In this document: positions 1-35,196 of the stretch, one piece after another | Layout: each line of letters begins with the position of its first letter | How positions within the stretch are numbered: position 1 is the first letter of the stretch | NCBI GenBank assembly: GCA_026400815.1 | Contig: JAPLOI010000065.1 | Coordinates: forward strand, 1-35,196 | Direction: 5' to 3' | Length of the DNA stretch: 35,196 nt | Source: Alphaproteobacteria bacterium | GTDB taxonomy: Bacteria; Pseudomonadota; Alphaproteobacteria; Acetobacterales; Acetobacteraceae | The notes under the pieces: model-generated | What the model was told of the DNA's origin: nothing | The model's database searches: none | Seen by the model: only the letters and a program-made list of their open reading frames with translations | Program-made: the position numbers and the translations under genes

Positions 1-111
1 CGGAACCGACGCCTGGCCCGCGATTTCGAGCGGCATTGCCGCATCGCCGCGGCCTTCGTGCGTATGGCGATGATCCGCATCATGCTGCGGAGACTGGCAT
101 CAAAGCCCTGA
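1..111 (+). mobile_element. IS5-family transposase, C-terminal end (partial)
   Basis: Frame 1 is open from the first base to a TGA at 109-111 and encodes 36 residues beginning RNRRLARDFERH and ending LRRLASKP. The arrangement 'NRRLA.DFE ... A..R.A.I.....RRLA.' just before the stop is the usual C-terminal tail of IS5-type DDE transposases. The rest of the gene lies left of the window. The terminal inverted repeat cannot be fixed because the left end is missing, but it should lie between about 112 and 150, at or next to the start of the following gene. The call rests on tail resemblance only. Confidence 0.7.
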
Positions 112-132
112 GCATGATGCAGAACTTCCCGG

Positions 133-933
133 ATGGGTTCTTACGTGCGAAATACAATTCTCAAGACAACAACAGCCCTTGCGGCATTGGTGGCCATCGG
201 GCTCGCGGCACCGGGTGCTGCCAAGGCGGACACCATCCAGCTGGGCTTCATCCTCGATGAGTCCGGCAGCATCTCCTCGTCCTCGTGGACCCAGATCACC
301 GGCGGGCTCGCCAACGCGATCAACACCCTGATCCCGATCGGTGGCCCGAACACCTATGAGATCTCGGTCGTCAAGTTCGATAACACGGCCGAAGTGGTGG
401 TGAACCGCCAAGTGGTGTCCACGGCGGCCCAGCGTACCGCGGTGGCCAACGCGGTCTCCGCGGCGTCGCAGGGGGGCGGGGCCACCAACTACCAGGTCGC
501 CTTCAACCTGATGCAGACTGTGCTGACCACCGGAGGCAACCTGCCCACGCTCTCCTTCGTGAACTTCGCGACGGACGGCGAGCCGAACCAGCCCAACAAC
601 GCCCAGGCGGCCGCGGTCACCGCGCGCAACGCCCTGATCGCGGCCGGCATCGACAATATCAGCATCGAGGGCATCGGCGTGAACGCCGCGGCCGCGAGCT
701 TCCTGCAGAACTCGATCTGCTACCCGGGCCCCTGCGATATCACGGCGCCATACAACTTCCCAGCGCAGGGCTTCTATATCGGCGTTGCCGATGCCCAGGG
801 CTATGTCAACGCCATCGGCAACAAGATCCAGGTGGTGACCCAGCAGCAGGTGCCGGAGCCCGCCAGCATGGCGCTGCTCGGCGCCGGCCTGCTGGGCCTG
901 GCGGCGCTGCGGCGCCGGGGGGCGAAGGCCTAG
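133..933 (+). CDS. von Willebrand factor A domain protein with PEP-CTERM sorting signal
   Basis: This 266-residue exported protein has a hydrophobic signal peptide (about residues 8-32, ending AAKA). A VWA fold follows, with the MIDAS metal motif DESGS (D42, S44, S46), a GGGATNY threonine segment and ATDGEPN as the third MIDAS loop. Two cysteines (CYPGPC) may pair. The C-terminus is a complete PEP-CTERM signal: VPEP from residue 240, a hydrophobic helix, then RRR. In known systems exosortase cleaves this signal and delivers the protein to the cell surface or matrix; no exosortase is in the window. VWA domains usually bind protein ligands through a divalent metal. The start is uncertain: ATG 133 has no clear ribosome site and lies where the upstream IS element should end. 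GTG 145 is an alternative that keeps the signal peptide. Confidence 0.88.
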   Translation: MGSYVRNTILKTTTALAALVAIGLAAPGAAKADTIQLGFILDESGSISSSSWTQITGGLANAINTLIPIGGPNTYEISVVKFDNTAEVVVNRQVVSTAAQRTAVANAVSAASQGGGATNYQVAFNLMQTVLTTGGNLPTLSFVNFATDGEPNQPNNAQAAAVTARNALIAAGIDNISIEGIGVNAAAASFLQNSICYPGPCDITAPYNFPAQGFYIGVADAQGYVNAIGNKIQVVTQQQVPEPASMALLGAGLLGLAALRRRGAKA

Positions 934-953
934 CGCCTCCAACGCGCAGGGGG

Positions 954-972
954 GCCGCCACCGGCGGCTTTC
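954..972 (+). terminator. weak terminator after the VWA gene
   Basis: A GCCGCC/GGCGGC stem with a 3-base loop (954-968) is followed by TTTCCC, 21 bases after the VWA stop codon. The T-run is short, so termination may be partial. Confidence 0.4.
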
Positions 973-981
973 CCGCGCAAA

Positions 982-1009
982 TGCGGCGCACCGATGCCGG
1001 CATGCCGCA
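982..1009. promoter_or_regulatory. inverted repeat, possible activator site upstream of the sigma-54 promoter
   Basis: TGCGGC (982-987) and GCCGCA (1004-1009) form an inverted repeat, and the segment between them contains the palindrome ATGCCGGCAT. Its centre is about 114 bases upstream of the predicted start of the sigma-54 transcript, a normal distance for an enhancer-binding protein. The sequence does not identify the activator. Confidence 0.25.
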
Positions 1010-1081
1010 ATGCTTTACACCCTTCGCAAAGCCTAACAACCGCAGACATAGTAACGCCTTGAATCAACGAACGTTAAGGTT

Positions 1082-1098
1082 TTGGCACGGTGTTTGCT
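1082..1098 (+). promoter_or_regulatory. sigma-54 (RpoN) promoter
   Basis: TTGGCACG (1082-1089), four bases, then TTGCT (1094-1098) matches the -24/-12 consensus TTGGCACG-N4-TTGCW at every fixed position. The invariant GG (1084-1085) and GC (1096-1097) are exactly 10 bases apart. Transcription should start near 1109. No protein gene lies downstream on this strand, so the likely product is a short RNA ending at the terminator at 1214-1245. Confidence 0.75.
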
Positions 1099-1108
1099 TT
1101 GTAGTGGA

Positions 1109-1245
1109 ACACACGCACCGGTCTCCTGGTCCGTTTCGACGAAGGTGCTGTTTGCAGCCTTTCGTCTCCTGGTCCGGTTTGGGGTGCGTGAGACGATTTG
1201 AGGCGGGAGCGGGGGCCGCCGGCGCAAGCCGGCGGCCTCTTTTTT
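1109..1245 (+). ncRNA. candidate sigma-54-dependent small RNA with two CUCCUGG motifs
   Basis: A transcript of about 137 bases is bounded by the RpoN promoter and a strong intrinsic terminator. It contains an exact 13-base direct repeat, GTCTCCTGGTCCG, at 1121-1133 and 1164-1176. CACGCACC (1112-1119) pairs perfectly with GGTGCGTG (1183-1190), and a hairpin forms between the repeats (about 1138-1166, with GCTG/CAGC at its tip). The first CUCCUGG copy would then be largely unpaired and the second partly so. CUCCUGG is complementary to strong Shine-Dalgarno sequences; for example CTCCTGGT pairs for 8 bases with the ribosome site of the aldolase gene at 6561-6568. The overall plan recalls RpoN-dependent RNAs with repeated binding motifs such as Pseudomonas CrcZ and NrsZ, but I see no sequence relation. 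Expression is unproven. Confidence 0.6.
1214..1245 (+). terminator. strong intrinsic terminator
   Basis: A perfect 10-bp stem, GGCCGCCGGC/GCCGGCGGCC, with a GCAA tetraloop (1214-1237) is followed by TC and six T (1240-1245). The T-run follows the stem only on the + strand, so it does not serve the hydrolase gene ending at 1257 on the other strand. Confidence 0.85.
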
Positions 1246-1256
1246 GGCGCAGCCCG

Positions 1257-2300
1257 TCAGCGCCGTGGCAGCGCGCCCATGAAACGGCGCAGCGGCGCCT
1301 CCCACTTCGCGGCATCGGTACCGGAGGCGAGGTGGCCGTGCTCGCTGTCGATCTCGAAATAGGCGGCATTCACGCCGGCGGCCTTCAAATCCGCCATCAC
1401 GCCGGGCGCCAGGCTGGGCGGGAACAGCGCATCGGTGCGCGACAGCACGTAAAGCATCTTCGCCTTGATCTTGTTGAACCCAGGCGTCGCATCCCAGCCC
1501 TGCAGCACCCGGCCCAGCACCAGCAGCGAATGCCCGTCGAACGCATCGGCCCAGGCCTCGGCGCGGGCGCGGATGGCGGCATCCAGCGCGGCCTTCTCCG
1601 GATACAGCGGCGCCAGTTCCGCCTCCGCGCCGTAGCGCCGCAGCGTCTCCTCGCGGATATCGGCCATGGTCGCGCGGATGCCGCCGGCCTCGTAGTAATG
1701 GCCGCCATTCCAGTTCGGCGACTTCGCCATGCCCGCTTCCAGCTTGTCCGGCCCGCCATCCGCAGGGCGGCGCGGCGCGGTCACCGCCGGCACCAGCCCG
1801 TCCATGAAATCCGGGAAGGTGATGCCCCAGGCAAAGGCCTGAAACCCGCCGTACGAGGGCCCCACCACGGCGGCCAGGTGCTTCACCCCCAGCAGGTCCA
1901 GCAGCTTCTTCTGCGCCGTCACGATGTCCGTCAGCGTGATCGCCGGGAAATCCGGCCCATAGGCGCGCCCCGTGGCCGGGTTGAAGCTCATCGGCGCCGT
2001 GGAACCGTAGGCGGAGCCGATCATGTTCGACGACACCACGAAGAACCGGTCGGTATCGATGGCCTTGCCGGGCCCCACCAGGTCCGCCCAGGACCCCTCG
2101 GAGGAAACCGCCCCGGTGGGGTGCGCGAACATGTGGCTGCTGGTGTAGCCATGCGTCAGCAGCACCGCGTTCATCCCGTTGGGCGCCAGCCGCCCGTAGG
2201 TGACGAAGGCAAGCCGCGCATTGGGCAACACCTTGCCGCTTTCCAGCGGAAGGTCGCCGATCTGGCCGAGAAGGGTGCCGGGGAGGAGGGTTTGGGTCAT
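1257..2300 (-). CDS. alpha/beta-fold hydrolase, homoserine O-acetyltransferase (MetX)-like
   Basis: The 347-residue protein starts at the ATG ending at 2300; an in-frame ATG 36 bases upstream lies in Arg/Pro-rich sequence unlike the family. The alpha/beta hydrolase features are LLTHGYTSS (oxyanion region), the nucleophile elbow GPSYGG with Ser149, an aspartate in SRTDALFPP and a histidine in SEHGHLASG near the C-terminus. The 'VTYGRL...N' start and 'HGH' end are typical of the MetX/homoserine acetyltransferase family. True MetX has GGSMGG at the elbow and HALTG at the oxyanion hole. These differ here, so it may be an esterase or acyltransferase with another substrate. No methionine genes lie beside it. 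It is followed at 42 bases upstream by the CorC-like gene on the same strand, so co-transcription is possible. Confidence 0.85.
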   Translation of the reverse strand: MTQTLLPGTLLGQIGDLPLESGKVLPNARLAFVTYGRLAPNGMNAVLLTHGYTSSHMFAHPTGAVSSEGSWADLVGPGKAIDTDRFFVVSSNMIGSAYGSTAPMSFNPATGRAYGPDFPAITLTDIVTAQKKLLDLLGVKHLAAVVGPSYGGFQAFAWGITFPDFMDGLVPAVTAPRRPADGGPDKLEAGMAKSPNWNGGHYYEAGGIRATMADIREETLRRYGAEAELAPLYPEKAALDAAIRARAEAWADAFDGHSLLVLGRVLQGWDATPGFNKIKAKMLYVLSRTDALFPPSLAPGVMADLKAAGVNAAYFEIDSEHGHLASGTDAAKWEAPLRRFMGALPRR

Positions 2301-2343
2301 GGGCGCGATCCTGCGGGGGCGCCACCGCGAAGGCAAGCCGGCC

Positions 2344-3642
2344 TCAACCTTCCGCCAGCTTCTCCCGGCTGGCCCTTACCCGCTCCACGCGGCGGCCATC
2401 CATCGCCGCCACCTCGAACATCCAGCCGCCAAAGGCGATCCGGTCGCCCTGGCGCGGCACCCGGCGCAACAGCGCCAGCACCAGCCCGGCCAGGGTGTGA
2501 TACGTGCCGGTGGAAGGCAGGGCAGGCAGGTTCAGCCGCGCCTTTACCTCGTCCACCGGCATCATGCCATCGAGAATCAGCGCGCCCTCGTCCTGCTCCG
2601 TGCCGCGATCCGACGCCGGGGCGGCACTTTCCGGGCCGCCGACGATGGCTTCCAGCAGGTCATGCGCCGTCACCAGCCCCTCGAAGCTGCCGTATTCGTC
2701 CATCACCAGGGCAAGGCCGAGGTCGTCGCTGCGCAGCCGCTCCAGCGCATCCAGTGCCGTCACGGTATCCGGCATCACGATCGGCTGGCGCAGGGCGGCC
2801 CCGATCGCCAGCGGCCGGCCATCCAGCACCGCGTCCAGCAGCGTTTTTGCCTGCACCACGCCCACCACGTTGTCCACGCTGCCGTTGCACACCACGAAGC
2901 GTGAGCGCGGCCAGCGCTTGAGGGCCGCGGCGATTTCCGACTGGCTGTCGGTGATGTCCACCCAGGCCACCTCGTTGCGCGGGGTCATGATCGCGCGCAC
3001 CGGCTTGTCGGCCAGGCGCAGCACGCGCTCGATCATGTCGCGCTCTTCGGTCTCCAGCACGCCGGTCTGCTCGCCTTCCACCAGCAGCGCCTTGATCTCC
3101 TCTTCGGAGACGGTCTGCTGCCCGGTGCTGTGGATGCCGGCCAGGTGCATCAGCAGGCGGGAGGACAGGCCGAGCAGCCACACCACCGGGGCGGCGGCGC
3201 GCGCCAGCCATTCCAGGGGCGCAGCGGCATAGGCGGCCAGCCGCTCCGGGTTCTGCAGCGCGATCTGCTTGGGCACCAGCTCGCCGATCACCAGCGAGAA
3301 ATAGGTCAGCACCACCACCACCAGCGTGACGGCCAGCGTGTCGGCGAACGGGGCGATCAGGGGGATGTCCTGCAGCACGGGCGTGAGCGAGGCGGCCAGC
3401 CGGGCGCCACCGAAGGCGCCGGAGAGAATGCCGATCAGCGTGATGCCCACCTGCACCGCGGGCAGGAAGCGCTGCGGATCCTCGGCCAGCCGGCGCGCGC
3501 GATCGGCACCGCGCACCCCCTGCGCCTCCAGGATGCCCAGGCGGCTGCGGTTGGATGAAGCCAGTGCCATCTCGCTGAGGGCGAAGAACCCGTTGAGCAC
3601 GATCAGCAGGAAGATGACGAGTATGTCGAGCGCGGCGGCCAT
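2344..3642 (-). CDS. CorC/HlyC-family (CNNM) transporter with DUF21 and CBS domains
   Basis: The protein has 432 residues. The N-terminal DUF21 membrane domain opens with LVIFLLIVLNGFFALSEMAL and has further hydrophobic segments to about residue 150. Two CBS domains follow (about 205-330; RAIMTPRNEVAWVD and ALVMDEYGSFEGLVT are characteristic), then a C-terminal CorC_HlyC domain (about 345-425, with LILDGMMPVDEVKARL and GTYHTLAGLVL). The length is normal for the family. Members are linked to magnesium or cobalt efflux and resistance; the older 'hemolysin' name is misleading. The acidic TEERDMIERVL linker before the CBS pair is conserved in the family. It lies upstream of the MetX-like gene on the same strand; no promoter is obvious in the 81 bases before it. 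Confidence 0.9.
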   Translation of the reverse strand: MAAALDILVIFLLIVLNGFFALSEMALASSNRSRLGILEAQGVRGADRARRLAEDPQRFLPAVQVGITLIGILSGAFGGARLAASLTPVLQDIPLIAPFADTLAVTLVVVVLTYFSLVIGELVPKQIALQNPERLAAYAAAPLEWLARAAAPVVWLLGLSSRLLMHLAGIHSTGQQTVSEEEIKALLVEGEQTGVLETEERDMIERVLRLADKPVRAIMTPRNEVAWVDITDSQSEIAAALKRWPRSRFVVCNGSVDNVVGVVQAKTLLDAVLDGRPLAIGAALRQPIVMPDTVTALDALERLRSDDLGLALVMDEYGSFEGLVTAHDLLEAIVGGPESAAPASDRGTEQDEGALILDGMMPVDEVKARLNLPALPSTGTYHTLAGLVLALLRRVPRQGDRIAFGGWMFEVAAMDGRRVERVRASREKLAEG

Positions 3643-3723
3643 TCCCTCGGGGTCCAGCGGCAGGGCAGAACCCTATACAGGATATCGGCCGCCGGCCCCA
3701 AATCGTTGTGGCGCAGGGGTGGT

Positions 3724-5064
3724 TCAGGCCGCCTTGAGCGAGGTCATGAAGCCCGCCACCGCGCGCTGCAGCGTGGCGGCCTGGGTGGAAAGCTCCGTGG
3801 CGGCCTGCAGCACGGTGGCCGCGGCGTGCCCGGCTTCGCCCGCACCCTGATGCACGCCCGCGATCGTGGAACCGACATCGCCGGTGTGGCGCGCCGCCTC
3901 GTGCACGTTGCGGGCGATCTCGGCGGTGGCCGCGCCCTGCTCCTCCACCGCGGCTGCGATGGCGGTGGAAATGCTGCGGATCTCGCCGATCACGGCCGCG
4001 ATGCCCTGGATCGCGCCCACCGTCTCCTGCGTCGCGGTCTGGATATGGCCGATCTGGCGGCCGATCTCCTCCGTGGCGCGCGTGGTCTGCGTGGCCAGGG
4101 CCTTCACCTCGCTGGCCACGACTGCGAAGCCCTTGCCGGCCTCCCCGGCGCGCGCCGCCTCGATGGTGGCATTCAGCGCCAGCAGGTTGGTCTGCCCGGC
4201 GATGGAGCCGATCAGCCCCACCACGTCACCGATCCGCTGCGCGGCCTCGGAAAGGCGGCCCACCACGCCATCGGTGCGCTCGGCATCGTCGGCCGCGCGC
4301 GCGGCCACCTGGGTGGCCTGCGTCACCTGGCGCGAGATCTCGGAGATCGAGGCCGAAAGCTCCTCTGCCGCCGCGGCCACGGTGTGCACGTTGCCGCTCG
4401 CCTGCCCGGCCTGCTCGGCGGCGGAGGCGGCGCGGCTGGAGGTGTCGCTGGCGATCGCATCCAGGTTTTCCGCAGTGGCCTGCAACTCGGTGGAGGCCCC
4501 GGCGATGCCGGTCACCAGCCCGCTGGCCTCGCCGATGAACGCCTCGGAGGCCCGGGCCATCTGGTCCGTGCGCGCCTTCGCCTCGGAGGCGGCCTTGCCG
4601 TCGAGATAGACGGAGATCGCCACGTCCATGTCCATCATCACCGCCGTGGTCACCGCGGCTGCGGTCTCGGCGGTGCGGGTGGGGCTCATCCGGTGCGCCC
4701 GCGCGGCGAGGCGGATCAGCCGCTCCAGCACGTGGTTGTAGCCGGCGATGTACCAGCGCGGCTCCAGTCCGATCCGGGCATGCACCTCGCCGATGGTGCG
4801 CACGCTGGTGTGGTAGTCGTCGTCGAAGGCGCCGGAGAACAGCCGCGCCCAGTGCCGCCCCTGCGCCGCCTTCAGCCCGTCCACCCGCGTGCCGATCATC
4901 GCGGCCAGGGCCGGCGCGCTGCGGGCATGGGCGTAGAAGGAATCGAGGATCTCGGGCAGCGCCTTCTCCACGTGGGGCCAGAAGGCCCGCAGCGCCGTGC
5001 GGGTTTGCGGCGTGATGCCCATGAAGGCCACGCGCTGCTGCCAAGCGTCCATTTTCGGATCCAT
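3724..5064 (-). CDS. soluble globin-coupled methyl-accepting chemotaxis protein (HemAT-like)
   Basis: The protein has 446 residues and no membrane segment. Residues about 8-165 are a protoglobin sensor domain; the [16 protein letters not shown] segment carries the proximal heme ligand His95, and [12 protein letters not shown]...Y precedes it. The C-terminal half is a long coiled-coil signalling domain with the CheA/CheW-binding hairpin tip [19 protein letters not shown] (around residues 320-338). In HemAT proteins oxygen binding to the heme controls CheA; here the sensor would act in the cytoplasm. The start chosen is the ATG ending at 5064, with AGGAGG 10 bases upstream; Met5 is an alternative. 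No che genes are nearby. It is divergent from the small coiled-coil gene at 5215, sharing a 150-bp intergenic region. Confidence 0.92.
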
Positions 5065-5214
5065 GTTTATCCTGCCTCCTGGAACGGTAGGCGACCGTGC
5101 GGCACAAGGATTAACCGGATGTCACCCAGCGTGGCAGAACGCCGTCGGGCGCGAAAAATCTCTTCTCAAGAGACGTTTTACCATTCATTAATCTTATGTC
5201 TCAGGAGGCATTCG

Positions 5215-5643
5215 ATGTCCGACATTTCCAGCGCCCGCATCATTCCCTTCCCCAGCCGGTCCGCGCCCGCGCCCCGGCCGGCCGCGCCCCAGCCTGCAGC
5301 GCCCCAGCCTGCAGCGCCCCAGTCTACAGCGCCCCAGCCTGCAGCTGTCGTGCCCGATCATCCCCCCGAAATGGACAACCCCACCGAGCGCCTGCAGCGC
5401 GCCCTGGCCGCGCTGGAGCGGGCCGTGGCGGCGCAGCGCGATGCGGTGGGCCAGTGGCGCGGCGCGCTGCAGGGCCTGCGCGGCAACGTGGAGGCGCTGC
5501 GCGGTTCGCTGACCGAATACGACCAGAGCCTCGGCACGCTGCGCGGCCAGGTGGACCATGTGAACCGAACCGCCCGCGGGTTGGAAAGCTGGGCTGACGG
5601 TGCGTTGGAAGCGGCGAAGGCGAAAGGTGATCAGCCGAAGTAG
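5215..5643 (+). CDS. small Ala/Pro-rich protein with C-terminal coiled coil, function unknown
   Basis: The ATG at 5215 has a perfect AGGAGG at 5203-5208. The 142-residue product has three parts: a short basic head (SDISSARIIPFPSRS), a low-complexity Pro/Ala linker with about four repeats of the pentapeptide AAPQP, and a predicted alpha-helical region (about residues 58-130) with heptad-like Leu/Val spacing. There is no signal peptide or membrane segment. I do not recognise a family. Its position divergent to the globin-coupled receptor suggests, without proof, a joint role. The 3' end overlaps the convergent PEP-mutase-like gene by 13 bases. Confidence 0.75.
   Translation: MSDISSARIIPFPSRSAPAPRPAAPQPAAPQPAAPQSTAPQPAAVVPDHPPEMDNPTERLQRALAALERAVAAQRDAVGQWRGALQGLRGNVEALRGSLTEYDQSLGTLRGQVDHVNRTARGLESWADGALEAAKAKGDQPK
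5284..5343 (+). repeat. four tandem 15-bp repeats inside the small coiled-coil gene
   Basis: The unit GCGCCCCAGCCTGCA is present four times in direct succession; the third copy has two substitutions. The unit is a multiple of three, so copy-number change would lengthen or shorten the Pro/Ala linker without shifting the frame. Confidence 0.9.
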
Positions 5644-6440
5644 CCGGTGATCTCCCCGCCCGGCAGCGAGGTGTCGATGTAGCCCATCGTGCCGCCCTGC
5701 TGCACTTCGCGTGCGGCCAGGATCAGACCGGTCATCGCGGCGCGATACAGCGAGGTGGCCAGGCTCACGCGCCGCACGCCGCAGGCCGCCAAATCCGGCA
5801 CGGTGTGGGAGCGCTTCGGGATCCCGGCCATGAAGTTGAACGGCTTCTTCAGCGCGGCGCACACGGTGCGCACGGCATCGAGGTCGGTCACCCCCGGGGC
5901 CATCAGCACATCCGCCCCGGCGGCCTCATAGGCCTGCAGCCGGCGAATGGTGTCATCCAGGTCCGTCACGCCACGCAGATGGTTCTCGGCACGGGCGGTC
6001 AGCACGAAGCCAGTGCCGCGCACTGCTTCCGCCGCCGCGGCGACGCGGGCCACGGCGAGGCCGAAGTCGTAGATCGGCCTGTCCTTGTCGCCGCTGGCAT
6101 CCTCGATCGAGCCGCCGGCCAGGCCGGTGGCCAGCGCCAGGCGGTAGGTCTCGGCGGCCTCCGCGGGCGAATCGGCGAAGCCTTTCTCCAGGTCGGCGGA
6201 GACCGGCAGGTCGGTGGCGGCCACCACATCGCGGGCGTGCTGCAAGGCTTCCTCGCGCGTCACCTGCCCGTCGCGCCGGCCCAGTATGCCGGCGCTGGCA
6301 CCGCTGGAGGTGGCCAGGGCCGGGAAGCCGAGTCCGGCCAGCACCTTGGCGGAGCCGGCATCCCAGGCATTTGCGATCACGAAGCACCCGCTCTCATGCA
6401 GGGCGCGGAAGGTGGCGATCTTTTCCTGCTGCGTGGCCAT
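5631..6440 (-). CDS. isocitrate lyase/PEP mutase-superfamily enzyme
   Basis: The 269-residue TIM-barrel protein starts at the ATG ending at 6440 (MATQQEK), with a GAGAGGA ribosome site 8 bases upstream. Family features are NAWDAGSAKVLAGLGFPALATSS, where DAGSA binds substrate, VSADLEKGFAD (metal-binding Asp/Glu), the GGSIEDASG strand and LTARAEN. It matches the PEP-mutase/oxaloacetate-decarboxylase-like group (Pfam PF13714), which includes carboxyphosphonoenolpyruvate mutase, methylisocitrate lyase and 2,3-dimethylmalate lyase relatives. Most uncharacterised members cleave C-C bonds of 2-oxo or 2-hydroxy acids. It lacks the KKCGH motif of true isocitrate lyase, so substrate is unknown. It is divergent from the Entner-Doudoroff-type operon at 6578, and the 137 bp between them must carry both promoters. 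Confidence 0.88.
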   Translation of the reverse strand: MATQQEKIATFRALHESGCFVIANAWDAGSAKVLAGLGFPALATSSGASAGILGRRDGQVTREEALQHARDVVAATDLPVSADLEKGFADSPAEAAETYRLALATGLAGGSIEDASGDKDRPIYDFGLAVARVAAAAEAVRGTGFVLTARAENHLRGVTDLDDTIRRLQAYEAAGADVLMAPGVTDLDAVRTVCAALKKPFNFMAGIPKRSHTVPDLAACGVRRVSLATSLYRAAMTGLILAAREVQQGGTMGYIDTSLPGGEITGYFG

Positions 6441-6577
6441 GGCGGCGGTCCTCTCCATTTTGGTCAGCCTCGCGCGCGGCGGCGGCGGCGGCAATCTCCA
6501 CCCGGTGCCGCAACGGCCAGACCACTCCTTGCCCAGGCGGGATGGCATGGTATCCCTGGCACCAGGAGGGCCCGCCG

Positions 6578-7195
6578 ATGACCAAGGCCGAGATGATGCA
6601 GGCGCTGCGCGCCGCCCGCGTGGTGCCGGTGGTGCGCACCAGCACCGCCGCCCATGCCGCCACCGCCGTGCGCTGGCTGCGCGAGGCCGGGCTGCGCATC
6701 TTCGAACTCACCATGACCATCCCCGACGCGCCCGCCTTGATCCGCGAGTTGTCGGCCGACAAGGATTTGCTGCTGGGCGCCGGCACGGTGCCCGATGCCG
6801 CCACCGCCGAGATCTGCCTGGCCGCCGGGGCCCGCTTCATCGTCGCGCCCTGGACCGACCCGGCGCTGGCCGCCCCGTGCCGCGCTGCCGGTGCGTTGCT
6901 GATGCACGGCGCGCTGACCCCCACCGAGGTGCGGGCGGCGCTGGCGGCGGGGGCCGATGTGGTGAAGATCTTCCCGGCCTCATCCGTGGGTGGTCCCGGC
7001 CATATCAAGGCGCTGCGCAGCGTGTTCCCCGGCGTGGATTTCTGCCCCACCGGGGGCGTGGAGCCGGGCAACGTGGCGGCCTACCTGGCCGCCGGAGCCA
7101 GCTTCGTTGGCATGGGCGGGGCGCTGGTGGACGAAAAGCGCATCGCCGCCGGCGACAGGGAGGCGATCCAGGCCGCGGCGAGGGCGATCCTGTGA
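6578..7195 (+). CDS. 2-dehydro-3-deoxy-6-phosphogluconate/-galactonate aldolase
   Basis: The 205-residue class I aldolase cleaves KDPG (or its galactonate epimer KDPGal) to pyruvate and glyceraldehyde 3-phosphate. The Schiff-base lysine is in DVVKIFPAS, the catalytic glutamate is in FELTMTIPDA, and GAGTVPDA and CPTGGVEPGN are the pyruvate- and phosphate-binding loops. The start is ATG 6578 with AGGAGG at 6564-6569; no plausible protein precedes it in frame. It is the first gene of an operon: its TGA overlaps the GTG start of the sugar kinase (7192), the partner that makes its substrate. Sequence alone does not separate Eda from DgoA function. Confidence 0.92.
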   Translation: MTKAEMMQALRAARVVPVVRTSTAAHAATAVRWLREAGLRIFELTMTIPDAPALIRELSADKDLLLGAGTVPDAATAEICLAAGARFIVAPWTDPALAAPCRAAGALLMHGALTPTEVRAALAAGADVVKIFPASSVGGPGHIKALRSVFPGVDFCPTGGVEPGNVAAYLAAGASFVGMGGALVDEKRIAAGDREAIQAAARAIL

Positions 7196-8124
7196 CGGAT
7201 ATCGTTTGCATGGGCGAGCCGCTGCTGGAGTTCAACCAGCAACCCAGCGGCCCCGATGGCCGGCGGATGTATCTGGAAGGCTTCGGCGGCGATACCTCCA
7301 ACGCCGCCGTCGCCGCGGCGCGGCAGGGGGCGAATGTGGCGTACCTCACCGCCGTGGGGCAGGACGTGGCCGGCGAGCGGTTCCTCGACCTGTGGCGTGG
7401 CGAGGGCATCGATGTCTCCGGCGTGCGGCTTTCGGCCGAGCGACCGACGGCGGTTTACTTCGTGACGCATTCCGCCAAGGGCCATGCCTTTCTCTACTAC
7501 CGCAGCACCTCGGCCGCGGCCGGCTACGGGCCGGCCGACGTGGACGCGGCGACGCTGCGCGGCGCCAAGGTGTTCTACGCCTCCGGCATTTCGCTCGGCA
7601 TCTCCGCCTCCGCCGCCGATGCGGTGTTCCATGCCATCGATCTGGCCCGCGGCGCCGGCGCCATAGTGGCGTTCGATACCAACTACCGCCCGCGCCTCTG
7701 GCCACCCGCCCGCGCCGCGGCGGTGATCCATGCCGCGATCGGGCGGGCCGATATCGCCTTCCCCGGGCTGGAGGATGCCCAGGCGCTGACGGGGCTTTCG
7801 GAGCCCGATGTGATCGCCGATTTCTACCTGCGCATGGGCCCGCGCCTGGTGGTGCTGAAGATGGGCGACCAGGGTGCGCTGGTGGCGACGCCGGGCACCC
7901 GCCTGCGTATCCCGCCGTTTCCCTGCACGCCGGTGGACGCCACCGGGGCGGGCGATGCCTTTTGCGGCAGCTTCCTCGCCCGCACCGTGGCCGACGATTC
8001 ACCGGAGCAGGCCGCGCGTTATGCCGCTGCCTGTGCGGCGCTGAAGTGCCAGGGCTATGGCGCCGTTGCCCCGATCCCGACTGCGGCCGAGGTGCGTGCC
8101 GCCATGGAGGCCGCATGCTGGTAA
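7192..8124 (+). CDS. 2-dehydro-3-deoxygluconokinase-type sugar kinase (PfkB family)
   Basis: The 310-residue ribokinase/PfkB-fold protein uses a GTG start at 7192 in a GTGA overlap with the aldolase stop; ATG 7210 is a weaker alternative. The N-terminal CMGEPLLEFNQ and GGDTSNAAVAAARQGA motifs bind sugar, and the C-terminal PfkB signature DATGAGDAFCGSFL holds the catalytic aspartate and anion hole. FDTNYRPRLW is typical of KDG kinases. Together with the aldolase it would convert 2-keto-3-deoxy sugar acids into central metabolites, so the operon probably serves gluconate, galactonate or uronate breakdown. The phosphorylated substrate remains an inference. Confidence 0.92.
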   Translation: MTDIVCMGEPLLEFNQQPSGPDGRRMYLEGFGGDTSNAAVAAARQGANVAYLTAVGQDVAGERFLDLWRGEGIDVSGVRLSAERPTAVYFVTHSAKGHAFLYYRSTSAAAGYGPADVDAATLRGAKVFYASGISLGISASAADAVFHAIDLARGAGAIVAFDTNYRPRLWPPARAAAVIHAAIGRADIAFPGLEDAQALTGLSEPDVIADFYLRMGPRLVVLKMGDQGALVATPGTRLRIPPFPCTPVDATGAGDAFCGSFLARTVADDSPEQAARYAAACAALKCQGYGAVAPIPTAAEVRAAMEAACW

Positions 8125-8672
8125 CCGAACGCCTGATGCTGCGGCCCTGGTGGGACGATGACTGGGAGCGGATGGCAGCGATCAGCGGCGATCCCGAGAC
8201 GATGCGCTACTACCCCGCGCCACTGACGCGCGAGGAATCGGACCGGGCGATGGCGCGCATGCTGGTGCAGATGATGCAGGACGGCTTCGGGCCATTCGCG
8301 GTGGAGGCACCGCGCGTCTCGCCGTTGATCGGGCGGGTGGGCGCGCGGCGGGTGAAGACCGGGCTGCCGTGTGCGCCCTGCGTGGAAGTGGTGTGGCGCA
8401 TCGGCAAGGATTGGTGGGGGCAGGGCTATGCCACCGAGGCGGCGCGGGCGGCGATCAGCGAAGTGTTCGAGGTGCACGGCGTGCCGGAGGTGGTGGCCGT
8501 GACGGCGGTGCAGAACAAGCCCTCCATCCGGGTGATGGAGAAGCTCGGCATGGTTCGTGATCCCGACGGGGATTTCGATCACCCCGACGTGCCGGACGGG
8601 CATGAGCTCAAGCGCCATGTGCTCTATCGGTTGAAGCGGCCGGCGGGTGGCGTGCCGGTCTGGTCGCGCTAG
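8115..8672 (+). CDS. GNAT-family N-acetyltransferase
   Basis: The 185-residue protein starts at ATG 8115, inside the last codons of the kinase gene (10-base overlap), so the two are translationally coupled. The N-terminus MLVTERLMLRPWWDDDWERM is typical of RimJ/RimL-like GNATs (acetyltransf_3). The acetyl-CoA loop is WWGQGYATEAARA, and NKPSIRVMEKLGM is the conserved C-terminal GNAT element. Family members acetylate amino groups of proteins or small molecules; the substrate here is unknown. Its stop TAG shares the palindrome CTAG with the stop of the convergent exporter gene. Confidence 0.9.
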   Translation: MLVTERLMLRPWWDDDWERMAAISGDPETMRYYPAPLTREESDRAMARMLVQMMQDGFGPFAVEAPRVSPLIGRVGARRVKTGLPCAPCVEVVWRIGKDWWGQGYATEAARAAISEVFEVHGVPEVVAVTAVQNKPSIRVMEKLGMVRDPDGDFDHPDVPDGHELKRHVLYRLKRPAGGVPVWSR

Positions 8673-9538
8673 CGGCGCTCGGCCGTTGCCGCCCAGGTGA
8701 CGGCGGCGATCACCACGGCACCGCCGATCAGCGTGAGGGTGCCGGGGTCTTCGCGGAACACCAGCCAGACCCAGATCGGCGCCAGCACGGCTTCCAGCAC
8801 CGAGATCAGCCCGGCATCGGCCGAGGGGATCAGGCGGATGCCGGTGGTGAACATGATGAGCGCCAGGCCCATCTGGAAGATGCCGAACACGGCCAGCAGC
8901 GCCATGTCCTGCGCGGGTACGGCGAACTTGGCCATCGGCGCGCTGACCAGGGCGACGACGAGGACGCCGAGCAGGGTGGCTTCCGTGGTGGGCACGTGGC
9001 GTTCCATGCGGGCGAGCACGACGGTGAGCGCGTAGGTGAGGCCCATCACGGCGGAGATCAGGTTGCCCCACATCCGCCCGGCATCACCGGAGCTTGAGAC
9101 GATCAGGCCGACGCCGAGCATGGTGAGCGCGATGGCGATGGCGGTGCGGCGGGTGACGCGCTCGTGCAGGAAGAAATAGGCGAGCACGGCGGCGAAGAGC
9201 GGGGCGGCGGCCTGGAAGACCAGTACGGCGGCCACCGTGGTGAGGGCCAGTGCGTTGATGAAGCAGATCATCGAGGCGGCGAAGCACAGGCCCATGGCGA
9301 TGCCGACGCGGCCGAGGCGGCGGAAGCCATCCGTCCAGCGCGTGCCGTCGCGCCAGACCAGGTAGGCGAGCAGGCTGGCGGCGGCGAAGACGGAGCGCCA
9401 GAACAGCGTGGTCCAGGGATCCACATCCACCCAGCGCGCCAGCACGCCGGCGGTGCTCCAGACCACGATGGCGCCGGTGACGAGTAGGGCGCCGCGGCGG
9501 TAGTCGCTGGCGGAGACCGGATGGGTGGCGACGGACAT
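8669..9538 (-). CDS. DMT-superfamily (EamA) transporter
   Basis: The 289-residue membrane protein has about ten hydrophobic segments arranged as two EamA repeats (about residues 18-142 and 155-285). Typical elements are GAIVVWSTAGVLARW in helix 1, FQAAAPLFAAVLAYFFLHERV at the end of the first repeat and LEAVLAPIWVWLVFRED at the end of the second. EamA proteins usually export amino acids or other metabolites; the substrate cannot be inferred here. The start ATG ends at 9538. It is convergent with the GNAT gene, with a 4-base overlap of stop codons. Confidence 0.92.
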   Translation of the reverse strand: MSVATHPVSASDYRRGALLVTGAIVVWSTAGVLARWVDVDPWTTLFWRSVFAAASLLAYLVWRDGTRWTDGFRRLGRVGIAMGLCFAASMICFINALALTTVAAVLVFQAAAPLFAAVLAYFFLHERVTRRTAIAIALTMLGVGLIVSSSGDAGRMWGNLISAVMGLTYALTVVLARMERHVPTTEATLLGVLVVALVSAPMAKFAVPAQDMALLAVFGIFQMGLALIMFTTGIRLIPSADAGLISVLEAVLAPIWVWLVFREDPGTLTLIGGAVVIAAVTWAATAERR

Positions 9539-9575
9539 GGGGTTCCCTAGCCCGTCGCCTGCCCGGTGGGAAGGC

Positions 9576-10658
9576 TCAGCGCCAGGGCTCGATCAGCACC
9601 TTGGCGTGGGTTTCGGGGTTGGCGAGGTCGGCGAAGGCCTGCTTGACGCCATCGAGGCCGATGCGGCCGGTGATGAGGGGGGCGACGTTCAGGCGGCCCT
9701 CGGCGATGTATTGCAGCGTGTCGGCGAATTCCTGGGCGGTGTAGGCCAGGACGAACTGCAGGCTGAGCTGCTTCACGATGCCGAAGAACGGATAGGAATT
9801 GTCGGGCTCCATGCAGACGCCGACGACGACGATGCGGGTGCTGGCGGGCGCGCCCTCCATGATCTCGTTGATCACGCCGGGGACTCCGACGCATTCGAAC
9901 ACCACGGCGGGGCGGCGCTTGGGGCCGGTGCCGAAGAGGGCGGCATAGCGGCTGGAATCGAAGCCCGGCGGGGTGATGCTGTCGGACAGTTGGGCGTAGG
10001 GGCTGGCCTGCTTGGGGTCGATCACGATGTCGGCGCCCATCTGGCGGGCGAGGTCGCGGCGACGGGGGGAGAAGTCCGACGCGATGATGGGGCTCACGCC
10101 GCGCATCTTGAGGGCGGCGATGACGGCGAGGCCAATGGGGCCGCAGCCGACGACCAGCGCCACGTCGTCTGCGCGCAGGTTGGCGAAGTTCACGGCGTGG
10201 ACGCCGACGGCCATGGGTTCCACCAGGGCGGCGTGGTCCGGGTTCATGCCCTGCGGAACGGGGAGCAGCATGCGCTCGGCCAGTGGGATGTATTCGGCGT
10301 AGGCGCCGGCGATTTCCGGGTTGTAGCCGAGGCCGTGCACGGTGGTGCCGGCGATGGTGAGCGGCATGGAGGTGACCATGGTGCCCGGGGCGAAGCGGCC
10401 GGTGGTGCCGGGGCCGTAGCTGACGATCTCGCCGACGAATTCATGGCCGAAGACCACGTCCTTGTCGGGGGAGATGGTCCAGCGGCTGCCGCCGCGGCGG
10501 GAGAGTTCGGCGAACTGCTCCGGGAACTTGGCGGCGTGGAGATCCGAGCCGCAGATGCCGCAGGCGCGGATGCGGACGAGGACCTGGCCTTCCTGGAGGA
10601 CGACATCGGGAATGGTGTCGACCACCAGATCACCCTTGCGGAATACCGCGGCGCGCAT
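9576..10658 (-). CDS. zinc-dependent medium-chain alcohol dehydrogenase
   Basis: The 360-residue MDR protein starts at the ATG ending at 10658, with AAAGGG upstream. The catalytic zinc site is visible as CGICGSDLH and GHEFVGE, with EPMAVGVHA downstream. The NAD(P)-binding Rossmann motif is VVGCGPIGLAV, followed by an acidic residue in ASDFSPRR that favours NAD. The four-cysteine lobe that holds the structural zinc in most zinc alcohol dehydrogenases is absent. Relatives are threonine/sorbitol/idonate-type dehydrogenases. It is divergent from the binding-protein gene at 10722 with 63 bp between them. Confidence 0.9.
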   Translation of the reverse strand: MRAAVFRKGDLVVDTIPDVVLQEGQVLVRIRACGICGSDLHAAKFPEQFAELSRRGGSRWTISPDKDVVFGHEFVGEIVSYGPGTTGRFAPGTMVTSMPLTIAGTTVHGLGYNPEIAGAYAEYIPLAERMLLPVPQGMNPDHAALVEPMAVGVHAVNFANLRADDVALVVGCGPIGLAVIAALKMRGVSPIIASDFSPRRRDLARQMGADIVIDPKQASPYAQLSDSITPPGFDSSRYAALFGTGPKRRPAVVFECVGVPGVINEIMEGAPASTRIVVVGVCMEPDNSYPFFGIVKQLSLQFVLAYTAQEFADTLQYIAEGRLNVAPLITGRIGLDGVKQAFADLANPETHAKVLIEPWR

Positions 10659-10721
10659 GGCATAACCCTTTCTTGGACGGCGCAGCCTAGCAGGGTGCGC
10701 GCCGGTGCAGAAGGAGACGGG

Positions 10722-12299
10722 ATGATGAAACGCCGCAACTTCCTTGCCACCTCGGCCGCCGCGCTGGCGGCACCGAATGTGGCCCGTGCGCAGGGGCGTT
10801 CGGTGCTGAAGATCATCCCGGAGGGGGATCTGGCGATTCTGGACCCGGTGTTCACCACGGCGACGGTGGCGCGCAACCATGGTTATGCGGTGTTCGACAC
10901 GCTGTATGGGCAGGACGACAGCTACGTGGTGCGGCCGCAGATGGTGGCCGGGCATGTGGTGGAGAATGACGGCAAGCAGTGGACGCTGACGCTGCGCGAC
11001 GGCTTGAAGTTCCATGACGGCGAGCCGGTGCGTGGGCGGGATGCGGTGGCGAGCATAAGGCGGTTTTCGGCGCGCGATGCGTTTGGGCAGGCGCTGATGG
11101 CGGCGACCGACGAGCTTTCGGCGCCGGATGAAAAGACGATCCGGTTCCGGCTGAACAAGCCGTTCCCGCTGCTGCCGAATGCGCTGGGCAAGACGGGCAC
11201 GCCGATGCCCTGCATCATGCCGGAGCGGCTGGCGATGACCGATCCGAACCGGCAGGTGACGGAGATGGTGGGCAGCGGGCCGTATCGGTTCGTGACCAAT
11301 GAGCGGGTGCCGGGCAGCCGGGTGGTGTACGAGAAGTTCGCCGGCTACGTGCCGCGGGCGGACCAGCCGGCGACGTTCACCTCCGGCCCCAAGGTGGCGC
11401 ATTTCGACCGGGTGGAGTGGCATGTGATCCCCGACAGCGCCACCGCGGTGAACGCGCTGGTGAACGGGGAGGTGGACTGGGTGCAGAATCCGGCGACCGA
11501 CCTGATGGAGGTGATCCGCAAGAACCCCAGGCTGGCGACGCTGCCGGATGTGATCGGGGGCATCGCGGTGATGCGGTTCAACCATTTGCTGCCGCCGTTC
11601 GACAACCCGCTGCTGCGCCGTGCGCTGCTGGGGGCGATCGAGCAATCCGAGTTCATGACGGCGGCGATGGGCGAGGACAAGACGCTGTGGAAGGACCGGG
11701 TGGGGCTGTTCACCCCGGGGACTCCGTTGGCGAGCGAGGCGGGGCTGGAGCCGTTGATCGGAAAGCGGGACCTGGCCAAGGTGCGGGCCGACATCGCGGC
11801 GAGCGGGTACAAGGGCGAGAAGATCGTGATGCTCGGGGCCGTCGATTATCCGGCCACCAACGGGTTGGCGCTGGTGGGGAGCGACCTGTTCAAGAAGCTG
11901 GGGCTGAACGTGGATTACCAGGCGGTGGACTGGGGGACGACGATCCAGCGGCGGGCGAACAAGGGGCCGATCGACAAGGGGGGGTGGAACATTTTTTATA
12001 CCTACCTGACGGGGACCAACAATTTCGATCCGGCGGCAAACCTTGGGCTGCGGGCGAATGGTGACCGGGCGTGGTTTGGATGGCCGAACAATCCAAAGAT
12101 CGAGGCGCTGCGGGCGGCGTGGTTCGATGCGCGGGACATTCCTTCGCAGAAGACGATCTGCGATGAGCTGCAGGTGGAGTTCATGAAGGCGCCGGCGCAT
12201 CTGCCGCTGGGGATCAATTTCGGGCCGACGGCGTTCAGCAAGGCGTTGACCGGGGTGCGGATGGGGTTCCCGCAGTTCTATGACGTGAAGCGGGCATGA
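10722..12299 (+). CDS. ABC transporter substrate-binding protein, family 5 (peptide/opine/nickel type), orphan
   Basis: The 525-residue exported protein starts at ATG 10722, five bases after AAGGAG; the next codon is also ATG. The N-terminus MMKRRNFLATSAAALAAP has a Tat-like twin-arginine stretch and signal peptide ending ARAQ. SBP family 5 features are LDPVFTT near the N-terminus, WTLTLRDGLKFHDGEPV, and MVGSGPYRF. This class captures oligopeptides and similar solutes in the periplasm for Dpp/Opp-type importers. No permease or ATPase gene adjoins it; the next gene is on the other strand. The transporter core must be encoded elsewhere, or the protein has another role. Confidence 0.92.
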   Translation: MMKRRNFLATSAAALAAPNVARAQGRSVLKIIPEGDLAILDPVFTTATVARNHGYAVFDTLYGQDDSYVVRPQMVAGHVVENDGKQWTLTLRDGLKFHDGEPVRGRDAVASIRRFSARDAFGQALMAATDELSAPDEKTIRFRLNKPFPLLPNALGKTGTPMPCIMPERLAMTDPNRQVTEMVGSGPYRFVTNERVPGSRVVYEKFAGYVPRADQPATFTSGPKVAHFDRVEWHVIPDSATAVNALVNGEVDWVQNPATDLMEVIRKNPRLATLPDVIGGIAVMRFNHLLPPFDNPLLRRALLGAIEQSEFMTAAMGEDKTLWKDRVGLFTPGTPLASEAGLEPLIGKRDLAKVRADIAASGYKGEKIVMLGAVDYPATNGLALVGSDLFKKLGLNVDYQAVDWGTTIQRRANKGPIDKGGWNIFYTYLTGTNNFDPAANLGLRANGDRAWFGWPNNPKIEALRAAWFDARDIPSQKTICDELQVEFMKAPAHLPLGINFGPTAFSKALTGVRMGFPQFYDVKRA

Positions 12300-12300
12300 T

Positions 12301-12765
12301 TTAGATGCGATAACGTAATAAAATCGGCATGCGGCGGCGGAGCGGGGGAGGACCCCGTTCCGCCGTTTTCGTTTGTGCGGGCCGGCGCGGGCGGGGCGGA
12401 TCGCGGGCCTGGCGCGGGCGGGCGGGGGGCATGCGGGCGGGGCGCGACGGGTTGCGCGGCGGCGGGCGGTGGGCGAGGGCGATGATGATTTCGTCGGCAC
12501 CGCGGGCGCGGGTGGGGGGGAGGACGGAATCGTCCTGTTCGGTGGTGGCGGCCAGGGTGGCGAGGATCTGGCGCAGGTGGGGGGAGAGGGAGAGGGCGCG
12601 GCCGAGAGCGGCGGCGTGGGGGGAGCGGGCGAAGAGCAGGGCGAGGAGGTGGAGGAGGATCAGCTGGAGCGGGCCCGGAATCCGGACGCAGTTCTCCCAC
12701 CCGGCCATGGGGGCGCGGTCGAGCGGGCTGACGCGCAGCTGGGGCTCTGTGGGGATTGCTGACAT
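12301..12765 (-). CDS. hypothetical protein, possibly leaderless
   Basis: A 154-codon frame starts at the ATG ending at 12765. The first half (MSAIPTEPQLRVSPLDRAPM, then a Leu/Ala-rich, partly hydrophobic stretch to about residue 75) looks protein-like. The second half is Arg/Pro-rich and could be chance coding in very GC-rich DNA. No Shine-Dalgarno is present. Instead TAGTAT (12772-12777) sits 6 bases before the ATG, with TTGCTC (12796-12801) 18 bases further upstream, which fits a promoter for a leaderless message. No family recognised. It is convergent with the binding-protein gene, one base apart. Confidence 0.4.
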   Translation of the reverse strand: MSAIPTEPQLRVSPLDRAPMAGWENCVRIPGPLQLILLHLLALLFARSPHAAALGRALSLSPHLRQILATLAATTEQDDSVLPPTRARGADEIIIALAHRPPPRNPSRPARMPPARPRQARDPPRPRRPAQTKTAERGPPPLRRRMPILLRYRI

Positions 12766-12771
12766 GCAGAG

Positions 12772-12801
12772 ATACTAACATCAATGGTCGCGTCGGAGCA
12801 A
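12772..12801 (-). promoter_or_regulatory. possible sigma-70-type promoter for a leaderless message
   Basis: Read on the - strand, TTGCTC (12796-12801), 18 bases, TAGTAT (12772-12777), then 6 bases to the A of an ATG. Both boxes are imperfect. Confidence 0.35.
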
Positions 12802-12827
12802 AGGATTTTTTTCGGTGGCGGGTGCGA

Positions 12828-13373
12828 TCAGAGGTTGAAGTGGTCGCGGATGCGCTGGGCGGTTTCGGTGGGGGTGAGGGCGGCGGTGTCGATTTCCAGA
12901 TCGTAGGCGACGCCCTGGTGAACGCGGCCCCATTGCCAGCGGGCGAGGCCGAGTTCGCGGTCGCCGCGGGATTTCTCGCGGGCTTCGAGGACGGCGAGCG
13001 GGGCGTGCAGGGCGACGAGATGGAGGCGGTAGGGGGCGAGGAGCGTTTTGTAGGCTTCGGCCTGGTCGGGGGAGGTGAGCACTTCGTCCAGCACCATGGC
13101 GTTGCCCTGTTCCGCGAGGGCGACGATGGCGTGGCGCATGCCAGCGAGGGCGCGGTGGAGGATGGGGCCGGAGTGGATGGCGATGCCCTGGTCTGGCGTG
13201 CGCTGGAAGAGCAGGCCTTCGGGGTGGGAGAGGTATTTCTCCGGCAGCATGTCGATGAACGTATCCATCGCGACGTGGAGGAGGGGGGTGCGGGCGATGG
13301 ATTGGAGGGCGCGGGCGGTGGCGGATTTGCCGACGCTGCCGATGCCGTTGAGGAGGATGATGGTGGGGGGCAT
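12828..13373 (-). CDS. chloramphenicol phosphotransferase-like P-loop kinase
   Basis: The 181-residue protein starts at the ATG ending at 13373 (MPPTIILLNG); a longer frame would add an unrelated Ser/Pro leader translated from repeat DNA. The Walker A motif GIGSVGKS is at residues 10-17, MDTFIDMLPEKY follows, and VLDEVL is a Walker-B-like strand. Other features are LVALHAPLAVLEAREKSRGDR and RVHQGVAYDLEIDT near the end. This matches the CPT-like family (Pfam PF07931), whose founder phosphorylates chloramphenicol in Streptomyces. In other bacteria these proteins are mostly uncharacterised small-molecule kinases, so drug resistance should not be assumed. Confidence 0.87.
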   Translation of the reverse strand: MPPTIILLNGIGSVGKSATARALQSIARTPLLHVAMDTFIDMLPEKYLSHPEGLLFQRTPDQGIAIHSGPILHRALAGMRHAIVALAEQGNAMVLDEVLTSPDQAEAYKTLLAPYRLHLVALHAPLAVLEAREKSRGDRELGLARWQWGRVHQGVAYDLEIDTAALTPTETAQRIRDHFNL

Positions 13374-13384
13374 TGGCGCCTTTG

Positions 13385-13464
13385 GGGAAGGAAGGAAGGA
13401 GGAAAGAAAGAAAGGGGACACAGAGGCACAGAGGCACAGAGAAGCAAGGCAAGGGAGAAGGAAG
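13385..13464 (+). repeat. purine-rich tract with three CACAGAGG units
   Basis: A GGAAGGAAGGAGGAAAGAAAG tract leads into tandem 8-mers CACAGAGG (13419-13426, 13427-13434, and a 7-base third copy 13435-13441). The other strand reads CTCTGTGCCTCTGTG, a sequence I recall seeing between genes of many proteobacteria. It is non-coding and lies upstream of the phosphotransferase-like gene. Confidence 0.6.
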
Positions 13465-13632
13465 TAAGATGGCGGAATCGATTCAGATTTTGTACTGTCC
13501 TGCGTGCAATACCAGACTGCACAACCAATGACCGATGCTGCGGCGGGGAGGAAAGAACTGGATTGCTTCGCTTCGCTCGCAATGACGAGGGAGTGATGGG
13601 TTGATGGTAGCGGGGGGTGTCATAAATTAATT
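13465..13632. repeat. gene-free region with an alphaproteobacterial-type palindrome
   Basis: No credible gene is present. ATTGC (13562-13566) and GCAAT (13579-13583) bracket TTCGCTTCGCTC, within CTGGATTGCTTCGCTTCGCT (13558-13577) continuing to CGCAATGACG. I recall this type of 'ATTGCTTCG...CGCAATGACG' element as a common dispersed intergenic repeat in Alphaproteobacteria; copy number here cannot be counted from one window. Nothing else is recognisable. Confidence 0.55.
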
Positions 13633-13680
13633 AAGTTTTTTTGCTTCTTTTTGTTCACAAAAAGAAGGCCTTGCTTTCTT
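13633..13680 (+). repeat. A/T-rich hairpin repeat, single copy
   Basis: The element has seven T, then a perfect stem CTTCTTTTTG/CAAAAAGAAG (13644-13653 and 13658-13667) with loop TTCA, then CTTGCTTTCTT. Bases 13633-13667 are identical for 35 positions to 16860-16894. It ends at the stop codon of the Lrp-like gene (- strand), so it likely also terminates that transcript. Confidence 0.85.
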
Positions 13681-13927
13681 ATGTTCCCACGAACGCGTTG
13701 AAGGTGATGAGCGTGTAGGTGTCTTTCACGCCGGGGATGGTTTGGAGTTTTTCGGTGACGAAGAGGCCGGTATCCTGGGTGGGGGCGAGGTAGAATTTGC
13801 CCAGGAGGTCGTATTGGCCGGAGGTGGAGTGGAGTTCCGAGAGTTCCTCGATGCCGTCTGCGGCGGTTTGGGCGACCTTGTAGGCTTGGCCCATCTCGCA
13901 CTTGATCATCACGTAAATCGCACGCAT
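13679..13927 (-). CDS. stand-alone Lrp/AsnC ligand-binding (RAM) domain protein
   Basis: The 82-residue protein ([20 protein letters not shown] at the start, [17 protein letters not shown] at the end) corresponds to the C-terminal effector-binding, oligomerising domain of Lrp/AsnC regulators without the DNA-binding helix-turn-helix. The pattern [13 protein letters not shown] ... [12 protein letters not shown] ... [18 protein letters not shown] follows the beta-alpha-beta-beta-alpha-beta fold. Stand-alone RAM proteins bind amino acids or modulate full-length Lrp proteins; the partner is unknown. The start is the ATG ending at 13927. It is divergent from the UDP-sugar gene at 14029. Confidence 0.88.
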
Positions 13928-14028
13928 CGGGCTGCTCCGGGTTGGACGGGCGCAGCATAGCGCGGTGGCTGCCTCGCGGAACAGGCGGGGCTGTGCTACC
14001 GGCGGCTTGGTTGGCGGGAGGGCGCGGC

Positions 14029-15003
14029 GTGAAGAACCTGACGCGCAAGCGGGTGCTGGTGACGGGCGGGGCGGGCTTCGTGGGGTCGCATCTCTGCGAG
14101 CGGCTGGTGGCGCGCGGCGACGATGTGCTGTGCGTGGACAACTACTTCACCGGGCGCAAGGACAATATCGCGCATCTGCTGGGGCTGCCGAATTTCGAGG
14201 CGATGCGGCATGACGTGACGGTTCCGCTGAGCGTGGAGGTGGACGAGATCTACAATCTCGCCTGCCCGGCGTCCCCGGTGCACTACCAGGACGACCCGGT
14301 GCAGACGACGCGGACCAGCGTGTTGGGCGCGTTGAACATGCTGGAGCTGGCGCGGCGGCTGAAGGCGAAGGTGCTGCAGGCTTCGACCAGCGAGGTGTAT
14401 GGCGACCCGACGGTGCATCCGCAGACCGAGGACTACCGGGGCAATGTGAGCACGATCGGGCCGCGCGCCTGCTACGACGAGGGCAAGCGCTGCGCGGAGA
14501 CGCTGTTCTTCGATTTCCATCGGCAGAGCGGGGTGCGGATCAAGGTCGCGCGCATCTTCAACACCTATGGGCCGCGGATGCATCCGGATGACGGGCGGGT
14601 GGTTTCCAACTTCATCCTGCAGGCGCTGCGCGGCGAGGACATCACGCTGTATGGCGATGGGCAGCAGACGCGCAGCTTCTGTTTCGTGGACGATCTGGTG
14701 GAGGGGTTGCTGCGGTTGATGGACAGCCCGGATGCGGTGACGGGGCCGATCAACCTGGGCAACACGCATGAGATCCGGGTGCGGGAGTTGGCGGAGGAGG
14801 TGCTGGGGCTGACCGGTTCCGCTTCCACGCTGGTGTTCCGGCCTTTGCCGCAGGACGACCCGATGCAGCGCTGCCCGGATATCACGCGGGCGCGGGCCAC
14901 GCTGGGGTGGGAGCCGCGGGTTTCGCTGCGCGAGGGGCTGTCGCGCACGGTGGCGTATTTCCGGCGGCTGTTGGAGCAGGGGGCGGACGTTCCGGCGGGG
15001 TGA
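14029..15003 (+). CDS. UDP-glucuronate decarboxylase (UDP-xylose synthase), extended SDR
   Basis: The 324-residue NAD-dependent enzyme converts UDP-glucuronate to UDP-xylose for polysaccharide or glycan synthesis. The start is GTG 14029, eight bases after GGGAGG; no ATG fits the family N-terminus. The Rossmann motif [10 protein letters not shown] lies near residues 12-21, [13 protein letters not shown] is diagnostic of this enzyme, STSEVYGDP contributes the catalytic Ser/Thr and Glu, and Y149-x3-K153 is in [27 protein letters not shown] and [10 protein letters not shown] are also typical. No glycosyltransferases are adjacent. A ThDP enzyme follows 58 bases later on the same strand but has no obvious pathway link. 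Confidence 0.93.
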
Positions 15004-15061
15004 CGCGGCGCGGGCGCGTGGGTATCCTGCGCGGCAGAATAAGGTCCGGGAGTCGGGGAAA

Positions 15062-16747
15062 ATGGCCAAGTCGGGTGGGAAGCCGGGTGCGCGCAGCGGC
15101 GGGCGGCTGATCGCGGATGCGCTGGTGGCGCAGGGGATCGAGCAGGTGTTCGCGGTGCCCGGGGAGAGCTACCTGGATGTGCTCGACGGGCTGTACGCGG
15201 TGCGGCAGCGGCTGCATTTGACGACGTGCCGGTTCGAGGCGGGTGCGGTGAACATGGCCGAGGCCTATGGCAAGCTGACCGGCAAGCCGGCGGCGGCGTT
15301 CGTGACGCGCGGGCCTGGTGCCTGCCATGGCGCGATTGGCGTGCACACGGCGATGCAGGATTCGACGCCGCTGCTGCTGTTCGTGGGCCAGATCCCGTTC
15401 GAGGAAACCGACCGCGAGAGCTTCCAGGAGGTGGATTACCGGCGGATGTTCGCGCCGCTGGCGAAGTGGGTGACGCAGATCGACGATGAGCGCCGCATTC
15501 CGGAGCTGATCGCGCATGCGGTGGATGTGGCGGTTTCCGGCCGGCCGGGGCCGGTGGTGATCGCCATTTCGGAAGAGATGCAGAAGCGGATGGCCGATGT
15601 GCCCGATTTGGGCCCGGTGGCGGTTTCGCCGGCGCATCCGGACCCCGCCGCGATTGCCAAGATGATGGCGATGATCGGCCGCGCGAAGAAGCCGCTGGCG
15701 ATCCTGGGTGGTTCGCGCTGGAGCGAGCAGGCGCGGGCGGATATTCGCGAGTTCCTGGTGGCCAACAACATCCCGACCACCGTCAGCTTCCGGCGCCAGG
15801 CGCTGTACGATGGGACGCGGGACAATTTCGCGGGCGATCTGGGCGTGGGCAGCGACCCGGCGCTGGTGGCCAAGGCGCGCGAGGCCGACCTGATCCTGGC
15901 GATCGGGACGCGGCTGGGGGAGCCGGTGAGCCAGGGCTACACGTTGTTTGGGGCCGGGCATGAGGCGCCGATCGTGCATGTGCATCCCGATGGCAGCGAG
16001 ATCGGGCGGGTGACGCGCCCGGCGCTGGGGATTGTTTCGGATGTGAATACGTTTGCCGCGGTGGTGGCGGGCGAGCGTTCGGCGCGGATGCCGTGGAAGA
16101 CCTGGACCAAGGAGCTGCGCGCGATCCGCATGGCCGGGCTGGCGCGGCAGGAATACGAGGGGCTGAACCTCTCGGACGTGATGCACACGCTGGCCGAGCT
16201 GCTGGAGGACGATGCGATCCTGACCTGCGATGCCGGGAATTTCGCGACCTGGCCGCCGCGGTTCATCAACTTCAAGGACAACCAGCGCTTCATCGGGCCG
16301 ACGAACGGGGCGATGGGGTATGGCGTGCCGGCGGCGATCGGGGCGGCGATTGCGTTCCGCAACCGGCAGGTGGTGTGCTTCGTGGGCGATGGCGGGTTCC
16401 TGATGACCGGGCAGGAACTGGCCACCGCGTTCCACCATGGCGTGGCGCCTGTGATCCTGGTGTTCAACAACGCGATGTACGGCACGATCCGGATGTACCA
16501 GGAGCGGACCTATCCCGGGCGGGTTTCCGGCACCGAGCTGACCAACCCGGATTTCGCCAAGTTCATCGAGAGCTTCGGCGGGCATGGCGAGGTGGTGGAG
16601 GAGGCCTCTCAGTTCGCGGATGCGTTCAAGCGGGCGGCTGCCTGTGGGCGGGCGAGCGTGATTGAGCTACGGATGAACCCGGAGCAGATTACCTCGCGCG
16701 GGACGATCACGCAGCTTCGCGGTGGGCCGGCGCCTAAGAAGAAGTAA
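15062..16747 (+). CDS. thiamine-diphosphate-dependent enzyme, acetolactate-synthase-like
   Basis: The 561-residue protein has the three-domain layout of POX/AHAS enzymes. The N-terminal Pyr domain has the catalytic Glu59 in CRFEAGAVNMAEAYG and TRGPGACHGAIGVHTA. A central domain spans about 190-330. The C-terminal PP domain has the ThDP/Mg motif GDGG (442-445) ending at N469-N470. Members decarboxylate 2-oxo acids and transfer the aldehyde unit. No acetolactate synthase small subunit (ilvN) follows, and the sequence VHTAMQDSTPLLLFVGQIP is shared by IlvB paralogues and other family members. I would not call it the biosynthetic IlvB. An A/T-rich hairpin repeat begins directly after its stop. Confidence 0.9.
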   Translation: MAKSGGKPGARSGGRLIADALVAQGIEQVFAVPGESYLDVLDGLYAVRQRLHLTTCRFEAGAVNMAEAYGKLTGKPAAAFVTRGPGACHGAIGVHTAMQDSTPLLLFVGQIPFEETDRESFQEVDYRRMFAPLAKWVTQIDDERRIPELIAHAVDVAVSGRPGPVVIAISEEMQKRMADVPDLGPVAVSPAHPDPAAIAKMMAMIGRAKKPLAILGGSRWSEQARADIREFLVANNIPTTVSFRRQALYDGTRDNFAGDLGVGSDPALVAKAREADLILAIGTRLGEPVSQGYTLFGAGHEAPIVHVHPDGSEIGRVTRPALGIVSDVNTFAAVVAGERSARMPWKTWTKELRAIRMAGLARQEYEGLNLSDVMHTLAELLEDDAILTCDAGNFATWPPRFINFKDNQRFIGPTNGAMGYGVPAAIGAAIAFRNRQVVCFVGDGGFLMTGQELATAFHHGVAPVILVFNNAMYGTIRMYQERTYPGRVSGTELTNPDFAKFIESFGGHGEVVEEASQFADAFKRAAACGRASVIELRMNPEQITSRGTITQLRGGPAPKKK

Positions 16748-16910
16748 GGGTCTTCTTTTTCTGAAGCAAAAGAAGCAAAAAGACTTTTGTTTGTTTTGCG
16801 GTTTTGGGCGCCCGGTTCTCTGTTTGGAGGGCCGGGCGTTTGCCATTGGCGAACTCATGAAGTTTTTTTGCTTCTTTTTGTTCACAAAAAGAAGAGTCTT
16901 TCTTTCTTCC
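16748..16910. repeat. inverted pair of A/T-rich hairpin repeats around a GC-rich core
   Basis: The left copy (about 16748-16787, reverse orientation) has stem CTTCTTTT/AAAAGAAG (16752-16759, 16768-16775). The right copy (16860-16910, forward) has stem CTTCTTTTTG/CAAAAAGAAG (16871-16880, 16885-16894) and repeats 13633-13667 exactly over 35 bases. The core holds a hairpin CGCCCGG/CCGGGCG. The left unit follows the ThDP-enzyme stop codon directly and can act as a terminator. The same layout recurs at 20877-21010. Confidence 0.85.
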
Positions 16911-16951
16911 CTGGGTTGGCTAGAGTTTGGGTTCGAGCCTGGAGGTTTTTG

Positions 16952-18241
16952 ATGTCTCTTCCCCCGATGCGTTTCGTTGCCACCGGTGACAGCTTCATCA
17001 CGCGGCGGTTGGCCTCATCCGAGGCGTTGTGGCAGCTGGCGGACATTGTGCGCGATGCCGATGCGCGGTTCACGAATTTCGAGGTGTTGACGCCAGGGGA
17101 TGCGTTTCCGTTCGCGGTGAGCGGGGGGACGTGGGCGAAGGCGCCGGAGGGGGTGATCCACGATTTGCAGACCATGGGCTTCAACATGCTCACCTGGTCC
17201 AACAACCATACGTTGGACTATGGCTACGACGGGTTGGCGAATACGGCCGCGGCGCTGGACCGGAGCGGCATTCTGCATGCGGGGGTGGGGCGGAATTTGG
17301 CCGAGGCTTCGGCGCCGCAGTACCTGGAGTGCCCGCAGGGGCGGGTGGCGTTGATCGGGATCTGCTCGACGTTTCATGAGACGTCGGCGGCGGGGCAGCA
17401 GCGGCCGGATGCGATGGGGCGGCCGGGGATCAACATGCTGCGGTTCACGACGACCTATACGCTGCCGCGCGAGCAGCTGGCGGCGCTGGAGGCGATTGCG
17501 GGGTCGTGCGGGGTGAATGACGGGCACGCGATGCGGGTGAAGGCGGGGTTTGGGCGGGCGCCGGAGGCGGGGACGGTGCTGTTCGGGCAGCATACGTTCA
17601 AGGAAGGCCCGGTGGGCGTGGTGACGGAGGCGAACAAGGCCGACGTGGCGCGGACGCTGGCGGGGATATCGGAGGCGAAGCGGCAGGGCGATTATGTGCT
17701 GGTGAGCCTGCATGCGCATGAGGCGCTGGGGATGGACAAGGCGGTGCCGGCGGCGTTCCTGGTGGATTTCGCGCGGGCCTGCATCGATGCCGGGGCGCAT
17801 GCGGTGATCGGGCATGGGCCGCACGTGCTGCGCGGGGTGGAGATTTATAAGAAGCGGCCGATCTTCCATTCGCTGGGCAATTTCATCTTCCACAACGAGA
17901 CGATTCCGCATCTGCCGCAGGATTTCTACGAGAAGTTCGGGATGGGGCTGACGGAGAACGTGGCGGATGCGATCGACAAGCGGTCGGATTCGAATACGAA
18001 AGGGTTTGCGGCGGATCCCTGGGCGTGGAAGTCGGTGGTGGCGCGCTGGAACATGGTGGGGGACGAGGCGAACCTGATCGAGCTGATTCCGGTGGAGCTG
18101 GGGTTCGGGGTGGAGCGGTCTCGGCGCGGGACGCCGCGGCTTTCGGAGGATGAGGATATCCTGCCGCATCTGGCGAAGCTGTCGGAGGCGATGGGGACGA
18201 AGATTGAGATCGAAGGGAATATCGGGCGGGTGGTGCTGTGA
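16952..18241 (+). CDS. CapA-family protein (poly-gamma-glutamate-type metallophosphatase fold)
   Basis: The 429-residue protein starts at ATG 16952, six bases after GGAGG. CapA/PgsA features are FVATGDSFITRR at the N-terminus, RFTNFEVLTPG, MLTWSNNHTLDYGYDGL (the conserved NNH...D site), LVSLHAHEA and AHAVIGHGPHVLRGVEIY...PIFHSLGNFIF near the end. CapA is needed for poly-gamma-glutamate capsule export in Bacillus, but most proteobacterial homologues are of unknown role and may act as hydrolases. No signal peptide is apparent, so it is probably cytoplasmic. Its TGA overlaps the GTG start of the M20 amidohydrolase, implying a common pathway. Confidence 0.9.
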   Translation: MSLPPMRFVATGDSFITRRLASSEALWQLADIVRDADARFTNFEVLTPGDAFPFAVSGGTWAKAPEGVIHDLQTMGFNMLTWSNNHTLDYGYDGLANTAAALDRSGILHAGVGRNLAEASAPQYLECPQGRVALIGICSTFHETSAAGQQRPDAMGRPGINMLRFTTTYTLPREQLAALEAIAGSCGVNDGHAMRVKAGFGRAPEAGTVLFGQHTFKEGPVGVVTEANKADVARTLAGISEAKRQGDYVLVSLHAHEALGMDKAVPAAFLVDFARACIDAGAHAVIGHGPHVLRGVEIYKKRPIFHSLGNFIFHNETIPHLPQDFYEKFGMGLTENVADAIDKRSDSNTKGFAADPWAWKSVVARWNMVGDEANLIELIPVELGFGVERSRRGTPRLSEDEDILPHLAKLSEAMGTKIEIEGNIGRVVL

Positions 18242-19671
18242 GCGGTTCGAATACGGAACAGGTTTGGCGGCTGGTGGATGGGCACCGGGACGAGTTTATC
18301 GGGCTGGCGGACCGGGTGTGGGAGATGCCGGAGCTGGGCTACCAGGAACATCGCTCGGCGGCGGAGCATGTGGCGATGCTGGAGGAGCAGGGGTTTCGGG
18401 TGACGACGGGGGTTGCGGGGATTCCGACGGCGATCGTGGGGGAGGCCGGGGATGAGGGGCCGGTGATTGCCATTCTCGGCGAGTTCGATGCGCTGCCGGG
18501 GTTGAGCCAGGAGGCGGGCGTGGCGGAGAAGCGGCCGCGGGCGGGCGAGGGAGCGGGGCATGCCTGCGGGCACAATCTGCTGGGCTCGGCGGCGATGCTG
18601 GCGGCCACCGCGGTGAAGGACTGGCTGGCGGCGCAGGGGATCAAGGGGCGGGTGCGCTACTATGGCTGCCCGGCGGAGGAGAGCGGGGCGGGCAAGCTGT
18701 TCATGGTGCGGGAGGGGGCGTTCAAGGATGTGGACATCGCGCTCTCGTGGCATCCGGCGCCGTTCTGTGCGGTGAATCCGGCGCTGTCCTTGGCGCTGGT
18801 TTCCTATGATTTCGTGTTCACGGGGCGGGCTTCGCATGCCGCGGCCTCGCCGCATCTCGGGCGTTCGGCGCTGGATGCGGTGGAGCTGATGAATGTGGGC
18901 GTGAACTATATGCGCGAGCACATGCCTTCCGATGCGCGGGTGCATTACGCGACGATCGATCCCGGTGGGATCGCGCCGAACGTGGTGCAGAGCCGCGCGG
19001 TGGTTCGCTACATCGTGCGGGCGCGGGAGCTGCCGGAGCTCAATGGGCTGGTGGCGCGGGTGCAGAAGATCGCGCAGGGGGCGGCGCTGATGACGGAGAC
19101 GGAGGTGGCGTGGAAGGCCATTTCCGGCATGTCTAACCTTCTCGGCAATTCGCCGCTGGAGCAGGCGATGTTCGACAATTTGATGCATCTGGGGCCGCCG
19201 GACTGGGATGAGGCGGACCGCACGCTGGCGCGGGAGATCCGGGCGACGTTGCGGCCGGATGATATCGCGGGTGCCCATCTGCGGTTCGGGCTGGCGCCGG
19301 ATATGGAGACGGAGCTGTGCGACCGGATCGTGCCGCTGGGGAGCAATGGCGGCGGCAAGGGGATTGGCTCTACCGATGTGGGGGATGTCTCCTGGGTGGT
19401 GCCGACGGCGCAGATCCGCGGGGCGACCTATGCGATTGGCACGCCGGGGCATTCCTGGCAGCTGACGGCGCAGGGCAAGAGCGGGATTGCGCATAAGGGG
19501 ATGGTGCATGCGGCCAAGGTGATGGCGGCCACCGCGGTGGATGTGATCCGCGATCCCGCGCTGCTGGCCAAGGCGAAGGCGGATTTCGCGGCGCGGACGG
19601 CGGGAAACCCCTATGTGTGCCCGTTGCCGGATGACGTGAAGCCGGCGCTGGACATGGCCGCGGGGGGCTGA
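18238..19671 (+). CDS. M20-family amidohydrolase, AbgB-like
   Basis: The 477-residue zinc hydrolase starts at GTG 18238 in a GTGA overlap with the CapA gene. Metal-binding residues are seen in GHACGHN, CPAEESGAGK and LSWHPAPF, with a C-terminal site in GDVSWVVPTAQ. A dimerisation domain lies at about residues 195-315 (FTGRASHAAASPHLGRSALDA). The closest recognisable type is aminobenzoyl-glutamate hydrolase subunit B (AbgB), which cleaves an amide bond to glutamate. There is no AbgA-type partner in the window, so it may act as a homodimer on another N-acyl amino acid. Coupling to CapA suggests glutamyl-amide chemistry, which is inference. Confidence 0.9.
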   Translation: MSGSNTEQVWRLVDGHRDEFIGLADRVWEMPELGYQEHRSAAEHVAMLEEQGFRVTTGVAGIPTAIVGEAGDEGPVIAILGEFDALPGLSQEAGVAEKRPRAGEGAGHACGHNLLGSAAMLAATAVKDWLAAQGIKGRVRYYGCPAEESGAGKLFMVREGAFKDVDIALSWHPAPFCAVNPALSLALVSYDFVFTGRASHAAASPHLGRSALDAVELMNVGVNYMREHMPSDARVHYATIDPGGIAPNVVQSRAVVRYIVRARELPELNGLVARVQKIAQGAALMTETEVAWKAISGMSNLLGNSPLEQAMFDNLMHLGPPDWDEADRTLAREIRATLRPDDIAGAHLRFGLAPDMETELCDRIVPLGSNGGGKGIGSTDVGDVSWVVPTAQIRGATYAIGTPGHSWQLTAQGKSGIAHKGMVHAAKVMAATAVDVIRDPALLAKAKADFAARTAGNPYVCPLPDDVKPALDMAAGG

Positions 19672-19796
19672 GGCCGTGGCGGCTTGCTGACCATTGCGTG
19701 AAGTTGATGCCGATCCCGTGAGAGTGGGGGGCCAGGTGCTTCGCCGGCCGGGTGGGCGAGGCTATCCTGCCGCATGAGGCGCGCGAGGAGTGCGGG

Positions 19797-20504
19797 ATGA
19801 GCAGGTTCGTGTCCTGGGCCGTGACGCATCCTGGTGCTGTGCGGCGGCACAATGAGGACAGTTTCGTGGATCGGCCGGACCTCGGCCTGTGGGCGGTGGC
19901 GGATGGGGCCGGGGGGCATGATGCCGGCGAAGTGGCGGCCGCGATGCTGAAGCAGGCGCTGGAGGGCGTTCCGGCGGGGCTGGCTGGGGGCGCGCTGATG
20001 GACGAGGTGCGGGCGCGGGTGGAAGGCGTTCACCAGGCGTTGCGCGCGGAGGCGGCGGAGCGGGGGCCGCGATCGATCATCGCTTCCACATTGGTGGTGC
20101 TGCTGGTTCAGGGCGGCGAGGTGGCGTGCCTTTGGGCCGGGGATGCGCGGGCCTATCGGCTGCGCGATGGGGTTCTTTCGCAGATGACGCGGGATCATTC
20201 GCTGGTGCAGGCGCTGGTGGATGCAGGCGCGATCACCGAGGCGGAGGCGGAGCGGCATCCGCGTGCCAATGTGATCACGCGGGCGGTGGGGGCGGAGGCG
20301 GCGCTGGAGCTGGAGGAGGTTCGCCAAGGCCTGGCCTCCGGGGACCGGTTCCTGCTGTGCAGTGACGGGCTGAACAAGGCGGTGCCGGAGGCCGAGTTGG
20401 CGGCGTTGCTGGCGGGCCCGCTGCCGGCAGAGCGGCTGGTGGATGCGGCGCTGGCGCGGCGGGCGAGCGACAACGTGACCGCCGTGGCGATCGCGGTGGG
20501 CTGA
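19797..20504 (+). CDS. PP2C-family protein serine/threonine phosphatase
   Basis: The 235-residue bacterial PP2C (Stp/PppA type) starts at ATG 19797 with GAGGAG upstream. The metal-binding motifs are in order: RRHNEDSF, VADGAGGHDAGE (usual DGMGGH with a variant), AGDARAYRLRDG, LLCSDGLNKAV and the terminal SDNVTAVAI. MTRDHSLVQALVDAGAITEAEA is the typical flap region. It would remove phosphate from Ser/Thr in the cytoplasm. PppA-like enzymes often sit with type VI secretion or Hanks kinases, but neither is nearby, so its target is unknown. Confidence 0.92.
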   Translation: MSRFVSWAVTHPGAVRRHNEDSFVDRPDLGLWAVADGAGGHDAGEVAAAMLKQALEGVPAGLAGGALMDEVRARVEGVHQALRAEAAERGPRSIIASTLVVLLVQGGEVACLWAGDARAYRLRDGVLSQMTRDHSLVQALVDAGAITEAEAERHPRANVITRAVGAEAALELEEVRQGLASGDRFLLCSDGLNKAVPEAELAALLAGPLPAERLVDAALARRASDNVTAVAIAVG

Positions 20505-20619
20505 CGGTTTTGCGGCATCACGATGCCGGAATGGCGCAACTGCACCGCGGTTGCCGCGTTGGTTGCCTGTTGTGGACCGGTGGGGCGCGGTGCCCCCGAC
20601 CATTCAGGAGCACTGCACC

Positions 20620-20877
20620 ATGTCGATCATCGGGTGGCTCATTCTCGGGCTGATGTCTGGCTTCATTGCCAGCAAGTTTGTGAATGACAGTGGCCAGGGG
20701 CTGGTGTTGAACATCGTGCTGGGCATTGTGGGTGCGATTGTGGGCGGCTTCATCTTCTCCTCGCTCGGTGGTGCGGCGGTGACGGGAGTGAACATTTATT
20801 CGATGTTCGTCTCTGTGGTTGGGGCGATTTTGGTGCTGTTCCTGTACCATGTGATTGCGGGGCGGCGGATGGCGTAA
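20620..20877 (+). CDS. GlsB/YeaQ/YmgE-family small membrane protein
   Basis: The 85-residue protein has three hydrophobic segments: IIGWLILGLMSGFIASK, the Gly-rich LNIVLGIVGAIVGGFIF, and FVSVVGAILVLFLYHVI. This is the transglycosylase-associated/GlsB stress-protein family (Pfam PF04226), induced by general stress in several bacteria; the molecular role is unknown. The start is ATG 20620 with AGGAG at 20606-20610. An A/T-rich hairpin repeat begins at its stop codon and probably ends the transcript. Confidence 0.93.
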   Translation: MSIIGWLILGLMSGFIASKFVNDSGQGLVLNIVLGIVGAIVGGFIFSSLGGAAVTGVNIYSMFVSVVGAILVLFLYHVIAGRRMA

Positions 20878-21010
20878 GAAAGAATCTTCTTTTTCTGAAG
20901 AAAAAGAAGCAAAAAGACTTTATTTGCTAGGGCGCGTGCTGGGGGTCTGGCGCGCGTGCAAATCAATAAAAGTTTTTTGGTTCTTTTTTTCAAAAAAGAA
21001 CATTCTTCCT
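20877..21010. repeat. second inverted pair of A/T-rich hairpin repeats
   Basis: The left copy (20877-20923, reverse) has stem CTTCTTTTT/AAAAAGAAG (20886-20894, 20901-20909). The right copy (about 20968-21010, forward) has GTTCTTTTTT/AAAAAAGAAC (20980-20989, 20992-21001). The core contains GCGCGTGC twice. The arrangement matches 16748-16910. Confidence 0.85.
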
Positions 21011-21015
21011 TCGCG

Positions 21016-21047
21016 TTGACCACGTATGCAACCGCAGCCGGTTGCAT
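21016..21047 (+). promoter_or_regulatory. promoter-overlapping palindrome, likely operator
   Basis: A -35-like TTGACC (21016-21021) is followed by the perfect inverted repeat ATGCAACCG-cagc-CGGTTGCAT (21026-21047), which would cover the -10 region of the gene at 21098. The decamer ACGTATGCAA (21022-21031) recurs in the same sense before the paralogue at 25455-26474. Nine-base half-sites without mismatch point to a dimeric repressor. The LacI-type regulator encoded at 22259 is the obvious candidate, but the 4-base spacer is not classical for LacI operators. Confidence 0.5.
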
Positions 21048-21097
21048 CGTGATGCCATGGCGGGCACAGAATGCTGCCTGCTGACCCAGGAGGCATC

Positions 21098-22234
21098 ATG
21101 GCCGAGCGAGACCACAGCGACCGCATCACCCCGCTGGCGCCGGCGACCCATCCTGGCCAGGGCGTGTTGCAGGTGGAGCGGCGGGACTTCACCGACCTGG
21201 TGCCGGAGGACCGGCCGCGGGCGCAGCCGATGCGTGGGTTCGATCCGATCTATACCGACATCGTGGACTATATCGTGCGCTGCACGCACCGGATTTGGGA
21301 TGAGCGCGATATCGGGCTGATCTACAGCCACTACACCCACAATGCCGCGGTGTACTACAACCTCGGTGCCGTGCATGACCGCGAGGCGATCGTGCGCGAT
21401 ACGATCCAGCGGCTGGTGAGTTTTCCGGAACGGCGCGGGCAGGCCACGCAGGTCGTGTGGCGCGGCAATGATGTGGACGGGTTCTATACCTCCCACCTGG
21501 TGACCGGGGTGGGGCGGCATACGCAGTTCGGGCATCTCGGTGCGCCGACGGGGCGGACATTCACCTCGCGCACCATTGCCGACTGCATGATCCTGAGCAA
21601 CCGCATCTACCGGGAGTGGATTGTGAGCGACAGCATGGCGCAGCTGCGCCAGCTGGGGCTGGACCCGCATCCGATCGCCGAGAAGATGGCGAAGGACCTG
21701 CATTCCAAGGGGCAGGGGGCGCTGGATTTCGGCGAGAACCGGCGGCTGGTGGGGCAGTATCCGCCGGAGGCCGAGGCGGATATCTCGCTGGCGCATTCGG
21801 ACAGTGAGGCGGAGTGCCTGCGCTGGATGCATGAGGCGTACAACAAGCGGATGCTGGGGGTGATCAGCCGCGTCTATGCGCCGACGGTGCTGTACCACGG
21901 GCCGAACATGCGCGAGCTGTATGGCTCGGCCGCGGTGCTGCAGGCGACGCTGAAGCTGATCGGGACCTTGCCGGATTGCGCCTTCGTGCCGCAGCACATC
22001 TGCTCCGTGCCGTGCGAGGAAGGCGGCGAGAAGATCGCGGTGCGCTGGAACCTGGAGGGGCATCACCTCGGTTGGGGCCTGCTCGGCGAGCCGACCGGGC
22101 ACCGGGTGTTCCTGATGGGTGTTTCGCAGTTCCACGTGATCGACGGGAAGATCGTGGAGGAGTGGACGGTGTACGACGAGCTGGCGATGCTGGCGCAGAT
22201 CAAGCTGGGCGCGATGGGGACCGTTCCCAGTTAG
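21098..22234 (+). CDS. two-domain NTF2/SnoaL-like protein, paralogue A
   Basis: The 378-residue protein starts at ATG 21098, four bases after AGGAGG. It contains two NTF2/SnoaL-like alpha+beta barrels (about residues 40-195 and 235-375). TSHLVTGVGRHTQFGHLGAPTGRTF and IYREWIVSDSMAQLRQLGLDP end the first; VRWNLEGHHLGWGLLGEPTG and EEWTVYDELAMLAQIKLG end the second. The fold is used by polyketide cyclases, ketosteroid isomerases, dehydratases and ligand-binding proteins; the reaction here is unknown. It is clearly related to paralogue C (31218): 'IADC......I..EW...D.....RQ.G..P' is shared. It is followed 24 bases later by the LacI-type regulator, so the two are probably co-transcribed and self-regulated through the palindrome upstream. 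Confidence 0.85.
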   Translation: MAERDHSDRITPLAPATHPGQGVLQVERRDFTDLVPEDRPRAQPMRGFDPIYTDIVDYIVRCTHRIWDERDIGLIYSHYTHNAAVYYNLGAVHDREAIVRDTIQRLVSFPERRGQATQVVWRGNDVDGFYTSHLVTGVGRHTQFGHLGAPTGRTFTSRTIADCMILSNRIYREWIVSDSMAQLRQLGLDPHPIAEKMAKDLHSKGQGALDFGENRRLVGQYPPEAEADISLAHSDSEAECLRWMHEAYNKRMLGVISRVYAPTVLYHGPNMRELYGSAAVLQATLKLIGTLPDCAFVPQHICSVPCEEGGEKIAVRWNLEGHHLGWGLLGEPTGHRVFLMGVSQFHVIDGKIVEEWTVYDELAMLAQIKLGAMGTVPS

Positions 22235-22258
22235 CGCTTCCTGGGCCAGAATGGCCGC

Positions 22259-23284
22259 ATGCCAAAAGGTGGGGTGACATCGGGCGACGTGGCGCAGCTG
22301 GCGCGGGTTTCGCAATCCGCGGTGAGCCGCACCTTCTCGCCGGGCGGCAGTGTTTCGCCGGAGATGCGGGCGCGGGTGCTGGCGGCGGCGCAGCAACTGG
22401 GCTACCGGCCGAATGCGTTGGCGCGGGCGATGATCTCTGGCCGGTCGGGGCTGATCGCGCTGCTGGTGGCGTATCTGGACAATCATTTCTATCCGCAGGT
22501 GCTGGAGATGCTCTCTCGCGCGCTGCAGAATCGCGGGTTCCAGGTGCTGCTGTTCATGACCGATCGCGGGCGGCAGGACATGGTGGTGCAGCGGATGCTG
22601 CAGTACCAGGTGGAGGGGATTGTGATGGCGTCGGCCACGCTGTCTTCCAGCCTGGCGCGGGAATGTGCCAAGACGGGCACGCCGGTGGTGCTGTTTAACC
22701 GCACCGTGCCCGGGCTGCCGGTGAGTTCGGTGACATCGGACAATGCCGAGGGCGGGCGGCAGGTGGGGCGGCTGCTGGCGCAGGCGGGGCACAAGCGGAT
22801 CGCGTTCATTTCGGGGCAGGAAGACTCTTCCACCAGCCGCGACCGGGAGGCGGGGTTCGCCCGGGGCCTGGCGGAATGCGGCATGACGGCCTTTGCCCGC
22901 GCGGTGGGCGGCTACACCCGCGAGGGGGCGGCGCGCGCGGTGCATGCATTGTTCGGCGCCGAGGTGCGGCCGGATGCGGTGTTCGTCGCCAACGACCACA
23001 TGGCGTTCGTGGCGATGGACCTGCTGCGCGCGCAGTACGGCCTGCGCATCCCCGACGATGTCTCGGTGGTGGGCTACGACGACGTGCCGGAGGCGCGCTG
23101 GGCGGCCTATGACCTCACGACCGTCGCGCAGCCGGGGGCGGAGATGGTGGAGGCGACGGTGGCGATGCTGCTGGAGCAGGTGGAGCGGCGGGAGGTGACG
23201 CGGCGGGCCGCGGTGCTGCCGTGCCGGCTGGTGGTGCGCGGTTCCGCCCGCATTCCTGCGCCGGCGGCGGCGGGCGGACGCTAG
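22259..23284 (+). CDS. LacI-family transcriptional regulator
   Basis: The 341-residue protein starts at ATG 22259. The N-terminal helix-turn-helix is TSGDVAQLARVSQSAVSRTF (about residues 7-26), followed by the hinge sequence GYRPNALARAMISGRSG. The C-terminal periplasmic-binding-like ligand domain (about 64-325) has LIALLVAYLDNHFYPQVLE, VFVANDHMAFVAMDLLR and DVSVVGYDDVPEARW. LacI regulators of this type sense a sugar or related small molecule. Position inside the NTF2/ABC locus suggests it controls those genes and senses the imported compound or a product of it. Confidence 0.93.
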   Translation: MPKGGVTSGDVAQLARVSQSAVSRTFSPGGSVSPEMRARVLAAAQQLGYRPNALARAMISGRSGLIALLVAYLDNHFYPQVLEMLSRALQNRGFQVLLFMTDRGRQDMVVQRMLQYQVEGIVMASATLSSSLARECAKTGTPVVLFNRTVPGLPVSSVTSDNAEGGRQVGRLLAQAGHKRIAFISGQEDSSTSRDREAGFARGLAECGMTAFARAVGGYTREGAARAVHALFGAEVRPDAVFVANDHMAFVAMDLLRAQYGLRIPDDVSVVGYDDVPEARWAAYDLTTVAQPGAEMVEATVAMLLEQVERREVTRRAAVLPCRLVVRGSARIPAPAAAGGR

Positions 23285-23425
23285 ACTCGAGGCCACGGGG
23301 GCGAAAGGCGGGCATGCCAACGCCGGACCAACCGGCGCAACATTTGGAAACCGTCTTGTAGGGACCGCGCGCTAGCCTGGGGATGGCCGATTTTGCCGAA
23401 CGAGAGTCTTCCAGGTGGTGATCCG

Positions 23426-25453
23426 ATGGCTGGACAAGCGCTGATGCCTGCCGCGCGCGCGGCCCTGCCGGCGGCAACGCTGATGGCGGCAGGCGCGTTC
23501 GCGGCCACCGTTGTCGTGTCGGCGGCGCTGCTGTTCGCGTTGCAGCCCATGCTGGGCAAGGCGCTGCTGCCGGCGTTCGGCGGCGGTGCCGCGGTCTGGA
23601 CCGCGGTGATGCTGTTCTTCCAGATCGGGCTGCTCGCCGGCAGCCTGATGTTCCACCTGCTGGCCACACGCCTGTCGCTGTCGCTGGCCGCGGCCGTCCA
23701 CATCGCGGTTGCCGCGCTGGGGGCGGCGCTGCTGCCGGTGTTGCCCACGCCGCAGGCCACCGGGCTCGGACCCGCGATCGACGTGCTCGCGACGCTGGCG
23801 GTGGGCTATGGCCCGGCCACCCTGGCGATGGGGGGAAACGCGGCGGCCCTGCAGACCTGGTACGCCCGCGCGGTCGGCCAGCCGCCGTGGTGGCTCTACG
23901 CTGTCAGCAACGCCGGCAGCCTTGCCGGACTGGCCATCTATCCCTTGCTGCTCGAGCCATCATTGTCGCTCAGTGGGCAGGGCGTTCTGTGGCGGTCGGC
24001 CTTCATGGCCTGCGTGGTCGGCCTGTCGGCCTGCGCTTGGCTTGCCGCGCGTGCCGCCGCCCCGGCGCAGGTGCACATTCAGGCGGTGGCGTCGGCTGAT
24101 TGGCGGCGGCGTGCCGCATGGGTCGGTCTTGCCGCGCTGCCATCCAGCCTGCTGCTGGGTGTCACCGAACACGTCACGGTCTCCATCGCGCCGCTGCCGC
24201 TGCTGTGGGTGCTGCCGCTTGCCGTCTATCTGATGAGCTGGATCGTCGCCTTCGCCTGGCCGGCTGCCGCGGCGAGTGGTGGCCGCCTGCTGGCGGTGGT
24301 CCTGCTGCCATTGCTGCTGCTGGAGGTGATGGCCCCGATCATCAGCAATCCCCACCCCAGCCTCGGCGTTGCGCTGCATGTCGCCGGGCTGTTCGCGGCT
24401 GGCCTGCTGGCACATGGCCAGCTTGCCCTGCGCCGCCCGGACGCCGCAGGGTTGACCGGGTTCTACCTTCACGTCTCGCTCGGCGGTGCGCTGGGCGGCA
24501 TGCTGAACGCCCTGGTCGCCCCGGTACTGCTCGACCGCACCATCGAGTACCCGCTTGCTCTGGCGGTGCTGTGCATCATGCCGGCCGTCGGCCGTGGTCG
24601 GGTGCCCATGGTCATCTGGGGTGCCATCGGCGCGATGATGGCCGCAGCCCCCTTCGCCGCCCCGCTGCTCGGCCATTCCAGCATCGCCCACGCGCGCGAT
24701 TTCTATGGCGCCGTGCACGTGTCGCAGGAGGCCGAGCGCACGGTGATGTTCCATGGCCGCACCATCCACGGACTGCAATGGACCGACCCCGCCCGGCGCC
24801 TCGAGCCCACCAGCTACTATCACCGCGAGGCCGGGGCAGGGCGGCTGATCGCCGCAATGCAGGCGTTGCGCGGCGCCCGCGGCCCGATGGATGCGGTGTT
24901 CGTCGGCCTCGGCCCCGGCACCCTGGCCTGCTACGGTTCCGAGAAGCTGCGCCCTGTCTTCGTCGAGATCTCGCCGGCCGTGATTTCGGTGGCACGCAGC
25001 AGCTTCAGCTTCCTGCGCGAATGCGGCGATCCGCCGATCGAGGTGGGCGATGGCAGGATCAGGGTCCTCGCGCGCCCGCCGGGTTCGCTGGACCTCGTTG
25101 TGATCGACGCCTTCTCCGGATCATCGGTGCCGGCGCACATGGCGACAGTGGAAGCCATCGGCGCGTTCCTGGCTCGGCTGGCACAAGGAGGGGCGATCGC
25201 GATGCACGTGTCCAACGGCAATTTCTCGCTGGAGCCGCTGATCGCCGCCGCGGCGCGCGAGACCGGGTCGATCGCGCTGATGCTGACCGCCCGGCCGGCC
25301 GGCGTGCCGTCAATCTGGGTGGTGGTGACGCGCGACGCGGCGTTGGCCCAGCGCCTGGCCGATGACGGCTGGCAGGCCCCCGTACCGGCCGCCCGCCCGT
25401 GGCGCGACGACCGCTGGGACCTGCTGTCGGCCATGCGCCGATCGAAGGAGTAA
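23426..25453 (+). CDS. fused membrane/spermidine-synthase-like protein
   Basis: The 675-residue protein starts at ATG 23426; an in-frame TTG 33 bases upstream is less likely. The N-terminal two thirds has about 10-12 hydrophobic helices (from residue 9 to about 430), opening with the family motif LFALQPMLGKALLPAFGG. The C-terminal domain is a SAM-methyltransferase/spermidine-synthase fold with FVGLGPGTLACYG (nucleotide loop), VFVEISPAVISVAR and LVVIDAFSGSSVPAHM. Such fused proteins are widespread and mostly uncharacterised; it is not established that they make spermidine. It separates the LacI regulator from paralogue B and faces paralogue B with one base between stops, so it looks like an insertion into the locus. 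Confidence 0.88.
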   Translation: MAGQALMPAARAALPAATLMAAGAFAATVVVSAALLFALQPMLGKALLPAFGGGAAVWTAVMLFFQIGLLAGSLMFHLLATRLSLSLAAAVHIAVAALGAALLPVLPTPQATGLGPAIDVLATLAVGYGPATLAMGGNAAALQTWYARAVGQPPWWLYAVSNAGSLAGLAIYPLLLEPSLSLSGQGVLWRSAFMACVVGLSACAWLAARAAAPAQVHIQAVASADWRRRAAWVGLAALPSSLLLGVTEHVTVSIAPLPLLWVLPLAVYLMSWIVAFAWPAAAASGGRLLAVVLLPLLLLEVMAPIISNPHPSLGVALHVAGLFAAGLLAHGQLALRRPDAAGLTGFYLHVSLGGALGGMLNALVAPVLLDRTIEYPLALAVLCIMPAVGRGRVPMVIWGAIGAMMAAAPFAAPLLGHSSIAHARDFYGAVHVSQEAERTVMFHGRTIHGLQWTDPARRLEPTSYYHREAGAGRLIAAMQALRGARGPMDAVFVGLGPGTLACYGSEKLRPVFVEISPAVISVARSSFSFLRECGDPPIEVGDGRIRVLARPPGSLDLVVIDAFSGSSVPAHMATVEAIGAFLARLAQGGAIAMHVSNGNFSLEPLIAAAARETGSIALMLTARPAGVPSIWVVVTRDAALAQRLADDGWQAPVPAARPWRDDRWDLLSAMRRSKE

Positions 25454-25454
25454 G

Positions 25455-26474
25455 CTAGCCGCCGCGGCGGAACAGGCTGCGCATGCGGGCGAACACATCC
25501 ATTCCCATCTGGTTCAGCATGTGCAGGATGTCGATCGGCACCCAGTTCTCGCGGATCAGGCCTTCGTGGTGGGCGTAGAAATCCATCACGCGGCAGGTGA
25601 TGGCGCGGCCCGTGGGCGGGATGCCCATGAAGTCGCCGCCGCTGTGTTCGGTGGTGATGCTCGGCCACCCGCCGGTGGCGCTGAACGGGCCGTCGCCGAT
25701 GCGGACATAGTGCTGGCCGCCCTTGATGTTGCGGAAGCTTTCGCGCCACGGGATGCGGTGCCAGTCCACGAAGCCGTCCATCCCGCGCGTGCTGCCGATG
25801 CCGGAGGGTCCGTACCACATCATGTGCGGGTGCCAGTGTTCCACCTGGTGCGGCTCGAAATAGGTGGCCCGGCCCATCGCTTCGTAATCCGCCAGGCTCA
25901 GCTTGGCCTGCATGTCGCGCATCTGGGCGAGGTTGGCGGCCCCCTCGGCGGGGTTGGTTTCGTGCAGCACGATGCCGTTGCCGGTGATCGGGCCGGGCCA
26001 CATGCCTTCGGTGCCGAGGCTGGGGGCGACGGGCCAGAAGCCGGCCTGGCGGATGACATCCAGCACGTCGATCAGCACGGTGCTCTGGTCGATCTTGCCC
26101 GCCCGCATGCGGTGCATTTCGCCGTAGCGGATCCAGATCGGGCGGCCGGTGGCGGGGATGCCGAGCCAGCTCCGTGTGAAGGTGCCGCAGTAATGGCCCA
26201 TGGCGCCGACGAACTCCGCGCCTTCGTAGCTGCCGCCGATGAGGATGGAATCGCGGCGTTCGAGATCGGGGAAGGCGGCGAGCAGGGGGCGCCAGACGGT
26301 GGCGGCGATGGCATCCAGCCCGCGCATTTCGTTGAGCGGGTGGGAGCCGCGCCATTCGGCATCGGGGTGGTAGGCGTGTTCCAGGCGCTGCATCAGCGTG
26401 CCTGGCGTGGCGCGGGCGAGGTCGTAGAGCGCCGCGTGGGCGAAGCGTTTGTTCGCCAGGTTTTGGTCGCCCAT
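25455..26474 (-). CDS. two-domain NTF2/SnoaL-like protein, paralogue B
   Basis: The 339-residue protein starts at the ATG ending at 26474 (MGDQNLANKRF), with GGGAGA upstream. It holds two NTF2/SnoaL-like domains (about 10-150 and 185-325). FVGAMGHYCGTFTRSWLGIPATGRPI and VLIDVLDVIRQAGFWP are in the first; ITTEHSGGDFMGIPPTGRAI and RENWVPIDILHMLNQMG in the second. It is more diverged from A and C than they are from each other, but has the same two-domain plan and the same end-of-domain motif ('..D.L...RQ.G..P'). It is divergent from the ABC ATPase gene. The 118 bp between them carry a TTGACA-type box and the decamer shared with the promoter of paralogue A. Confidence 0.85.
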   Translation of the reverse strand: MGDQNLANKRFAHAALYDLARATPGTLMQRLEHAYHPDAEWRGSHPLNEMRGLDAIAATVWRPLLAAFPDLERRDSILIGGSYEGAEFVGAMGHYCGTFTRSWLGIPATGRPIWIRYGEMHRMRAGKIDQSTVLIDVLDVIRQAGFWPVAPSLGTEGMWPGPITGNGIVLHETNPAEGAANLAQMRDMQAKLSLADYEAMGRATYFEPHQVEHWHPHMMWYGPSGIGSTRGMDGFVDWHRIPWRESFRNIKGGQHYVRIGDGPFSATGGWPSITTEHSGGDFMGIPPTGRAITCRVMDFYAHHEGLIRENWVPIDILHMLNQMGMDVFARMRSLFRRGG

Positions 26475-26493
26475 GCGCTGTCTCCCGCCTTGT

Positions 26494-26529
26494 GCATCGG
26501 TCCTTGCATACGTAGTCGGCATCTGTCAA
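26494..26529 (-). promoter_or_regulatory. promoter/operator region of paralogue B
   Basis: On the - strand a perfect -35 hexamer TTGACA (26524-26529) is followed by ACGTATGCAA (26504-26513), identical to 21022-21031 and in the same sense relative to its gene. Next comes an imperfect palindrome with TGCA half-sites (TGCAAGGACCGATGCA). No good -10 hexamer stands out. It may also affect the divergent ABC operon at 26593. Confidence 0.4.
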
Positions 26530-26592
26530 CGTAATGGCAAGCGGGGAAGGCCGGGCCGATGCCGGGGGCGCCGCAGTGGGGGCTGAAGGCGG

Positions 26593-27642
26593 ATGGTGCA
26601 GGTGACGCTGCGCGGCGTGACCAAGCGGTGGGGCTCGTTCGTGGGTGTGCGCGAGGTGGATCTCGCCATTGCCGACCGCGAGTTCATTGTGCTGCTTGGG
26701 CCCTCGGGCTGCGGCAAGACCACGACCATGCGGATGATCGCCGGGCTGGAAGACCCCACCGAGGGGGACATCCTGATTGGCGGCCGGGTGGTGAACAAGC
26801 TGGAGCCCAAGGACCGCGACGTGGCCATGGTGTTCCAGAACTATGGGCTGTACCCGAACCTGACTGTTTATGAGAACATCCGCTTTCCGCTGAAGGTGCG
26901 GCGGGTGGATGCCGCCACGCATGATGCGCGGGTTCGCCGTGCAGCGGCGATGGTGGAGCTGGGCGACCTGCTGCACCGGCGCCCGCGCGAGCTTTCCGGC
27001 GGGCAGCGCCAGCGCGTGGCACTGGCCCGTGCGATTGTGCGCGAGCCGGCGGTGTTCCTGATGGACGAGCCGCTTTCCAACCTGGATGCCAAGCTGCGGG
27101 TTTCCACCCGGGCGCAGATCAAGAACCTGCAGCATGAGTTGCAGGTGACAACGATCTACGTGACGCATGACCAGGTGGAGGCGATGACGCTGGCCGACCG
27201 CGTGGTGGTGATGAACAAGGGCGTGATCCAGCAGGTGGGCGCGCCGATCGAGATCTATGACCGGCCGGCCAATACCTTTGTTGCCGGCTTCATCGGATCG
27301 CCGGCGATGAATCTTATTGAAGGCGTGCTGGAAGGCGGCGTGTTCACCGCGCCGTGCGTGCGTATGGCGGGGATTGCGGGGCCTGAGGGGCGCGTGACCC
27401 TGGGCTTCCGTGCCGAGGATGCGCGCATCGTGCCGGCGGCGGAGGCGGAGATCGCGGCCCCCATCTACACTGTGGAACTGCTGGGCGATGCCTCGCTCGC
27501 CACGGTGCGTTCCGGCGAAGCGCTGGTGACGGTGAAGGCCGAGAAGACCTTCCGCGGCACCATCGGCGAGACCATCGGCTTCACCGTGCCGCGCCCGGCC
27601 GTGCATCTGTTCGATGCCGGCAGCGGCGAGCGGCTTACCTGA
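26593..27642 (+). CDS. ABC transporter ATP-binding protein, MalK/UgpC type
   Basis: The 349-residue protein starts at ATG 26593 after GAAGGCGG. It has Walker [10 protein letters not shown] (36-44), Q-loop Q82, signature [15 protein letters not shown] (134-148), Walker [17 protein letters not shown] (from residue 154) and the H-loop in YVTHDQVEA. The C-terminal region (about 235-349) is a TOBE/OB domain as in carbohydrate-importer ATPases (CUT1). It is the first gene of a run continuing through binding protein, two permeases, paralogue C, bicupin and MetE-like genes, all on the + strand. Confidence 0.95.
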
Positions 27643-27680
27643 TCAACCCCATGACACACCCCGAACGCCGGAGACCCACC

Positions 27681-28904
27681 ATGTTCAAGCGCACGCTTCT
27701 GGCCACCGCGCTGGCCGCCAGCCTTGCCGCCCTGCCGGGCGCGGCGGAGGCCGCCTGCGCCATCAAGAACACCGTGCCGATCAAGACGCTGTCGGCCAGC
27801 TTCGATGCCTGGAAGGCCGTGACCTCCGCCTGGGCGGAATGCGGCAACGTGCAGTCCGAGATGGACATGAACTTCCGCACCAAGCAGCCGACGGCGTTCG
27901 CGGCCAATCCCTCGCTCTACCACATCGGCGGTGTGGCCAATAACACCGTGGTGCCGTTGCTGAATGCCGGCACGGTGCGGCCGCTGGACGAATACATCGC
28001 GAAGTACGGCCAGATCCTGTCGCCGAACCAGCTGATCAAGGTGGACGGCAAGACCATGGCGGTGGCCATGATGGTGAACGCGCAGAACTTCATGGTGCGC
28101 GAGGATGCGCTGAAGGAAGCGGGCATCGCCGTGCCTACCACCTGGGATGAGGTGCTGGACGCGGCGGCGAAGCTCAAGGCATCCGGCAAGTTCGCCACCC
28201 CGCTGGGTGCGACGATGAAGCCGGGCTTCGATATCAGCCAGGAATTCCTCAATGTGTTCCTGGGCTTCGGTGGCGTGCCCACCAAGCCGGACAACACGCC
28301 GAGCATCAATTCCGAGGCCGGCATGAAGACGCTGGCGCTGATGAAGCGCATGACGGATTTCATGGACCCGGAATACCTCACCTCCGACAGCACCTTCGTG
28401 GCGCGCCAGTTCCAGCAGGGCAAGATCGCCATGGCGGTGCTGTGGGCCACGCGCGCCGGGGCGGTGAACGACCCGAAGGAGAGCCAGTTTGCCGGCAAGA
28501 TCCTGCAGGCGGCCGCGCCCGCCGCGGTGAAGGGCGGCAAGCCCGCCACCACGCTGTGGTGGGACGGTTTCGTGATCGCCAAGAACCTGCCGGATGCCGA
28601 GGCTGAGCTGGCCTTCCGCATCGCGATGGAGGGGATCGACGAGGAGATGGTGAAGGAGGCGAACAACGCCGCCGTGTGGCTGGTGAAGGGCTACCAGCCC
28701 GGCCCGGCCGCCAAGGGCGCCATCGAATCCGCCATGGGCGGCGCGCCGGCCTATCCCTCCACTTCCGCGATGGGCCTGGTTTCCGCCGTGCTGGCGGAGA
28801 ACGTGGCGGACTTCCTGAGCGGCAAGAAGACCGCCGAGCAGACGCTGCAGGCGATCGAGGCGGCCTACCTGACCCGCGCCAAGGAGCAGGGCCTGGTGAA
28901 GTAG
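27681..28904 (+). CDS. ABC transporter extracellular solute-binding protein, family 1
   Basis: The 407-residue protein starts at ATG 27681, preceded by GGAG. A Sec signal peptide (MFKRTLLATALAASLAALPGAAEA) is followed by a mature N-terminus with a cysteine and later C-terminal lobes. Family 1 features are VPTTWDEVLDAAAKLKASG, a hinge region around AVAMMVNAQNFMVREDALKEAG, and FQQGKIAMAVLW. Such proteins deliver sugars, oligosaccharides or glycerol-phosphate-like solutes to CUT1 importers. The substrate cannot be read from sequence. It sits 38 bases after the ATPase and 67 bases before permease 1, with a hairpin in the latter gap. Confidence 0.92.
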   Translation: MFKRTLLATALAASLAALPGAAEAACAIKNTVPIKTLSASFDAWKAVTSAWAECGNVQSEMDMNFRTKQPTAFAANPSLYHIGGVANNTVVPLLNAGTVRPLDEYIAKYGQILSPNQLIKVDGKTMAVAMMVNAQNFMVREDALKEAGIAVPTTWDEVLDAAAKLKASGKFATPLGATMKPGFDISQEFLNVFLGFGGVPTKPDNTPSINSEAGMKTLALMKRMTDFMDPEYLTSDSTFVARQFQQGKIAMAVLWATRAGAVNDPKESQFAGKILQAAAPAAVKGGKPATTLWWDGFVIAKNLPDAEAELAFRIAMEGIDEEMVKEANNAAVWLVKGYQPGPAAKGAIESAMGGAPAYPSTSAMGLVSAVLAENVADFLSGKKTAEQTLQAIEAAYLTRAKEQGLVK

Positions 28905-28916
28905 CCAGCGGAGAAC

Positions 28917-28951
28917 GCCGGCGCTTCCCCCTTCTGGGGTGTAGCGCCGGC
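28917..28951 (+). terminator. intra-operon hairpin after the binding-protein gene
   Basis: GCCGGCGCT (28917-28925) pairs perfectly with AGCGCCGGC (28943-28951), and CCCC/GGGG can extend the stem inside the loop. It is followed by CCTTTCG rather than a long T-run. Stems here commonly stabilise the binding-protein message or cause partial termination, keeping permease levels lower. Confidence 0.6.
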
Positions 28952-28971
28952 CTTTCGAGGCGGATCGCGAT

Positions 28972-30000
28972 ATGAGGCTGCGCACGCTGCTGTTCTTCAC
29001 CGCCCCTTCCGCGGTGCTGATGCTCGTGTTCATCTTCGGGCCGTTGGTTTCGGTGGCGATCCAGAGCCTGCACACCACCACGGTGGTGCGGGAGATGGTG
29101 ACGGTGGAGACCTGCTCGCCGGGGTTCCTGGCGCAGATCTGCACCACCACCGAACGCTCCCAGGTGAAGATGGGGCCGGACGGCAAGCCGCTGACGGAAA
29201 CCCGCTTCACTGGCCTCGACGCCTACCGCGCCGTGCTGGAGCTGGAGAAGGTGGCCGCCGCCTTCTCCGATGCCGGCAAGGGCGTGGTGGATGTGCTGCG
29301 GCTGGATTTCTGGCGCGCGCTGCGCTTCACGCTGACATTTACCTTCATCACCCTGCCGCTGGTGGTGGGCTTCGGCCTGGTGATTGCGCTGGCGGTGAAC
29401 AATGCGATGCGCGCGATCCGCGGGCCGCTGGTGTTTGTTTCGCTGCTGCCCTTCGTGATCACGCCGGTGATTGGTGCGCTGGCGATACGCTGGCTGTTCG
29501 TGGGCGACGGGATCGTAACGGCCACCCTGCGGGCCTGGGTCGATCCGTCGATCTCGTTCTTCGCGCAGGGCTGGACGATCGAGCTGCTGATGCTGGTGTA
29601 TCGCGTGTGGCACAACGCGCCCTTCGCCTTCATCATCTTCTATGCCGGGCTGCAGACGGTGGACCAGGACACACTGGAATCAGCGGTGATCGACGGGGCC
29701 TCGCGCTGGGAGCGGCTGCGCTATGTGGTGGTGCCGCATTTGGCGCCGCTGATCGTGTTCGTTTCGTTGATCCACCTGATGGACGCGTATCGCGTGTTCG
29801 AGGAGGTGGTGGGCTTCGGCAGCGAGGCGCATGTGATTTCGCTGCAATGGTTGACCTTCAACTACCTGATGCCGGATTTCACGGGGAACCGGTACATCGC
29901 CCGCGCCTCTGCCTCCTCCATGCTGACGCTGGTGGGGATTGTGCTGCTGCTGATCCCGCTGCTGCGTCGGGTGTGGCGCGACAACCGGGCGCGGAGCTAG
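28972..30000 (+). CDS. ABC transporter permease, MalF/UgpA type
   Basis: The 342-residue permease starts at ATG 28972. It has six membrane segments, the first at about residues 8-31. The EAA cytoplasmic loop ESAVIDGASRWERLRYVVVPHLAP contacts the ATPase. The first periplasmic loop is enlarged (about residues 32-110) and carries C48 and C57, spaced C-x8-C, which could form a disulfide. Typical CUT1 permeases are near 290-310 residues. It forms the transport channel with the next gene, whose start lies three bases after this stop. Confidence 0.93.
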   Translation: MRLRTLLFFTAPSAVLMLVFIFGPLVSVAIQSLHTTTVVREMVTVETCSPGFLAQICTTTERSQVKMGPDGKPLTETRFTGLDAYRAVLELEKVAAAFSDAGKGVVDVLRLDFWRALRFTLTFTFITLPLVVGFGLVIALAVNNAMRAIRGPLVFVSLLPFVITPVIGALAIRWLFVGDGIVTATLRAWVDPSISFFAQGWTIELLMLVYRVWHNAPFAFIIFYAGLQTVDQDTLESAVIDGASRWERLRYVVVPHLAPLIVFVSLIHLMDAYRVFEEVVGFGSEAHVISLQWLTFNYLMPDFTGNRYIARASASSMLTLVGIVLLLIPLLRRVWRDNRARS

Positions 30001-30003
30001 GCG

Positions 30004-31221
30004 ATGGAGCAGGACAACACCCCCGAGGCATTGCGGCCCGGCCCCGTGCAGCGGGTGGGCGTGGCGGTGTTTCTCACCGTGTGGTGCTTCATCGCGGCGT
30101 TTCCGCTGGTGTGGATCGCGGTGATGTCGTTCCGCGCGCCGCAGGATGCGCTGGCGGCAGACCCGCTGCGGGTGCTGCTGGGGCCGACGACGCTGGCGGC
30201 CTCCGGCGGGCTTTCGGTGATCGATATCGTGCTGGGGATCGGCTTCCTGTGGCTGGCCTGGCGCGCGGCCACGCGCTTTGTGCCGGGGCTGGCGGTGCGG
30301 ATGGAGCCGGTGCCTGCGGTGCCGCGCTGGTTGGCGCTCGGGCTGGGCTATGTGCTGGCGCTGGGGGCAGGGGGGCTGTTCGTGCTGCCTCTCGTTGCCC
30401 GCGCGCTGGATGCGGTGTTGGCACCGGTGCCGGGGCTCGGCCTGCTGGCGGAGCCGGTGATCGGCATCACGCTCGATCATTATCGCGCGGTGTGGGTGCG
30501 GCAGGAATTCTATCGCAACTTCCTCAACTCCATGATGGTCACGCTGGGCGTGGTGGTGATCTCTCTCACTGTGGGCACGCTGGCGGGCTATGCGTTGGCG
30601 CGCTCGCAGAGCCGGGTGGCGTTCTGGCTGCTGGTGGCCGCCCTGGTGTTCCGCGCCTTGCCGCATTCCGTGCTGGCCACCGGCTACGTGCCGTTCTTCC
30701 TCAACAGCCGCGAGATCCTGGCGCCGCTGTGGGAATGGCCTCTGACGGGCTGGTTCTTCCACCTGTTCTCCAGCCGGCCGCCGCTGCTGTATGGCCAGCC
30801 GCTGGCCACGATCATCGTGCTGGTTTCGATCAACCAGCCCTTCACCATCTGGATGCTGCGCAGCTTCTTCCAGAACATCCCGGCGGAGTTGGATGAGGCG
30901 GCGCGGGTGGATGGGTGTTCGCACCTGGAGGCATTCTGGCGCGCGATCATGCCGGTGATGTGGCCGGGGGTGATCACCACAGGGCTGTTCAGCTTCCTGC
31001 TGGCCTACAACGACTACCTGGTGACGGCGCTGCTGCTGGATGCGCAATCGATGACGATGGTGCCGGCGATCACGCAGTTCCTGAACCGGGATGTGCGGCT
31101 GTCCGACCAGATCGAGGCGATCGCCGCCGCCGTTTCCATCACCGCCCCGCTGTTCGTGCTGGTGCTGGCCTTCCAGCGCCAGCTCGTGGCGGGGCTGACC
31201 CAAGGAGCCGTGAAGGGATGA
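30004..31221 (+). CDS. ABC transporter permease, MalG/UgpE type, with extra membrane insertion
   Basis: The 405-residue protein is over 100 residues longer than usual. The first helix (about 19-41) is normal. An insertion of about 110 residues follows, with two more hydrophobic segments (about 71-90 and 108-132), before the normal transport core resumes at HYRAVWVRQEFYRNFLNSMMV (about 159). The EAA loop is ELDEAARVDGCSHLEAFWRAIMP. The start is ATG 30004. Its TGA overlaps the ATG of paralogue C (ATGA at 31218-31221), which ties that protein to the transporter. Confidence 0.93.
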   Translation: MEQDNTPEALRPGPVQRVGVAVFLTVWCFIAAFPLVWIAVMSFRAPQDALAADPLRVLLGPTTLAASGGLSVIDIVLGIGFLWLAWRAATRFVPGLAVRMEPVPAVPRWLALGLGYVLALGAGGLFVLPLVARALDAVLAPVPGLGLLAEPVIGITLDHYRAVWVRQEFYRNFLNSMMVTLGVVVISLTVGTLAGYALARSQSRVAFWLLVAALVFRALPHSVLATGYVPFFLNSREILAPLWEWPLTGWFFHLFSSRPPLLYGQPLATIIVLVSINQPFTIWMLRSFFQNIPAELDEAARVDGCSHLEAFWRAIMPVMWPGVITTGLFSFLLAYNDYLVTALLLDAQSMTMVPAITQFLNRDVRLSDQIEAIAAAVSITAPLFVLVLAFQRQLVAGLTQGAVKG

Positions 31222-32198
31222 GCAACCCGATGGAAGGCTTCGATCCCAAGTGGACGAGCCCCGAGCACTACATCATCGGCATCACTAAGGAGATCTGGGA
31301 GGATCGTGGCATCGCGACCCTCCAAGAGTATTATGCAACATCGATGGTCGTTCGTTCGCCGGGCGGATTGGTTTTGGGGAATGACGGCGTAATTGCTGCA
31401 ACTATGGCCACTTTGTCTGAATTTCCTGATCGGACGTTGCTCGGAGAGGATGTAATTTGGTGCGAGGACGCCGATGGCGGGTTCCTCTCCTCCCACCGCA
31501 TCCTCACCACCGCCACCCATGCGCGCGAAGGGGTGTTCGGCCCGGCGACCGGCAAGCGGCTGACCTATCGCGTAGTGGCGGATTGTGCAGCGCGGGCCAA
31601 CGTGATTCACGACGAATGGCTGATCCGCGACCAGGCAGCCATCGTCCGCCAGATGGGCTGGGAGCCTAAGCAATTCGCCGCTGATCAGATCGCGCGCGAG
31701 GGCGGGCCCGATTGCTGCACACGTCCCTTCACCCCTCGGATCGACCAGCAAGGGGGGTACTTGGGAAGTGGCAACGCAGAATATCACGGGCACATTTACG
31801 AGGGCATACTTAGAGCAATAATGGATGCCGACATGGCCGCGATCCCGCGTGAATACGACCGCGCGGTGCAGCTGGAGCTGCCGGGTGGCGTGACCGCGCA
31901 CAGCCATGGGGCGGCTGATCATTTCTGGATGGGGCTGCGGGCGGCGTTCCCCTCAGCGAAGTTCGAGATCCACCACCGGATCGGGCGCGAGGACGCGATG
32001 CTGCCGCCGCGCGCGGCGATCCGATGGTCGCTCACCGGCAAGCACGATGGCTGGGGCAGCTTCGGGCCGCCCTCGGGGGCGGAGGTGCATGTGATGGGCA
32101 TCTGCCACGTGGAGTTCGGACCCTGGGGCATCCGCCGCGAATTCGTGCTGATCGACGAAACCGCTGTCTGGAAACAGATCCTCCTCAAGACCGGTTAG
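31218..32198 (+). CDS. two-domain NTF2/SnoaL-like protein, paralogue C
   Basis: The 326-residue protein starts at ATG 31218, overlapping the permease stop and preceded by GAAGGG. It has two NTF2/SnoaL-like domains (about 8-160 and 180-325). The first has GGFLSSHRILTTATHA and VVADCAARANVIHDEWLIRDQ, which align with paralogue A. The second has RWSLTGKHDGWGSFGPPSGAEV and EFVLIDETAVWKQIL, also matching A. Coupling to the importer suggests it acts on the imported compound. Codon use is patchy: 31321-31440 is only about 50% G+C and is full of A/T-ending codons, as is part of 31740-31830, while the flanks are GC-rich like the rest of the window. Confidence 0.87.
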   Translation: MSNPMEGFDPKWTSPEHYIIGITKEIWEDRGIATLQEYYATSMVVRSPGGLVLGNDGVIAATMATLSEFPDRTLLGEDVIWCEDADGGFLSSHRILTTATHAREGVFGPATGKRLTYRVVADCAARANVIHDEWLIRDQAAIVRQMGWEPKQFAADQIAREGGPDCCTRPFTPRIDQQGGYLGSGNAEYHGHIYEGILRAIMDADMAAIPREYDRAVQLELPGGVTAHSHGAADHFWMGLRAAFPSAKFEIHHRIGREDAMLPPRAAIRWSLTGKHDGWGSFGPPSGAEVHVMGICHVEFGPWGIRREFVLIDETAVWKQILLKTG

Positions 32199-32209
32199 CT
32201 CTTTGCTTG

Positions 32210-32224
32210 ATCACGTGATTCACG
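32210..32224. promoter_or_regulatory. palindromes between paralogue C and the bicupin gene
   Basis: The perfect 10-bp palindrome ATCACGTGAT (32210-32219) overlaps CGTGATTCACG (32214-32224). They lie in the only gap of note (73 bp) in this part of the operon and could be a regulator site or an internal promoter element. No clear -35/-10 pair is seen. Confidence 0.25.
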
Positions 32225-32271
32225 TCTCCGGCGTTTCCGCCTCCGACGATCACGCTCTGGGAAATACAGCC

Positions 32272-33306
32272 ATGTCCGCTTACGCATCCCGCCTGATCCG
32301 CTATGCCGATCTGCGCCCCTGCCGGAATGCCTTCATCGACACGCGCTCGCCGGGCTCGGAGCAGAAGGAGAACTTCACCCTGGTCGGCCCGGGCGTTTCC
32401 GAGAACCCGGACCAGCACGTGCATATTCCGGAGCCGCACGGCTTCAACATCGGCGGGGCGCGCCAGCCGGGGAAGTGCCTCAACTCCCAACACAGCCACG
32501 AGACGGCGGAGGTGTTCATCGTCCATTCCGGCAAGTGGCGCTTCACGCTGGGGCCGAATGCCGATGAGGGCTACGTGGATATCGGCAAGGGCGACGTGAT
32601 CGACCTGCCGATCCACATGTTCCGCGGTTTCGAGAATCTGGGCAGCCGCAGCAGCGCGGATTTCCTGTTCGCGGTGCTGGGCGGCGACGATCCCGGCAAG
32701 GTGACGTGGTCGCCCAAGGTGTTCGAGATGGCCAAGCATTACGGCCTCGTATTGCTCGAGGGCGGCAAGCTGGTGGACACGGTGAAGGGCGAGGCGATCC
32801 CGGCCGGCGCGGTGAAGCAGAAGCCGCCCACGGCCGCGCAGATCCGAAAGCTCGCCTCGCCCACCGCGGAGCAGATGGCGCAATGCGTGCACCGGCTGCG
32901 CGACCTCAAGGGCAATCCGAACTCGCCGCTGGCAGCACCCGGCGTGGAGGAATGCCCGATCATCGTGCCGAAGGTGACGCGGGACGGTTTCGCGCCCGGC
33001 CCGATTTCCGGCTGGTGGCCGCATGGCTTCAACCTGCGTGCGCTGAAGCTGCAGTCTGGCGCTGCGATTCCCGCACATGTGCGGCACGAGGAAGAGGTGC
33101 TGATGGTGCATGCCGGCCTGATCGAGGTCACCCTGCCGAAGGGCAGCGTGATGCTCGGTGCCGGAGACACCTTCACCACGCCGAAGGGGATTGCCCGCGC
33201 CTTTCGTGCCACGTCCTCCGACGGCTGCATCGTGCATGTGGTGCGCGGCGGGGAGGATATCGCGGCGCCCGAATTCGTGCGCGCGGGCAAGCGGAAGGCG
33301 GCCTGA
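32272..33306 (+). CDS. bicupin domain protein
   Basis: The 344-residue protein starts at ATG 32272; an in-frame TTG at 32203 would add an unlikely leader across the palindromes. The first cupin barrel (about 60-160) has a metal site pattern QHSHETAEVFIVHSG with both histidines and the glutamate, and GDVIDLPIHMFRGFEN. The second (about 235-335) has AHVRHEEEVLMVHAG and LGAGDTFTTPKGIARAF, where the usual H-x-H is spaced differently. It may be a metal-dependent oxygenase, isomerase or binding protein. There is no signal peptide. It ends three bases before the MetE-like gene starts, so the two are co-translated. Confidence 0.85.
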   Translation: MSAYASRLIRYADLRPCRNAFIDTRSPGSEQKENFTLVGPGVSENPDQHVHIPEPHGFNIGGARQPGKCLNSQHSHETAEVFIVHSGKWRFTLGPNADEGYVDIGKGDVIDLPIHMFRGFENLGSRSSADFLFAVLGGDDPGKVTWSPKVFEMAKHYGLVLLEGGKLVDTVKGEAIPAGAVKQKPPTAAQIRKLASPTAEQMAQCVHRLRDLKGNPNSPLAAPGVEECPIIVPKVTRDGFAPGPISGWWPHGFNLRALKLQSGAAIPAHVRHEEEVLMVHAGLIEVTLPKGSVMLGAGDTFTTPKGIARAFRATSSDGCIVHVVRGGEDIAAPEFVRAGKRKAA

Positions 33307-33309
33307 GCC

Positions 33310-34434
33310 ATGGCGATTCGCACAACGCATGTGGGTTCGCTGCCGCGCAGCGCGCTGGTGGCAGACCTGCTGTTCGGCGCAGAGAAGGGTCTGCCGTTCG
33401 AGCCGGCCGCCTGGCAGCGGGTGATGGATGAAGGCACGGCGGCGCTCCTGGCGCGGCAGAAGCAGGCCGGCATCGATATCCCGTCGGATGGCGAGACCTC
33501 CAAGATCTCCTACGCCACCTACATCAAGGACCGGCTGACGGGGTTCGAAGGTGATTCGCCGCGCTCCCCGCCGGCGGATTTGGAGGATTTTCCCGGCTTC
33601 CTGGAGAAACTCGCCAAGGCTGGCGGCACGCCGACCTATCGGCGCCCGCGCTGCACGGGCCCGATCACGGTGAAGAACCTGGAGCCACTGCACAAGGACA
33701 TCGCCGCGATGAAGGCGGGCATGGCCGCCGCGGGCTACTCCGAGGGGTTCATGAACTCCGCCAGCCCCGGCGTGATCGCGCTGTTCCAGCCTTCGGATTA
33801 CCACAAGACCCTTGATGACTATCTGTTCGACCTCGCCGAAGCGATGCGTGCGGAGTACGAGGCGATCGTGGCCGCCGGGCTGATCCTGCAGATCGATGCG
33901 CCGGATCTCGGGCTGGGCCGGCACATGATGTACAAGGGTCTGGACGAGGCCGGCTTTCTGAAGCGCGCCGCGGTGCACATCGAGGCGATCAACCATGGGC
34001 TGCGCAACATCCCGCGCGATCGCGTTCGTATGCATATCTGTTGGGGCAACTACGAAGGCCCGCACACCCGGGATATCTCGCTGGGCGCGGTGCTGCCGGA
34101 GCTGCTGAAGGCCAAGCCCGGCGCGCTGCTGTTCGAAGGCGCCAACCCGCGCCATGCCCATGAATGGACCGTGTGGCACGAGGCGAAGGTGCCCGACGAC
34201 CTCGTGCTGATTCCCGGCTGCCTCGACAGCACCAGCAACTTTGTCGAGCACCCGGAGTTGATTGCCCAGCGGCTGGCGAACTATCTGCGCGCCGTGGGCC
34301 CCGATCGCGTGATCGCCGGCACGGATTGCGGGTTTTCCACCTTTGCCGGGTTCGGGGTGGTCGATCCCGGGATCGTCTGGGCGAAGTTCGAGGCGCTGGC
34401 CCAGGGCGCGGCGCTGGCAACGCGCCGGGCATAG
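33310..34434 (+). CDS. MetE C-terminal-domain-like zinc methyltransferase (cobalamin-independent)
   Basis: The 374-residue TIM-barrel protein matches only the catalytic C-terminal half of cobalamin-independent methionine synthase, starting with the family motif TTHVGSLPR. Zinc ligands are visible: H242 and C244 in HICWGN, E276 in LFEGANPRH and C340 in GTDCGF. LILQIDAPDLGLGRHM is the substrate-side strand. Stand-alone proteins of this shape include epoxyalkane:coenzyme M transferase and archaeal MetE, as well as many uncharacterised thiol alkyltransferases. With an importer and a LacI regulator as partners, a catabolic alkyl- or methyl-transfer is more likely than methionine synthesis. The start is ATG 33310, directly after the bicupin stop. 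Confidence 0.88.
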   Translation: MAIRTTHVGSLPRSALVADLLFGAEKGLPFEPAAWQRVMDEGTAALLARQKQAGIDIPSDGETSKISYATYIKDRLTGFEGDSPRSPPADLEDFPGFLEKLAKAGGTPTYRRPRCTGPITVKNLEPLHKDIAAMKAGMAAAGYSEGFMNSASPGVIALFQPSDYHKTLDDYLFDLAEAMRAEYEAIVAAGLILQIDAPDLGLGRHMMYKGLDEAGFLKRAAVHIEAINHGLRNIPRDRVRMHICWGNYEGPHTRDISLGAVLPELLKAKPGALLFEGANPRHAHEWTVWHEAKVPDDLVLIPGCLDSTSNFVEHPELIAQRLANYLRAVGPDRVIAGTDCGFSTFAGFGVVDPGIVWAKFEALAQGAALATRRA

Positions 34435-34464
34435 AAAAAGGGGCGGCCTTCCCGGCCGCCCCTT
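34435..34464. terminator. bidirectional intrinsic terminator
   Basis: AAGGGGCGGCC (34438-34448) pairs perfectly with GGCCGCCCCTT (34454-34464), with loop TTCCC. On the - strand the stem is followed by TTTTT, giving a strong terminator for the repeat-protein gene. On the + strand it follows the MetE-like stop and ends in CCTTCCTT. Confidence 0.85.
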
Positions 34465-34481
34465 CCTTCTGCGGCGGTCCC

Positions 34482-35196
34482 CTACAGGAAAAGCGCGTTC
34501 ACCTGCGCCGAGGTCATGGCCCCCAGCTGGGCCGTGGTGAACCCGGCCGTTTGCGTGCTCGAAAGCGCTGCGAGGTCGGCAGTTTCCAGCGACGCCACCT
34601 GCGCGGTGGTGAGCGCTGCGATCTGCGCCGTCTTGAAGCCAGCCATCTGGGATGTGCTGAGACCCACGAGCTGGCTGGTGGTCAGGGCGACCACCTGGGC
34701 GGTGGTCAGGTTGTTGATCTGCGACGTATCGAAGGCCCGCACCTGGGTGGTGGTAAGTGCGGCAAGGTCGGCGGTTTCCATGGCGACGAGCTGGGCCGTG
34801 GAGAGGGCCGCCACCTGGCCTGTCGTCAGCCCCGGCACCTGCGCCGTGGTGAGCGCCACCACCTGCGCGGTGGTGAGGCCCCTGACGCCGCCGGTGGAGA
34901 AGCCAGCGAGCTGGGTGGAGGAGAGCTGGCCGAGCTGCGCAGTGGTCAGTGCGGCCACCTGGGTGGAGGAGAGCGGGTTGAGCTGTGCGGTGCCGAAGCC
35001 GGCCATCTGCGCGGTGGTGAGGTTGGCCAACTGGGCGGTGGTCAGCCCAGCAATCTGGGTGGAGGCGAGGCCGGCCAACTGCGCGGTGGTGAGGTTTGCA
35101 ACCTGCGCGGTGGTGAGGCCAGAGACCTGGCTGGAGGCGAGGCCGCGCAGCTGGGCCGTGGAGAGGGCGGCCACGTCGGCGGTGTCCATCGCGGCC
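34482..35196 (-). CDS. octapeptide tandem-repeat protein (partial; N-terminus beyond window)
   Basis: The frame is open from the right edge to the TAG at 34482-34484. The visible 237 residues are about 29 consecutive octapeptides of consensus A-[AG]-L-[TS]-T-A-Q-[VL], plus a short tail NALFL. Residues upstream of the first visible Met continue the repeat in frame (AAMDTADV), so the true start lies outside. Units with Phe in position 3 and units ending TAD break the monotony. There are no cysteines, few charges and no signal sequence in the visible part. I do not recognise a characterised family. The regular 8-residue period with conserved Leu, Thr and Gln suggests a solenoid or fibrous fold and perhaps a surface or structural role, which is inference. 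Confidence 0.85.
   Translation of the reverse strand, partial: AAMDTADVAALSTAQLRGLASSQVSGLTTAQVANLTTAQLAGLASTQIAGLTTAQLANLTTAQMAGFGTAQLNPLSSTQVAALTTAQLGQLSSTQLAGFSTGGVRGLTTAQVVALTTAQVPGLTTGQVAALSTAQLVAMETADLAALTTTQVRAFDTSQINNLTTAQVVALTTSQLVGLSTSQMAGFKTAQIAALTTAQVASLETADLAALSSTQTAGFTTAQLGAMTSAQVNALFL

Follow-up and report, generated by a model that had tools for sequence, protein, structure and literature searches.

The window analysed here, a stretch of 35,196 nucleotides, is contig 78 of the 5.1-Mb draft genome (G000) of a freshwater bacterium. Near its start lies a forward-strand gene for a VWA-domain PEP-CTERM protein (145-933; Pfam VWA and PEP-CTERM), followed on the reverse strand by an alpha/beta hydrolase gene (1257-2300), which was assigned by family match and synteny and serves as the synteny anchor of the locus. 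Between the two, all on the forward strand, a sigma-54 (RpoN) promoter pattern, TGGCACGGTGTTTGC, occupies 1083-1097 and places the predicted +1 near 1109. The predicted noncoding RNA (1109-1246, about 138 nt) takes its start from the -12 element and its end from the terminator, and is convergent with the hydrolase gene. It comprises a 5' hairpin domain (1112-1190), a conserved linker, ATTTGAGGCGGGAGC (1196-1210), directly 5' of the terminator, and an intrinsic terminator (1211-1246), predicted as a 13-pair stem (1211-1240) followed by a T tract. The hairpin domain is built from a closing stem (1112-1119 with 1183-1190), an inner stem (1126-1133 with 1170-1177) and a central hairpin (1138-1166), and it contains two exact copies of a repeat, GTCTCCTGGTCCG, at 1121-1133 and 1164-1176. 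Upstream of the promoter, the core of PEP-CTERM box motif 1, CTTTACACCCTT (1013-1024), forms a predicted PrsR enhancer with TTTACA at 1014-1019.

An earlier note on this DNA had described an unreported sigma-54-dependent small RNA, and its structural account holds: the consensus promoter, the exact 13-base direct repeat and the strong terminator are all present, the 8-bp closing stem and the hairpin between the repeats both appear in the minimum-energy fold, and a scan of the whole window against Rfam gave no family at or above its gathering score. The TTTACA box, the PEP-CTERM neighbour and the conserved linker were absent from that account. The sequence thus supports a sigma-54 promoter from which a structured RNA, apparently noncoding and with its own terminator, would be made; a -24/-12 promoter and an intrinsic terminator are predicted to enclose a noncoding transcript. 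Small RNAs that an enhancer-binding protein activates at a sigma-54 promoter are familiar from Qrr/LuxO and CrcZ/CbrB; the present locus resembles these in its short terminated RNA and sigma-54 promoter but has a different activator, and no sequence relation is claimed. The noncoding assignment also stands, as no frame is conserved and 1-base indels separate the species. One frame beginning with GTG runs open from 1104 across the terminator, but these indels break it, it has no in-frame ATG before the terminator and it overlaps the terminator itself, and a small protein encoded at 1104-1250 is barely credible.

The minimum-energy fold of 1100-1250 reaches -78.4 kcal/mol (z -4.7), and none of 200 dinucleotide shuffles was as stable. 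Positions 1196-1202 of the linker are unpaired in this fold, and the rest of the linker may pair with the terminator tail. When the RNAs from the seven genomes that carry the gene were folded individually, all showed a 5' hairpin domain and a strong terminator hairpin; in G002 two adjacent hairpins replaced the shared closing stem, in G003 the linker folded on itself, and in some predictions the linker was partly paired. Covariation was assessed in five long versions of the RNA. Among these, 5 pairs of the named structure are changed at both bases, standard pairs make up 93.9% of it compared with 41-53% for slid versions, and its covariation score is 0.185 compared with 0.144 for shuffled alignments, with 2 of 500 shuffles as high. 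Further pair types in the same five versions were not above the shuffles (444/500), and the RNAalifold covariation term was slightly unfavourable (+0.32).

The sigma-54 pattern by itself is weak evidence, since the bare form TGGCACGNNNNTTGC occurs 12 times in the G000 genome and twice in the reversed control. The combination with the upstream box at a fixed distance is more specific. At the RNA locus the first base of TTTACA lies 69 bases 5' of TGGCACG, and 63 nt separate the end of TTTACA from TGGCACG. The description of the PEP-CTERM box in Haft 2006 (PMC1569441) gives a motif ending in TTTACA, a spacer with a mean of 62.8 nt (SD 10.6) and then a sigma-54 site; it attributes the box to PrsK/PrsR, reports for it the phylogenetic distribution of PrsK, PrsR and PrsT, and places the site 5' of 99 PEP-CTERM genes, out of 167 in proteobacteria, as well as of a small number of other genes. 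Rhodospirillum rubrum is named there as an alphaproteobacterium that has PrsK/PrsR and the box. The published motif has 17 bases, of which the six of TTTACA were compared here (PMC1569441). The RNA locus resembles that regulon in its TTTACA box, spacer of about 63 nt, sigma-54 site, genomic PrsK/PrsR/PrsT and PEP-CTERM neighbour; it differs in its product, which in the published description is mostly a PEP-CTERM protein and here is a transcript with no conserved ORF (PMC1569441). RpoN control of a PEP-CTERM gene has been addressed by experiment in Aquincola, where, in the account of pepA, RpoN1 dependence was shown and the upstream enhancer was predicted (PMC9850573); the promoter type is alike, but pepA is a protein gene in another bacterium, and no small RNA features in that account.

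Searched across the whole G000 genome, the pattern TTTACA-N(59-66)-TGGC-N7-TTGC, which had been derived from the RNA locus itself beforehand, occurs five times, and its reversed control does not occur. Three of the other four box-promoters lead within 40-70 bases into proteins with PEP-CTERM tails (L054, L056 and L057), and the fourth, at a contig edge, matches the VWA PEP-CTERM promoter of the sister genome G001. The genome encodes PrsR (625.6 bits; NCBIfam cut-off 502.6), PrsK (519.2 bits; cut-off 300) and PrsT (550.2 bits; cut-off 312.2) in one cluster with XrtA-associated chain-length and export genes, and it also encodes Hfq (112.1 bits; cut-off 61.7). The box architecture and the presence of PrsK, PrsR and PrsT suggest that the RNA gene is a noncoding member of the PEP-CTERM regulon, a membership that can be put forward with high confidence. 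The nitrogen, carbon or general RpoN control proposed in the earlier note is not supported, the promoter having the architecture assigned to PrsR.

In a survey of the family, the box-promoter pattern was found in 58 of 249 genomes and the reversed control in 1. Among the matches listed outside the genus, 111 of 129 lead into PEP-CTERM-type genes. Within a first set of 100 rows picked by hand, 83 were recognized by regular expression and 11 more by eye as truncated genes or PAP/PTP variants; at L174 the regular expression had matched the wrong frame, and the real frame has a PAP-type tail. The other 29 rows contain 17 PEP-type cases, including the variants L245 and L256. Further listed box-promoters lead to a response regulator (2; L109 and L129) or to other or unclear frames (5; L135, L161, L177, L180 and L251), have a frame cut by the end of the stretch (5; L244, L246, L253, L255 and L257), have too little 3' sequence (2; L240 and L259), or lie inside another open frame and are probably chance (4; L238 and L241-L243). 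Because 111 of the 129 listed matches are of PEP-CTERM type and none has an evidently noncoding product, the RNA is an unusual product for a box-promoter.

Some of the listed matches deserve mention on their own account. In G269 (L109, 240-983) and G028 (L129) the box-promoter precedes a response-regulator gene rather than a PEP-CTERM gene; a family search with L109 returned OmpR-type regulators below their cut-offs, and a relay out of the PEP-CTERM regulon in another genus is possible. Downstream of L180/L202 (G263:C36) and L251 (G186:C156), only short frames of 82 and 99 aa are found within the first 200 bases, and L180 and L251 may be additional members of the regulon with short or noncoding products.

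Within the genus, the RNA gene is found in seven of nine genomes, each time with 5' hairpin, linker and terminator and each time adjoining the same alpha/beta hydrolase gene. The terminator hairpin core and TGGCAYG-N4-TTGC are present in all seven. The promoter is present in seven of the eight genus genomes found to have the locus, with one core base different in G001; G005 has the hydrolase and VWA genes and neither promoter nor RNA gene, and the hydrolase locus was not found in G006, a genome that is 68% complete. The box 12-mer CTTTACACCCTT is invariant in six species and reads TTTACATCTTT in G003; the distance from the box start to TGGCAYG is 69 nt in six genomes and 68 in G003, and much of the spacer varies. 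Together with this 12-mer, the 15-base linker is the longest invariant run in the six species, and in G003 it is altered to ATTTCAGGCGAAGTC. Fourfold-site identity in the hydrolase gene is 0.55 between G000 and G008 and 0.40 between G000 and G003, and the invariance of linker and box despite the former value counts in favour of an RNA gene. The nominal 1e-4 for the linker is taken as support rather than proof and is not a clean p-value, since the 15-mer was picked after viewing the alignment. The RNA body evolves fast between the species, and the part 5' of the linker measures 91-93 nt in G000, G007, G001, G002 and G004 and 34-36 nt in G008 and G003; these changes in sequence and length, together with the absence from G005, count against a functional RNA.

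The RNA gene is convergent with the hydrolase gene in all seven genomes, so the transcript and its terminator might act locally, insulating or interfering with the hydrolase in a way to which the RNA sequence is irrelevant. Such a role appears very improbable, as the terminator comes before the hydrolase stop and leaves little overlap, in G005 the hydrolase is present and the promoter is not, and linker conservation and covariation would go unexplained.

The earlier note had tied its reading to a covariance search of relatives and to conservation of promoter, repeat and stems. Inside the genus, the seven members score 100-208 bits with Infernal against a model built from these same sequences; outside it, the best match of this seven-member model among 299 family genomes under Infernal's stricter filters reaches 29.4 bits. 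Some match at E 0.01 is found in 45 of the 299 genomes, and many of the weaker ones cover the promoter half only. An exact scan for linker plus terminator in named genomes returned three contigs, from a set possibly leaving out near relatives of the window. The promoter is kept in seven of the eight genomes with the locus and the stems covary in the five long versions, but the repeat is not conserved. A second contig-edge stretch in G004 (C312, 1-88; in L235) matches only the upstream part of the model, at 43.6 bits, and represents either an assembly overlap or a second copy.

Several candidate functions of the linker were tried and rejected. As an antisense sequence to PEP-CTERM ribosome sites, the linker performed no better than background (p 0.93). 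As an antisense sequence to PEP codons it paired well gene by gene, but among 100 shuffled linkers, for which the scan took coarser steps, 25 were equal to it. No seed complementarity to the linker was found among the PEP-CTERM genes examined. ATTTGAG occurs in the 3' UTR of the PEP-CTERM genes L226 and L233, that is, in 2 of 13 cases in the genus, and none of 200 first-order shuffle runs reached 2. A general 3'-UTR element was not borne out, with ATTTGAG in 2/13 genus and 1/78 other cases and TTGAG in 4/13 and 4/78, the latter being weak because the four genus cases seem to form a single set of related genes.

The VWA gene has its own box promoter in G001, G002 and G007. In G000, an insertion element separates the GTG start of this gene from its ribosome site (window 1-140; end of G000:C51, L191); it ends in ...CCGGATGGGTTC and GAGCCCATCCGG..., with TTA (or CTTA) on both sides. 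Judging from this insertion, the G000 VWA gene has probably lost the link to its own PrsR-type promoter. The RNA gene of G003 and G008 lies between the hydrolase and a phosphoribosyltransferase-like gene, a label read from the sequence by eye, and the VWA gene is absent from the locus in both. PEP-CTERM genes therefore come and go here, which is congenial to the main rival of a regulatory RNA, namely that a PEP-CTERM gene once stood at the locus and lost its coding region by deletion, leaving a stub of promoter, 5' leader and terminator that makes an inert short RNA. In the same direction point the near-constant association of box-promoters with PEP-CTERM genes among the family matches listed, the fast evolution and differing length of the RNA body, and the occurrence of ATTTGAG in 3' UTRs of L226 and L233 as well. 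On the other side, the box, the -24/-12 elements and the terminator are kept at 40-55% fourfold-site identity and the linker is identical at 55%, the RNA gene is retained in G003 and G008 even without the VWA gene, and covariation is seen in the long versions. The stub sits poorly with a conserved linker, box and promoter; we consider it unlikely, though it is the strongest competitor of a regulatory RNA.

The function that the earlier note proposed lay in the repeats, whose CUCCUGG motifs were read as anti-Shine-Dalgarno sequences. G000 and G007 carry two exact copies, and G001 has an exact copy 1 and a copy 2 with a single change; the copies are decayed in G002 and G004 and absent in G008 and G003. 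With the motif decayed or absent in four of seven genomes, the repeats are not the shared function, and the reading survives as lineage-specific at best. A repeat alone is also not exceptional, since the window has seven further places, besides an array at 34.8-35.2 kb, where a 13-mer recurs exactly and in direct orientation within 200 bases. In addition, the copies partly pair with each other in the minimum-energy fold (1126-1133 with 1170-1177), so that the motifs would be only partly exposed. The pairing with the aldolase and chemoreceptor ribosome sites to which the note had pointed is what any CUCCU motif would yield; the G000 sequence examined has 25 AGGAG-N-ATG sites, and CCAGGAG is found at 2 of them.

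The PEP-CTERM genes themselves provide a narrower case for the repeats. The ribosome site of L054, CCAGGAGAC, is a perfect 9-base complement of repeat 1, and the same site is found in its G002 relative L227 (the two being 53% identical) and in none of 96 start regions from other genera. GGAGAC is present in 5 of 14 PEP-CTERM start regions of the genus, 7 of the 96 from other genera and 3 of 53 other G000 genes. The mean repeat-1 energy is -19.9 for the 14 genus regions compared with -15.7 for the 96 others, with the G000 RNA used for all regions instead of each species' own and with orthologues among the 14, which are thus not independent. However, in G001 repeat 1 is kept and L226, the relative of L054, is without CCAGGAGAC, and G008 has GGAGAC without the repeat. 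When four PEP-CTERM start regions were compared with a background of 53, using start sites chosen by a crude script and the VWA start region of G001 because the G000 copy is interrupted, repeat 1 gave p 0.09, which is suggestive only, and repeat 2 gave p 0.64. Shuffled repeat-1 queries, run against 40 of the 53 background regions, gave 0/200, and this control favours any anti-Shine-Dalgarno sequence. Within the subclade, these sequences indicate that the repeats may matter for pairing with PEP-CTERM genes. A multi-target anti-Shine-Dalgarno RNA acting through both motifs under general RpoN (nitrogen/carbon) control would account for the exact motifs in G000 and G007 and for the distribution of CCAGGAGAC and GGAGAC, but is improbable given the loss of the motif elsewhere, the discordant L226 and G008, the two p-values, the self-pairing and an upstream box that is the PEP-CTERM one.

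Repeated anti-Shine-Dalgarno motifs are also characteristic of the alphaproteobacterial alpha-r14/cuckoo RNAs, which PMC10746234 describes with three hairpins and an ultraconserved unpaired CCUCCUCCC, and of which the characterized NfeR1 has sigma-70 promoter hexamers in that description. Here, by contrast with that description (PMC10746234), two unconserved CUCCUGG motifs flank one hairpin, and CCUCCUCCC is absent from the predicted transcript, which sets the RNA apart from that group.

On balance, the sequence evidence favours an RNA gene without protein product that belongs to the XrtA/PEP-CTERM (exosortase) regulon; the RNA would most likely act in trans in the same programme. In this scheme, the membrane kinase PrsK would activate PrsR, which would bind the predicted TTTACA box (1014-1019) and open the RpoN promoter (1083-1097). 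The RNA of about 138 nt, with its hairpin, AUUUGAGGCGGGAGC linker and terminator, would be made together with the PEP-CTERM surface proteins and might in trans, perhaps bound to Hfq, tune the PEP-CTERM programme. The first half of this scheme (PrsK/PrsR/RpoN) draws on sequence and published biology, and the second on analogy with small RNAs embedded in regulons, such as those of the sigma-E, LuxO and CbrB systems. For example, sigma-E small RNAs restrain outer-membrane proteins. By this analogy, a functional feedback RNA can be put forward tentatively. That the PrsR-driven RNA would hold back surface-protein translation, partly through pairing of GUCUCCUGG with CCAGGAGAC-type sites in part of the genus, is more specific and rather doubtful.

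Matrix and floc surfaces of bacteria are the work of the PEP-CTERM/exosortase system. Its presumed controllers are PrsK/PrsR, the signal for which was called obscure in 2006 (PMC1569441). The Desulfovibrio mapping in PMC3333781 lists the small RNA Dv_sRNA2, of unknown function there, as a target of the response regulator DVU0679, and maps the PEP-CTERM regulator DVUA0057 to PEP-CTERM genes, with no sRNA linked to DVUA0057 in that mapping. Dv_sRNA2 shares with the present case a two-component regulator with a small RNA output, but the regulator is another one; it is a precedent for the RNA output of a two-component system, not for the PEP-CTERM regulon (PMC3333781). The relevant passages of PMC8092127 mention PEP-CTERM genes and a tyrT-derived sRNA separately, and no small RNA tied to PEP-CTERM control was found in the text available from the open-access full-text literature searched. 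A noncoding PrsR output, if true, would extend to RNA a regulon whose known members are mainly protein genes, and would provide a compact reporter for PrsR activity. A feedback RNA, if true, would cap or time matrix-protein output and be the first riboregulator in the PEP-CTERM regulon found in the open-access literature searched.

Other features of the window include a reverse-strand chemoreceptor gene (3724-5064) with a protoglobin sensor domain, that is, a globin-coupled MCP. Between this gene and a PEP mutase-family gene (5631-6548), five 15-base tandem copies (GCGCCCCAGCCTGCA) occupy 5269-5345. At the far end of the window, a reverse-strand gene (34482-35186) encodes a protein composed largely of ALTTAQ repeats (Pfam PF20080, 8 stretches), and its DNA has a 24-base tandem periodicity.
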